Part shown: positions 1-41,573 of the stretch, piece by piece
How the letters are laid out: every line of letters begins with the position of its first letter
How positions within the stretch are numbered: position 1 is the first letter of the stretch
DNA from: Pseudomonadota bacterium
Lineage (GTDB): Bacteria; Desulfobacterota; Syntrophorhabdia; Syntrophorhabdales; Syntrophorhabdaceae
Length of the DNA stretch: 41,573 nucleotides
Direction of reading: 5' to 3'
NCBI GenBank assembly: GCA_026388315.1
Contig: JAPLKA010000116.1
Coordinates: forward strand, 1 to 41,573
Made by a program: the position numbers and the translations under genes
Notes under the pieces: generated by a model
Seen by the model: the letters and a program-made list of their open reading frames with translations, nothing else
What the model was told of the DNA's origin: nothing
Databases searched by the model: none

Positions 1-28
1 CCTCTGATACACTCACTTTTAGTTCCAT
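1..28 (-). CDS. 5' end of a leftward gene cut by the window edge
   Basis: Reading leftward, an ATG at 28-26 opens a frame beginning MELKVSVSE that runs off the window. A strong ribosome binding site (GGAAGGAGG) lies 8 bases upstream of the ATG. Nine residues are too few to identify a family. It is divergent from the radical SAM gene starting at 98, so positions 29-97 should hold promoters for both, although I could not pick a convincing -35/-10 pair there. The call rests on the start codon plus the Shine-Dalgarno sequence only. Confidence 0.6.
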
Positions 29-97
29 TGGATGTTCCTCCTTCCTAAAATAGATTTGTGATTCGTCATCACCTATTTTATAGGAGGTACATCCTTT

Positions 98-1192
98 TTG
101 TCACTCCTTATGAATTTACACAAGAGAGTTTACACTACCGAATCGCCGGATCTCATCCTTATCACCTCCATAATGACATACTGGTATGCCGGCGCAAAGG
201 ATGCACTGGAGATTGCCAGAAAACGCTTTCCATCATCAAAAATTGTGTTAGGCGGCATATATCCCTCTCTCTGTTATGAACACGCGAAGGCCGCCATGGA
301 AGGGGCCGATTTAATCGTTAAGAACAATGAGGCAGAACAATTCTACAGGTTTGTGGAGGGAGAGTTTGGCGTTACCTTGTCGTTCAAGCCGTCTATGTAT
401 GATTTTGATGCGCTTCCGTATCCGTGTTTTGATTTATATGACAAAATACACTTTATCCCGCTCCTCACTTCCTATGGGTGTGTGTACAGGTGTACGTTCT
501 GCGCAACGCCGTATATGCACCCCGGAATTGTCAGGAGGAGCGCAGGGAGCGTTATCAATGAAATCGTATACTGGCACGATCGCAGCGTTGAGAAATATGT
601 ACTATACGACGATAACTTCCTTTACAGGCCAGGCATCTATGCAAAGCCATTACTGAGGGGTATCATAAAACTCCCGTTCCCGATAAACATTTATAACCCC
701 AATGCAATCAATGCGTCGCTCATAGATGATGAGCTGGCAAACCTGCTGTTAGTTGCCGGCTTCAAAGAGGTAAGAATCGGGCTTGAAGCAATTAACCCTG
801 ATATACAAAAATCCCTTGGTGGAAAAGTAAACCAGAGTATCTTCGAAAAGGCAGTTAGTTTTTTATTAAATGCGGGTTTTACTCATGATTCAATCGGTGC
901 TTATATACTTGCAGGGCTTCCTTTCCAGAGGTGGGAAGATGTAAAAACTGCCATAGACTATCTTGCGGGATTAGGGGTGAATACCCATATTGCAGAGTAT
1001 ACGCCCATCCCACACACACCCCTTTTTGAAGAATTTTATCCCCTTGCCCGCTATCCAATAGCAGACGATCCGATCTACCAGAACAACGCCCTGTCCCCGT
1101 TCGCCTGGGAAGGGTTCACTGATGAGAATCTGCTGTTTCTGAAACAATACGCGAGGGAAAAGAACAGTTTAATTGATAAATTCGGGCAATGA
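98..1192 (+). CDS. B12-binding-type radical SAM protein, N-terminally short
   Basis: This is a radical SAM enzyme of 364 residues. The [4Fe-4S]-binding CX3CX2C motif is visible as C128, C132 and C135 (GCVYRCTFC), followed by the usual TIM-barrel sequence and a glycine-rich segment near residue 225 (IGLEAINPD). Residues 15-75 (PDLILITSIMTYWYAG, then IVLGGIYPS) match the second half of a cobalamin-binding Rossmann domain. The first half, where the DxHxxG cobalamin motif normally sits, is absent. The start is TTG at 98, 10 bases after AGGAGG; an in-frame stop at 59-61 prevents an upstream extension, and ATG at 110 is the alternative. Such proteins act in diverse methylations or rearrangements and the substrate cannot be read from the sequence. 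It may be a decayed gene or a family member that does not need B12. Confidence 0.8.
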   Translation: MSLLMNLHKRVYTTESPDLILITSIMTYWYAGAKDALEIARKRFPSSKIVLGGIYPSLCYEHAKAAMEGADLIVKNNEAEQFYRFVEGEFGVTLSFKPSMYDFDALPYPCFDLYDKIHFIPLLTSYGCVYRCTFCATPYMHPGIVRRSAGSVINEIVYWHDRSVEKYVLYDDNFLYRPGIYAKPLLRGIIKLPFPINIYNPNAINASLIDDELANLLLVAGFKEVRIGLEAINPDIQKSLGGKVNQSIFEKAVSFLLNAGFTHDSIGAYILAGLPFQRWEDVKTAIDYLAGLGVNTHIAEYTPIPHTPLFEEFYPLARYPIADDPIYQNNALSPFAWEGFTDENLLFLKQYAREKNSLIDKFGQ

Positions 1193-1213
1193 TGCTAAAT
1201 ATTTGTTTAGCAT
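1192..1213. terminator. Perfect 8-bp hairpin between radical SAM gene and tRNA-Leu
   Basis: ATGCTAAA (1192-1199) and TTTAGCAT (1206-1213) form a perfect 8-bp stem with a 6-base loop. It begins on the stop codon of the radical SAM gene and ends on the base before the tRNA. There is no T run, so it could be a weak terminator, a processing signal in the pre-tRNA leader, or chance. Confidence 0.45.
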
Positions 1214-1295
1214 GCGAGAGTGGCGGAACTGGCAGACGCACTGGACTTAGGATCCAGCGGGTTACACCGTGGGGGTTCAAATCCCCCTTCTCGCA
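1214..1295 (+). tRNA. tRNA-Leu (anticodon UAG)
   Basis: A full cloverleaf can be folded: acceptor stem GCGAGAG with CTTCTCGC (one G-U pair), a T arm with five G-C pairs around TTCAAAT, and an anticodon stem CTGGA/TCCAG around loop CTTAGGA, giving anticodon UAG. The long variable arm (about 14 bases) is the class II feature expected of leucine tRNAs. The 3' CCA is not encoded. Length is 82 bases. It would read CUN leucine codons. Confidence 0.95.
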
Positions 1296-1484
1296 AATCA
1301 TTGAATGACATATTTTCAACCACCTCAGCAACAGCCAATATCTTTGCTTCGGGGATAATGCGATTAGCTGAAAGGCCCTGGGTGTTGCTGTATTAACTGT
1401 ATTTCAATCATACCGAGACCAAATGGTTTACAGAGAATTTCCCTCGGGACCACCGCTTTACCTGTTTGGTTCCATATGCCAAAA

Positions 1485-1613
1485 TTAGTGGGGCGCAATC
1501 TTCGTTTCAATGGCCTGGGGTTCGCCTGTCAGGAAGGGCATGATTGAAGTGCATCCCGAAACGGTTAATAGCCCCAGACTCACAAGAATTACAAAAACAC
1601 ATGTTCTTATCAT
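1485..1613 (-). CDS. Small lipoprotein (42 residues), probably truncated by a frameshift
   Basis: The ATG at 1613 opens a 42-residue frame with a short basic start (MIRT), a hydrophobic stretch (VFVILVSLGLLTV) and a lipobox VSGC with the lipidated cysteine at residue 21. This predicts signal peptidase II processing and membrane anchoring. A GGGGAG ribosome site lies about 11 bases upstream and a good promoter at 1663-1690. The frame stops at 1485. Removing one base from the GGGG run at 1490-1493 (CCCC in the coding strand) would let it read on as APTNFGIWNQTGKAVVPREI and stop at 1364, giving about 82 residues. No family is recognised. It may be an intact 42-residue lipoprotein or a recently frameshifted larger one. 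Confidence 0.6.
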   Translation of the reverse strand: MIRTCVFVILVSLGLLTVSGCTSIMPFLTGEPQAIETKIAPH

Positions 1614-1662
1614 TGTATTTTAAGCTCCCCGATGCCCGTATTTATATGACTGCATATAATTT

Positions 1663-1690
1663 ATTCTACCCGCTTCTTTCATAATGTCAA
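1663..1690 (-). promoter_or_regulatory. Sigma70-type promoter for the small lipoprotein gene
   Basis: On the minus strand TTGACA (1690-1685) is followed after 16 bases by TAGAAT (1668-1663). Transcription would start near 1656, about 43 bases before the ATG at 1613. The promoter sits just after hisH, so the lipoprotein gene can be expressed separately from the histidine genes. Confidence 0.65.
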
Positions 1691-1749
1691 TCCCTTTGTA
1701 TAATCTCACAAAAGAGAAGGTGTTTGGGGGCTGCATATAAAAACTTTTC

Positions 1750-2352
1750 TTATTTTTGCATCTCAATAAAGTTCTGGAGTAATTGAAGGCCCACCCTCTG
1801 GCTCTTCTCCGGGTGAAACTGGCAGGCAAAGAGGTTGCCTTTTTGAACGGAAGAGGCAAACTCGGCCCCATAATGCGTCTTTGTTGCCGTTACGTCTTCT
1901 GTGGGTCTGCAAAAATATGAGTGGACAAAATAAAAAAATTCGCCGTCGTTGATCCCGTTGAAAATCGGATTTTCTCTTTGAATCTCTACGCTGTTCCAGC
2001 CCATGTGCGGCACCTTGGTGTTGCCTTTAAATCTCGGGACATCTCCTTTAATTATCCCCATGCCTTCGGTGCCCGGCGCCTCTTCGCTCGACTCGAACAA
2101 CACCTGCATCCCCAGGCATATCCCGAGGTAGCGCTTATCGTTCATTATCAACTCTTTTAGTACATCAAAGAGGTCGAGCTTCTTCAGATTCTCAATGCAT
2201 TTTCCGAAGGCGCCTACGCCCGGGAGCACGATAGCGCGTGAATTTTTAATTGTCTCCATGTCCCTTGTAATCGTTACGTCGCCGCCCAACTTCCTGAAGG
2301 CGTTGGTAACGCTTCTCAGGTTTCCCATCCCATAGTCAACAATCGCTATCAT
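1750..2352 (-). CDS. hisH: Imidazole glycerol phosphate synthase glutaminase subunit HisH
   Basis: HisH hydrolyses glutamine and passes ammonia to HisF, which makes imidazole glycerol phosphate and AICAR in histidine synthesis. The 200-residue length is normal. It is a class I glutamine amidotransferase: the catalytic triad is visible as C79 (LGICLGMQ), H180 and E182 (CQFHPEKS). The start MIAIVDYGMGNLRS is typical and has GGGAG upstream. It lies 16 bases after hisB and is the last gene of the leftward block. Its obligatory partner HisF, and HisA, do not follow here as they often do, so they must be encoded elsewhere. Confidence 0.97.
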   Translation of the reverse strand: MIAIVDYGMGNLRSVTNAFRKLGGDVTITRDMETIKNSRAIVLPGVGAFGKCIENLKKLDLFDVLKELIMNDKRYLGICLGMQVLFESSEEAPGTEGMGIIKGDVPRFKGNTKVPHMGWNSVEIQRENPIFNGINDGEFFYFVHSYFCRPTEDVTATKTHYGAEFASSVQKGNLFACQFHPEKSQRVGLQLLQNFIEMQK

Positions 2353-2368
2353 ATTTTAGCTCCCCGCA

Positions 2369-2953
2369 TTACAGCATTCCTTTTGTCGACAACGGTCCTT
2401 TGATGCGCTCATCTTTTGTAACTGCCTCTTTTAATGCCTTTCCAAAGGCCTTAAAAATCGCTTCAACCTTGTGGTGCAGGTTTTCACCATAGAGCAGATT
2501 GACGTGGAGCGTTATTTTTGCCTCATTTACAAAACCCTTGAAGAACTCTTTTACAACCTCGGTATCGAAAATGCCTATTTTCCCCTGAAGATCGGCCCTC
2601 CACACGAGGTTGGGTCGCCCGCCCATATCTACGGCAAAGATACAGAGCGCTTCGTCCATGGGAATTATGGCAGAACCATAACGCTTAACACCCTCAAGGT
2701 TTGTGAGCGCTTCCTTTAACGACTTGCCCATGGTAATGCCTATATCCTCAACTGTGTGGTGATAATCCACATCCGTGTCCCCTTTGGCATCAAGGGAAAG
2801 GTCGAAAAACCCGTGTTTTGCAAACAAGTGGAGCATGTGGTCGAAAAAGGGGATACCGGTTGATATTTCATAGGAGCCTTCCCCATCAATGACCCATTGC
2901 ACCTTTACTGTTGTTTCTTTTGTTTTTCTTTCCACCGAAGCTTCTCTTTTCAT
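2369..2953 (-). CDS. hisB: Imidazoleglycerol-phosphate dehydratase HisB
   Basis: HisB dehydrates imidazole glycerol phosphate to imidazole acetol phosphate. At 194 residues it is the monofunctional form, without the histidinol phosphatase domain found in E. coli. The two metal-binding signatures are present: FDHMLHLF (37-44) and DVDYHHTVEDIGI (61-73, with H65, H66, E69); a third motif around HHKVEAIFKAFG closes the protein. GGGGGAA precedes the ATG. The 74-base gap to hisG, the widest inside the his block, holds a stem-loop. Confidence 0.97.
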   Translation of the reverse strand: MKREASVERKTKETTVKVQWVIDGEGSYEISTGIPFFDHMLHLFAKHGFFDLSLDAKGDTDVDYHHTVEDIGITMGKSLKEALTNLEGVKRYGSAIIPMDEALCIFAVDMGGRPNLVWRADLQGKIGIFDTEVVKEFFKGFVNEAKITLHVNLLYGENLHHKVEAIFKAFGKALKEAVTKDERIKGPLSTKGML

Positions 2954-2990
2954 GTTTCCCCCTTTATTAAAAAACTTCTTTCTTTTTTGT

Positions 2991-3024
2991 CAGTTTTATG
3001 CCTTTTGCCTTTAACTTAAAACTG
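2991..3024. other. Stem-loop between hisG and hisB
   Basis: CAGTTTTA (2991-2998) and TAAAACTG (3017-3024) form a perfect 8-bp inverted repeat with an 18-base loop, starting 4 bases after the hisG stop. The bases that follow in the leftward direction are A-rich rather than U-rich, so it is not a standard terminator. It may be an mRNA processing or stability element. Confidence 0.4.
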
Positions 3025-3027
3025 TCT

Positions 3028-3897
3028 TTATGGTATTACCTTGTTCAGCGGATATTCAACAATCCCCTGTGCGCCTGCCCTTTTAAGGTCGGGTATGATA
3101 TCCCTTACCGTCTTTTCATCCATAATTACTTCAAGCGCCACCCAATCCTTGTCAGACAGGCTTGATACCGTTGGCGTCTGGAGAGAAGGGAGAATTTTTA
3201 CCACCTTTTCCAGCTTTGCCTTGGGTACGTTCATTTTGAGACCCACCTTTTCCTCTGCAAGGAGCGCCCCTTTAAGCAATATGGTGATGTTCTCCATTTT
3301 TCTCTTCTTCCACTCATCCTTCCAGGCGCTTCTGTTCGCTATCAATACCGTTTCTGATTCGAGGATTGTCTCTATGATTCTCAGATTATTTGCCCTCAGG
3401 GATGCACCAGTTTCGGTAACCTCCACAATGGCGTCGGCTAAAAGCGGGGGCTTTACCTCTGTTGCGCCCCACGAAAATTCAACGGAAGCGTCGATGCCCT
3501 TTTTCTTAAGGTACCGTTTCGTAAAGCCCACAAGTTCCGTTGCAATCTTTTTACCCTTCAAATCGTCAACGGTTTTTATCGGAGAATCTGCCGGAACCGC
3601 GACAACCCACTTAACCCCCCTGAACCCCACCTTTCCGTATCGTAGCCTCACAAGCTCAACAACCTTTGCATCCTGTTCAAGCACCCAGTCGTATCCTGTA
3701 ATGCCCATGTCGAGAATCCCATCCTCAACATACCTTGCCATCTCTTGTGCCCTTATAACAAGCCCTTCCAGTTCGGGGTCGTCTATAACGGGCACATAGG
3801 ACCTTTCAGGGAGTTTTATGGTATAGCCGGCATTTTTAAAAAGCTTGAACGTGGTCTCCTGTAAGCTCCCCTTGGGTAATCCAATTTTTAACTTCAT
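3028..3897 (-). CDS. hisG: ATP phosphoribosyltransferase, long form (HisG)
   Basis: HisG condenses ATP with PRPP, the first and feedback-controlled step of histidine synthesis. At 289 residues it is the long, HisZ-independent form. Residues 1-210 are the catalytic type II periplasmic-binding-like fold (IGLPKGSLQ at 5-13, the PRPP-loop region [13 protein letters not shown] at 159-171). Residues from about 215 form the C-terminal ACT-like domain that binds histidine. Its ATG lies 1 base after the hisD stop, implying translational coupling. Inhibition by histidine is inferred from the presence of the C-terminal domain. Confidence 0.96.
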
Positions 3898-3898
3898 A

Positions 3899-5173
3899 TT
3901 ACAACCCCTTTCTCGCTTTTATCGATTCGCCGTGTGCAAAAAGACCTTCAATCCGGGCCAGTTTCACGGCCTTATCTCCGTATTTACTTAAAAACTGCTT
4001 ATCTATTGTAACAAGTACCTTTCTCTTTGTAAACCTGTCAACGGATAATCCTGCTGTAAATCTTCCGGCACCGCCGGTTGGCAGAACGTGGTTCGTGCCG
4101 ATATAGTAGTCGCCCATTGCAACGGGGGTATGGGGGCCTACATAGATAATGCCGGGATACAAAATCTTTTCTGATATGCTCTCGTCGCCTATAAGCTCCA
4201 TGTGCTCAGGGGCAATCCTGTTTATCGCATCGACAGCCCGATCTATATCCTTATAGTGCACAAGAAAGCTGTTTGCCTTGAGCGCCTTCTCTATCACATC
4301 CTTCCTTTCGTTGGTAACGATAAGCCGCTCTATGCTCTTCATGACATCATATATATGCTCCCTGGAAGGTGAAAATAGTCCGACAGTGGCCATTTCGTCG
4401 TGTTCCCCCTGAGAAAACATATCCCATGCAACCACATCGGGAGAGAATGCATATGTACAGAGCACAATGAGTTCTGTGGGCCCCGCAAGCATATCTATGC
4501 CCACTATGCCGTAAACGTCCCTCTTTGCCTCGTCAACATAAGCGTTCCCCGGACCAACTATCATGTCCACCTTCGGTATGCTCCCGACCCCATAAGCAAA
4601 TGCATAAATGGCCTGCGCCCCGCCTATTCTGTAAATGTCCTTCACGTTTAAGAGCATGCAGGCGGCCGATACGTAGGGATTCAACGCACCGTCGGTTGTT
4701 GGAGTGGCAACAAATATGTTTTTCACGCCTGCAATCTGTGCAGGCACAACTCCCATAACCAGAGAAGAGGGGTATGCAGCCTTTCCGCCGGGAACGTATA
4801 TCAATGCGCTCTCCACCGGCACAAAGGTTTCTTTTACTACAAGACCCTTCCTCTGGTAAGTCCTTGCGCGCCCGCCCTGGTATTTGTGATAGGATGCAAC
4901 ATTTCTTATCATGCCGCGAAGGATGCCCACATCTTTCTTTTTTATCCTGGCTGCGCTCTCTTTCAGTTCCTCTTCTGCCACCTTCAGGGGGTAGGCCTCT
5001 CTCCATCCGTCCCATTTTCTCGAAAATTCAACGAGGGCACGTTCTCCTTTTGCCATTATTTCGTTTTTCACCGTTTCAACGGCAGCCCCTATGTTTTGCT
5101 TTTTTTTCTCTCTTCCTTCGATAATGGAGGCTATAAACTCGTCAAATTCCCGATCAAGATCCCAGACCTTCAT
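3899..5173 (-). CDS. hisD: Histidinol dehydrogenase HisD
   Basis: HisD oxidises histidinol to histidine in two NAD-dependent steps and needs zinc. With the start at 5173 the protein has 424 residues. I chose this ATG over the one 24 bases upstream because AGGAGG sits right before it and the family begins at this point. Conserved blocks are clear: the cofactor region GPGNAYV (207-213), zinc ligands Q255 and H258 (SQGEHDE), the catalytic pair E323/H324 (APEHMEL), and D355 with H362 ([16 protein letters not shown]). Its first 20 bases overlap the end of murA, coupling histidine synthesis to the cell-wall gene. Confidence 0.97.
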
Positions 5174-6428
5174 TCTTCCTCCTCTCGATTCTTGCACCGA
5201 GGCCTTTCAGCTTTTCTTCTATCGATTCATAACCCCTGTCTATATGGTATATCCTTGAAACCTCCGTGGTGCCGTATGCGGTGAGTCCTGCCAGAATAAG
5301 AGATGCGCTTGCCCGCAGGTCTGTAGCCATAACCTTTGCACCGGTGAGCATTTTAATGCCCTTCACAATAGCAGTATTACCTATCACCCTTATGTCCGCA
5401 CCCATTCTTCTCAATTCTGCGGCATGCATCATCCTGTTCTCAAAGATTGTTTCGGTTATAGCGCTTGTGCCCTTTGCTGTGCTCATCAGGGCCATTATCT
5501 GTGCCTGCATGTCTGTAGGGAACCCCGGGTAGGGGGCTGTCCGTATGTCTGCTGCGTTTGGCCTCTTTTTCGACATTGATGCCCTTATCGTTGCCCCGTT
5601 TTCGATAATATCCATTCCCACTTCTCTCAACTTTTCAATAATCGGCTGTATGTGCGAGGGAATACACCCCTCAATCTCTATATTGCCTCTCGTTATGCCA
5701 CAAGCCACGAGAAAAGTACCTGTCTCTATTCTGTCGGGTATAACTTCATAGTCACAGGGCATTAGCTGATCCACACCCTTAATCTTAACAATCTCTGTGC
5801 CTTCTCCTTCGATTTTTGCGCCCATCCGTTTCAGCATATGCGCCAGGTCAACAACTTCCGGCTCACAGGCAGCATTTTCAATGATGGTTTCCCCCTTTGC
5901 CATAACGGCCGCCATCAACATGTTTTCGGTTCCGCCAACAGTGGTCTTGTCAAAATGAATCCGTGCGCCCTTAAGCTTTTTTGCTGTCACGTCCACATAT
6001 CCTTCTCTCAGCCTTACATCGCAGCCCAGCGCTGAGAGTCCTTTTAAATGTAAGTCTATAGGCCTTTCGCCTATGGCACAACCGCCAGGATATGATACGG
6101 TTGCCCTGCGTAAGCCCCCTATAAGAGAGCCGAGCACCAGAACAGATGCCCTCATTTCTTTTACAATTTCATAAGGGGCTACATGGTTCGTCAGGTCTCT
6201 CGTATCCACCTTCAACGAATGTTCGTCTGCCCATTCTGTAGCCCCTCCCAGCAGCGCAATGAGTCTCGTCATGGTGCGAACATCCTTTAATCGCGGAACA
6301 TTGTCAATCCTGTACTCGCCCTTTTGAAGAATTGTTGCAGCAAGGAGCGGCAGGACGGCATTTTTCGACCCGCTTATCCTCACGGTGCCCTGTAATCTTT
6401 CTCCGCCTTCTATGACAAATTTATCCAT
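5154..6428 (-). CDS. murA: UDP-N-acetylglucosamine 1-carboxyvinyltransferase MurA
   Basis: MurA transfers enolpyruvate from PEP to UDP-GlcNAc, the first committed step of peptidoglycan synthesis, in the cytoplasm. The 424-residue length is standard. K22-N23 (GSKNA) and the catalytic loop with C117 (PGGCAIGERPIDLHL) are present. Cysteine at this position, rather than aspartate, predicts fosfomycin sensitivity. The gene overlaps the end of prmC by 19 bases on its upstream side and hisD by 20 bases on its downstream side. Confidence 0.97.
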   Translation of the reverse strand: MDKFVIEGGERLQGTVRISGSKNAVLPLLAATILQKGEYRIDNVPRLKDVRTMTRLIALLGGATEWADEHSLKVDTRDLTNHVAPYEIVKEMRASVLVLGSLIGGLRRATVSYPGGCAIGERPIDLHLKGLSALGCDVRLREGYVDVTAKKLKGARIHFDKTTVGGTENMLMAAVMAKGETIIENAACEPEVVDLAHMLKRMGAKIEGEGTEIVKIKGVDQLMPCDYEVIPDRIETGTFLVACGITRGNIEIEGCIPSHIQPIIEKLREVGMDIIENGATIRASMSKKRPNAADIRTAPYPGFPTDMQAQIMALMSTAKGTSAITETIFENRMMHAAELRRMGADIRVIGNTAIVKGIKMLTGAKVMATDLRASASLILAGLTAYGTTEVSRIYHIDRGYESIEEKLKGLGARIERRKNEGLGS

Positions 6429-7249
6429 GATCCTATGATTACCCTTTCCTTTCCGCTCAGATCTAATTTTATCTCCACTTCAAACCCTGAATATCCTAAA
6501 GCTTTTTGTATATTGACAGCCTGTGTGGCGCTGCCAATCTCACACAGAACGTGCCCGTTCCTTTTTAAATAATGCGGAAGCGCGTCTATAAACCTTCTAT
6601 AGATTTCAACGCCGCCTTCGCCCCCGTTAAGTGCAATTTCGGGCTCGAAATCCCGCACGTCGCGCATTAAGGTATTCCACTCTTCGGAAGGAATGTAGGG
6701 GAGATTTGCAAGAATCAGATCAAATTTTACGCTTTTCTGAATAGCGCTGAAAAGGTCGGAACAAATAAGGCTGGTACTGTCTGATATGTCTAACAGCAGT
6801 GCGTTCTTTTTTGCCACACACAATGCGTCCGGGGAAATATCCACACACATTACGTTGTGCCTGGTTTTTTTTGCAATGGTTAAACCGATGGTGCCGGGCC
6901 CTGTGCCCATGTCCAGCAAAAGAAGGGGGTCTTTCCTTGTCCTGATTATCTTCAGGGCCTCTTCAACAAGCGTCTCTGTTTCGGGTCTTGGTATAAGAAC
7001 CCTTTCGTCCACAAAAAACACCTCCGAAAAAAATTCTTTTTCTTTCAGTATATAGGCAAGGGGGGTTCCTTCCCGCCTTGATTTCAAGAGCCCTTCTATC
7101 CGGGAAGCTTCTTCTCTGCACACCACCCTCTCATAACTCGCAAAGACCTCTTCTTTGCGTATTGAAAGGGCGTGGGCAATGATATTTACAAGGTCAAGTC
7201 TTGTAACATCTCTTTCTCCAACAACAATGTCCCTGATTCGCAACGACAA
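6410..7249 (-). CDS. prmC: Release factor glutamine methyltransferase PrmC
   Basis: PrmC methylates the glutamine of the GGQ motif of release factors 1 and 2, using SAM. Length is 279 residues. The N-terminal helical domain is followed by PLAYILKEKEFF and the SAM-binding DMGTGPGTIGL. The catalytic NPPY motif appears as NLPY (ANLPYIP), a variant seen in some lineages. The start is a TTG at 7249 directly after the prfA stop. The neighbour prfA encodes its substrate, the usual arrangement. Confidence 0.93.
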   Translation of the reverse strand: MSLRIRDIVVGERDVTRLDLVNIIAHALSIRKEEVFASYERVVCREEASRIEGLLKSRREGTPLAYILKEKEFFSEVFFVDERVLIPRPETETLVEEALKIIRTRKDPLLLLDMGTGPGTIGLTIAKKTRHNVMCVDISPDALCVAKKNALLLDISDSTSLICSDLFSAIQKSVKFDLILANLPYIPSEEWNTLMRDVRDFEPEIALNGGEGGVEIYRRFIDALPHYLKRNGHVLCEIGSATQAVNIQKALGYSGFEVEIKLDLSGKERVIIGSWINLS

Positions 7250-8314
7250 TTACCCTGCTTTTAAAGACTCCGACTGAAAATGGGCAACGAGTGGGTTTAC
7301 GATGTCTTCAATGTTTCCATCTAAAACATTCTGCAGTTTATAGAGTGTCAAGCCGATTCTATGATCTGTGACCCTTCCCTGGGGAAAATTGTACGTTCTG
7401 ATTCTTTCGCTCCTGTCGCCGCTGCCAACCTGTTTTTTTCTCTCTTCAGATATTTCCAGCTCCTTCTCCGCTTCCATCTTCTCTTTAAGCCTTGTTCTAA
7501 GCACCCTGATGGCCTTTGACTTGTTCTTGTGCTGGGACTTTTCGTCCTGGCAGGTTACCACAAGGCCCGTCGGTATGTGGGTTATCCGCACCGCAGAGTC
7601 TGTGGTGTTCACGTGTTGCCCTCCGGGCCCGCTTGATCTGAATACATCAATTCTCAGGTCCTCAGCGCTCATGTTTATTTCCGTCTCCTCGGGCTCGGGC
7701 AGAACAGCCACGGTCACCGCCGATGTATGGATTCTTCCCTGGGCCTCTGTTACGGGGACCCTCTGTACCCTGTGAACACCGCTCTCATGTCTGAGCTGGC
7801 CGTATGCATCCCTGGCCTCTATTACCATAACAACCTCTTTGAATCCGCCGAGATCAGATATGCTTGCAGCCATCAATTCGGTCTTCCATTTCATCTTCTC
7901 CGCGTATCTCGTGTACATTGTAAAAAGGTCTCTCGCAAAAAGCGCTGCCTCTTCGCCCCCGGTGCCTGCTCTTATCTCGAGAAAGGTATTCTGAACGTTC
8001 TTCTCGTGCCTGCCCAACAATCTTCCCCGCAGGAGTGTTTCAAGCTTTTCCTTGCCGTCTGATAGATGGTTTGCCTCCTCTTTTATGAGGGCCTTCATCT
8101 CTTCCTGCGTTTCTGATTTGAGCATTTCAAGGGTCTTCTCTTCTTCGTCCTTCGTCTTTTTCCATTCCCTGAAAGGTTCAACAATCTCTTTCAGCTCCGC
8201 ATATTCTTTTGTAAGTTTTTTATAGACCTCCATGTTGGCAACAGCCTCCGGCTTTGCCATTTCATGCTCTATCTCTTCATAGCGCCTTTCGGACTCTTCT
8301 AATTTCTCGAACAT
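7250..8314 (-). CDS. prfA: Peptide chain release factor 1
   Basis: RF1 recognises UAA and UAG stop codons and triggers peptide release. Length 354 residues. The GGQ motif (231-233, SGPGGQHVN) that enters the peptidyl-transferase centre is intact. The codon-recognition tripeptide is PVT (187-189), an RF1-type rather than RF2-type (SPF) sequence. The ATG shares one base with the rpmE stop (TGATG), implying translational coupling. Confidence 0.97.
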   Translation of the reverse strand: MFEKLEESERRYEEIEHEMAKPEAVANMEVYKKLTKEYAELKEIVEPFREWKKTKDEEEKTLEMLKSETQEEMKALIKEEANHLSDGKEKLETLLRGRLLGRHEKNVQNTFLEIRAGTGGEEAALFARDLFTMYTRYAEKMKWKTELMAASISDLGGFKEVVMVIEARDAYGQLRHESGVHRVQRVPVTEAQGRIHTSAVTVAVLPEPEETEINMSAEDLRIDVFRSSGPGGQHVNTTDSAVRITHIPTGLVVTCQDEKSQHKNKSKAIRVLRTRLKEKMEAEKELEISEERKKQVGSGDRSERIRTYNFPQGRVTDHRIGLTLYKLQNVLDGNIEDIVNPLVAHFQSESLKAG

Positions 8315-8520
8315 CAGGTGGTTTTTTTGCCGTACCTCTTCTCAAATTTCTCCACCTGTCCGGTAGAGTCAAGCCGTTTTTCCTTGCCGGTAAAAACAGG
8401 GTGACACTTTGCACATATTTCTACGCTTATCTTTTCCCTTACCGATAAGGTCTCAAAGGTGTTGCCGCAGGCACACTTAACCGTTGCCTTCTTGAGATTT
8501 GGATGTATCCCTTTCTTCAT
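8314..8520 (-). CDS. rpmE: Ribosomal protein bL31, zinc-binding form
   Basis: bL31 bridges the two ribosomal subunits. The 68-residue protein starts MKKGIHPNL, typical for the family. It has the four zinc cysteines of the C+ form: C16, C18, C36 and C39. Organisms with this form may also keep a zinc-free paralogue for zinc starvation, but none is visible here. It lies 1 base after rho and overlaps prfA by one base; rho-rpmE-prfA-prmC is a common order. Confidence 0.97.
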
Positions 8521-8521
8521 G

Positions 8522-9775
8522 TTACACTCCTTTGCTCATGGAATATATAAAGTCTTTGTTTGAATCGGAATCCGCCAGCTTTTCGATTAAAAACTCCATG
8601 GAGTCAACCGGGTTCATGGGTTGTAATACCTTTCTCAAAAGCCATATTCTCGATAAGTCGCCGTTTTCTATCAGCAACTCTTCTTTTCTTGTTCCTGATT
8701 TATTAATGTCGATGGCAGGAAATACCCTTTTCTCGGCAAGTTTTCTGTCTAAATATATCTCCATATTGCCCGTTCCCTTAAATTCTTCAAAAATGACCTC
8801 GTCCATCCTGCTCCCTGTGTCTATCAATGCAGTTGCAACGATGGTAAGGCTGCCCCCTTCCTCGATATTCTTGGCCGCCCCGAAAAACCTTCTCGGTTTC
8901 TGCATGGCCGATGCATCAATGCCGCCCGAGAGAATCTTTCCGCTCGAAGGAACCACCGTGTTATAAGCCCTCGCAAGCCTTGTGATGCTGTCCAGAAGAA
9001 TAACTACGTCCCTTTTGTGCTCAACAAGCCTTTTCGCCTTTTCTATAACTATTTCTGCAACCTGAACGTGTCTTGTTGCGGGCTCATCAAAGGTTGAACT
9101 TATTACTTCACCATTTACAGACCTCATCATGTCGGTAACCTCCTCGGGTCTTTCGTCGATGAGCAGGACGATGAGAATAATCTCCTTATGGTTGGCGGTT
9201 ATGCTGTTCGCTATGTGCTGAAGAAGCATGGTCTTGCCTGTTCTTGGGGGTGCTACTATGAGCCCCCTCTGGCCCTTGCCGATAGGCGTGAAGAGGTCCA
9301 TAACCCTTGTCGACATGTTGGTGCTGTTTGTTTCAAGCACGGTTCTTTCGTTAGGATATATGGGTGTGAGATTATCAAAAATTATCTTGTCCTTTGCAAC
9401 GCTCGGGTCGTCAAAGTTAACCGTTTCGACCTTAAGAAGGGCAAAGTATTTCTCGTTGTCTTTCGGCGGTCTGATTTGACCCGATATGGTGTCTCCTGTC
9501 CTCAGGCCAAACCTTTTTATCTGTGATGGGGAGATGTATATATCGTCAGGGCCGGGTAGATAGTTTGAGTCTGTAGATCTCAAAAACCCAAACCCTTCCG
9601 GGAGTATTTCCAGAACGCCTTCACCATATACGGACTCGTTCTTGTCCACCATTGCCTGTAATATAGCGAATATCAGTTCCTGTTTCCTCAGTCCTGATGC
9701 GTTCTCTACGTTCAGATCCTTTGCAATCTGTGTAAGTCCCCCGATCTTGGTTCTCTTTAAATCATTAAGATGCAT
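8522..9775 (-). CDS. rho: Transcription termination factor Rho
   Basis: Rho is a hexameric RNA helicase that ends transcription. At 417 residues it is the compact form without large N-terminal inserts. Residues 1-45 are the helical N-terminal domain. The RNA-binding cold-shock domain follows (GFGFLRS, then [19 protein letters not shown]). The ATPase core has Walker A APPRTGKT and Walker [17 protein letters not shown]. Its first 11 bases overlap the end of coaE. Confidence 0.97.
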
Positions 9776-10373
9776 GTGGTTCTACCTCCCATCCTTTTAT
9801 CTTTTCCAAAAGCATTGCTGTTTCTTTTTTAAGGTCCTCGACTGTCCCGTTGTTGTGCACAACCCAGTCTGCCGTTCTTTCTTTCTCTTTCAGGGGCATC
9901 TGAAAGGCCATCCTTCTTTTAACATCCTCTTCGTCCATTCCCCTGTTTTTTAGTCTCACGGTCAGCATTTCCGCATCCGTGGATACTACAACGGTTCTGT
10001 CCATCTTCTTGTACAGTCCTGTCTCAAAAAGGAGAGGGCCGTCTATTATGACTGATTTTGCGCCGCTTTTTTTAATCTGCTCTGCATTTCTAAACAGTCT
10101 TTCTACTATTCCGGGGTGCACTATCTTTTCGAGTTTTTTTAACGAATCTCTGTTCTGGAATGCGGCGCTCCTCATTTTCTCGATGTTTACGTGATCCCCC
10201 GAAATATACTCTGTACCAAAAACATTACCTATTTCTTTTTTCACGTCTTCCAAGGAAAGCACTTCTTTGGCGATCCCGTCGAGGTCGATTACCTCAAACC
10301 CTTCTTTTTTAAGCATGCTTGATACGGTGGTCTTTCCGCTCCCTATAATGCCGGTTATGCCTACGAGGATCAT
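9765..10373 (-). CDS. coaE: Dephospho-CoA kinase CoaE
   Basis: CoaE phosphorylates dephospho-CoA, the last step of coenzyme A synthesis. Length 202 residues. The P-loop is GIIGSGKT near the start ([16 protein letters not shown]) and the CoA-binding segment DIDG appears as DLDGIAKEV. It overlaps gyrB by 4 bases (ATGA type) and rho by 11 bases, so it is translated as part of the long block. Confidence 0.95.
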
Positions 10374-12730
10374 ATATCGAGATTTCTGACATTCATGGCA
10401 TTTTCTTCTATGAAAGCCCTTCTGGTTTCTATGTTGCTACCCATTAAAACGGTGAACATTTGGTCGGCCCCGATGGCGTCTTCTATTGAGACTCTGAGGA
10501 GGCTTCTTTTTTCCGGGTTCATGGTTGTTTCCCATAGCTGTTCCGGGTTCATTTCGCCCAGGCCCTTATATCTCTGTATGCTGATTCCGTCTTTGCCGCG
10601 TTCATTAATGTACTTAACAAAGTCCTCTGTGCCCTTTGTTTCTGTTCTTGAACCACCATCGGTAATTACTATCTCTTCTTCGTAGAATTCTTTTACTTTA
10701 TTGTAGTCCTTGAGTCTGTCCGTATAGTCTTCCTGGCTGCACGTTTCATAGTCTATTTCAACGGGGATCTCTTCTTTGTCCGCTTTTTTTATATATAGCC
10801 TGTAGAGGTTGTGTTCCCTGTCTCTTTCCATTTCCACCGTATAGCCGGCCCTGCTCATATGCGCTTTGAATGCATCTAATTTCTCTTTTTCTTCAAAGTC
10901 TTCTCTTCTCCATATGTTCGATCTGAAAAGCCCAAGCATGGTTGTTCTGTCGATGCCAGACCTCGACATCTCTTTCAGAAACCGCTCAACCCTTCTCATT
11001 CCCTCTATGTGTTCTTTTAAAAGGTCTTTGTTTACTTCTTTGCCTCCTACGCGGCATTCTACCTTTTCGACGCCTCTTCGCGTAACAAAGCTTTCAAATT
11101 CATCTTCGTCTTTTATGTAGACCTCTTTGTTTCCCTGCTTGGTTTTATAAAGTGGTGGCTGTGCTATATAAAGATACCCGTTCATAATTATTTCTGGTAT
11201 CTTTCTGTAAAACAAGGTGAGGAGGAGCGTTCTGATGTGTGAGCCATCAACGTCCGCATCGGTCATTATAATGATTTTTTTATACCTGAGCCTCTCTATG
11301 TTATCAGAATTTATCCCGACCGCCAGATATACTGACCGTATTTCGTTGTTCAAAAGAACCTTTTCCTGATTTGCTTTTTCGACGTTAAGTATCTTTCCTT
11401 TTAATGGCAAAATTGCCTGAACCTTGCGGTCCCTTCCCTGTTTTGCAGAGCCCCCTGCCGAATCCCCCTCTACAATGAAGAGTTCGCATATGTCCGGGTT
11501 ACTTTCCTGACAATCAGCGAGCTTTCCCGGCAGTATCCCTCCTTCTATAAGGCTTTTGTTTTTTACAAGATCCTTCGCTTTTTTTGCTGCCTCTCTTGCC
11601 TTTTTTGTTTCATAAGCCTTATTAATAATAATTTTTGCAACGTTTTGATTTATCTCAAAATATTCGGCAAGTTTTTCGTTCATGATGGACTCGACAAAAC
11701 CCTTAACCTCGCTGTTCCCGAGTTTTGCCTTTGTCTGTCCTTCAAACTGAGGGTTCTGTATCTTTATGCTTATAACTGCCACCAGACCTTCTTTTATATC
11801 ATCGCCGGAAACGCTTTCTTTGTTTTTCTGGGTTGAGTTGGACTGTATAAAGTTATTTATACTTCTTGTGAGTGCACTTCTGAACCCTGTTACGTGTGAC
11901 CCGCCTTCCTGTGTGTTCACGTTGTTTACAAAACTGTTAATATTCTCGTTATATCCGTCATTGTACTGAATAGCGACTTCCAGAACGTCAATTGTCTGTT
12001 TGGTGCTCGAAATATGGATCGGTTCTTCAAAAAGTACGGTTTTGTTGACGTTGAGGAATTTTACAAAGGATTTTACGCCGCCTTCGTGTTTGAATTCCTG
12101 TCTTTTTCCTTTCCTCTCATCAGTCAAAACAATGTATATGCCGTTATTGAGAAACGATATTTCTCTCATTCTGTGGGTAAGAACATCGTTACTGAATTCT
12201 ATTGTTTCAAATATGTTTTTGTCGGGCTTAAATTTTACCTTTGTGCCGGTTTTATCGGTATCTCCTATGATCTTCAAATCCATCAGCCTGTTGCCGCATG
12301 CATATCTCTGAAAATAAACCTTACCGTCCCTTCTTATCTCTACTTCAAGATATTCGGACAGTGCATTAACTACTGACAGACCTACCCCGTGCAGGCCTGC
12401 AGAATATCTGTAGGTGTCTTTGTCAAACTTGCCGCCTGCATGCAGTTTTGTCAGAACAACCTCCAGCGCTGACATGTTCTCGCCTGCGTGTAATGCTACC
12501 GGAATGCCTCTCCCGTTATCCTCGCATGTTACGCTGTTGTCTCTGTGTATAGTAATTGCAATTCTGTTACAATAACCTTCCAGCGCTTCGTCCACGCTAT
12601 TATCAACAAGCTCATATACAAGATGGTGGAGGCCCTCTGTGGCGGTGTTTCCTATGTACATAGACGGAACCTTCCTTACCGCATCAAGTCCGTCTAAAAT
12701 TTTTATGTTTTCTGCTCCGTATTCTCTCAT
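10370..12730 (-). CDS. gyrB: DNA gyrase subunit B
   Basis: GyrB is the ATPase subunit of DNA gyrase and works with GyrA, which is not in this window. The 786-residue length includes the extra segment of about 150 residues in the C-terminal half that is typical of proteobacterial GyrB. Visible motifs: the GHKL ATPase domain (ELVDNSVDEALEG, GRGIPV, GLHGVGLSVVNALS), the TOPRIM signature EGDSAGGSAKQGRDR and DADVDGSHIRTLLL, and the C-terminal QRYKGLGEMNPEQLWETTM. The ATG lies 1 base after the dnaN stop, with AAGGA upstream. Confidence 0.98.
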   Translation of the reverse strand: MREYGAENIKILDGLDAVRKVPSMYIGNTATEGLHHLVYELVDNSVDEALEGYCNRIAITIHRDNSVTCEDNGRGIPVALHAGENMSALEVVLTKLHAGGKFDKDTYRYSAGLHGVGLSVVNALSEYLEVEIRRDGKVYFQRYACGNRLMDLKIIGDTDKTGTKVKFKPDKNIFETIEFSNDVLTHRMREISFLNNGIYIVLTDERKGKRQEFKHEGGVKSFVKFLNVNKTVLFEEPIHISSTKQTIDVLEVAIQYNDGYNENINSFVNNVNTQEGGSHVTGFRSALTRSINNFIQSNSTQKNKESVSGDDIKEGLVAVISIKIQNPQFEGQTKAKLGNSEVKGFVESIMNEKLAEYFEINQNVAKIIINKAYETKKAREAAKKAKDLVKNKSLIEGGILPGKLADCQESNPDICELFIVEGDSAGGSAKQGRDRKVQAILPLKGKILNVEKANQEKVLLNNEIRSVYLAVGINSDNIERLRYKKIIIMTDADVDGSHIRTLLLTLFYRKIPEIIMNGYLYIAQPPLYKTKQGNKEVYIKDEDEFESFVTRRGVEKVECRVGGKEVNKDLLKEHIEGMRRVERFLKEMSRSGIDRTTMLGLFRSNIWRREDFEEKEKLDAFKAHMSRAGYTVEMERDREHNLYRLYIKKADKEEIPVEIDYETCSQEDYTDRLKDYNKVKEFYEEEIVITDGGSRTETKGTEDFVKYINERGKDGISIQRYKGLGEMNPEQLWETTMNPEKRSLLRVSIEDAIGADQMFTVLMGSNIETRRAFIEENAMNVRNLDI

Positions 12731-12731
12731 T

Positions 12732-13817
12732 CTAAATCCTTATAGGCATAATAATATTTTTGTGATTTTTCCCCTCTTCGCCCTCAAAGAGAACGGCCCC
12801 GTATACAGAAGGAGCTTTTATAACAATATCTGTTCCGTCTATACGAGAAACCACATCTAAAACAAACCTTACGTTAAAATTCATGCTTATCTTCTCGCCT
12901 TTATAATCCACTTCAATTACCTCTTTTGCACGCCCTATCTCTGATTCTGCTTCAATATCCATTGTATTTTCATATAAAGTTATTTTTACCGGCTCTGCTC
13001 TCCCTATAATTGCCGAAACCTTTTTTAGTCCTCTAAAAATAGTGTCCTTATTAACCCTTACAACATTCACGTTGCTCTCTGGAATGACATTCTCAAAGTC
13101 CGGGAAACTTCCCTCTATTATTCTTGAAATTAATGTGACGTTTTTTGTACTGAATTGTATGTGTTTTTCGCCGATGCACATCTTTACCTCTTCATCTTCA
13201 CCAATAATCCGCTCAATCTCTGCTATTGATCTCCTTGGAATAATTATTCCTTTAAATCCTTTTAGTCCGGCCACATCTTTCCTATATAAAGACATCCTAA
13301 AACCGTCTGTCCCGACAACTATTATATCCCCTTCAAACCCCTTCATATACATACCAGTCAATACATACCGCGTTTCATCGAGAGATATGGCAAAGTCAAC
13401 TTTGTTTATCATTTCCAGTAAAATCCTGCCATTTATATAAACCTCTTCATATCCCGAAATTTCTTTTACTTCCGGAAATTCTTCCGGGTCTTGCAAGCTC
13501 AGTACAAATTCTGACTGCTTCTGTTTTATTGAAAGAATATTATCTGTTATTTCGAGGCTTATATCGCCGTTTTCCATTTCTCTTAATATTTCCTGAAGTT
13601 TTTTCCCGTGAATGATGATTTTCTTCTCAAAGTCTGTTTTATAGTCAATATATCCTATGGCGCTTACTTCAAGGTCTGTAGAATAAAACCTGATTCCTGA
13701 CGGACCGAATTCTATAAGGAGATTTGAAAGTATTGGCATAAGTGATCGTTTTTCTGTTATGCCGACTAATTTTGTAATTGGTGTAAGAAATATGTTCTTA
13801 TCTATTACTATATTCAT
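12732..13817 (-). CDS. dnaN: DNA polymerase III beta subunit (sliding clamp)
   Basis: DnaN forms the dimeric ring that tethers DNA polymerase III to DNA. At 361 residues it has the usual three repeated clamp domains. The family C-terminus is conserved and ends IIMPIRI, matching the peptide-binding pocket edge seen in other clamps (MPMRL type). GAGAGG lies upstream of the ATG. A 118-base gap separates it from dnaA and holds a tandem TGTTGAAA motif. Confidence 0.97.
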   Translation of the reverse strand: MNIVIDKNIFLTPITKLVGITEKRSLMPILSNLLIEFGPSGIRFYSTDLEVSAIGYIDYKTDFEKKIIIHGKKLQEILREMENGDISLEITDNILSIKQKQSEFVLSLQDPEEFPEVKEISGYEEVYINGRILLEMINKVDFAISLDETRYVLTGMYMKGFEGDIIVVGTDGFRMSLYRKDVAGLKGFKGIIIPRRSIAEIERIIGEDEEVKMCIGEKHIQFSTKNVTLISRIIEGSFPDFENVIPESNVNVVRVNKDTIFRGLKKVSAIIGRAEPVKITLYENTMDIEAESEIGRAKEVIEVDYKGEKISMNFNVRFVLDVVSRIDGTDIVIKAPSVYGAVLFEGEEGKNHKNIIMPIRI

Positions 13818-13846
13818 AATAAACCTCTCGTATTAGTAATATATTG

Positions 13847-13863
13847 TGTTGAAATGTTGAAAA
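13847..13863 (-). repeat. Tandem TTTTCAACA-like boxes in the dnaA-dnaN gap
   Basis: The plus strand reads TGTTGAAATGTTGAAAA, so the minus strand has TTTTCAACA followed directly by ATTTCAACA, overlapping by one base at an 8-base step. The same nonamer TTTTCAACA occurs twice upstream of dnaA. It differs from the classical DnaA box TTATCCACA at two positions. This may be a lineage-specific DnaA site. Confidence 0.45.
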
Positions 13864-13935
13864 GACAGCAACTAGAGAATAATAAAACAGAAAAGTCACA
13901 AAAAATAGTTTTGAGATTGTTTAAGGGATGTGAAT

Positions 13936-15252
13936 TCATGTAGACTTAACCTTCAATTCTATCTTTTCAACAATCTCTTTAAATTCTTTTTTTATCTTCA
14001 TCTCTTCCTCCACCCTCTTTATAGAATGGATTATTGTGGCGTGATCTCTTCCGCCGAGCTTCTCTCCAATACCAACAAGAGAAGTATCTGTTAATCTTCT
14101 TGAGAGGTATATTGTAACCTGCCGGGGAATCATGACGGACCTTACGCGCTTTCCAGATTTTATATCTGACACTTTAACTGAAAAATAAGACGATACCTCC
14201 TTTAATATCATATCTATTGTAATCTCCTTCTTTTTTTCTTTAATAATGTGTCCCATAATTTCTTTTGCAAGACCGACGGTTATAGGAACATTGTTTAATG
14301 ATGCAAATGCACCGATTCTTATTAAAGAACCTTCGAGCGACCTCACGCTGTCATCAACAATTGAGGCAACAAAAAATGCAACATCATTGGGAAGATCAAT
14401 ATTTTCGAGTTCGGCTTTCTTATTAAGTATTGCAACCTTTGTTTCAAGATCGGGTGACTGGATATCGGCAATAAGACCCCACTCAAACCTGGAACGGAGC
14501 CTTTCCTCAAAGTGTTCAATATCTCTCGGAAACTTATCGCTCGTGACAACAACCTGTTTCATGTTGTCATAGAGCGTGTTAAATGTGTGGAAAAATTCCG
14601 CCTGGGTTCTTTCTTTTCCTGCAATAAACTGAATATCATCAATAAGCAGCACATCCATTCTTCTAAATCTGTTTCTGAAGTCATCCATCTTTTCATATCT
14701 TAAAGAATTTATAAGCTCGTTTGTAAAAACCTCTGCCGTGATATAACATATGCGGTCAGCATTAACCCCTCCGTGCCTGATAAGAAAATTTCCGACGGCA
14801 TTCAACAGGTGTGTTTTGCCAAGACCGACGCCCCCGTATATAAAAAGGGGATTATACGTTTTTCCCGGGTTTGTCGCAACAGCAAGACACGCCGCATTTG
14901 CAAACTGGTTGCTGGCACCAACAACAAAGCCCTCAAAGGTATATCTTGGATTAAAATTATTATACGGTGCCGCCTTTTTTACTGCAAAAACCTTCTTTTC
15001 TTCGATCTTTTCTTCTTTTTTAAGGACATATTCCATCTTCACATTTTCTTTTGCAACGTCTTTTAAAAGGGCAACGAGGATGGGTTCAAAGTTTTCTATT
15101 ACCCAGTCACGAAAAAATGTATTTGGAACGGACACGCAACATTTTCCGTCTTTATAGTCGATGAACCGCAACGGCTCAATCCATGTTTTATAGCTGTCCT
15201 CATTGATTATACCAGCTATCTTTGGTTTTATCTGGGATAGAATGTCAAACAT
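13936..15252 (-). CDS. dnaA: Chromosomal replication initiator DnaA
   Basis: DnaA binds oriC boxes, forms an ATP-dependent filament and opens the duplex. Length 438 residues. Domain I (1-75) contacts DnaB and others. Domain III is the AAA+ core, with Walker A GGVGLGKTHLLNAVG and Walker B VLLIDDIQF. Domain IV carries the DNA-binding signature GGRDHATIIHSIKR. The ATG at 15252 has only a weak upstream ribosome site. A candidate promoter and DnaA-box-like repeats lie upstream, consistent with autoregulation. Confidence 0.98.
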   Translation of the reverse strand: MFDILSQIKPKIAGIINEDSYKTWIEPLRFIDYKDGKCCVSVPNTFFRDWVIENFEPILVALLKDVAKENVKMEYVLKKEEKIEEKKVFAVKKAAPYNNFNPRYTFEGFVVGASNQFANAACLAVATNPGKTYNPLFIYGGVGLGKTHLLNAVGNFLIRHGGVNADRICYITAEVFTNELINSLRYEKMDDFRNRFRRMDVLLIDDIQFIAGKERTQAEFFHTFNTLYDNMKQVVVTSDKFPRDIEHFEERLRSRFEWGLIADIQSPDLETKVAILNKKAELENIDLPNDVAFFVASIVDDSVRSLEGSLIRIGAFASLNNVPITVGLAKEIMGHIIKEKKKEITIDMILKEVSSYFSVKVSDIKSGKRVRSVMIPRQVTIYLSRRLTDTSLVGIGEKLGGRDHATIIHSIKRVEEEMKIKKEFKEIVEKIELKVKST

Positions 15253-15264
15253 CTTAAGGTCAAT

Positions 15265-15295
15265 TTTTCAACATTTTTTCAACATATGTGGAAAA
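15265..15295. other. DnaA-box-like cluster upstream of dnaA (putative oriC/autoregulatory sites)
   Basis: Two copies of TTTTCAACA (15265-15273 and 15276-15284) stand 11 bases apart, followed by TGTGGAAAA (15287-15295), the complement of TTTTCCACA, which is one mismatch from the consensus TTATCCACA. The cluster is 13 bases upstream of the dnaA ATG and downstream of its putative promoter. That position suits repression of dnaA by DnaA as well as origin function. Confidence 0.5.
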
Positions 15296-15324
15296 CTAAA
15301 ATGCTCTTGAAAGGTTAATATCCA

Positions 15325-15353
15325 ATATTAATATATGTATGAGCAAAATTCAA
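15325..15353 (-). promoter_or_regulatory. Candidate promoter for the dnaA operon
   Basis: On the minus strand TTGAAT (15353-15348) and TAATAT (15330-15325) are 17 bases apart. The start point would be near 15318, giving a leader of about 65 bases that contains the box cluster. The region is AT-rich, so a chance match is possible. Confidence 0.45.
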
Positions 15354-15870
15354 CTGTTTTTTTCCTGGCCGACACAAACAATATATTGATTGACCGCCTT
15401 TGTTCTGATATTGTTTCCCGTTACGAAAGCCCGCTTATAATTATCACCAATTAGCTTATAATATCCTTGACTTAAGCGCGGCAAACCCTTGCAACAAGAG
15501 CACTCGTTCACCACAAGCAAACACACTCACAAAGAGTCTTCCGTGCACGAAAAGAATATCAAGCAGACGGCACAAAACAATTAAAAAAGAACCCTCCTCG
15601 CCGGCATCCCTGCCATTTCTTCCGGGCAGAACCGCTCAAAGCCCCGAAGCATCCTGAAATGAGTTACAGAAAACGCTGTACCTTCCCCAACAACCTTGAG
15701 AGCAAAACAGAACGGGTTTTTGTTCGCCTCTCCTTACGAAAGAAGGAAAAAGCCACAGCCAACCCGGTCAGTTCGGAAGCAGGCTCACCGTCACCCATAT
15801 GATTAATGTATGGCGGCGAAACGCTATTTGCTATTTTGGCGACGATTTGTGGAATGTGACCTCTGGAAGT

Positions 15871-17274
15871 TTACCACTGCTCCACGTTGAGGCCCGACAC
15901 CCCTTCATAGACGATTTTGCTTTTCAGGGATTCCGCCACAACCTCACGGAAGAGGGTTTTGTTTTTCATTTTGAGTGGTATTGATAATTTCAGGAAAAAT
16001 CTGATTCTGTCGCCTGTTGATATCCTCTTCGGAATGGTGGTGTTCAACTGTGTCAACACCCTTTTGAGGGACTCCGTGTCCGTTTCCGTGAAAACAATAT
16101 CCTCCACGTCCAGGAGGATAAACCCCCCATCCCTCAATACAAAAACATTGCAGGCCTTCACATCCCTGTGGATTATCCACTGCCCTATCGCATGAACAAA
16201 AAAGGTAGAAAATGTGTCAATAAACATTCTCCTCTCATGCACACCGAATCTGTCATATTCCCTGTCCAGATAACGGTCAAGTTCTTCGCCCCTGCCTGCC
16301 AGATCTTCCATGGCGATAAACCCCTTTTCAATGAGAGATGGCCTTTTGACAAAAAACGCCTGGGGTACCACCCGGAGGTTTAAATACGTTAAGGCAATGT
16401 GATTTTTCCAGGCCCTGTTCAAGCGCCTCTTGTTCCGGTATGTTTTTCTTACGTGGTCACTGTACCGCTCTATCTTTACTTTTTTGTCCTTTTTTATCAC
16501 AGAGCACAGCGTGCCCTTGCCGTGCCCCTCGAATCCGGCAATATAGACACAATTACGGTCTTTTGCCATTGTTGATGTGTCATCAAATGCCCGCTCCATC
16601 TTTTTCAGAATCCACCGGTGTCTCAGGCGCTTCAGCTCTGCCTCAAGGGGTTTCCTTATGCCCTTTTCGCCATACCGCTGAAAAAAGGCACTCTTCTCTT
16701 CCTCGCTGAGGCTTTGATATACCATGGTAATGGCGTGTGCGAGGTTTGATATTTCGTCGCTGAGCGAAAAAGTGCTTTTGATTTTCATTTTGTGCAAATC
16801 GACGAGGTACAGCCTGTCCTTATGGACAATAATGTTATTCAGGTGCAGGTCGTTGTGCCTGATGCGGTGAAGCTTCAACACATTCAAGAAATCTGCAAGC
16901 TGAAGGAGAAGGGTGTTTTTTCCAACACTTGCCGTATATGCATTTACAAAGGTGTTACCATCAATCCATTCCTGAATTACGTATGATCCCGTATCTGAAA
17001 TTCCATACCCAAGAGGTTCGGGCGTGGGGATTGAAAGCAAAATCAACTTGCCGGCCAAATAGAATTCTTTTTTCCCCCTCGGCGAAATCCGGTTTCTCAA
17101 AAGCCCGTAAAAACCCTTTTCTTTGAAAAATTTTATGAAAATCTTTTTTCCTGCATGTTCAAAGGTAAAATGGCCCCTTTTTGTTGCCCCTTCGCACGAA
17201 ACTTCTTTCACAAAATCGACAGGCAACTCGTCTTTAAGAAACCACTTAATGTTGTGTGTCCTGACGATTTTCAT
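15871..17274 (-). CDS. Tandem kinase-like protein (two WaaP/KdkA-type lipopolysaccharide kinase folds)
   Basis: This 467-residue cytoplasmic protein carries two eukaryotic-like kinase domains of the lipopolysaccharide core heptose/Kdo kinase type. Domain 1 (about 25-230) has a candidate ATP lysine K48 (IFIKFF), the catalytic segment RHNDLHLNN (D142, N147) and metal-binding D159 (LVDLH). Domain 2 (about 235-440) has a basic candidate segment KKVKIER (about 264-270), IHRDVKACNVF (D371, N376) and D389 (LLDVED). Both sets of key residues look intact, so both halves may be active. The start overlaps the glycosyltransferase gene by 4 bases (ATGA). With the upstream carbamoyltransferase this suggests phosphorylation of a cell-surface glycan. 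Family placement is from motifs only; a protein kinase role is not excluded. Confidence 0.75.
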   Translation of the reverse strand: MKIVRTHNIKWFLKDELPVDFVKEVSCEGATKRGHFTFEHAGKKIFIKFFKEKGFYGLLRNRISPRGKKEFYLAGKLILLSIPTPEPLGYGISDTGSYVIQEWIDGNTFVNAYTASVGKNTLLLQLADFLNVLKLHRIRHNDLHLNNIIVHKDRLYLVDLHKMKIKSTFSLSDEISNLAHAITMVYQSLSEEEKSAFFQRYGEKGIRKPLEAELKRLRHRWILKKMERAFDDTSTMAKDRNCVYIAGFEGHGKGTLCSVIKKDKKVKIERYSDHVRKTYRNKRRLNRAWKNHIALTYLNLRVVPQAFFVKRPSLIEKGFIAMEDLAGRGEELDRYLDREYDRFGVHERRMFIDTFSTFFVHAIGQWIIHRDVKACNVFVLRDGGFILLDVEDIVFTETDTESLKRVLTQLNTTIPKRISTGDRIRFFLKLSIPLKMKNKTLFREVVAESLKSKIVYEGVSGLNVEQW

Positions 17275-18239
17275 AAGTTATTTATGATCTCTGAGACCTT
17301 CGGGCCCCAGGATTGCAGAGAAAATTTGTCTTCCACGAATCCCCGTGCTATTTTACCCATCCGTTTTCTTAAATCCACGTTCTCTGAAAGTTCGTTGATG
17401 GCATCTTTCCATCCATCCAAATCTTCTCTCAAAAACCCATTCACACCATTTTCTATCATTTCCCGTGCAACGCCAACAGGGTGTGTCAGCGATGGCATTC
17501 CTGCTGCCATGTACTGAATGAGCTTGAGTCCACACTTTCCCCTTGACCATATATCGTCCCTGACCGGCATGATTCCCATGTCAAAACCAAGCAAGGCCGC
17601 CTTCTCTTTCTCCTTCTGCCATTTTTCAAAAAACACCCCCCTTGCTTCAATCTCAGGGGGACGATCAGCTACCACCATAAAATTGATTTTTTCCGGATCG
17701 AAAACGGAAAGCAACAGTTCTTTCATGTCAAGCAGGTATCTCAACGTAGCGCCACTCCCTGTCCAACCTACAACAAACGGCGTTTTTTGATAATGGTTTT
17801 TTACGGGATATTCGTCGGTGTTCACGACGGTGGGAACACGGTATATGTTATTTTCTCTATGGCGGCCCGCCTCTTTGCAGAGAAATCCGTTTCCGCAGAA
17901 AACCGCATCGGCATTCCTTACAACCCTCGCAAACCTCGACCGCCTCGTTGAACTCTCACCTCTTGTTCCATACATGACAGCATCATCAAAATCATAGATA
18001 AGCCTTTTCGCATGCATCCTCAGCAAGGAAAACTTGAGGGGGTTAAGGAGAACCCTCTGCAGATAGACCACATCGGCAGATCTGGCACAACCCAGAATGT
18101 TTGTGAATTTTTCTTTTGTGGTAAGGAGTTCAACCTCAAAGCCGATTTTCTCAAGATAAGGAAAATACTGATGGATTCTATACCCTTCAGGGTTTTCCAG
18201 GGTAAATATATTGTGGGTAAAAAAGAGGATTTTTTTCAT
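17271..18239 (-). CDS. Glycosyltransferase, GT4-like
   Basis: A GT-B glycosyltransferase of 322 residues. The C-terminal nucleotide-sugar-binding half is recognisable: PFVVGWTGSGATLRYL, then CGLKLIQYMAAGMPSLTHPVGVAREMIENG-type sequence (described here in part), where the conserved glutamate precedes the NG of VNGFL. The N-terminal acceptor half contains YDFDDAVM. No signal peptide or membrane span is seen. It lies 12 bases after the carbamoyltransferase and overlaps the tandem kinase by 4 bases, so the three are one unit, probably building or decorating a surface polysaccharide or LPS. The sugar donor cannot be told. Confidence 0.85.
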   Translation of the reverse strand: MKKILFFTHNIFTLENPEGYRIHQYFPYLEKIGFEVELLTTKEKFTNILGCARSADVVYLQRVLLNPLKFSLLRMHAKRLIYDFDDAVMYGTRGESSTRRSRFARVVRNADAVFCGNGFLCKEAGRHRENNIYRVPTVVNTDEYPVKNHYQKTPFVVGWTGSGATLRYLLDMKELLLSVFDPEKINFMVVADRPPEIEARGVFFEKWQKEKEKAALLGFDMGIMPVRDDIWSRGKCGLKLIQYMAAGMPSLTHPVGVAREMIENGVNGFLREDLDGWKDAINELSENVDLRKRMGKIARGFVEDKFSLQSWGPKVSEIINNL

Positions 18240-18251
18240 CCGTCCACGGAT

Positions 18252-20042
18252 TCATCGGGCATTGCTTTTAAAGAAATTACTGAAATATCGTCTAAAGCCA
18301 CCCCTGAAATCAGTTGCCCTGAGTTTGTCCTCATCGACCATGGGTCCGCTCACAAGTTTCTTTGGCCCTGAAGCTTCGATAAGGTAGTCTTCGATAACCA
18401 GACAATCCATCTCGGTAGACATGAAGCACTTCAGCGCCTCGGCAGGCGTCTCTACAATGGGTTCCCCGGCAACGTTGAAGGATGTGTTGAGAATAACCGG
18501 AACACCGGTAATCTTGAAGAATTCGTGAATGAGGTCGTAATATCTCCCGTTATCTTCGCGGGTAACGGTCTGAACACGTGCGGTTCCATCTACATGGGTT
18601 ATGGCAGGAATAACCTTCTGCTTATCCTCTTTGACCCCGGCAATAAGGAGCATATAAGGGCTTTCGCAGGCCAGGTCAAAATACTCTGAAACATATTCAC
18701 GGAGCACTGAAGGGGCAAAGGGTCTGAAACCCTCTCTGTGCTTTACTTTCTCGTTGAGAATGTCTTTCATCTCCGGCTTCCCGGGATCACAGATGATGCT
18801 CCGGTGACCAAGCGCACGGGGACCGATCTCGCTCCCCCCTTCAAACCATCCAAGGATTTTCCCGTCCGCCAGGAGCTTTGCAGCCTTTCGGAAAAGATCC
18901 TTTTCTTTTGTAAAACGGATATTCGGTGTGTTTTTGAGGGTCTCTAAAACCTCTTCCTCGCTATACGATCTTCCCAAATATGCATTTTTAAACCGGTATT
19001 TTTTGGGGTCTTCGCCGTTTATGACATGAGCCCCGTATAAAGCACACCCCAAGGCTATCCCCGAGTCACATGCACCGGGCTGTATGAAAATATTCTCAAA
19101 GGGGGTGTTATCAAGAATTTTCTTATTTGCAACACTGTTAAGCCCCACACCGCCAGCATAGCAGAGGTTCTTCGAAGGGCTTATCCTGTAAAGATGATTG
19201 GCAACGGCAACGAGGGCCTCTTCGAGCGCATCCTGTACTTCGAAGGCTATTTGGGTATAAACATCGTCGGGAAGCCGTTCTTTCTTCCTTTGTGGTATAT
19301 CCGGATAGAAGAGCTTTTGAAAACAATCATTATACCGTACAAAGTTCTTTTCGCTCGGTATGAGCGCCGCCCCGTCTACGATCTCACAAAAGTTTTTGCG
19401 GAAGCTTCTCTCTCCGCTTTCACCGTACGGCGCAAGGCCCATGACCTTCCCTGAGCCGAAATCACCCATACCCAGAAATACGGAGGTACCCATGTAGAGA
19501 AGGCCGATTCCGTTTCTGTAACCCGGCATCGAGTAATCTTTTCTTATGGTAAACAGCTTCCCGTCCATTGCCCTGTAAAAGGACTGAACCTCTTCCATCT
19601 TTTTCTGTATCTTTGCATCGATAATTATCAGAATAAAAGGCGCCTTCTCTTCCGCTTCGTAATCAATGGCGTTGCTCCCCAATCCATCTACCACCATTAC
19701 CGTGGCCTCATCGAAGGGTGACGGGTAAAAAGCACCCGCCGCATGTGCAGTATGATGGGAAACGGTCTGGATGGGGCCGCCGTAGCTAAGCTCAGACCTT
19801 ATCATCTCCACCTCTTTGTTTCTCCCGTCTTTCCCAATACGGGTAACCCCTACAATCAGGTCAATATCCTCGATGTCCTTCAGGCCAGCGGCACCAAGAA
19901 GGTAACGGATCGATTTATGGGGGAACGCCCCGGAATGTTTTGCCCTGTCGAGCCTCTCCTCGCCTATGGCAAGAAGGCGCCCCCCGGAGATGAGGGCTGC
20001 TCCGGTATCATGGCCGAACGTATGAAGACCTAAAATGTTCAT
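18252..20042 (-). CDS. Carbamoyltransferase of the NodU/CmcH/TobZ family
   Basis: The enzyme makes carbamoyl adenylate from carbamoyl phosphate and ATP and transfers the carbamoyl group to a hydroxyl, often of a sugar. With the start at 20042 it has 596 residues, the usual size. The N-terminal Kae1-like domain begins LGLHTFGHDTGAAL and contains SHHTAHAAGAF (metal-binding histidines near 96, 97, 100) and VVDGLG. The C-terminal YrdC-like domain has FEGGSEIGPRALGHRSI. The frame is open further upstream to 20234, but the family starts at MNILGL and the best promoter lies between, so the short form is chosen. No Shine-Dalgarno sequence precedes it. It heads a unit with a glycosyltransferase and a tandem kinase. 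Confidence 0.93.
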   Translation of the reverse strand: MNILGLHTFGHDTGAALISGGRLLAIGEERLDRAKHSGAFPHKSIRYLLGAAGLKDIEDIDLIVGVTRIGKDGRNKEVEMIRSELSYGGPIQTVSHHTAHAAGAFYPSPFDEATVMVVDGLGSNAIDYEAEEKAPFILIIIDAKIQKKMEEVQSFYRAMDGKLFTIRKDYSMPGYRNGIGLLYMGTSVFLGMGDFGSGKVMGLAPYGESGERSFRKNFCEIVDGAALIPSEKNFVRYNDCFQKLFYPDIPQRKKERLPDDVYTQIAFEVQDALEEALVAVANHLYRISPSKNLCYAGGVGLNSVANKKILDNTPFENIFIQPGACDSGIALGCALYGAHVINGEDPKKYRFKNAYLGRSYSEEEVLETLKNTPNIRFTKEKDLFRKAAKLLADGKILGWFEGGSEIGPRALGHRSIICDPGKPEMKDILNEKVKHREGFRPFAPSVLREYVSEYFDLACESPYMLLIAGVKEDKQKVIPAITHVDGTARVQTVTREDNGRYYDLIHEFFKITGVPVILNTSFNVAGEPIVETPAEALKCFMSTEMDCLVIEDYLIEASGPKKLVSGPMVDEDKLRATDFRGGFRRYFSNFFKSNAR

Positions 20043-20055
20043 GCTGTTGAGTTGT

Positions 20056-20084
20056 AATATAGCAAAACCACCCCTGCCCGTCAA
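20056..20084 (-). promoter_or_regulatory. Promoter of the carbamoyltransferase operon; very short leader
   Basis: Minus strand TTGACG (20084-20079), 17-base spacer, TATATT (20061-20056). The expected start point near 20049 is only about 7 bases before the ATG at 20042, too little for a Shine-Dalgarno sequence, and none is present. The mRNA would be leaderless or nearly so. Confidence 0.6.
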
Positions 20085-20116
20085 CTTCAAAGCATTCCCC
20101 CAGCAATTTATGTTAC

Positions 20117-20146
20117 TTGACACGCCTTTCCCTTCTCTTTTATAAT
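20117..20146 (+). promoter_or_regulatory. Promoter of the TRAP transporter operon
   Basis: TTGACA (20117-20122), 18-base spacer, TATAAT (20141-20146): both hexamers match consensus exactly. The start point would be near 20153, leaving a leader of about 53 bases before dctP. It is back to back with the leftward carbamoyltransferase promoter. Confidence 0.75.
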
Positions 20147-20205
20147 GAAGGGCGTTTTTTGCATAACCCATCATGCAAATATTATCAATCAGAGGAGGTT
20201 TTTGT

Positions 20206-21237
20206 ATGAACAGGAAACGGTTTGGACTGGGCATAGCCCTTTTATTGCTTTTTGTCTTTGCTGCAAGCGGTTTTTCGGCAAATTATAAACCTGAATACAA
20301 GATGAGCATCGTCGTGGGGCCAACGGGGCCGTGGGGGGAGTCTGCCGCACGATTCGCTGAGGCAGTTAAAAAGGCCACAGACGGAAGGATTAACATAAAA
20401 CCGTACTATAGCGGTCAACTCTTCGCAGGTAAGCAGACAAACGAATTCCTTCTCATGAAACAGGGGGTTATCGACTTTGCGGTGGGTTCAACGATCAACT
20501 GGTCCCCGACAGTAAAGGAATTGAACATTTTCTCCCTTCCCTTTTTCTTCCCCAGCTATAAAGCCCTGGATGCAGTAGAATACGGGGAAGTGGGCAAACA
20601 ATTATTTAGAACTATTGAAGAAAAGGGTGTTGTCGGTCTCGGATGGGCAGAGAACGGTTTTAGGGACCTTACAAACAGCAAAAGGGCTATAAAAACCCCT
20701 GCAGACCTCGAAGGCCTTAAGGTAAGGGTTGTGGGGTCACCCATATTTATTGATACATTTAAGGCCATGGGGGCAAACCCTATGTCCATGAACTGGGGCG
20801 AAGCCCTTTCAGCATTCCAGCAGGGCACCGTTGACGGGCAGGAAAACCCTGTTGTTTCTGTCATTATTCCCAATAAACTCTGGCAGGTACACAAGTATAT
20901 GACCGTGTGGAACTACGCAATCGACCCCATCATCCTCGGCGTGAGCAAACAGGTCTGGGACACCCTTGACCAGAAGGATAGAGATGCAATTAAAAAGGCT
21001 GCCGAAGAAGTGGTGAAATGGCAGAAAAAGGCTGCACGGGAAGGCTTGGAAGGCAGCACTGCAGCATTCGATAACCTGAAAAAGAACGGGATGGAGGTAA
21101 CTGTCCTTACCCCTGCACAGATAAAGGTCTTCAAGGACAAGACAAAATCCGTATATGACAAATGGTCTAAAGAGATCGGCATTGAGCTGGTAAGAGCCGC
21201 CGAAAAAGACATCCGGAAGGCAGCAGGAACAAAATAG
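20206..21237 (+). CDS. dctP: TRAP transporter substrate-binding protein, DctP family
   Basis: This periplasmic protein binds a carboxylate-type substrate and delivers it to the DctQM membrane complex, driven by a sodium or proton gradient. The ATG at 20206 is chosen because AGAGGAGG lies 7 bases upstream and a signal peptide begins there (MNRKRF, a hydrophobic core, cleavage after GFSA); the 343-residue length is typical. Family features include the conserved arginine region LKVRVVGSPIFIDTFKAMGANP and the later segment GTVDGQENPV, which shape the carboxylate site. The substrate is unknown; organic acids or aromatic acids would be usual. Confidence 0.93.
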   Translation: MNRKRFGLGIALLLLFVFAASGFSANYKPEYKMSIVVGPTGPWGESAARFAEAVKKATDGRINIKPYYSGQLFAGKQTNEFLLMKQGVIDFAVGSTINWSPTVKELNIFSLPFFFPSYKALDAVEYGEVGKQLFRTIEEKGVVGLGWAENGFRDLTNSKRAIKTPADLEGLKVRVVGSPIFIDTFKAMGANPMSMNWGEALSAFQQGTVDGQENPVVSVIIPNKLWQVHKYMTVWNYAIDPIILGVSKQVWDTLDQKDRDAIKKAAEEVVKWQKKAAREGLEGSTAAFDNLKKNGMEVTVLTPAQIKVFKDKTKSVYDKWSKEIGIELVRAAEKDIRKAAGTK

Positions 21238-21306
21238 CTCATACTAATTCGGATTCAAAGATAGAACGAGGCGAGGAGGAGACGACGACGAAGGCAACGA
21301 AGTTAT

Positions 21307-21819
21307 ATGAATGAAGGCGAATTGGTATCAGTGATTAAAAAGATATACGAAAACATGGAAGAAGCAGCGGGCGTTGTCCTGCTCGCAGTAATGGCGCTAT
21401 TTGCCTTTTTAAATGTTATCACCCGCTACTTCATCCAGTACTCCTTTGCCTTCACTGAAGAAATTGAGGTTGCCTGTCTTGTGTGGCTCACCATGCTCGG
21501 GGCGGCCGCAGGTTTTCGAAGAGGGGTGCACCTGGGTTTTGATCTCCTTAAGATGCGTTTCCCGAACCTGGGGCGGAATTTTCTCTCTCCCCTTGCATCG
21601 CTTTTAACAATCGTAACGATCTGTTTTATCGTCTGGTTCAGTGTTTTTCAAATAAAGGACGAAATCGCATTGAATATCACCACCGAGGCGCTGAACATAC
21701 CGCACTGGTGGTATACCCTTTCCATGCCTGTAGGCGGGGCTTTAGTCGTGCTCCGCGTGATAGAGGCAGCCTGGAAAAGATTTAAGCATAATCAAAGGTT
21801 CCGTGAAAATGGTGGATGA
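21307..21819 (+). CDS. dctQ: TRAP transporter small permease subunit, DctQ family
   Basis: The 170-residue protein shows four hydrophobic segments (about 20-40, 55-75, 95-115, 133-152), as expected for the small membrane subunit. The conserved RYF and EEIEVACLVWLTMLGAA region of the family is present. It starts 69 bases after dctP. The ribosome site is weak: a GA-rich AGGAGG at about 21273 is too far away, so the start could instead be the ATG at 21355. Confidence 0.9.
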   Translation: MNEGELVSVIKKIYENMEEAAGVVLLAVMALFAFLNVITRYFIQYSFAFTEEIEVACLVWLTMLGAAAGFRRGVHLGFDLLKMRFPNLGRNFLSPLASLLTIVTICFIVWFSVFQIKDEIALNITTEALNIPHWWYTLSMPVGGALVVLRVIEAAWKRFKHNQRFRENGG

Positions 21820-21965
21820 CACATGAAAGTAAGCACATTGCGTGAGATAACTCATGAAATAGCGAGTCTCACGAGCGAGAAGGGAAGGCCGGGGTACCCG
21901 CAAAGCGGGTCGTGGCTTTGCTGCCGGAGGGGGCGACGTGAGCCCCAGAAAAGAGCAAGCGTATA
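21820..21965. repeat. Insert-like spacer between dctQ and dctM with GC-rich hairpin
   Basis: dctQ and dctM usually overlap or adjoin, but here 146 bases separate them. The spacer carries a perfect hairpin ACCCGC-AAA-GCGGGT (21896-21910), preceded by GGGGT. A near-copy, GGGTACCCGC-TT-GCGGGT (23522-23539), lies beyond dctM in another repeat element. No gene is seen. I read it as an intergenic repeat dropped into the operon. Confidence 0.5.
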
Positions 21966-23249
21966 ATGGAACCGGTTATTGCATTCTTCGCAGTGTTTCT
22001 TGTCCTGCTCTTACTGGGGATCCCGGTGGCTACTTCTCTCGGCTTTACTGCTACCCTCCTCATATGGAAATACAACCTCGGCATAGAGGTGCTCGCCCCT
22101 AATTTTTATGCCTCTGTAGCCAAGTTTCAGCTTCTTGCCCTGCCTTTCTTCATTCTCGCAGGCCTTATCCTGGATCGCTGCGGAATTTCAAAGAGGCTTA
22201 TTCACTTTGTCAGTCTGCTGATAGGGCCTATCCCCGGCGGACTTGCCATTGTTACTATTATCGTGGGGGTCATATTCGCAGGGATCTCCGGGTCAGGCCC
22301 AGCGGATACGGCGGCGCTCGGGATGATTCTCTACCCTGCCATGATTGCCATGGGTTATGACAAGGGATACACGGCGGCGCTTATTGCAAGCTCAGGGTCA
22401 CTCGCTATTGTGATCCCCCCGAGCATAGCATTCATCATATATGGGGTCATTACGAGCACCTCGGTTCCTGCCCTCTTTGCCGCAGGAGTAATACCCGGCA
22501 TCATCACCGCGCTCCTTCTTATTATCCCTTCCTTTTTCATTGCAAAGAAATATGGGTGGAAGGGGGAAAAATGGGGAACACCAAAAGAGATATGGCAGGC
22601 CTTCAAAGAGGCCTTTTGGGGCCTTCTTGCCCCTGTTGTGATTCTGAGCGGTATTTATGGCGGCATTTTTACTGCCACAGAGGCAGCAGTTGTGGCGGTC
22701 TTTTACGGACTGTTCATCGGATTTTTCATCTACAAAACACTTACATTTACAATGCTTTACGGGATATTCAGGGATTCTGTCCTCTCTTCGGCAGTAGTCA
22801 TGTTTATCGTTGCCTTTGCGGGACTTTTTTCATGGACCGGCTCCACGCTGGGCGTCATGGATAAAACCTCGGCCTACCTGCTTTCGCTTTCATCGAACCC
22901 CTTTACCATCCTGGTTCTCATAAATGTCATGCTCTTCGTTGCGGGCATGCTCATGGACGCGATCTCTATTTATTATGTCTTCCTGCCCATTCTTATACCG
23001 ATAATGAAGTTCTTTAACTGGGATCCCATCTGGTTCGGCGTTGTCATGACGCTGAATCTCTCCATCGGCCAGATTACACCGCCTGTGGCAGTAAACCTTT
23101 ATGTTATCGCAAATATATCCAACCTTTCCCTTGAAAAGATATCCAGGTCGGTTATTCCTTTCGTTGCGATAATGCTTGTGGCGCTTCTTATCACGATGCT
23201 TTTCCCCTCTCTTTCGCTATACCTTCCGGGGTTGTTCGGGCTGAAGTAA
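21966..23249 (+). CDS. dctM: TRAP transporter large permease subunit, DctM family
   Basis: The 427-residue integral membrane protein forms the translocation path of the TRAP transporter. It is almost continuously hydrophobic, with about 12 predicted spans. Family sequences are clear: LLLGIPVATSLGFTA near the start, GGLAIVTIIVGVIFAGISGSGPADTAALG around 90-118 (given in part), IPPSIAFIIYGVIT, and near the end QITPPVAVNLYVIANI. The ribosome site is weak (AGAAAAGAG). It is separated from dctQ by a repeat-containing spacer. Confidence 0.94.
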   Translation: MEPVIAFFAVFLVLLLLGIPVATSLGFTATLLIWKYNLGIEVLAPNFYASVAKFQLLALPFFILAGLILDRCGISKRLIHFVSLLIGPIPGGLAIVTIIVGVIFAGISGSGPADTAALGMILYPAMIAMGYDKGYTAALIASSGSLAIVIPPSIAFIIYGVITSTSVPALFAAGVIPGIITALLLIIPSFFIAKKYGWKGEKWGTPKEIWQAFKEAFWGLLAPVVILSGIYGGIFTATEAAVVAVFYGLFIGFFIYKTLTFTMLYGIFRDSVLSSAVVMFIVAFAGLFSWTGSTLGVMDKTSAYLLSLSSNPFTILVLINVMLFVAGMLMDAISIYYVFLPILIPIMKFFNWDPIWFGVVMTLNLSIGQITPPVAVNLYVIANISNLSLEKISRSVIPFVAIMLVALLITMLFPSLSLYLPGLFGLK

Positions 23250-23311
23250 ATCGGTTGTCAGCAAAACCTTTTAAAACCGATAGCTGAACACTGACTGCTA
23301 TATGCCTAAAG
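23250..23311. other. Short spacer after dctM with weak stem-loop
   Basis: ATCGGTT (23250-23256) and AACCGAT (23275-23281) can pair directly after the dctM stop, with an 18-base loop and no T run. It is at best a weak terminator. Confidence 0.3.
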
Positions 23312-23609
23312 GGCTTGTTGCCCAAACATACATATAATCAATAATATAGAATATGAGCAGGAAGAACTTTGCGGCTTCGCCGTTAAACCATTACGCGAGT
23401 CGCGCCTTCGAGCATTTTTGGGTACCCACTCGGCGAGAATAAACGTCCCGAAGGGCAATTCGCATGTCTGAGTCCCGGTATTTTGGGACGAGTTTGCGAA
23501 ATTAAGTTAAATTCGAGCCTCGGGTACCCGCTTGCGGGTGCGGTAAAAAGCGCAGCGAAGCAGGGAGCGAAACAGTGTTCCTGCCCGTATCATGTTTGGG
23601 CAACAAGCC
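23312..23609. repeat. MITE-like element with perfect 18-bp terminal inverted repeats
   Basis: GGCTTGTTGCCCAAACAT (23312-23329) is matched exactly, inverted, at 23592-23609, enclosing about 260 bases with no coding frame. Inside, a second nested pair (GGAAGAACTTTGC at 23360-23372 and AACAGTGTTCC at 23571-23581) is shared with the element at 35599-35679. It sits between the convergent genes dctM and the MgtE-N/CBS gene. I see no target duplication. Confidence 0.65.
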
Positions 23610-23626
23610 GTAAACGCTTAATTTGG

Positions 23627-24895
23627 TTATTGGAATGCCCTTCTCTTCTTTCTCCTTGTCGGATTAGGAACGAGAAGGTCCATGATGTCGTCGATTGTTA
23701 TGATGCCTTTTATCCTTTTTTCCTCGTCAAGGACAGGGATGGCAACAAAATCGTACTTGGATACAATTTCTGCGATCTCTTTCCGTTCTGTATCAAGATA
23801 TACGTGCTTTACGTTCTGTAGCATCACGTCCCCCAGCTTCACATCCAGGGGTGTAGTCAGGAGTTTCTTGAGCGTCAGGACGCCAAGGAGATGGTCATCG
23901 TTATCCACCACATAAATGTAATAGATAAACTCTACGTCAGGCACAAGGAGTCTTATGCCCGCCAGCGTTTCGTCGATGGTCATGTCAGGTGAAAAATCGA
24001 GAAATTCGCTTGTCATTAACCCACCCGCAGTATCCTCCTCGTAACTGAGCAGACCCTTGACTTCTGTGGCATCTTCGGTCTCCATGAGCGACAAAAGCTC
24101 CTGTGACTTTTCTTCCGGCATCTCGCCAAGGATGTCTGCGGCCTCATCGGGAGGCATCTCTTCGAGTATGTCGGAGATCATCTCCTTGTCCATCTCCTTC
24201 AGTATTTTCCCCCTGACCTCTGTAGACACCTCGTGGAGCGCTTCACCTGCCAGCTCCTCGTCTATGGACGAAAGGAGCAGGGTGCCTTCCTCTGGATCTA
24301 TTTCTGTGAGGATTTCTGCCAGGTCAGAGGGGTGAAGCTCGCCAAGCTGTCTTCGTGCTACATTTAATGTTAAGTTTCGCAGATGAGCGTCTATCGTCTG
24401 TAGAAAACGCCAGTCTATGATGTGTTCCTTTATGGGTTTTTTAAAAAGCGACAGGGTCTTCTGGATCATCTGACCCCCGTCTACCCTTCTCAGGATTCCA
24501 TTCAATCCTACATCAATGCCGATTACACATATGGCGCCATCGCCCTCGCCGAGCTTGAGGTCGTTTACCCTTACAACCTTTGCGCCATTCACATCCAGTA
24601 TCTGCTTGTCAAGAATGTGTTTCTTTACCAATATATCGCCTTCTGTGTGTCTATATTTATTGAGGGCTGCTTCCGGCAGGTTAATCGTGATCACGAAACG
24701 GTTGAAAAGCTGAAGATGTTCAACCGGAACCTCAAGGAGCTGCTTTTTGTCTTTTAGAATAATCTTGATCACGCCGGGATATTTCGAACCGGGCACTATA
24801 ACAAGATCCCACAGGATGCCCAATTTTCTCCCGAACTGGTCAATGACATCTTTTCTCAATATTTCGCTTAAATATACGTCTGTTATATAAGCCAT
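23627..24895 (-). CDS. PRC-barrel / MgtE intracellular / CBS-pair protein without transport domain
   Basis: This 422-residue soluble protein has three parts: a PRC-barrel-like region (about 1-165, with KDVIDQFGRKLGILWDLV), an MgtE intracellular N domain (about 175-270, with repeated DLAEIL, GEALHEV, DILEEMPPDEAADILGEMP), and a CBS pair (about 285-410). In MgtE magnesium channels the N and CBS domains sense Mg2+ and gate a membrane domain, but here that domain is missing and no membrane span is present. Such stand-alone proteins are known in Desulfobacterota; their partner is unclear. No transporter gene adjoins it. No Shine-Dalgarno sequence precedes the ATG, fitting the promoter placed right next to it. 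Confidence 0.88.
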   Translation of the reverse strand: MAYITDVYLSEILRKDVIDQFGRKLGILWDLVIVPGSKYPGVIKIILKDKKQLLEVPVEHLQLFNRFVITINLPEAALNKYRHTEGDILVKKHILDKQILDVNGAKVVRVNDLKLGEGDGAICVIGIDVGLNGILRRVDGGQMIQKTLSLFKKPIKEHIIDWRFLQTIDAHLRNLTLNVARRQLGELHPSDLAEILTEIDPEEGTLLLSSIDEELAGEALHEVSTEVRGKILKEMDKEMISDILEEMPPDEAADILGEMPEEKSQELLSLMETEDATEVKGLLSYEEDTAGGLMTSEFLDFSPDMTIDETLAGIRLLVPDVEFIYYIYVVDNDDHLLGVLTLKKLLTTPLDVKLGDVMLQNVKHVYLDTERKEIAEIVSKYDFVAIPVLDEEKRIKGIITIDDIMDLLVPNPTRRKKRRAFQ

Positions 24896-24901
24896 GCATT
24901 A

Positions 24902-24930
24902 ATTGTAACACCACACATCGATTAAGACAA
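24902..24930 (-). promoter_or_regulatory. Promoter abutting the MgtE-N/CBS start codon (leaderless)
   Basis: Minus strand TTGTCT (24930-24925), 17-base spacer, TACAAT (24907-24902). The start point is expected at about 24896-24894, which coincides with the ATG at 24895. No ribosome site is present, so a leaderless mRNA is likely. Confidence 0.55.
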
Positions 24931-24946
24931 CCGGTAATTTGTGCTT

Positions 24947-26041
24947 TTATGGATGTCTTTTAAGATACTGCACGACGATACCGGCAAATTTCTCGTTGCC
25001 CGAAGGGGTAAAGTGTCCATAATTGTCAACAAAGCATGATGCATCATAGTTCACCTGCAGCACCTCTCCGATAAAATCAACTTTCTCGGCGGCGCATACT
25101 TCCCGGAGGGCATCGTTATATAGCCCCATCACCAGCCTTAGGTCTTTGTCCTTAACATAGGGAATCCAATCGTACTCTTTGTCGCCGGTGAGCATGTCGT
25201 AACGCAAGACCTGGGGTATCATAACGGGCCTTACCCCCTGGGCCCTGCACAACGAGATAAGCAATTTGATGTTTCGCCTGAACAAGCTCAACGCCCTCTC
25301 ATCGGCCCTTGCGGTAAACTTGTCAGCAGTCCCCTCGACAGTATATGCCCCATCGGGGTCCCTTACGAATATTTTGTTCAGCATATTTGCCGTTGTTCTG
25401 ACAATCACAGAATGATTGCCGATTTTCAATGCGCCCAGCATGAGGTGGTTATACTGGGATTTACCATGAAAATCCGAATAATCTGACCGTAAATGTGCCA
25501 CATGCTGATTCCTTATATCGTTCCACCCTACATAATAAATACAGATATCCGGTGAAATATCAGACACATTAAGGGCTGTCTGGATGATGTGCTCAACCGT
25601 CGTATAACCGGGAACGCCTGAATTTATAACCTCATAGCCGCTTCCTAATTTTTCCTGCAGATAATACGGCCATGTCTGGTTGTCGGAAACGCCGATGCAG
25701 TATGTGCTTGATCCACCGAGAACAAGAACCCGCCTTACGTTCTCTCTTTTTAAGACACTGATTTCTTTGCCGCGGGCGCCCAGTGCATTATGACTGAACA
25801 CCAAACCTTCTTTCGAAGTAAACTGTGCATTTGGTCTCGGTTCAACCACAAGATAGGGGTGCTTCTTGAATAAAGCTATATATGCTGCATCATCGTGCCC
25901 GAAAAGCCAGTAATGGTGTCTGATCCTGAACAGCGCCTGGCCCATGCCTTCCAATAACAGCAGGCCTGCAACAATGATTATGAATATTGCAACGCACTTA
26001 ACAAGAACGGGTTTTTTGATAGCCATAATAATTCCGGTCAA
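24947..26041 (-). CDS. Membrane-anchored SGNH/GDSL-type hydrolase or acyltransferase
   Basis: The 364-residue protein has one N-terminal membrane span (about 13-31) and an extracytoplasmic SGNH domain. Block I is LGGSSTY (nucleophile S111), the Asn block is GWNDIRN (N174), and the catalytic His block is DNYGHFTPSGNE near the C-terminus. Such proteins deacetylate or acetylate surface polysaccharides; the substrate is unknown. The frame begins at a TTG (26041) with AGGAG only 3 to 4 bases upstream; the ATG five codons later (26026) is the alternative. It diverges from the TPR gene. Confidence 0.85.
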   Translation of the reverse strand: MTGIIMAIKKPVLVKCVAIFIIIVAGLLLLEGMGQALFRIRHHYWLFGHDDAAYIALFKKHPYLVVEPRPNAQFTSKEGLVFSHNALGARGKEISVLKRENVRRVLVLGGSSTYCIGVSDNQTWPYYLQEKLGSGYEVINSGVPGYTTVEHIIQTALNVSDISPDICIYYVGWNDIRNQHVAHLRSDYSDFHGKSQYNHLMLGALKIGNHSVIVRTTANMLNKIFVRDPDGAYTVEGTADKFTARADERALSLFRRNIKLLISLCRAQGVRPVMIPQVLRYDMLTGDKEYDWIPYVKDKDLRLVMGLYNDALREVCAAEKVDFIGEVLQVNYDASCFVDNYGHFTPSGNEKFAGIVVQYLKRHP

Positions 26042-26095
26042 ATACTCCTGTTTATCTATTTTTCACTAATCCATACCTTATTTCAATGAAAAAGT

Positions 26096-27220
26096 GTGTC
26101 CATTGCAGTACAATACCGATTAAACAATGATTCCCGGTATATTCAGAAAAAATACCGGGGAAGAGGAACGGGTTCGGATTTGGAAAAGATAGACGAATGT
26201 GGCATGATGGAGAAGTATTTGCACAGCCAGGGTGCAATCTTATACGATGAGAAAAGGTTTGATGAAGCGATAGTGTTTTTTCAGAAAGCTATCGAACTTG
26301 ATGACCAACCATATTCACACTACCACCTGAGCCTTATCCACAAAGAGCGTATGGAATTCGATAAGGCCCTCCAGGAGATAGCAAGGGCTATCAGGATGAG
26401 CCCTTCTGTTCCTGAATATTATCATGAGATGAGCGTGGTGTGGGGGTTGAAGGGAGACCGGAATCGGGCGTCCCGGGACCACAAAAGGGCTGTCAAAATC
26501 GACGATAATTACCGTCGTATTGCATTGATCAGGTCAAGCGCGGCTGTTGTCAACCTGGCATTCCCCGATTTAGCACAACGGTCCTGCCCCATACTTTCCT
26601 GCCCTGCATATTGCTGCCATTTCACGGGAGAACCCTTGCGGCACGGGGTATGTGTCGGCGCAGGCAAACTCTATGCAATAAGAAAGTTCCTGAGCAAAAA
26701 GGCCCTCCAGGAGGACGGTTTCATGAAAAAATTGTCGTACAACGGAGAAGATCACCTGTCCCGTCTTGTTCCTCCAAATTATATTTTAAAGGAGCACGGC
26801 AACAGATTCGTCTATTATCCGGGCAGAAGGGCTCATTTCCTCGACAGGGCCACCCTTAAAGACCTCCCGAAGGGAAGGGATTACCAAACCCTGATGTGGA
26901 TCAACGAAAAGGCAAGTTCATGCGCCTTTCTCCATGAAAAACAATGTTTAATCCATAGTACGGGTGACGAGACCGGTCTCGATTCCTGCAAACAGTTTTT
27001 CTGTATGACTGGCTTCGTCTTTTTTGTACTGGAACACCTTGGGGTTGTCAACAACACACAGCTCCAATCGAAAACAATGGGAGAGTTGAACAGGATTGCA
27101 GTGGAGTCTCTCCTTATTCTTTCAAAAATAATTTCCGGCAGTGTAAAGCCCGGCGAAATGTCTGTATCTCAAAAAGAGTATCTCAAAAGAGATATAAACA
27201 CGCTGTTCTCGCCTTCGTAA
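26096..27220 (+). CDS. TPR protein with C-terminal CxxCxxCC-type (YkgJ-like) metal-binding domain
   Basis: Residues about 40-135 form two to three tetratricopeptide repeats (YDEKRFDEAIVFFQKAIELD, then HKERMEFDKALQEIARAIR). Residues 164-303 carry a cysteine array: C164, C169, C173, C174, C186, then C276, C284, C298 and C303 (CAFLHEKQC ... CKQFFC). The spacing resembles the YkgJ/UPF0153 family, predicted to chelate zinc or iron. The usual compact domain is stretched here by about 90 residues between the two cysteine groups. The frame opens with GTG at 26096, but TTG at 26180 or ATG at 26204 may be the real start, because the first 30 residues look unlike protein and lack a ribosome site. The function is unknown. 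Confidence 0.75.
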   Translation: MSIAVQYRLNNDSRYIQKKYRGRGTGSDLEKIDECGMMEKYLHSQGAILYDEKRFDEAIVFFQKAIELDDQPYSHYHLSLIHKERMEFDKALQEIARAIRMSPSVPEYYHEMSVVWGLKGDRNRASRDHKRAVKIDDNYRRIALIRSSAAVVNLAFPDLAQRSCPILSCPAYCCHFTGEPLRHGVCVGAGKLYAIRKFLSKKALQEDGFMKKLSYNGEDHLSRLVPPNYILKEHGNRFVYYPGRRAHFLDRATLKDLPKGRDYQTLMWINEKASSCAFLHEKQCLIHSTGDETGLDSCKQFFCMTGFVFFVLEHLGVVNNTQLQSKTMGELNRIAVESLLILSKIISGSVKPGEMSVSQKEYLKRDINTLFSPS

Positions 27221-27224
27221 AAAT

Positions 27225-27418
27225 AAGCCCAGATTTTCCATTAGGATGAGCATCTGTGTCGGGCTATTCCCCGCAAACACGCTCATTGCGCTCCAGCGGC
27301 TTCAATCGCTCGCGTTCGGCTTCGGAACTTTTGCTTAACAGCAAAAGACCAAGCTTCCTTGCCTCTCGACGGTTTGCTCAGGAAAACCCGACACTATGCC
27401 CTAATGACTTATCTGGGT
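27225..27418. repeat. Long imperfect inverted repeat between convergent genes
   Basis: The left arm 27225-27263 and right arm 27387-27418 are imperfect inverted copies sharing CCCAGAT, CATTAGG and TGTCGGG in the same order. They enclose about 120 bases with a further perfect 7-bp hairpin, CTTTTGC-TTAACA-GCAAAAG (27328-27347). It sits between the TPR gene and the GT9 gene, which converge, so it may act as a two-way terminator. Its size and arms also fit a small non-autonomous mobile element. Confidence 0.55.
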
Positions 27419-27450
27419 TAAAATAATCAGGAATATCCCCATATGGCCTA

Positions 27451-28395
27451 TTATAGCAAAGAGGTATCACGCCGTGCATTATTCTCAATCGCTTCCAGTA
27501 TCTTCGATGTGACGAACGGGACGTCGACCCTGTCCTTGCCGTACCGGAAGGTTATGCCGCTGCCCCGCGGGCGCCAGATGTCCGGGTCAAAATCGTTGAA
27601 TATGGTGATGGTATGGAGGCCGCACATGCCGGCAAGGTGAGCCATGCCGGAGTCATTGGAAACAAAGATGCCGCCTTTTTCAAAAAATGCTCTTACCTCA
27701 GTGAGTTCCTCAAAAAACACCGCCTCTTTCACATCCGTCTCCAATCCCATTGATTTGAGCATATGGACATCAATGCCCTTCGATTTCAATGAATGGTAAA
27801 GCCTTACAAAGTTTTCATAATGCCATTTTTCCTTTTTGAAGCCCTTTTCGGGGTAAAGGATTACGCGCCGGGACAGATTCGGGGTTATTTCTTTCTTCTT
27901 CGCTTCAATCCCATATTGACCCAACTGCATTAATTGGAAATCCTCAACATGGTATTTCGCTTCGCAATTCGCAATTCGCAATTCGCCTTTCTCTTTCCCC
28001 CCGACCCCTGGAACCCTTGAACCCTCGAACCCTGCCTTTATGACCCCTTGAACCCTCGAACCCTGCTCTTCCGGGTACATCTCTATGAAGATCATTGGTT
28101 CCCTCGACATCCTGCCCCACTTTTCTCTCAGTGCACCTTCCCTGTCTTTTCCGATAAATATAATCCTTTCCCAGGTGATGTCGGGGGTATATTGCGAAAA
28201 GAGTGGCAGCCATCTGGCCGATTCAATCCTTTCAATTCTTTTAAAATACCCCTCAAAAAGCCTTAAAAACCGTGTATATCCAAGGGCAACTATATTTTTA
28301 TTGAAATGGGCGGACAAAGACAGAAATGTCGATTCCGAGAGGCACATGTCGCCCAGTCCACCAAGATGGATGAGAAGAATTTCGTCATGATGCAT
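27451..28395 (-). CDS. Glycosyltransferase family 9 (ADP-heptose:LPS heptosyltransferase-like)
   Basis: GT9 enzymes add heptose to the LPS inner core at the cytoplasmic face of the membrane. The 314-residue protein starts with the family motif IHLGGLGDMCLS (9-20). The C-terminal half has the donor-binding segment FVSNDSGMAHLAGMCG and FNDFDPDIWRP. KKEKWHYENFVRLY also matches. Residues about 110-146 are foreign to the family: they are encoded by short tandem DNA repeats inserted in frame. Whether the enzyme still works is unclear. The upstream neighbourhood (28396-29205) is full of gene remnants. Confidence 0.82.
   Translation of the reverse strand: MHHDEILLIHLGGLGDMCLSESTFLSLSAHFNKNIVALGYTRFLRLFEGYFKRIERIESARWLPLFSQYTPDITWERIIFIGKDREGALREKWGRMSREPMIFIEMYPEEQGSRVQGVIKAGFEGSRVPGVGGKEKGELRIANCEAKYHVEDFQLMQLGQYGIEAKKKEITPNLSRRVILYPEKGFKKEKWHYENFVRLYHSLKSKGIDVHMLKSMGLETDVKEAVFFEELTEVRAFFEKGGIFVSNDSGMAHLAGMCGLHTITIFNDFDPDIWRPRGSGITFRYGKDRVDVPFVTSKILEAIENNARRDTSLL
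27958..28068. repeat. Short tandem repeats inserted in frame within the GT9 gene
   Basis: Three tandem AATTCGC heptamers (27966-27986) and two exact copies of a 21-bp word starting CCCTTGAACCCTCG (28014-28034 and 28045-28065) lie inside the GT9 coding frame. The 21-bp word is built on an 8-base unit, GAACCCTN. A diverged copy, TTGAATCCTCGACCCCCTG, stands at about 28912-28930 in non-coding DNA. The insert keeps the frame open. Confidence 0.75.
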
Positions 28396-28612
28396 AATAT
28401 GTCCTGTTTACATGTTATTCTATGACATCCCTGCTGTCAATATATGCTATGAGTGCTATCACCGTTTCTCTTGTGCCGGTTTAATCTAAAATCCAGATTC
28501 TTATCTCTCGCCCACTCACTTCGTTCATTCGAGTCCACAGAGAACTCATGTTTTTTTGCCGGTATGGGAGAAAGATTCATCCCGGCACACCCGCACATTC
28601 TTGCGGGTAAAA

Positions 28613-28714
28613 TTAACTTCTGCCCTGCAAGGGCATGGTCCGAATCTCAGAAGAAAGTTTCAAAAGTGAAATTGCTCTATGCAAGGCCTGTATTGACTTT
28701 CCGGCTATTTGCAT
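28613..28714 (-). pseudogene. Possible IclR-type regulator fragment
   Basis: A 33-residue frame starts at ATG 28714, two bases after a perfect palindrome, and reads MQIAGKSIQALHRAISLLKL. This resembles the N-terminus of IclR-family regulators (a KS(I/V)Q(A/S)(L/I)xRA(L/I)xIL pattern that leads into the winged helix). The frame stops at 28613 before the DNA-binding motif would be complete. I read it as a decayed regulator gene; the match is short and could be chance. Confidence 0.4.
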
Positions 28715-28716
28715 AA

Positions 28717-28737
28717 TTGCGTCCACAGTGGACGCAA
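28717..28737. promoter_or_regulatory. Perfect 21-bp palindrome, operator-like
   Basis: TTGCGTCCAC and GTGGACGCAA are exact inverted arms around a single central base. There is no T run on either side, so it is not a typical terminator. Its place directly before the start codon of a regulator-like fragment suggests an autoregulatory operator. Confidence 0.55.
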
Positions 28738-28951
28738 ATGGTTCTGGTAGGTCCTCAATGTAGTGAATATTTCAAATTGTTATGCGTAATAACTTCACCT
28801 ACAAGTCAAGCATATGGCCTTTTGGCTTTGATTGTAAATTACGAATAGAAATGTTGGATTTATTAACAGCATCATGGGTGCAAAAAACAAGATCTGGCAC
28901 ACAGCCTTCACTTGAATCCTCGACCCCCTGAACCCTTTTCCCGTCACGAAT

Positions 28952-29081
28952 CACAGCGGAAGGAATACAACGAAATAAGGCTCATAGTTCCTTGGGGCAT
29001 AAGCCGTCAGTCCCTGAGGCCATATTACCTGTGGACCATAATTCTTTAGTGGAGAAACTAACTTTAGGGGTGGTACAATAA
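28952..29081 (+). pseudogene. Transposase C-terminal remnant (IS3/IS481 type), frameshifted
   Basis: Reading right, RKEYNEIR (28957-28980) continues one frame over as HSSLGHKPSVPEAI and stops at 29081 after LTLGVVQ. Together these match the C-terminal signature YNxxRPHSSLGYxPPAPEA of DDE transposases of IS3/IS481-type elements. A single missing base after 28980 explains the shift; restoring it recreates RPHSSLG. Upstream the homology stops at repeat words, so only the tail is left. The downstream sequence GGGGCAGGTCATGCCTGTACCCC (29086-29108, quoted as features CAGG/CCTG) may be the element end. Confidence 0.6.
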
Positions 29082-29205
29082 TTCGGGGCAGGTCATGCCT
29101 GTACCCCATATTTCTCACAGAAAAATGCTTTGGATGGGAAGACTGACCTATGTCTCTGAATCTGCCGATCGTGGCGGTAGGATAACTTTTTAGGAGGAAC
29201 GTTAC

Positions 29206-30507
29206 ATGTATAAAACCGAATACAAACAAAAACTTGTCACACCGGAACAGGCGGCAGGCATAATAAGGGAAGGTGATATGTTTATTCATGGCATGGCCCT
29301 TGCGGAACCACCGGCAACACTCAGGGCTATCGAGGCCAGACTGAGAGCGGGAGATCTGAAGCGTCTGAAGGTGCTGTCCGCCCTTCCGTTAAAACATGCC
29401 TGTGATACTGTGCTTTCTGTAGATTTGGTGGACTGCGTGGAGGCCCATTCAATGTTTGTCGGTTCAGGTCAGCGTGGGCTTGTCCGAACGGGTCTTGCCA
29501 GTTTCGTGCCCAACCATCTCCATCAAGCGCCAAGGCTTATTGCCGAGTTTATAGGTGTTGACGTTTGCGCCACGATTGTCTCACCCATGGACAAGAACGG
29601 ATACTTTTCATTCGGCACGGCAAATGATCTTACCTCTACAGCAGCCCGCGCCGCCAGGACGCTCATCGTTGAAGTAAACCGCTTTATGCCGCGGGTATTC
29701 GGTGACTCTTTCGTTCACATCTCCGAGGTAGACGCTATCATCGAAAATCACGAACCGATTTTTTCGCCACCGGATGGTAAACCAAGGCCGGAGGATGAAA
29801 TTATCGGGAGGACTATCGCCGATATGATCCCTGACGGAGCGTGCTTACAGCTCGGCATCGGGACTCTTCCAAGCGCCGTGGCAAAACATCTGGAAGGGCA
29901 CAAAGACATCGGCATCCATACGGAGCTATTCGGACCTGCCATGGTTAGCCTGATAAAGAAAGGCGTTATCAACGGAACCAGAAAAACGCTCCACCCCAGG
30001 AAGCATATTATTACGTTTGCCCTTGGCGACAAGGATACACTCGACTTTATGGACAACAACCCTGCCATTGAAAGCTATCCCTGCTCTTACACAAATCGTC
30101 CTTCGGTCATTGCGCAGAACGAACGGATGGTTTCCGTCAATGCCGTACTACAGGTTGACCTTACCGGCCAATGCAATGCCGAATCTCTTTACGGAAACCA
30201 GTACAGCGGGACAGGAGGACAACTGGATTTTGTTCGAGGCGCTTTTGATGCAAAGGAAGGCAAATCAATCCTCGCCTTTTATGCAACCGCCGATAAAGGA
30301 AAAATCTCAAGAATAGTAAACCGCCTCGATCATGGTACAACGATTACAACACCAAGGACAGACACACATTTCCTTGTTACGGAATTCGGTGTGGCAAACC
30401 TTAAGGGCAAGTCGACACGAGAGAGAGCTCTCGCAATAATAGAACTGGCCCACCCCAAGTTTCGGGAAGAATTACTCCGTAAGGCTGAAGATATGTATAT
30501 CGTCTGA
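29206..30507 (+). CDS. Acetyl-CoA hydrolase/transferase family CoA-transferase (4-hydroxybutyrate CoA-transferase-like)
   Basis: The 433-residue enzyme belongs to the family I-like group that includes Cat2/AbfT and butyryl-CoA:acetate transferases; it moves CoA between carboxylic acids through a glutamyl-CoA intermediate. The likely catalytic glutamate is E240 (GIHTELFG). GGQLDFVRGA near residue 340 is the conserved CoA-binding loop, and the end VTEFGVANLKGKSTRERA is typical. AGGAGG lies 7 to 12 bases before the ATG. In an anaerobic fermentative host it would help activate or release short-chain acids. It converges with the CaiB-type gene 55 bases away. Confidence 0.9.
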   Translation: MYKTEYKQKLVTPEQAAGIIREGDMFIHGMALAEPPATLRAIEARLRAGDLKRLKVLSALPLKHACDTVLSVDLVDCVEAHSMFVGSGQRGLVRTGLASFVPNHLHQAPRLIAEFIGVDVCATIVSPMDKNGYFSFGTANDLTSTAARAARTLIVEVNRFMPRVFGDSFVHISEVDAIIENHEPIFSPPDGKPRPEDEIIGRTIADMIPDGACLQLGIGTLPSAVAKHLEGHKDIGIHTELFGPAMVSLIKKGVINGTRKTLHPRKHIITFALGDKDTLDFMDNNPAIESYPCSYTNRPSVIAQNERMVSVNAVLQVDLTGQCNAESLYGNQYSGTGGQLDFVRGAFDAKEGKSILAFYATADKGKISRIVNRLDHGTTITTPRTDTHFLVTEFGVANLKGKSTRERALAIIELAHPKFREELLRKAEDMYIV

Positions 30508-30562
30508 TTATCAGGAAGCAACAGATGGAGCTCACAACAGAACAGAAAGACGATGAAGAATC

Positions 30563-31423
30563 TTATCTTGGATCGGGTTGTCGGAGAGCAACGATAGGGA
30601 GGTCAAGAGATGCTGCCCAGGACTCCCATTCAAATGCAGTTTTTGTGATGAATATTGCCCCGAGGTCTTCGCAACTCGCATCGGGTCGGCCTAAGCCAAG
30701 ATCTTTTGTGAGTTTATCCCAGAAATGGGGCTCCAACGCTCCCACGGCAACCCATCCCTGTTTGGTTTCGTACAGATTGTACTGAGGCAGTCCTCCCCCG
30801 AGAATTCCACCGGGGGCCGTGAGCCCATACCGGAGCGGTTCGGCAAAGATATGAGCGCTTTCCGAGAGGGAGACCTCACCATATCCGGCACCCTTTCCCT
30901 GTTCGCGGGCATAAAGGAGTGCCAGCGCACAACTGACTGCCCTTTCAGCCCCTGCGAGGTCAGCAAGAAGCGTAAGGGGTAGATGGGGCGGTGAGAGAAG
31001 ACCGAGGGTTGCAAGGTAATTTATGTCATGGCCGGCCTTGCTGTCGTCCGGTGGAGGATATCCCACCATTGCTACCTGGCAGAGTCGGGGATGCCGGTAG
31101 TGTATGTCGTTCCAGCTCAATGACAGATGGTCAAGGGCAGAGATCCGTATGGAGGTGAGAAATATGTCGCTTTCAGCCAAGAGGCCCTCCATCTCTTCAC
31201 TATCCCCGGTAGACTTGAGGTTGAGGCGGATAACCCGTTGTCCTGCACACAGGGCTTTGTACCAGGGGGAACATAATTTCTCAAAATGATCTCCCTCGGG
31301 GGGTTCAACCTTTGTGACAGAAGCCCCCAGGCTATTCAACTTTAGCGCGGCAACCGGTCCGGGGACGTTAAGGGCCATGGTTAAAACCTTTATGCCGTAA
31401 AGCGGTTTATCTGCACTATTCAT
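30563..31423 (-). CDS. CaiB/BaiF family III CoA-transferase or racemase-like protein, short
   Basis: The N-terminal part shows the family III fold: LYGIKVLTMALNVPGPVAALKLNSLGASVTKVEPPEGD in outline (8-45) and the catalytic aspartate D133 in AGHDINYLATLG, a version closest to alpha-methylacyl-CoA racemases. Family members are usually 360-400 residues; this one is 286, with a shortened large domain, so activity is uncertain. The start overlaps the GNAT gene by 8 bases. It may be a specialised racemase or transferase, or a decaying copy. Confidence 0.8.
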   Translation of the reverse strand: MNSADKPLYGIKVLTMALNVPGPVAALKLNSLGASVTKVEPPEGDHFEKLCSPWYKALCAGQRVIRLNLKSTGDSEEMEGLLAESDIFLTSIRISALDHLSLSWNDIHYRHPRLCQVAMVGYPPPDDSKAGHDINYLATLGLLSPPHLPLTLLADLAGAERAVSCALALLYAREQGKGAGYGEVSLSESAHIFAEPLRYGLTAPGGILGGGLPQYNLYETKQGWVAVGALEPHFWDKLTKDLGLGRPDASCEDLGAIFITKTAFEWESWAASLDLPIVALRQPDPR

Positions 31424-32444
31424 GGTGTATGTTCTCTTTCAATATCGGATTCTTCCGCACATCTTCCCAATCATCATGAATAAAACGATAGATTTTTTCA
31501 GCTCTGTCCGAGTACAGACGGATTCCCTCCCAGCTCGGTTGTCCTAAAACCTTCTGCAGCAGAAGACCGTCCACGTCAAACCACCGCGGGAAAACGCCAC
31601 CAAAGAAATAACCATTTTTTCTCAATACTTCTACGGCTTCTCCAATCCAGGGCCATGAAGATTTCAACCATATCTGTATGACCGCGATGTTTTGATTTAA
31701 AAGGGAACGTTCATTTAAGGTAAATACCTGTTCAAAGTCGGAGCCCGACTTGGTAACGGTGATACGGGCAACGCCTGCGAATTCGAATACTTTGACTGAC
31801 ATTTCCGTCGGTTGATCTGAAGGCATATTGCCTGTCAATACGGCAATTGTACGCCTATCGTCAAAACCGCTGTAAATATAGCGAATGATATCTTCATAGG
31901 TATCTGGCACATGGACGGTATGGGGTTTCGAAACAAAAGACCTGAACATATCGAGGACCGCTACCCTTCCGGTTACAGTACGGTCTTTTTCATATATTTT
32001 AGCCGGCATGAGGTCTATCTCTATGCCCGTTTCAATGGTCTTTATCATCGCCCCCGCCTTCTGTGTATGGGTATGGTTGCATACCGCCTCTCCGAAATAG
32101 ACCTCAGAACCGGGCAATGCCTGAATGTATTCGGCAACATATTCAAACAGGATCCGTCCGATACCGGCGCCGCGAACATCGGACGAGACTATCCCCTGGC
32201 CGAATTCATATATTCCTTCATACGGGGCTGAACGGTAGAGGGCTCCGTATGCAACAATGCGATCGGAACCCGTACGCACAAGAAATGGAAAATAATTACC
32301 GCTCTCAAAGGCAGCGATAAGCTTCTCCGGGTCATAAACCGTCTTAATCGGGTATGCATCTCCATATACCTCAACAAAGAGGTGCGATACCTTTTCTGCA
32401 TCAACAGGCTGAAAGGGTTCAACCTTGTACGGACTATCCGTCAT
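31416..32444 (-). CDS. GNAT-family N-acetyltransferase with a C-terminal extension
   Basis: The first 160 residues form a GNAT domain, with acetyl-CoA-binding motif A as VSSDVRGAGIGRILFEYV (R-G-x-G-I-G, near residues 87-104). The remaining 180 residues are a second domain I cannot assign; it may be another, degenerate GNAT fold (IQIWLKSSWPWIGEAVEVLRKNG shows the end-of-domain pattern). The substrate is unknown. It lies 33 bases after pepD and overlaps the CaiB-type gene, so all three are probably co-transcribed. GNAT domains also occur fused to CoA-transferases, and this locus has both side by side. Confidence 0.8.
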   Translation of the reverse strand: MTDSPYKVEPFQPVDAEKVSHLFVEVYGDAYPIKTVYDPEKLIAAFESGNYFPFLVRTGSDRIVAYGALYRSAPYEGIYEFGQGIVSSDVRGAGIGRILFEYVAEYIQALPGSEVYFGEAVCNHTHTQKAGAMIKTIETGIEIDLMPAKIYEKDRTVTGRVAVLDMFRSFVSKPHTVHVPDTYEDIIRYIYSGFDDRRTIAVLTGNMPSDQPTEMSVKVFEFAGVARITVTKSGSDFEQVFTLNERSLLNQNIAVIQIWLKSSWPWIGEAVEVLRKNGYFFGGVFPRWFDVDGLLLQKVLGQPSWEGIRLYSDRAEKIYRFIHDDWEDVRKNPILKENIHHE

Positions 32445-32477
32445 AAAGCCTCCCGAAGCATTTTAGATCCCAAATCC

Positions 32478-33995
32478 TCATCGCATTTCCAGCAAGGCAA
32501 TTTTTTTCAGAACGGTCTTTACAAATTCCCAGAAGCCCGGCATCCGGGCAGTGTCGATGCGTTCCCCTGTCGTATCTGAATCAACCCCCGGAATAAAATC
32601 TGCTTTTGTAGGCGCATGGGCATCGAGTATAGTCGGGCCCATGGATATTAAATCCATGTCAGGATATTTTGCCTTTATGAGCCCGCATTCGAGCATGCCA
32701 TGAATGCCCACCACCCTGGGCTCCTTACCGAATGTCTGCCAATAGGCGTCTTTACAGACAGCCAACAGTTGCGATTTCATATCCGGCTTCCAACCATAAT
32801 TTGTGCCGACATTCTTTAATTGAGCCCCCGACAGATTGGCTACGGCTTCGCATCGATCTATGATAGCATCCAGTGACGAATCGACCGAACTCCGCTGAGA
32901 AACATTTACCGTCAATTCAGTCCGGGAGGTGCGTACCTTTGCCACATCGGAAGATGTTTCCACAAGGCCTTCCATATCGCTGCTCATTTTGTGAACACCG
33001 TGAGGCAAAACAAGCAGGAGAGAAAGAACACGCTCTGCCGTTGTGTTGTTCATGACGAAATCGGGAACCGGTAAATCTTCATCTAATAATGATACCCGCA
33101 ACTGCCCCTCTTTTTTTCCGTATTCCTTTAAAAATATCTCTTCCCATCTTTGTACGGCATCCTTTATTATTCTCAGATCTTCCGGCCTGACGAATACAAC
33201 AGCACCGGCTTCAGGCGGAATGGCATTGTCCACATTGCCCCAGCTTATGTCGTTAAGGTATAGGTAAACCTTTTTCGATTCCTCATAAAGTAAACGTGTC
33301 AGGAGTATACCGGCATTGGCGCGACCCGAATTTATTTCAAGACCGGAATGACCGCCTCTGCCGCCGGTTATTCTTATAAGGACAGGCATAAGACCGTTCT
33401 CTACCGCTTCCATTTTCAGTGGCATACGCAAAATAGAAATATTTGCTCCGGCAGAAGAAACGGTCAGTGTACCTTTCTGCTGTGAATCGATGTTGATTAG
33501 GATGCGCCCCTGCAATGCCTTATCGGAAAGCATGATAGCCCCTGTCATCCCCGCCTCTTCATTAATCGTGAACAGCAACTCCAGAGAACCATGGGGGATA
33601 TCCGGTTCGGTAATCAGAGATAACGCCATGGCAACGGCAATACCGTTGTCCGCGCCAAGCGTGCTTCCCCTGGCACGCAGCATGGTTCCGTCCAGAAGCA
33701 AGTCAAGGGGCACATCCGAATGCCCGACCGGCAAGGATACCATATCGAGGTGGCTTTGGAATACCGCGGTCGGCGCCTTCTCGTATCCTGATGTAGCGGG
33801 ACATTTCACAATGATATTGCCGAAATCGTCGCCACCGGCTTTGTCCATTGTTGCTTCCAGCCCATGACGTTTTGCAAGGTCGCAAATGTAAAGACATATT
33901 GCCCGTTCACCACCGGAAGGATGGGGAATTCGCGTCAGCTTATAAAAGTGATCCCATAGCCCTACAGGTTCAACGTCGGTCAAGAGGTGGCCCAT
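32478..33995 (-). CDS. pepD: Aminoacyl-histidine dipeptidase (peptidase D, M20C)
   Basis: PepD is a metal-dependent cytosolic dipeptidase that cleaves Xaa-His and related dipeptides. With ATG 33995 it has 505 residues. This start is chosen because AAAGGA lies about 6 bases upstream and family homology begins at MGHLLTDVEPVGLWDHF; the open frame extends 30 codons further but looks non-coding. Metal-site motifs are FQSHLDMV, LGADNGIAVAMAL and the catalytic glutamate pair in TINEEAGMTGA, then NIDSQQKG. IHGMLECG and DAHAPTKAD also match. A promoter is visible at 34056-34085. Confidence 0.93.
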   Translation of the reverse strand: MGHLLTDVEPVGLWDHFYKLTRIPHPSGGERAICLYICDLAKRHGLEATMDKAGGDDFGNIIVKCPATSGYEKAPTAVFQSHLDMVSLPVGHSDVPLDLLLDGTMLRARGSTLGADNGIAVAMALSLITEPDIPHGSLELLFTINEEAGMTGAIMLSDKALQGRILINIDSQQKGTLTVSSAGANISILRMPLKMEAVENGLMPVLIRITGGRGGHSGLEINSGRANAGILLTRLLYEESKKVYLYLNDISWGNVDNAIPPEAGAVVFVRPEDLRIIKDAVQRWEEIFLKEYGKKEGQLRVSLLDEDLPVPDFVMNNTTAERVLSLLLVLPHGVHKMSSDMEGLVETSSDVAKVRTSRTELTVNVSQRSSVDSSLDAIIDRCEAVANLSGAQLKNVGTNYGWKPDMKSQLLAVCKDAYWQTFGKEPRVVGIHGMLECGLIKAKYPDMDLISMGPTILDAHAPTKADFIPGVDSDTTGERIDTARMPGFWEFVKTVLKKIALLEMR

Positions 33996-34055
33996 GCTGA
34001 TTCCTTTTGCAGATATTTTTATGTTTTGCCTCTCAAAAAAATATGGTGCGAAGAA

Positions 34056-34085
34056 ATTATAGAATAGATTAAAGGAAAATACCAA
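34056..34085 (-). promoter_or_regulatory. Promoter of the pepD-GNAT-CaiB unit
   Basis: Minus strand TTGGTA (34085-34080), 18-base spacer, TATAAT (34061-34056). The predicted start near 34049 leaves a leader of about 54 bases with a good ribosome site before ATG 33995. This also argues against the longer pepD reading frame. Confidence 0.55.
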
Positions 34086-34501
34086 GCCTTTGGCGATGCA
34101 TCCCCTCAGTTTTCCTTATGCTGGGTTTCTAATCGCATCTTTCGATCGTATATCGATGAAAGCCTGACTGGTAGAGGTTGAGTGTTTGTATTTGAAAGCG
34201 AGCATGCTTCCTGTTTGACCAAAACTATTGACTACAGGAAGCTATGTTACGTATAGCAGGAAGAAGCGATCAGCCGTGGATATCACACCTTCCCCCATCC
34301 CATTTAGGATTGCGAAAAGCTGTTCAATGTTCAATGTTTTCTGATTGCCGTTCACTGTTCACGATAATGCCGTATCTCGTCCATCGTATCTTAACTGCAG
34401 TGAATAGTCGTTAGTCAAAAACCTATTTGCCATTCACAACATTTCATATTTTTTACCTTTTTAACTATTCACTATCTACTATCAACTATTCACTGCCTTT
34501 T
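34086..34501. other. 416-base stretch without a gene; hairpin and heptamer repeats
   Basis: No gene is seen. GCTTCCTGT (34206-34214) and ACAGGAAGC (34234-34242) form a perfect 9-bp inverted repeat with a 19-base loop. Short tandem words follow: TGTTCAA twice (34321-34334), GTTCAC words (34350-34362) and four ACTATYH heptamers (34464-34491) ending next to the parB stop. Such arrays recur elsewhere in the window. Confidence 0.6.
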
Positions 34502-35440
34502 TCATACCTGAGGTGGCTTTTTCTTCTCCAGTGCAGGTTCCGGGGCAATTTGTATCCGCAGTTCCACTAAAGCACAGAAAACATGCAGCTCATCAAGAAG
34601 CGTTACAAGGTCAGGTTTTGTGTATTTTGCGATGCCCGTCTCAATGCGCGACTCTATGGATCGTAAGCTGGCAATCTGTTTTGTCATAGGTAGGGGCTTG
34701 GTTTTGCCCGGCTCCGGCTTGACCTTCTTGTATGCTGTAAGCAACTTCTCAAGCGTGCGATAGGTTACTGGCTTTATCATGATGTCCTCGAAAATTTGTG
34801 AAAGATCGGGGCAATCGAGGTTCGCAGCGAAGAGGTACCCCTGGGAAACAGGGAGCGTTCCTTCCGAAATTGCTGTTTGAATTTCAGGAGATAGTTTTAA
34901 GAGCGATAGCACGTTAAATAGTGTCCTTACTGTCTTTCCGACGATTTCAACAATTTCTGAAAACGTTTCAGAAACTTCCTTCGACAGATAGTCTGGAGAT
35001 CGCTCGAAACTCACCAACTCACTCATAACGCTGTCCACATTATAGTTTTTATCAGGGAGTTTCGCCTGAATATATGCCAATATTCCTTTGGCCTGATCCA
35101 TGGGATTTAAGTCTTCTCTCTGGAGGTTCTCTGTCAGTTGAAGGGCTATGGTCTCACCTGATTCCTTACCTGCTTCTATGACCCTCACCGGTACTAATTC
35201 ATGTCCGAGTTGCCGGGCTGCCTCCAGACGTCTCTCCCCGCAGATAAGGGTGTATGAGTCGCCGTCTCCTTTTGTCACAAGGAGAGGCTCTAAGATGCCC
35301 TTGTCTTTGATTGATTGCACAAGCGATTTGAATGAGTCTGCTTCCGTATTAATATTCGATCGTACCTGTTCCAGCACCACGATATTTGCTACAGGAATGT
35401 ACAAGAACTCAGGATTTACACTCGTCTTCGTAGTCGCCAT
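34502..35440 (-). CDS. ParB/RepB/Spo0J family protein, orphan
   Basis: The 312-residue protein has the ParB N-terminal nuclease-like/CTPase domain with the two family boxes: GERRLEAARQLG (68-79) and TENLQREDLNPMDQAKGI (103-120). A helix-turn-helix region is expected around 150-195 (VGKTVRTLFNVLSLLKL). The C-terminus is proline- and lysine-rich (EKKKPPQV). Chromosomal parB normally follows parA; no parA is here, which suggests a plasmid- or element-derived copy or a nucleoid-occlusion-like regulator. A GGGGGG ribosome site and a good promoter lie upstream. Confidence 0.87.
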   Translation of the reverse strand: MATTKTSVNPEFLYIPVANIVVLEQVRSNINTEADSFKSLVQSIKDKGILEPLLVTKGDGDSYTLICGERRLEAARQLGHELVPVRVIEAGKESGETIALQLTENLQREDLNPMDQAKGILAYIQAKLPDKNYNVDSVMSELVSFERSPDYLSKEVSETFSEIVEIVGKTVRTLFNVLSLLKLSPEIQTAISEGTLPVSQGYLFAANLDCPDLSQIFEDIMIKPVTYRTLEKLLTAYKKVKPEPGKTKPLPMTKQIASLRSIESRIETGIAKYTKPDLVTLLDELHVFCALVELRIQIAPEPALEKKKPPQV

Positions 35441-35466
35441 GTTGCCCCCCTGTGTTTTTTGTTGAA

Positions 35467-35495
35467 ATTCTAACCCTGCAACACGGAAAATACAA
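35467..35495 (-). promoter_or_regulatory. Promoter of the parB-like gene
   Basis: Minus strand TTGTAT (35495-35490), 17-base spacer, TAGAAT (35472-35467), placing the start near 35460, about 20 bases before the ATG at 35440. The gene can therefore be transcribed alone. Confidence 0.55.
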
Positions 35496-35804
35496 ATATT
35501 TTCTTATGTTCCGTCATCTTAAAGATAAAAGTGGACCCTTCTACAAAACATTGAATATCAATATGGTATGACAGATAAGGATACAATGAATTGCGCTATG
35601 GCCGGAAGAACTTTGCAGCTCCTTCGTCGCCGGTATGATTTACTTGCGAACATGGTGAGCCGCAACAGTGTTCCGGCCACATTGAACGAAGAATGAACAC
35701 AAGCAGGGAGACTCAAGCAAAGCCATGCAAAGAACCCCGTGTTATCCTTTACCTCTGAAAAACGTATGGACTTTTCGCTAATTTTCCTGTAAAATTCATC
35801 AGAT
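35496..35804. other. Gene-free stretch between parB and tRNA-Pro
   Basis: No gene is seen. It contains the inverted-repeat element at 35599-35679 and, before the tRNA, a TAAAAT (35790-35795) that is well placed as the -10 box of a tRNA promoter, although no good -35 box goes with it. Confidence 0.5.
35599..35679. repeat. 81-bp inverted-repeat element, relative of the one at 23357-23586
   Basis: TGGCCGGAA (35599-35607) and TTCCGGCCA (35671-35679) are exact inverted ends. Just inside them GGAAGAACTTTGC (35604-35616) and AACAGTGTTCC (35664-35674) are identical to sequences at the matching places in the element near 23.4 kb, while the cores differ in length. Two copies sharing both ends argue for a repeat family. 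Confidence 0.65.
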
Positions 35805-35880
35805 CGGGGCGTAGCGCAGCATGGTTTAGCGCACCTGCTTGGGGTGCAGGAGGCCGCAGGTTCAAATCCCGTCGCCCCGA
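35805..35880 (+). tRNA. tRNA-Pro (anticodon GGG)
   Basis: The cloverleaf is complete: acceptor CGGGGCG/CGCCCCG, D stem GCGC/GCGC, anticodon stem CCTGC/GCAGG around loop TTGGGGT (anticodon GGG), and a T arm with TTCAAAT. The CCA end is not encoded. Length 76. It reads CCC and CCU codons. Confidence 0.95.
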
Positions 35881-35940
35881 TATTATTTTAGCTGACAGCC
35901 ATTAGCAGTCAATAATAACCGCACAATCAATGCCTTTTCT

Positions 35941-35975
35941 GCTAATAGCCAATTGCTAATAGCTAATAGCTAATA
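35941..35975. repeat. GCTAATA heptamer array upstream of surE
   Basis: GCTAATA occurs at 35941-35947 and then three times in tandem at 35955-35975, inside the 117-base gap between tRNA-Pro and surE. The related CATTAGC appears inverted at about 35899-35906. The array leaves little room for a normal ribosome site for surE, which starts with TTG. Confidence 0.6.
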
Positions 35976-35997
35976 GCTTTACCTGGGACGGTCTTTT

Positions 35998-36750
35998 TTG
36001 TTAATCCTTTTAACCAACGATGACGGCATCGATTCTGAAGGTCTTGTTTTGCTTAAAGACCGCCTTTCACAACAACATGAGGTGTGTGTTATTGCACCGG
36101 AGAGAGAAAGAACCTGTATTGGACATGCAATTACCATCCATAAACCCTTGAGGATAAAAGAAGCCGGTAAAGGGCTCTTCTCTACGAACGGCACCCCTGC
36201 CGACTGTGTGCTGCTGGGAATCAGGGTTCTCCTCAAGAAAAAACCTGACCTTGTCATTTCAGGGATTAACAAGGGTCCCAATATGGGACTGGATGTAAAT
36301 TATTCAGGCACCGTTGCAGCAGCAAAAGAAGGGGCATCCCTCGGGATCTCCTCAATGGCAATCTCTATCGGTGCGCGAACGGACTATCTTTTTAGCGATG
36401 CAATTACAATTATCACCGGAATTATTGAAAAATCCAGGGATATTACCTTCCCTGATCACACGTTTTTAAACATCAACATCCCCAATATTCCGCAGCACAA
36501 TGTAAAAGGTTTTATGGTGACAAGGCTTGGGAAAAGGATATATAATGATGCGGTTATTGAAAGAGTCGATCCAAGAGGAGACAAATATTACTGGATCGGC
36601 GGAAACGGTGTAAGTCATGAAAGCATTGAAGGCACAGATTTTTATGCAATTGAAAGAGGCTATGTTTCAATTACACCATTGGGCCTGGATATAACGAGTA
36701 ATAACTCGATTGATATATTCAAAAGACATTTTGGGAGCATTTTCGGATGA
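35998..36750 (+). CDS. surE: 5'/3'-nucleotidase SurE
   Basis: SurE is a metal-dependent nucleoside monophosphatase linked to stationary-phase survival. Length 250 residues. The metal-binding DD motif is D8-D9 (LLTNDDGID). The fold continues with GTPADCV, SGINKGPNMGLDVNYSGTVAAA and YVSITPL near the end. The position usually held by a metal-ligand serine (about residue 39) is threonine here (ERERTCIGHAI), which keeps the hydroxyl. The start is TTG at 35998 because homology begins at once; the ribosome site is poor. It overlaps miaB by 4 bases. Confidence 0.94.
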   Translation: MLILLTNDDGIDSEGLVLLKDRLSQQHEVCVIAPERERTCIGHAITIHKPLRIKEAGKGLFSTNGTPADCVLLGIRVLLKKKPDLVISGINKGPNMGLDVNYSGTVAAAKEGASLGISSMAISIGARTDYLFSDAITIITGIIEKSRDITFPDHTFLNINIPNIPQHNVKGFMVTRLGKRIYNDAVIERVDPRGDKYYWIGGNGVSHESIEGTDFYAIERGYVSITPLGLDITSNNSIDIFKRHFGSIFG

Positions 36751-38072
36751 AATTTTATATCGAGACCTTCGGTTGTCAGATGAATGAGCATGATTCGGAA
36801 AAGATGGATCATCTTCTCCAAACCGGCGGCTTCGAACCGGCAAAAGACACAATAGATGCCGATGTGATTATTGTGAATACATGCTGCGTGAGAGAAAAGG
36901 CCGAGCAGAAATTTTACAGCTATATGGGCAGGCTGAAGGACTTGAAGACAAAGCAGGGCAAGATACTGGGCATCACAGGATGTATCGCCCAGCTTGAGAA
37001 AGAGGGGATTAAAAAGAGGCTGCCCTTTATCGATTTTTCGCTTGGACCTTCAAGCATCCATAAAATCACAGAGGCCATCGAACATGCAGCCCGGAAGACC
37101 GATTTTCTCGACTTTTCAGAAAACGGGCATCACCCTTCCGCGTTCGTTACACCGGAAAACAAAAACAATGGCGTTAAGGCGTTCGTTACCATCATGAAGG
37201 GCTGTAACAATTTCTGCAGTTACTGCGTGGTCCCCTATGTAAGGGGGAGAGAGGCGAGCAGGGAGAGCGGTGACATATTGAACGAAATCAAAGGCCTCGT
37301 CAAAAAGGGTATAAAGGAGGTCACGCTCCTCGGCCAGAACGTAAACTCTTACAATAGGGGCAGCGACGGTATGTCCTTCCCCGAGCTTCTTGAGAAAACA
37401 AACGGGATCGACGGGATCGAGCGAATCAGGTTTGTCACGTCGCACCCGAAGGATCTCTCCGCTGAACTTATCAACTGCTTTGGAAGGCTGGATAAACTAT
37501 GCGAGCAGATTCACCTCCCCTTTCAGGCCGGTTCTGACAGGGTTTTGAGGCTTATGAACAGGGGTTACACTGCCGGTGAATATATCGATAAGATAGCTCA
37601 ATTGAGGAACTGTTGCGCTGATATTGCCATTACAACGGACTGCATCGTTGGTTTCCCAGGAGAAGACAAAGAGGCATTTGACAAAACCATGGAGCTGATA
37701 CAGCATGTGAAATTTGACGGTATATTCTCCTTTGCCTATTCCCCGAGAAGACACACGGCCGCTTCAACCCTGCCCGAAGAAGTGCCGAAGGAAGTAGCCC
37801 TCGAAAGATTGAGGCATCTACAGGAAGTTCAAAAGGCCATAACCCTGAAAAACAACAGGTCAATAGAAGGAAAAACCGTTGAAGTCCTTGTGGAGGGCGC
37901 CAGTAAAAACTCGGAAGAAGAGATTACAGGCAGAACCAGGACAAACAAAATTGTAAATTTTAAGGGTAAAAGAGATATGGTCGGTAGGATAATCGATGTT
38001 CATATAGTAAAAGGTTGCGCCAATTCACTCAAGGGCGAAAGACCTAAGGCCAAGGAGGCACGACATGCTTAA
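36747..38072 (+). CDS. miaB: tRNA methylthiotransferase MiaB
   Basis: MiaB is a radical SAM enzyme that adds a methylthio group to i6A37 in tRNAs reading UNN codons. Length 441 residues. The N-terminal domain has the three auxiliary-cluster cysteines (FGCQMN, NTCCVRE, TGCIAQ); the radical SAM motif is GCNNFCSYCVVPYVRGRE; a TRAM domain closes the protein (EGKTVEVLVEGASK to VHIVKG). It overlaps surE by 4 and the next gene by 8 bases, so translation is probably coupled. Confidence 0.96.
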   Translation: MKFYIETFGCQMNEHDSEKMDHLLQTGGFEPAKDTIDADVIIVNTCCVREKAEQKFYSYMGRLKDLKTKQGKILGITGCIAQLEKEGIKKRLPFIDFSLGPSSIHKITEAIEHAARKTDFLDFSENGHHPSAFVTPENKNNGVKAFVTIMKGCNNFCSYCVVPYVRGREASRESGDILNEIKGLVKKGIKEVTLLGQNVNSYNRGSDGMSFPELLEKTNGIDGIERIRFVTSHPKDLSAELINCFGRLDKLCEQIHLPFQAGSDRVLRLMNRGYTAGEYIDKIAQLRNCCADIAITTDCIVGFPGEDKEAFDKTMELIQHVKFDGIFSFAYSPRRHTAASTLPEEVPKEVALERLRHLQEVQKAITLKNNRSIEGKTVEVLVEGASKNSEEEITGRTRTNKIVNFKGKRDMVGRIIDVHIVKGCANSLKGERPKAKEARHA

Positions 38073-38562
38073 AGAAATGAAGGTAGCGGGCATAACTGTA
38101 GACCCTTTTACAAACACGCCTATAGTGCTCCTTAAAGACCTTGAGGACAAGGATGTTCTCCCTATCTGGATCGGGCTGCTTGAGGCATCAAGCATTGCCA
38201 CTGCCCTGGAAAACATCAATACACCGAGGCCCATGACACACGACCTCGTGAAAAATATTCTGGATAATCTGGGTGTGAAGATCGTAAGGGTTGAAGTAAA
38301 CGACCTGAAAGACAACACGTATTACGCGCTGCTCCATCTTGAGGTTGATAACAAGCGACTCGTTGTTGATTCGAGACCAAGCGACGCCATAGCTATTGCA
38401 TTAAGAACCAATGCACCCATTTTTGTGGAAGAAAGCGTCATTAAAAAATCCGCAAAAGTTGACCTCTCGACAAAGGGGGATAAGGTTGTGACCGAAGCAG
38501 GCGACTGGGAGGATATTCTTGAAAACCTCTCGCCGGATGATTTCGGTAAATATAAAATGTAA
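38065..38562 (+). CDS. Bifunctional nuclease family protein (DUF151)
   Basis: The 165-residue protein has the BFN domain, with family sequences VLLKDLEDKDVLPIWIG, EASSIATALE, RPMTHDL and DSRPSDAIAIALR. Plant and bacterial members have been described as DNases/RNases or stress regulators; in bacteria it often sits beside miaB, as here. C-terminal residues about 135-165 are acidic. No signal peptide. The start overlaps miaB by 8 bases. Confidence 0.92.
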   Translation: MLKEMKVAGITVDPFTNTPIVLLKDLEDKDVLPIWIGLLEASSIATALENINTPRPMTHDLVKNILDNLGVKIVRVEVNDLKDNTYYALLHLEVDNKRLVVDSRPSDAIAIALRTNAPIFVEESVIKKSAKVDLSTKGDKVVTEAGDWEDILENLSPDDFGKYKM

Positions 38563-38573
38563 CAAAAATAAAG

Positions 38574-39122
38574 ATGATAGACCTACATACACACACACTT
38601 TTAAGCGATGGAGAACTTCTTCCTGCTGAATTAGCGCGAAGAGCGAAGGTGAAGGGTTATCGCGCTATAGGCATATCAGATCACGTTGACCATACAAATA
38701 TTGAGAATGTTGTTACATCAATACTCAGGTTGAGTAAACACATTGCCTACCACGAAGGAATCACGATTCTGCCTGGCGTTGAAATAACGCATGTTCCAAA
38801 GGATATGATAAGGGAACTTATCGGCCTTGCAAGGAAACTCGGCATCTTCTACGTGGTTGTCCACGGCGAGACTATTGCCGAACCCGTAGAAGAAGGGACA
38901 AACAGGGAAGCCATCGCGGGCGGGGCAGACATCCTTGCCCACCCGGGGCTCATTACCGAAGATGATGTAATTCGTGCAAAAGAAATGGGTGTTCTCCTCG
39001 AAATAAGCGGGCGAAAGGCAAGAAATGTTGTATTGGGGGCAGGATTGACCTCGGAGGCATTTGATACAATGCAGCAAAACGCGTTTGAACTTTTAAAAAG
39101 GGCCACAAAAAAGAGAAAATGA
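38574..39122 (+). CDS. PHP-domain protein, apparently with an internal deletion
   Basis: PHP proteins are metal-dependent phosphoesterases, in this subgroup histidinol-phosphatase-like. The start MIDLHTHTLLSDGE carries the first HxH motif; GISDHVDH, PGVEITHVP, VVVHGETI and ADILAHPGLI supply further metal ligands. After EISGRKA the sequence jumps straight to RNVVLGAGLTSEAF. Relatives have some 35-40 residues between these points, including a conserved NTDAH-type motif. The protein is thus 182 residues instead of about 215-220, and the frame is kept. It lies just before hisC, whose product precedes the histidinol phosphatase step, so a role in histidine synthesis is possible if it is active. 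Confidence 0.85.
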   Translation: MIDLHTHTLLSDGELLPAELARRAKVKGYRAIGISDHVDHTNIENVVTSILRLSKHIAYHEGITILPGVEITHVPKDMIRELIGLARKLGIFYVVVHGETIAEPVEEGTNREAIAGGADILAHPGLITEDDVIRAKEMGVLLEISGRKARNVVLGAGLTSEAFDTMQQNAFELLKRATKKRK

Positions 39123-40186
39123 AATTAACGATTGATGAAAATGTTAAAGGAATCCCTCACTACCCCAAGGCCGCCATGTACGGTCTCGACAATGGGTGGG
39201 TAAGGCTCGCCTCAAACGAAAACCCCTTCCCGCCATCTCCCGGGGTGCTTTCTGATATACTCGAAGCAATCCCATACATAACACGTTATCCCGGCGGCGA
39301 ATATGAATTGAAAGCAGCGATTGCAGAAAAATACGGGACAAAGCCCGAACAGATTGTGCTTGGAAACGGCTCTGACGAGCTTATCGAGATGGCACTTAAA
39401 ACAATGAAAATCAAAGGGAAGAACAGGGTGATTATATCCGACCCTTCTTTTGCCTTCTATGCAATAGCATCAAAGATTTACGGATATGAAGCATGCAGGG
39501 TTCCGCTTGATAAACATATGAAGGTTGACCTCCGTGCGATCCGCGATGCCATCGATGATCAAACTCGCGTCATATTTCTAAACAATCCGCTCAACCCCAC
39601 AGGAACCATCTTCGAAAAAAAGGCTTTCACGCTTTTTCTAAAAGGAATACCAGAGGACGTGCTTATTGTTGTCGATGAGGCATACGCGGAGTTTGTAGAA
39701 AGTGCAGGATTTCCTGATTCTTTCAGATATATAAATGACTTTCCTGTTCTCACGTTGAGGACATTCTCAAAGGCCTATGCCCTCGCCGGTTTAAGGGTGG
39801 GGTATGGGATCTGCGAAACTTCTCTGGCCTCTCTTCTTGAGAGGACAAAGCAGCCATTCAGCGTAAACATAATGGCCTTGATCGGCGCAAAGACCGCATT
39901 AAATGACGAAAAGCATCTGAAAAAGGTGCTTAACAATAACAAGAAGGGGAAAATATACCTCTATAGCGCCCTGAAAGAGCTGTCAATAGAATATGTTCCG
40001 ACAGAAGCCAATTATGTGCTCTTCCGGGTCGGGAAGGTGGCTGAAGCAATTACAAAAAGGCTTTTTGAAGAAAAAATCCTGGTAAGGTGGATGGGCGCCT
40101 ACAACCTCCCCGAGCACATAAGGGTATCAATAGGCAGGACGAGCGAGAATGTGCGGTTTATAGAAGCGCTGAAAAAATTACTATGA
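39119..40186 (+). CDS. hisC: Histidinol-phosphate aminotransferase HisC
   Basis: HisC is a PLP enzyme converting imidazole acetol phosphate to histidinol phosphate. Length 355 residues. Visible: LASNENPFPPSP (30-41), GNGSDELIE (82-90), NNPLNPTGT (155-163), DEAYAEF (186-192) and the PLP lysine K218 in TFSKAYALAGLRVGYG. It overlaps the PHP gene and cmk by 4 bases each (both ATGA). It supplies a step missing from the hisD/G/B/H block near the other end of the window. Confidence 0.96.
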   Translation: MKLTIDENVKGIPHYPKAAMYGLDNGWVRLASNENPFPPSPGVLSDILEAIPYITRYPGGEYELKAAIAEKYGTKPEQIVLGNGSDELIEMALKTMKIKGKNRVIISDPSFAFYAIASKIYGYEACRVPLDKHMKVDLRAIRDAIDDQTRVIFLNNPLNPTGTIFEKKAFTLFLKGIPEDVLIVVDEAYAEFVESAGFPDSFRYINDFPVLTLRTFSKAYALAGLRVGYGICETSLASLLERTKQPFSVNIMALIGAKTALNDEKHLKKVLNNNKKGKIYLYSALKELSIEYVPTEANYVLFRVGKVAEAITKRLFEEKILVRWMGAYNLPEHIRVSIGRTSENVRFIEALKKLL

Positions 40187-40848
40187 AGAAGGGTTTAACC
40201 ATCACCGTTGACGGTCCGAGCGGTGCCGGTAAAAGCACCGTTGCGAAGATGCTTGCTCGGTCTCTCGGTTATACATACATTGATACGGGCGCCATGTACA
40301 GGGGAATAGCGTATGCATATCAAGCGGAGAGTGTAAGCCCATTAAATGATATGGAAACGTTTCTTAAAAACCTTTCGGTGCGGTTCGAGTTTGGAGAGAC
40401 TGCAAGGGTTTTTCTTGACGATAAAGATATCAGCGAGGACATCAGGGCCCCGGAAATATCGCTATTGGCATCAAACCTCTCACAGAAGAAAGAGGTGAGG
40501 GGGTATCTCACAAAAAAACAGAGAGAAACAGGGGGAAAGGGCGGGATCGTCATGGAGGGGAGGGATACGGGGAGCGTTGTCTTTCCTGATGCCGATATAA
40601 AATTCTATCTTGATGCCAACCCTGATGAACGAGCAAAAAGACGGCACATTGAACTATCGGCAAAAGGCATTGATGCTGAAATATCCCGCGTGAAGGAAGA
40701 AATGTTAAAGAGGGACAGGGACGACTCCGAGAGAGAGATCGCGCCCCTCACAATACCACAAGGGGCTGTTGTTATTGATACGACCGGGATAGACGCAAAA
40801 GGCGTGGTAGATGCACTATTAAAACATATTAATGGGTTGGGGCAGTAA
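40183..40848 (+). CDS. cmk: Cytidylate kinase
   Basis: CMP/dCMP kinase makes CDP and dCDP. With ATG 40183 it has 221 residues. The longer frame from 40087 lies inside hisC and is not used, because the ATG overlaps the hisC stop (ATGA) and homology begins at MKKGLTITVDGPSGAGKS. The P-loop is GPSGAGKS (11-18); YIDTGAMYRGIAYA and EGRDTGSVVFPDADIKFYLDA are family blocks. It shares one base with ispH. Confidence 0.96.
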   Translation: MKKGLTITVDGPSGAGKSTVAKMLARSLGYTYIDTGAMYRGIAYAYQAESVSPLNDMETFLKNLSVRFEFGETARVFLDDKDISEDIRAPEISLLASNLSQKKEVRGYLTKKQRETGGKGGIVMEGRDTGSVVFPDADIKFYLDANPDERAKRRHIELSAKGIDAEISRVKEEMLKRDRDDSEREIAPLTIPQGAVVIDTTGIDAKGVVDALLKHINGLGQ

Positions 40849-41573
40849 TGCAGGTTTTGAAGACAAAACATTTAGGTTTTTGTTTCGGTGTAAGAAGGGC
40901 AATAAACATAGTCGTACGGGAAGCGGAACAAAATAAAGGGAAAATCTATACGATAGGTCCCATCATACACAATCCTCAGATGGTGGACAATCTCAAAGAA
41001 AAGGGGATAATACCCGTTGATGATGTTCATCAGATTGATAGTGGCGTTGTTGTGTTCAGAACTCACGGGATAAAAAAAGAGGAGGAGGCGTACATAAAAG
41101 GCAAGGGCCTGCCCATCATTGACACCACGTGCCCCTTTGTGAAAAGGGTGAGAAAAGGAGCAATTTTCCTGAAAAAAAATGGATATAAAGTGGTTATTGT
41201 GGGGGACAAAAACCACCCTGAAGTGAAAAGTGTGTTGAGTTATTTGGATAATGATGGTATTGTACTGCAAATACCCACTTCTATTAAGGAAAAAAAGATT
41301 GGGGTGGTTAGTCAGACCACACAGGATAAAGAAACCTTTTTCAACGTCGTTCGGGGTCTAATAGAGGGGGTCGAAGAGCTAAGGGTTTACAATACAATAT
41401 GTCAAAGCACTGAAGTTCGACAGGATGAGGCAGCCATGCTGGCCTCAAAAGTAGATATAATGCTGATAGTTGGTGGAAAAAACAGCTCGAATACGACGAA
41501 GCTTTATAATGTGGTAAAAAAAGTGCAACCAATCACGTACCACATTGAAACAGAAAAAGATATAATGCCTGAA
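40848..41573 (+). CDS. ispH: 4-hydroxy-3-methylbut-2-enyl diphosphate reductase IspH, C-terminus cut by window
   Basis: IspH is an iron-sulfur enzyme that makes IPP and DMAPP at the end of the MEP isoprenoid pathway. The frame is open for 242 codons to the window edge. All three cluster cysteines are seen: LGFCFGVRRAI (C12), DTTCPFVKR and NTICQSTEVRQDE; RTHG and KNSSNTTKL also match. The ATG overlaps the cmk stop (TAATG). The order cmk-ispH is common, often followed by rpsA. Confidence 0.95.
   Translation, partial: MQVLKTKHLGFCFGVRRAINIVVREAEQNKGKIYTIGPIIHNPQMVDNLKEKGIIPVDDVHQIDSGVVVFRTHGIKKEEEAYIKGKGLPIIDTTCPFVKRVRKGAIFLKKNGYKVVIVGDKNHPEVKSVLSYLDNDGIVLQIPTSIKEKKIGVVSQTTQDKETFFNVVRGLIEGVEELRVYNTICQSTEVRQDEAAMLASKVDIMLIVGGKNSSNTTKLYNVVKKVQPITYHIETEKDIMPE

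Follow-up and report, generated by a model that had tools for sequence, protein, structure and literature searches.

Which molecule is modified when a carbamoyltransferase, a glycosyltransferase and a kinase with two domains are encoded side by side? The question is raised by three minus-strand genes, called as open reading frames in the order carbamoyltransferase, GT4 glycosyltransferase and kinase, which span positions 15871-20042 of the window, i.e., of the whole analysed stretch of 41,573 nucleotides. The carbamoyltransferase and GT4 genes are separated by 12 nt, and the GT4 and kinase genes overlap in an ATGA junction. From this spacing, together with the conserved gene order described below, the trio is probably read as one transcript. 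A first-pass annotation had proposed that the three products add carbamoyl and phosphate groups to one surface glycan. The reading preferred here, with a probability of roughly 0.6, is that the trio is an operon for decoration of the lipopolysaccharide (LPS) inner core with a sugar, phosphates and carbamoyl, where the core is the presumed acceptor. The features are as follows.

15871..17274, minus strand: tandem Kdo/WaaP-type kinase, 467 aa
16585..17274, minus strand: kinase domain 1, residues 1-230, with K48, E70, D142, N147 and D159-L-H
15874..16584, minus strand: kinase domain 2, residues 231-467, with K277, W289, D371, N376 and D389
17271..18239, minus strand: GT4 glycosyltransferase, 322 aa, GT-B fold
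18252..20042, minus strand: NodU/CmcH-type O-carbamoyltransferase, 596 aa from the ATG at 20042
20056..20084, minus strand: candidate promoter, TTGACG-17-TATATT plus TG, immediately before the ATG of the carbamoyltransferase gene; a pattern match only

Gene identities and genomic setting

All three products score above the curated Pfam cut-offs, and the identities given in the first-pass annotation (NodU/CmcH carbamoyltransferase, GT4 enzyme, 467-residue kinase) therefore stand. The carbamoyltransferase has both domains of its class, Carbam_trans_C (PF16861, E=3.5e-73) and Carbam_trans_N (PF02543, E=7e-39), and its matches in the PDB are decarbamoylnovobiocin carbamoyltransferase (9s2t, 3.7e-77), GdmN and TobZ. 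The conserved motifs HHTAH (96-100), ACDSG (324-328), GPRALGHRS (407-415) and NTSFN (519-523), like the two Pfam domains, are common to this enzyme and the NodU, TobZ, GdmN and novobiocin O-carbamoyltransferases. The latter act on Nod factors or antibiotics, while the window enzyme is proposed to act on the LPS core. Since it scores 155.7 bits against a cut-off of 1000 for the NCBIfam NodU equivalog NF041651, it belongs to the NodU superfamily but is not NodU itself. A longer in-frame start, the ATG at 20234, would run into the divergent gene. The same genome has two further NodU-type carbamoyltransferase genes, in L132 (8639-10501) and L133 (8781-10484); one of the two lies inside an apparent nuo (complex I) cluster and the other in a sugar-biosynthesis cluster.

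The GT4 protein matches PF13692 (E=2.9e-11) and also PF00534 (Glycos_transf_1). Its AlphaFold model has a pLDDT of 90.4 and matches retaining GT4 enzymes over its full length, with Z values of 25-30 over about 300 residues and a best match at Z 29.7 (rmsd 2.5, 309 residues).

Upstream of the trio is a divergent TRAP transporter (20173-23249), and downstream of the kinase gene follow about 620 nt with DnaA-box-like sites and then dnaA, dnaN and gyrB. Three such sites lie at 15260-15300, just upstream of dnaA, one of them exact (TTTTCCACA, 15287-15295), and this cluster together with dnaA, dnaN and gyrB is a candidate replication origin adjoining the trio. A 12/12 match to a sigma-70 promoter (TTGACA-18-TATAAT) is found at 20117-20146, ahead of the TRAP transporter operon. 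Promoter and terminator matches in the region occur in numbers near chance and are given no weight here. Elsewhere in the window, a weak GT9 (heptosyltransferase-like) gene at 27451-28395 stands apart from any LPS cluster.

The two halves of the kinase

The family of the kinase is given by profile methods. PF06293 (Kdo/WaaP) matches at E=2.4e-8 with 34.1 bits against a curated cut-off of 21.3, its best stretch being residues 28-201, and this agrees with the LPS-type kinase that had been suggested. None of the NCBIfam matches, which are to Bud32 and Kdo kinase, comes near its cut-off, and phmmer with the kinase sequence alone gives chance-level matches only in the PDB. When the PDB is searched with a profile, the LPS heptose I kinase WaaP (6DFL) is the best of all chains, at E=2.3e-12. 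Because the two halves align with each other in hhalign at 99.2% probability (E=6.5e-20), with K48 paired to K277, D142 to D371, N147 to N376 and D159 to D389, the kinase is a genuine tandem.

The AlphaFold model, built from 32 sequences, has a pLDDT of 91.5 and displays the two kinase folds that had been anticipated. Domain 1 ranks WaaP (6dfl) first, at Z 16.3 (rmsd 3.9, 194 aligned residues), with PRPK/Bud32 tied to it within 1 Z; at such a difference fold comparison cannot separate sugar kinases from Bud32/PRPK. Domain 2 is nearest in fold to Bud32, at Z 14.9 (rmsd 3.2, 192 aligned). Domain 1 is thus predicted to be WaaP-like, the profile search being more specific than the fold ranking, and domain 2 is, by its model, Bud32/WaaP-like.

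The catalytic residues quoted in the first-pass annotation, D142/N147/D159 and D371/N376/D389, are found where it placed them and, with K48, K277 and W289, are invariant in 43 of 43 full-length homologues. E70, the alpha-C Glu of domain 1, is invariant as well, so that this domain has the full set of Lys, Glu, HxD Asp and DFG-type Asp. The description of both domains as complete must, however, be restricted. Two homologous folds with catalytic residues are indeed present, but in domain 2, where K277, D371, N376 and D389 are all invariant, the position that aligns with E70 is occupied by W289, and a Trp is found there in every homologue examined.

To see how domain 1 relates to its nearest relative, consider the DFG equivalent, which is D159-L-H in domain 1 and D188-L189-H190, likewise DLH, in WaaP (PMC6147952). 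The two have this motif, the fold, the Lys/Glu pair and the HxD in common. They differ in that WaaP is a single domain while the window kinase has two, and in that the canonical Asn, present in domain 1 as N147, is replaced by a His in WaaP. The alpha-C Glu is shared by WaaP and domain 1 and is absent from domain 2.

From the invariant Trp one may suspect, tentatively, that domain 1 alone is catalytic, domain 2 serving as a pseudokinase-like regulator or as a module that binds the acceptor, a variant that is compatible with action on the LPS core. The invariance of the Lys, HxD Asp, Asn and DFG-type Asp of domain 2 argues against this. So does its dN/dS, which in comparison with an 84%-identical orthologue is 0.22 and thereby as low as the 0.25 of domain 1; from these values follows that both halves are maintained by purifying selection.

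Recurrence of the gene set and its link to LPS

Of 43 other genomes sampled from the order, 41 encode the kinase, mostly in single copy, with some copies truncated at contig ends. In most of them a tblastn map places a GT4 gene, of either of two related types, next to the kinase gene or within about 1 kb of it, and overlap or near-contact of the two is frequent across the order. The full order carbamoyltransferase-GT-kinase is found, apart from the window, in nine relatives (L031, L033, L036, L041, L042, L044, L045, L046 and L076), and in two genomes (G014, G033) the contig breaks at the expected junction of the trio. The homologues thus keep both kinase domains and the trio recurs in nine relatives, and the first-pass reading, for which single intact domains and genes that do not co-occur would have been damaging, is in this respect upheld. 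In the sister genus g5 an orthologous carbamoyltransferase lies 28-50 kb from the kinase or on another contig, and it is therefore not obligately coupled to the kinase; in most remaining genomes of the order no orthologue at 70% identity or more was found. The GT-kinase pair is accordingly the more widespread core, to which the carbamoyltransferase is joined in some genera.

Across the phylum, 148 sampled genomes include 42 with a match to the kinase profile at 1e-15, some of them to one half only, and 47 with a PF16861 gene. Two members of an unrelated family, f11 (G051 and G120), carry a tandem kinase of 481-483 aa after ftsZ and directly before a carbamoyltransferase gene, with a 4-nt overlap. 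As this enzyme shares no more than about 31% identity with the carbamoyltransferase of the window, the pairing of kinase and carbamoyltransferase arose or persisted separately. A scan of contigs for relatives of the kinase returned only Deltaproteobacteria-type and Planctomycetota records. In three of the deltaproteobacterial contigs (L105, L108, L111) two distinct tandem-kinase paralogues, of 481-522 and 566-642 aa, lie close together, and the Planctomycetota (Brocadiaceae-type) contigs L121-L123 carry relatives of 557-584 aa. A plasmid search gave no match with the window kinase and a single partial Phocaeicola match with the f11 kinase.

The genus g5 also ties the GT-kinase pair to LPS, since in four of its genomes (L055, L057, L058, L060) the pair is contiguous with bamA-skp-lpxD-lpxA-lpxB (skp being skp/ompH). 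A fifth (L064) has the same order as far as lpxA, where the contig ends. Kinase and bamA nearly touch in most of these genomes, and the identities of the bam-lpx genes were confirmed by Pfam in L057. The window comes from an uncultured Syntrophorhabdus-like bacterium, whose genome (3.8 Mb, 131 contigs) has a cluster with KdtA (Kdo transfer), lpxB and an ABC transporter of msbA-like type, a split hldE (ADP-heptose synthesis) next to a GT9 heptosyltransferase, and more GT9 genes besides, so that it can plausibly make a Kdo-heptose core. Taken with the WaaP-like domain 1, these two observations narrow the proposed surface glycan to LPS. The host also has a separate single-domain Kdo/WaaP kinase (L129, 3368-4156), whose gene converges with one for an LpxL-type acyltransferase and which is the likelier candidate for the host's Kdo kinase. 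Against the LPS core counts that the trio of the window sits between dnaA and the TRAP transporter, outside any LPS cluster. In the literature searched, no description of a Syntrophorhabdales LPS core was found.

The phosphate and carbamoyl could instead be placed on another surface glycan, such as O-antigen, capsule or exopolysaccharide. In several relatives the kinase gene is found with GT4 and GT2 genes and with genes for methyltransferases and DegT aminotransferases, a set typically seen in O-antigen or polysaccharide clusters, and the range of NodU-type enzymes, which includes Nod factors and antibiotics, fits such an acceptor too. But domain 1 is closest to WaaP, the g5 pair joins the bam-lpx operon, and a kinase that is near-universal and mostly single-copy in the order suits a core function better than a variable antigen, and we consider this alternative rather unlikely. 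A KEOPS-like system acting on tRNA or protein, to which the Bud32/PRPK fold matches of the kinase, the Kae1/TsaD fold of carbamoyltransferases and a weak PF00814 match in the present one might point, is highly improbable when the enzyme has a complete PF16861 C-terminal O-carbamoyltransferase domain and matches antibiotic-sugar carbamoyltransferases, when a GT4 gene lies within the operon and when the kinase adjoins lpx genes elsewhere.

A counterpart in Pseudomonas and the proposed function

The first-pass annotation knew of no named system with this arrangement. There is one: the Pseudomonas core cluster has the order PA5004 wapH (GT), PA5005 wapO (carbamoyltransferase), PA5006 (kinase), wapQ, wapP and waaP (PMC8005017). 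As in the window, an adjacent GT, a NodU-type carbamoyltransferase and a long protein of the LPS-kinase class occur together; the Pseudomonas cluster has, in addition, three further kinases and heptosyltransferases that the trio lacks. The likeness is one of gene types and adjacency, with the Pseudomonas side taken from published description. Heptose II in Pseudomonas bears a 7-O-carbamoyl group and phosphate (PMC10579960), and WapO, with a role in heptose carbamoylation, is thought to O-carbamoylate this heptose (PMC10569645), which makes it a model for the step of the window enzyme. PA5006 heads an operon of its own, PA5006-PA5012, and has at least 493 aa, as a clone encoded residues 300-493 (PMC8707732). 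From this length, which is that of a tandem kinase, PA5006 may likewise have two domains. According to a statement cited in PMC8707732, complete LPS synthesis in Pseudomonas needs core phosphates.

If the acceptor is the LPS core, the trio would do its work at the cytoplasmic face, while the lipid has yet to be flipped by MsbA. In this scheme the GT4 enzyme would add a sugar to the core, and the tandem kinase would move phosphate from ATP to hydroxyls of core heptose or Kdo, domain 1 by the WaaP mechanism and domain 2 either by phosphorylating a second position or by supporting domain 1. The carbamoyltransferase would activate carbamoyl phosphate with ATP and O-carbamoylate a neighbouring sugar. 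The gene identities, the folds, the conserved catalytic residues and the conserved neighbourhood are observed; the core as acceptor, the modified positions, the order of the steps and catalysis by domain 2 are what we infer from them. As a more speculative extension, both halves of the polypeptide might be LPS sugar kinases with non-redundant roles, the second one using a non-canonical ATP site in which Trp replaces the alpha-C Glu. Such a protein would place two core phosphates per pass and, where its gene lies in the bamA-lpx operon, be co-expressed with outer-membrane assembly.

The earlier interpretation is therefore supported in part. The arrangement is less novel than had been claimed, as decoration of the LPS core with phosphate and carbamoyl is already known as a kind, and two features remain distinctive: the fusion of a second kinase whose active site is altered, and the linkage to bam-lpx genes. 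For the Syntrophorhabdales the prediction is a phosphorylated heptose core that in some genera is carbamoylated too. The results also suggest a function for the kinase family seen across the phylum, and they may help to assign a role to PA5006, the kinase encoded in the Pseudomonas core operon.
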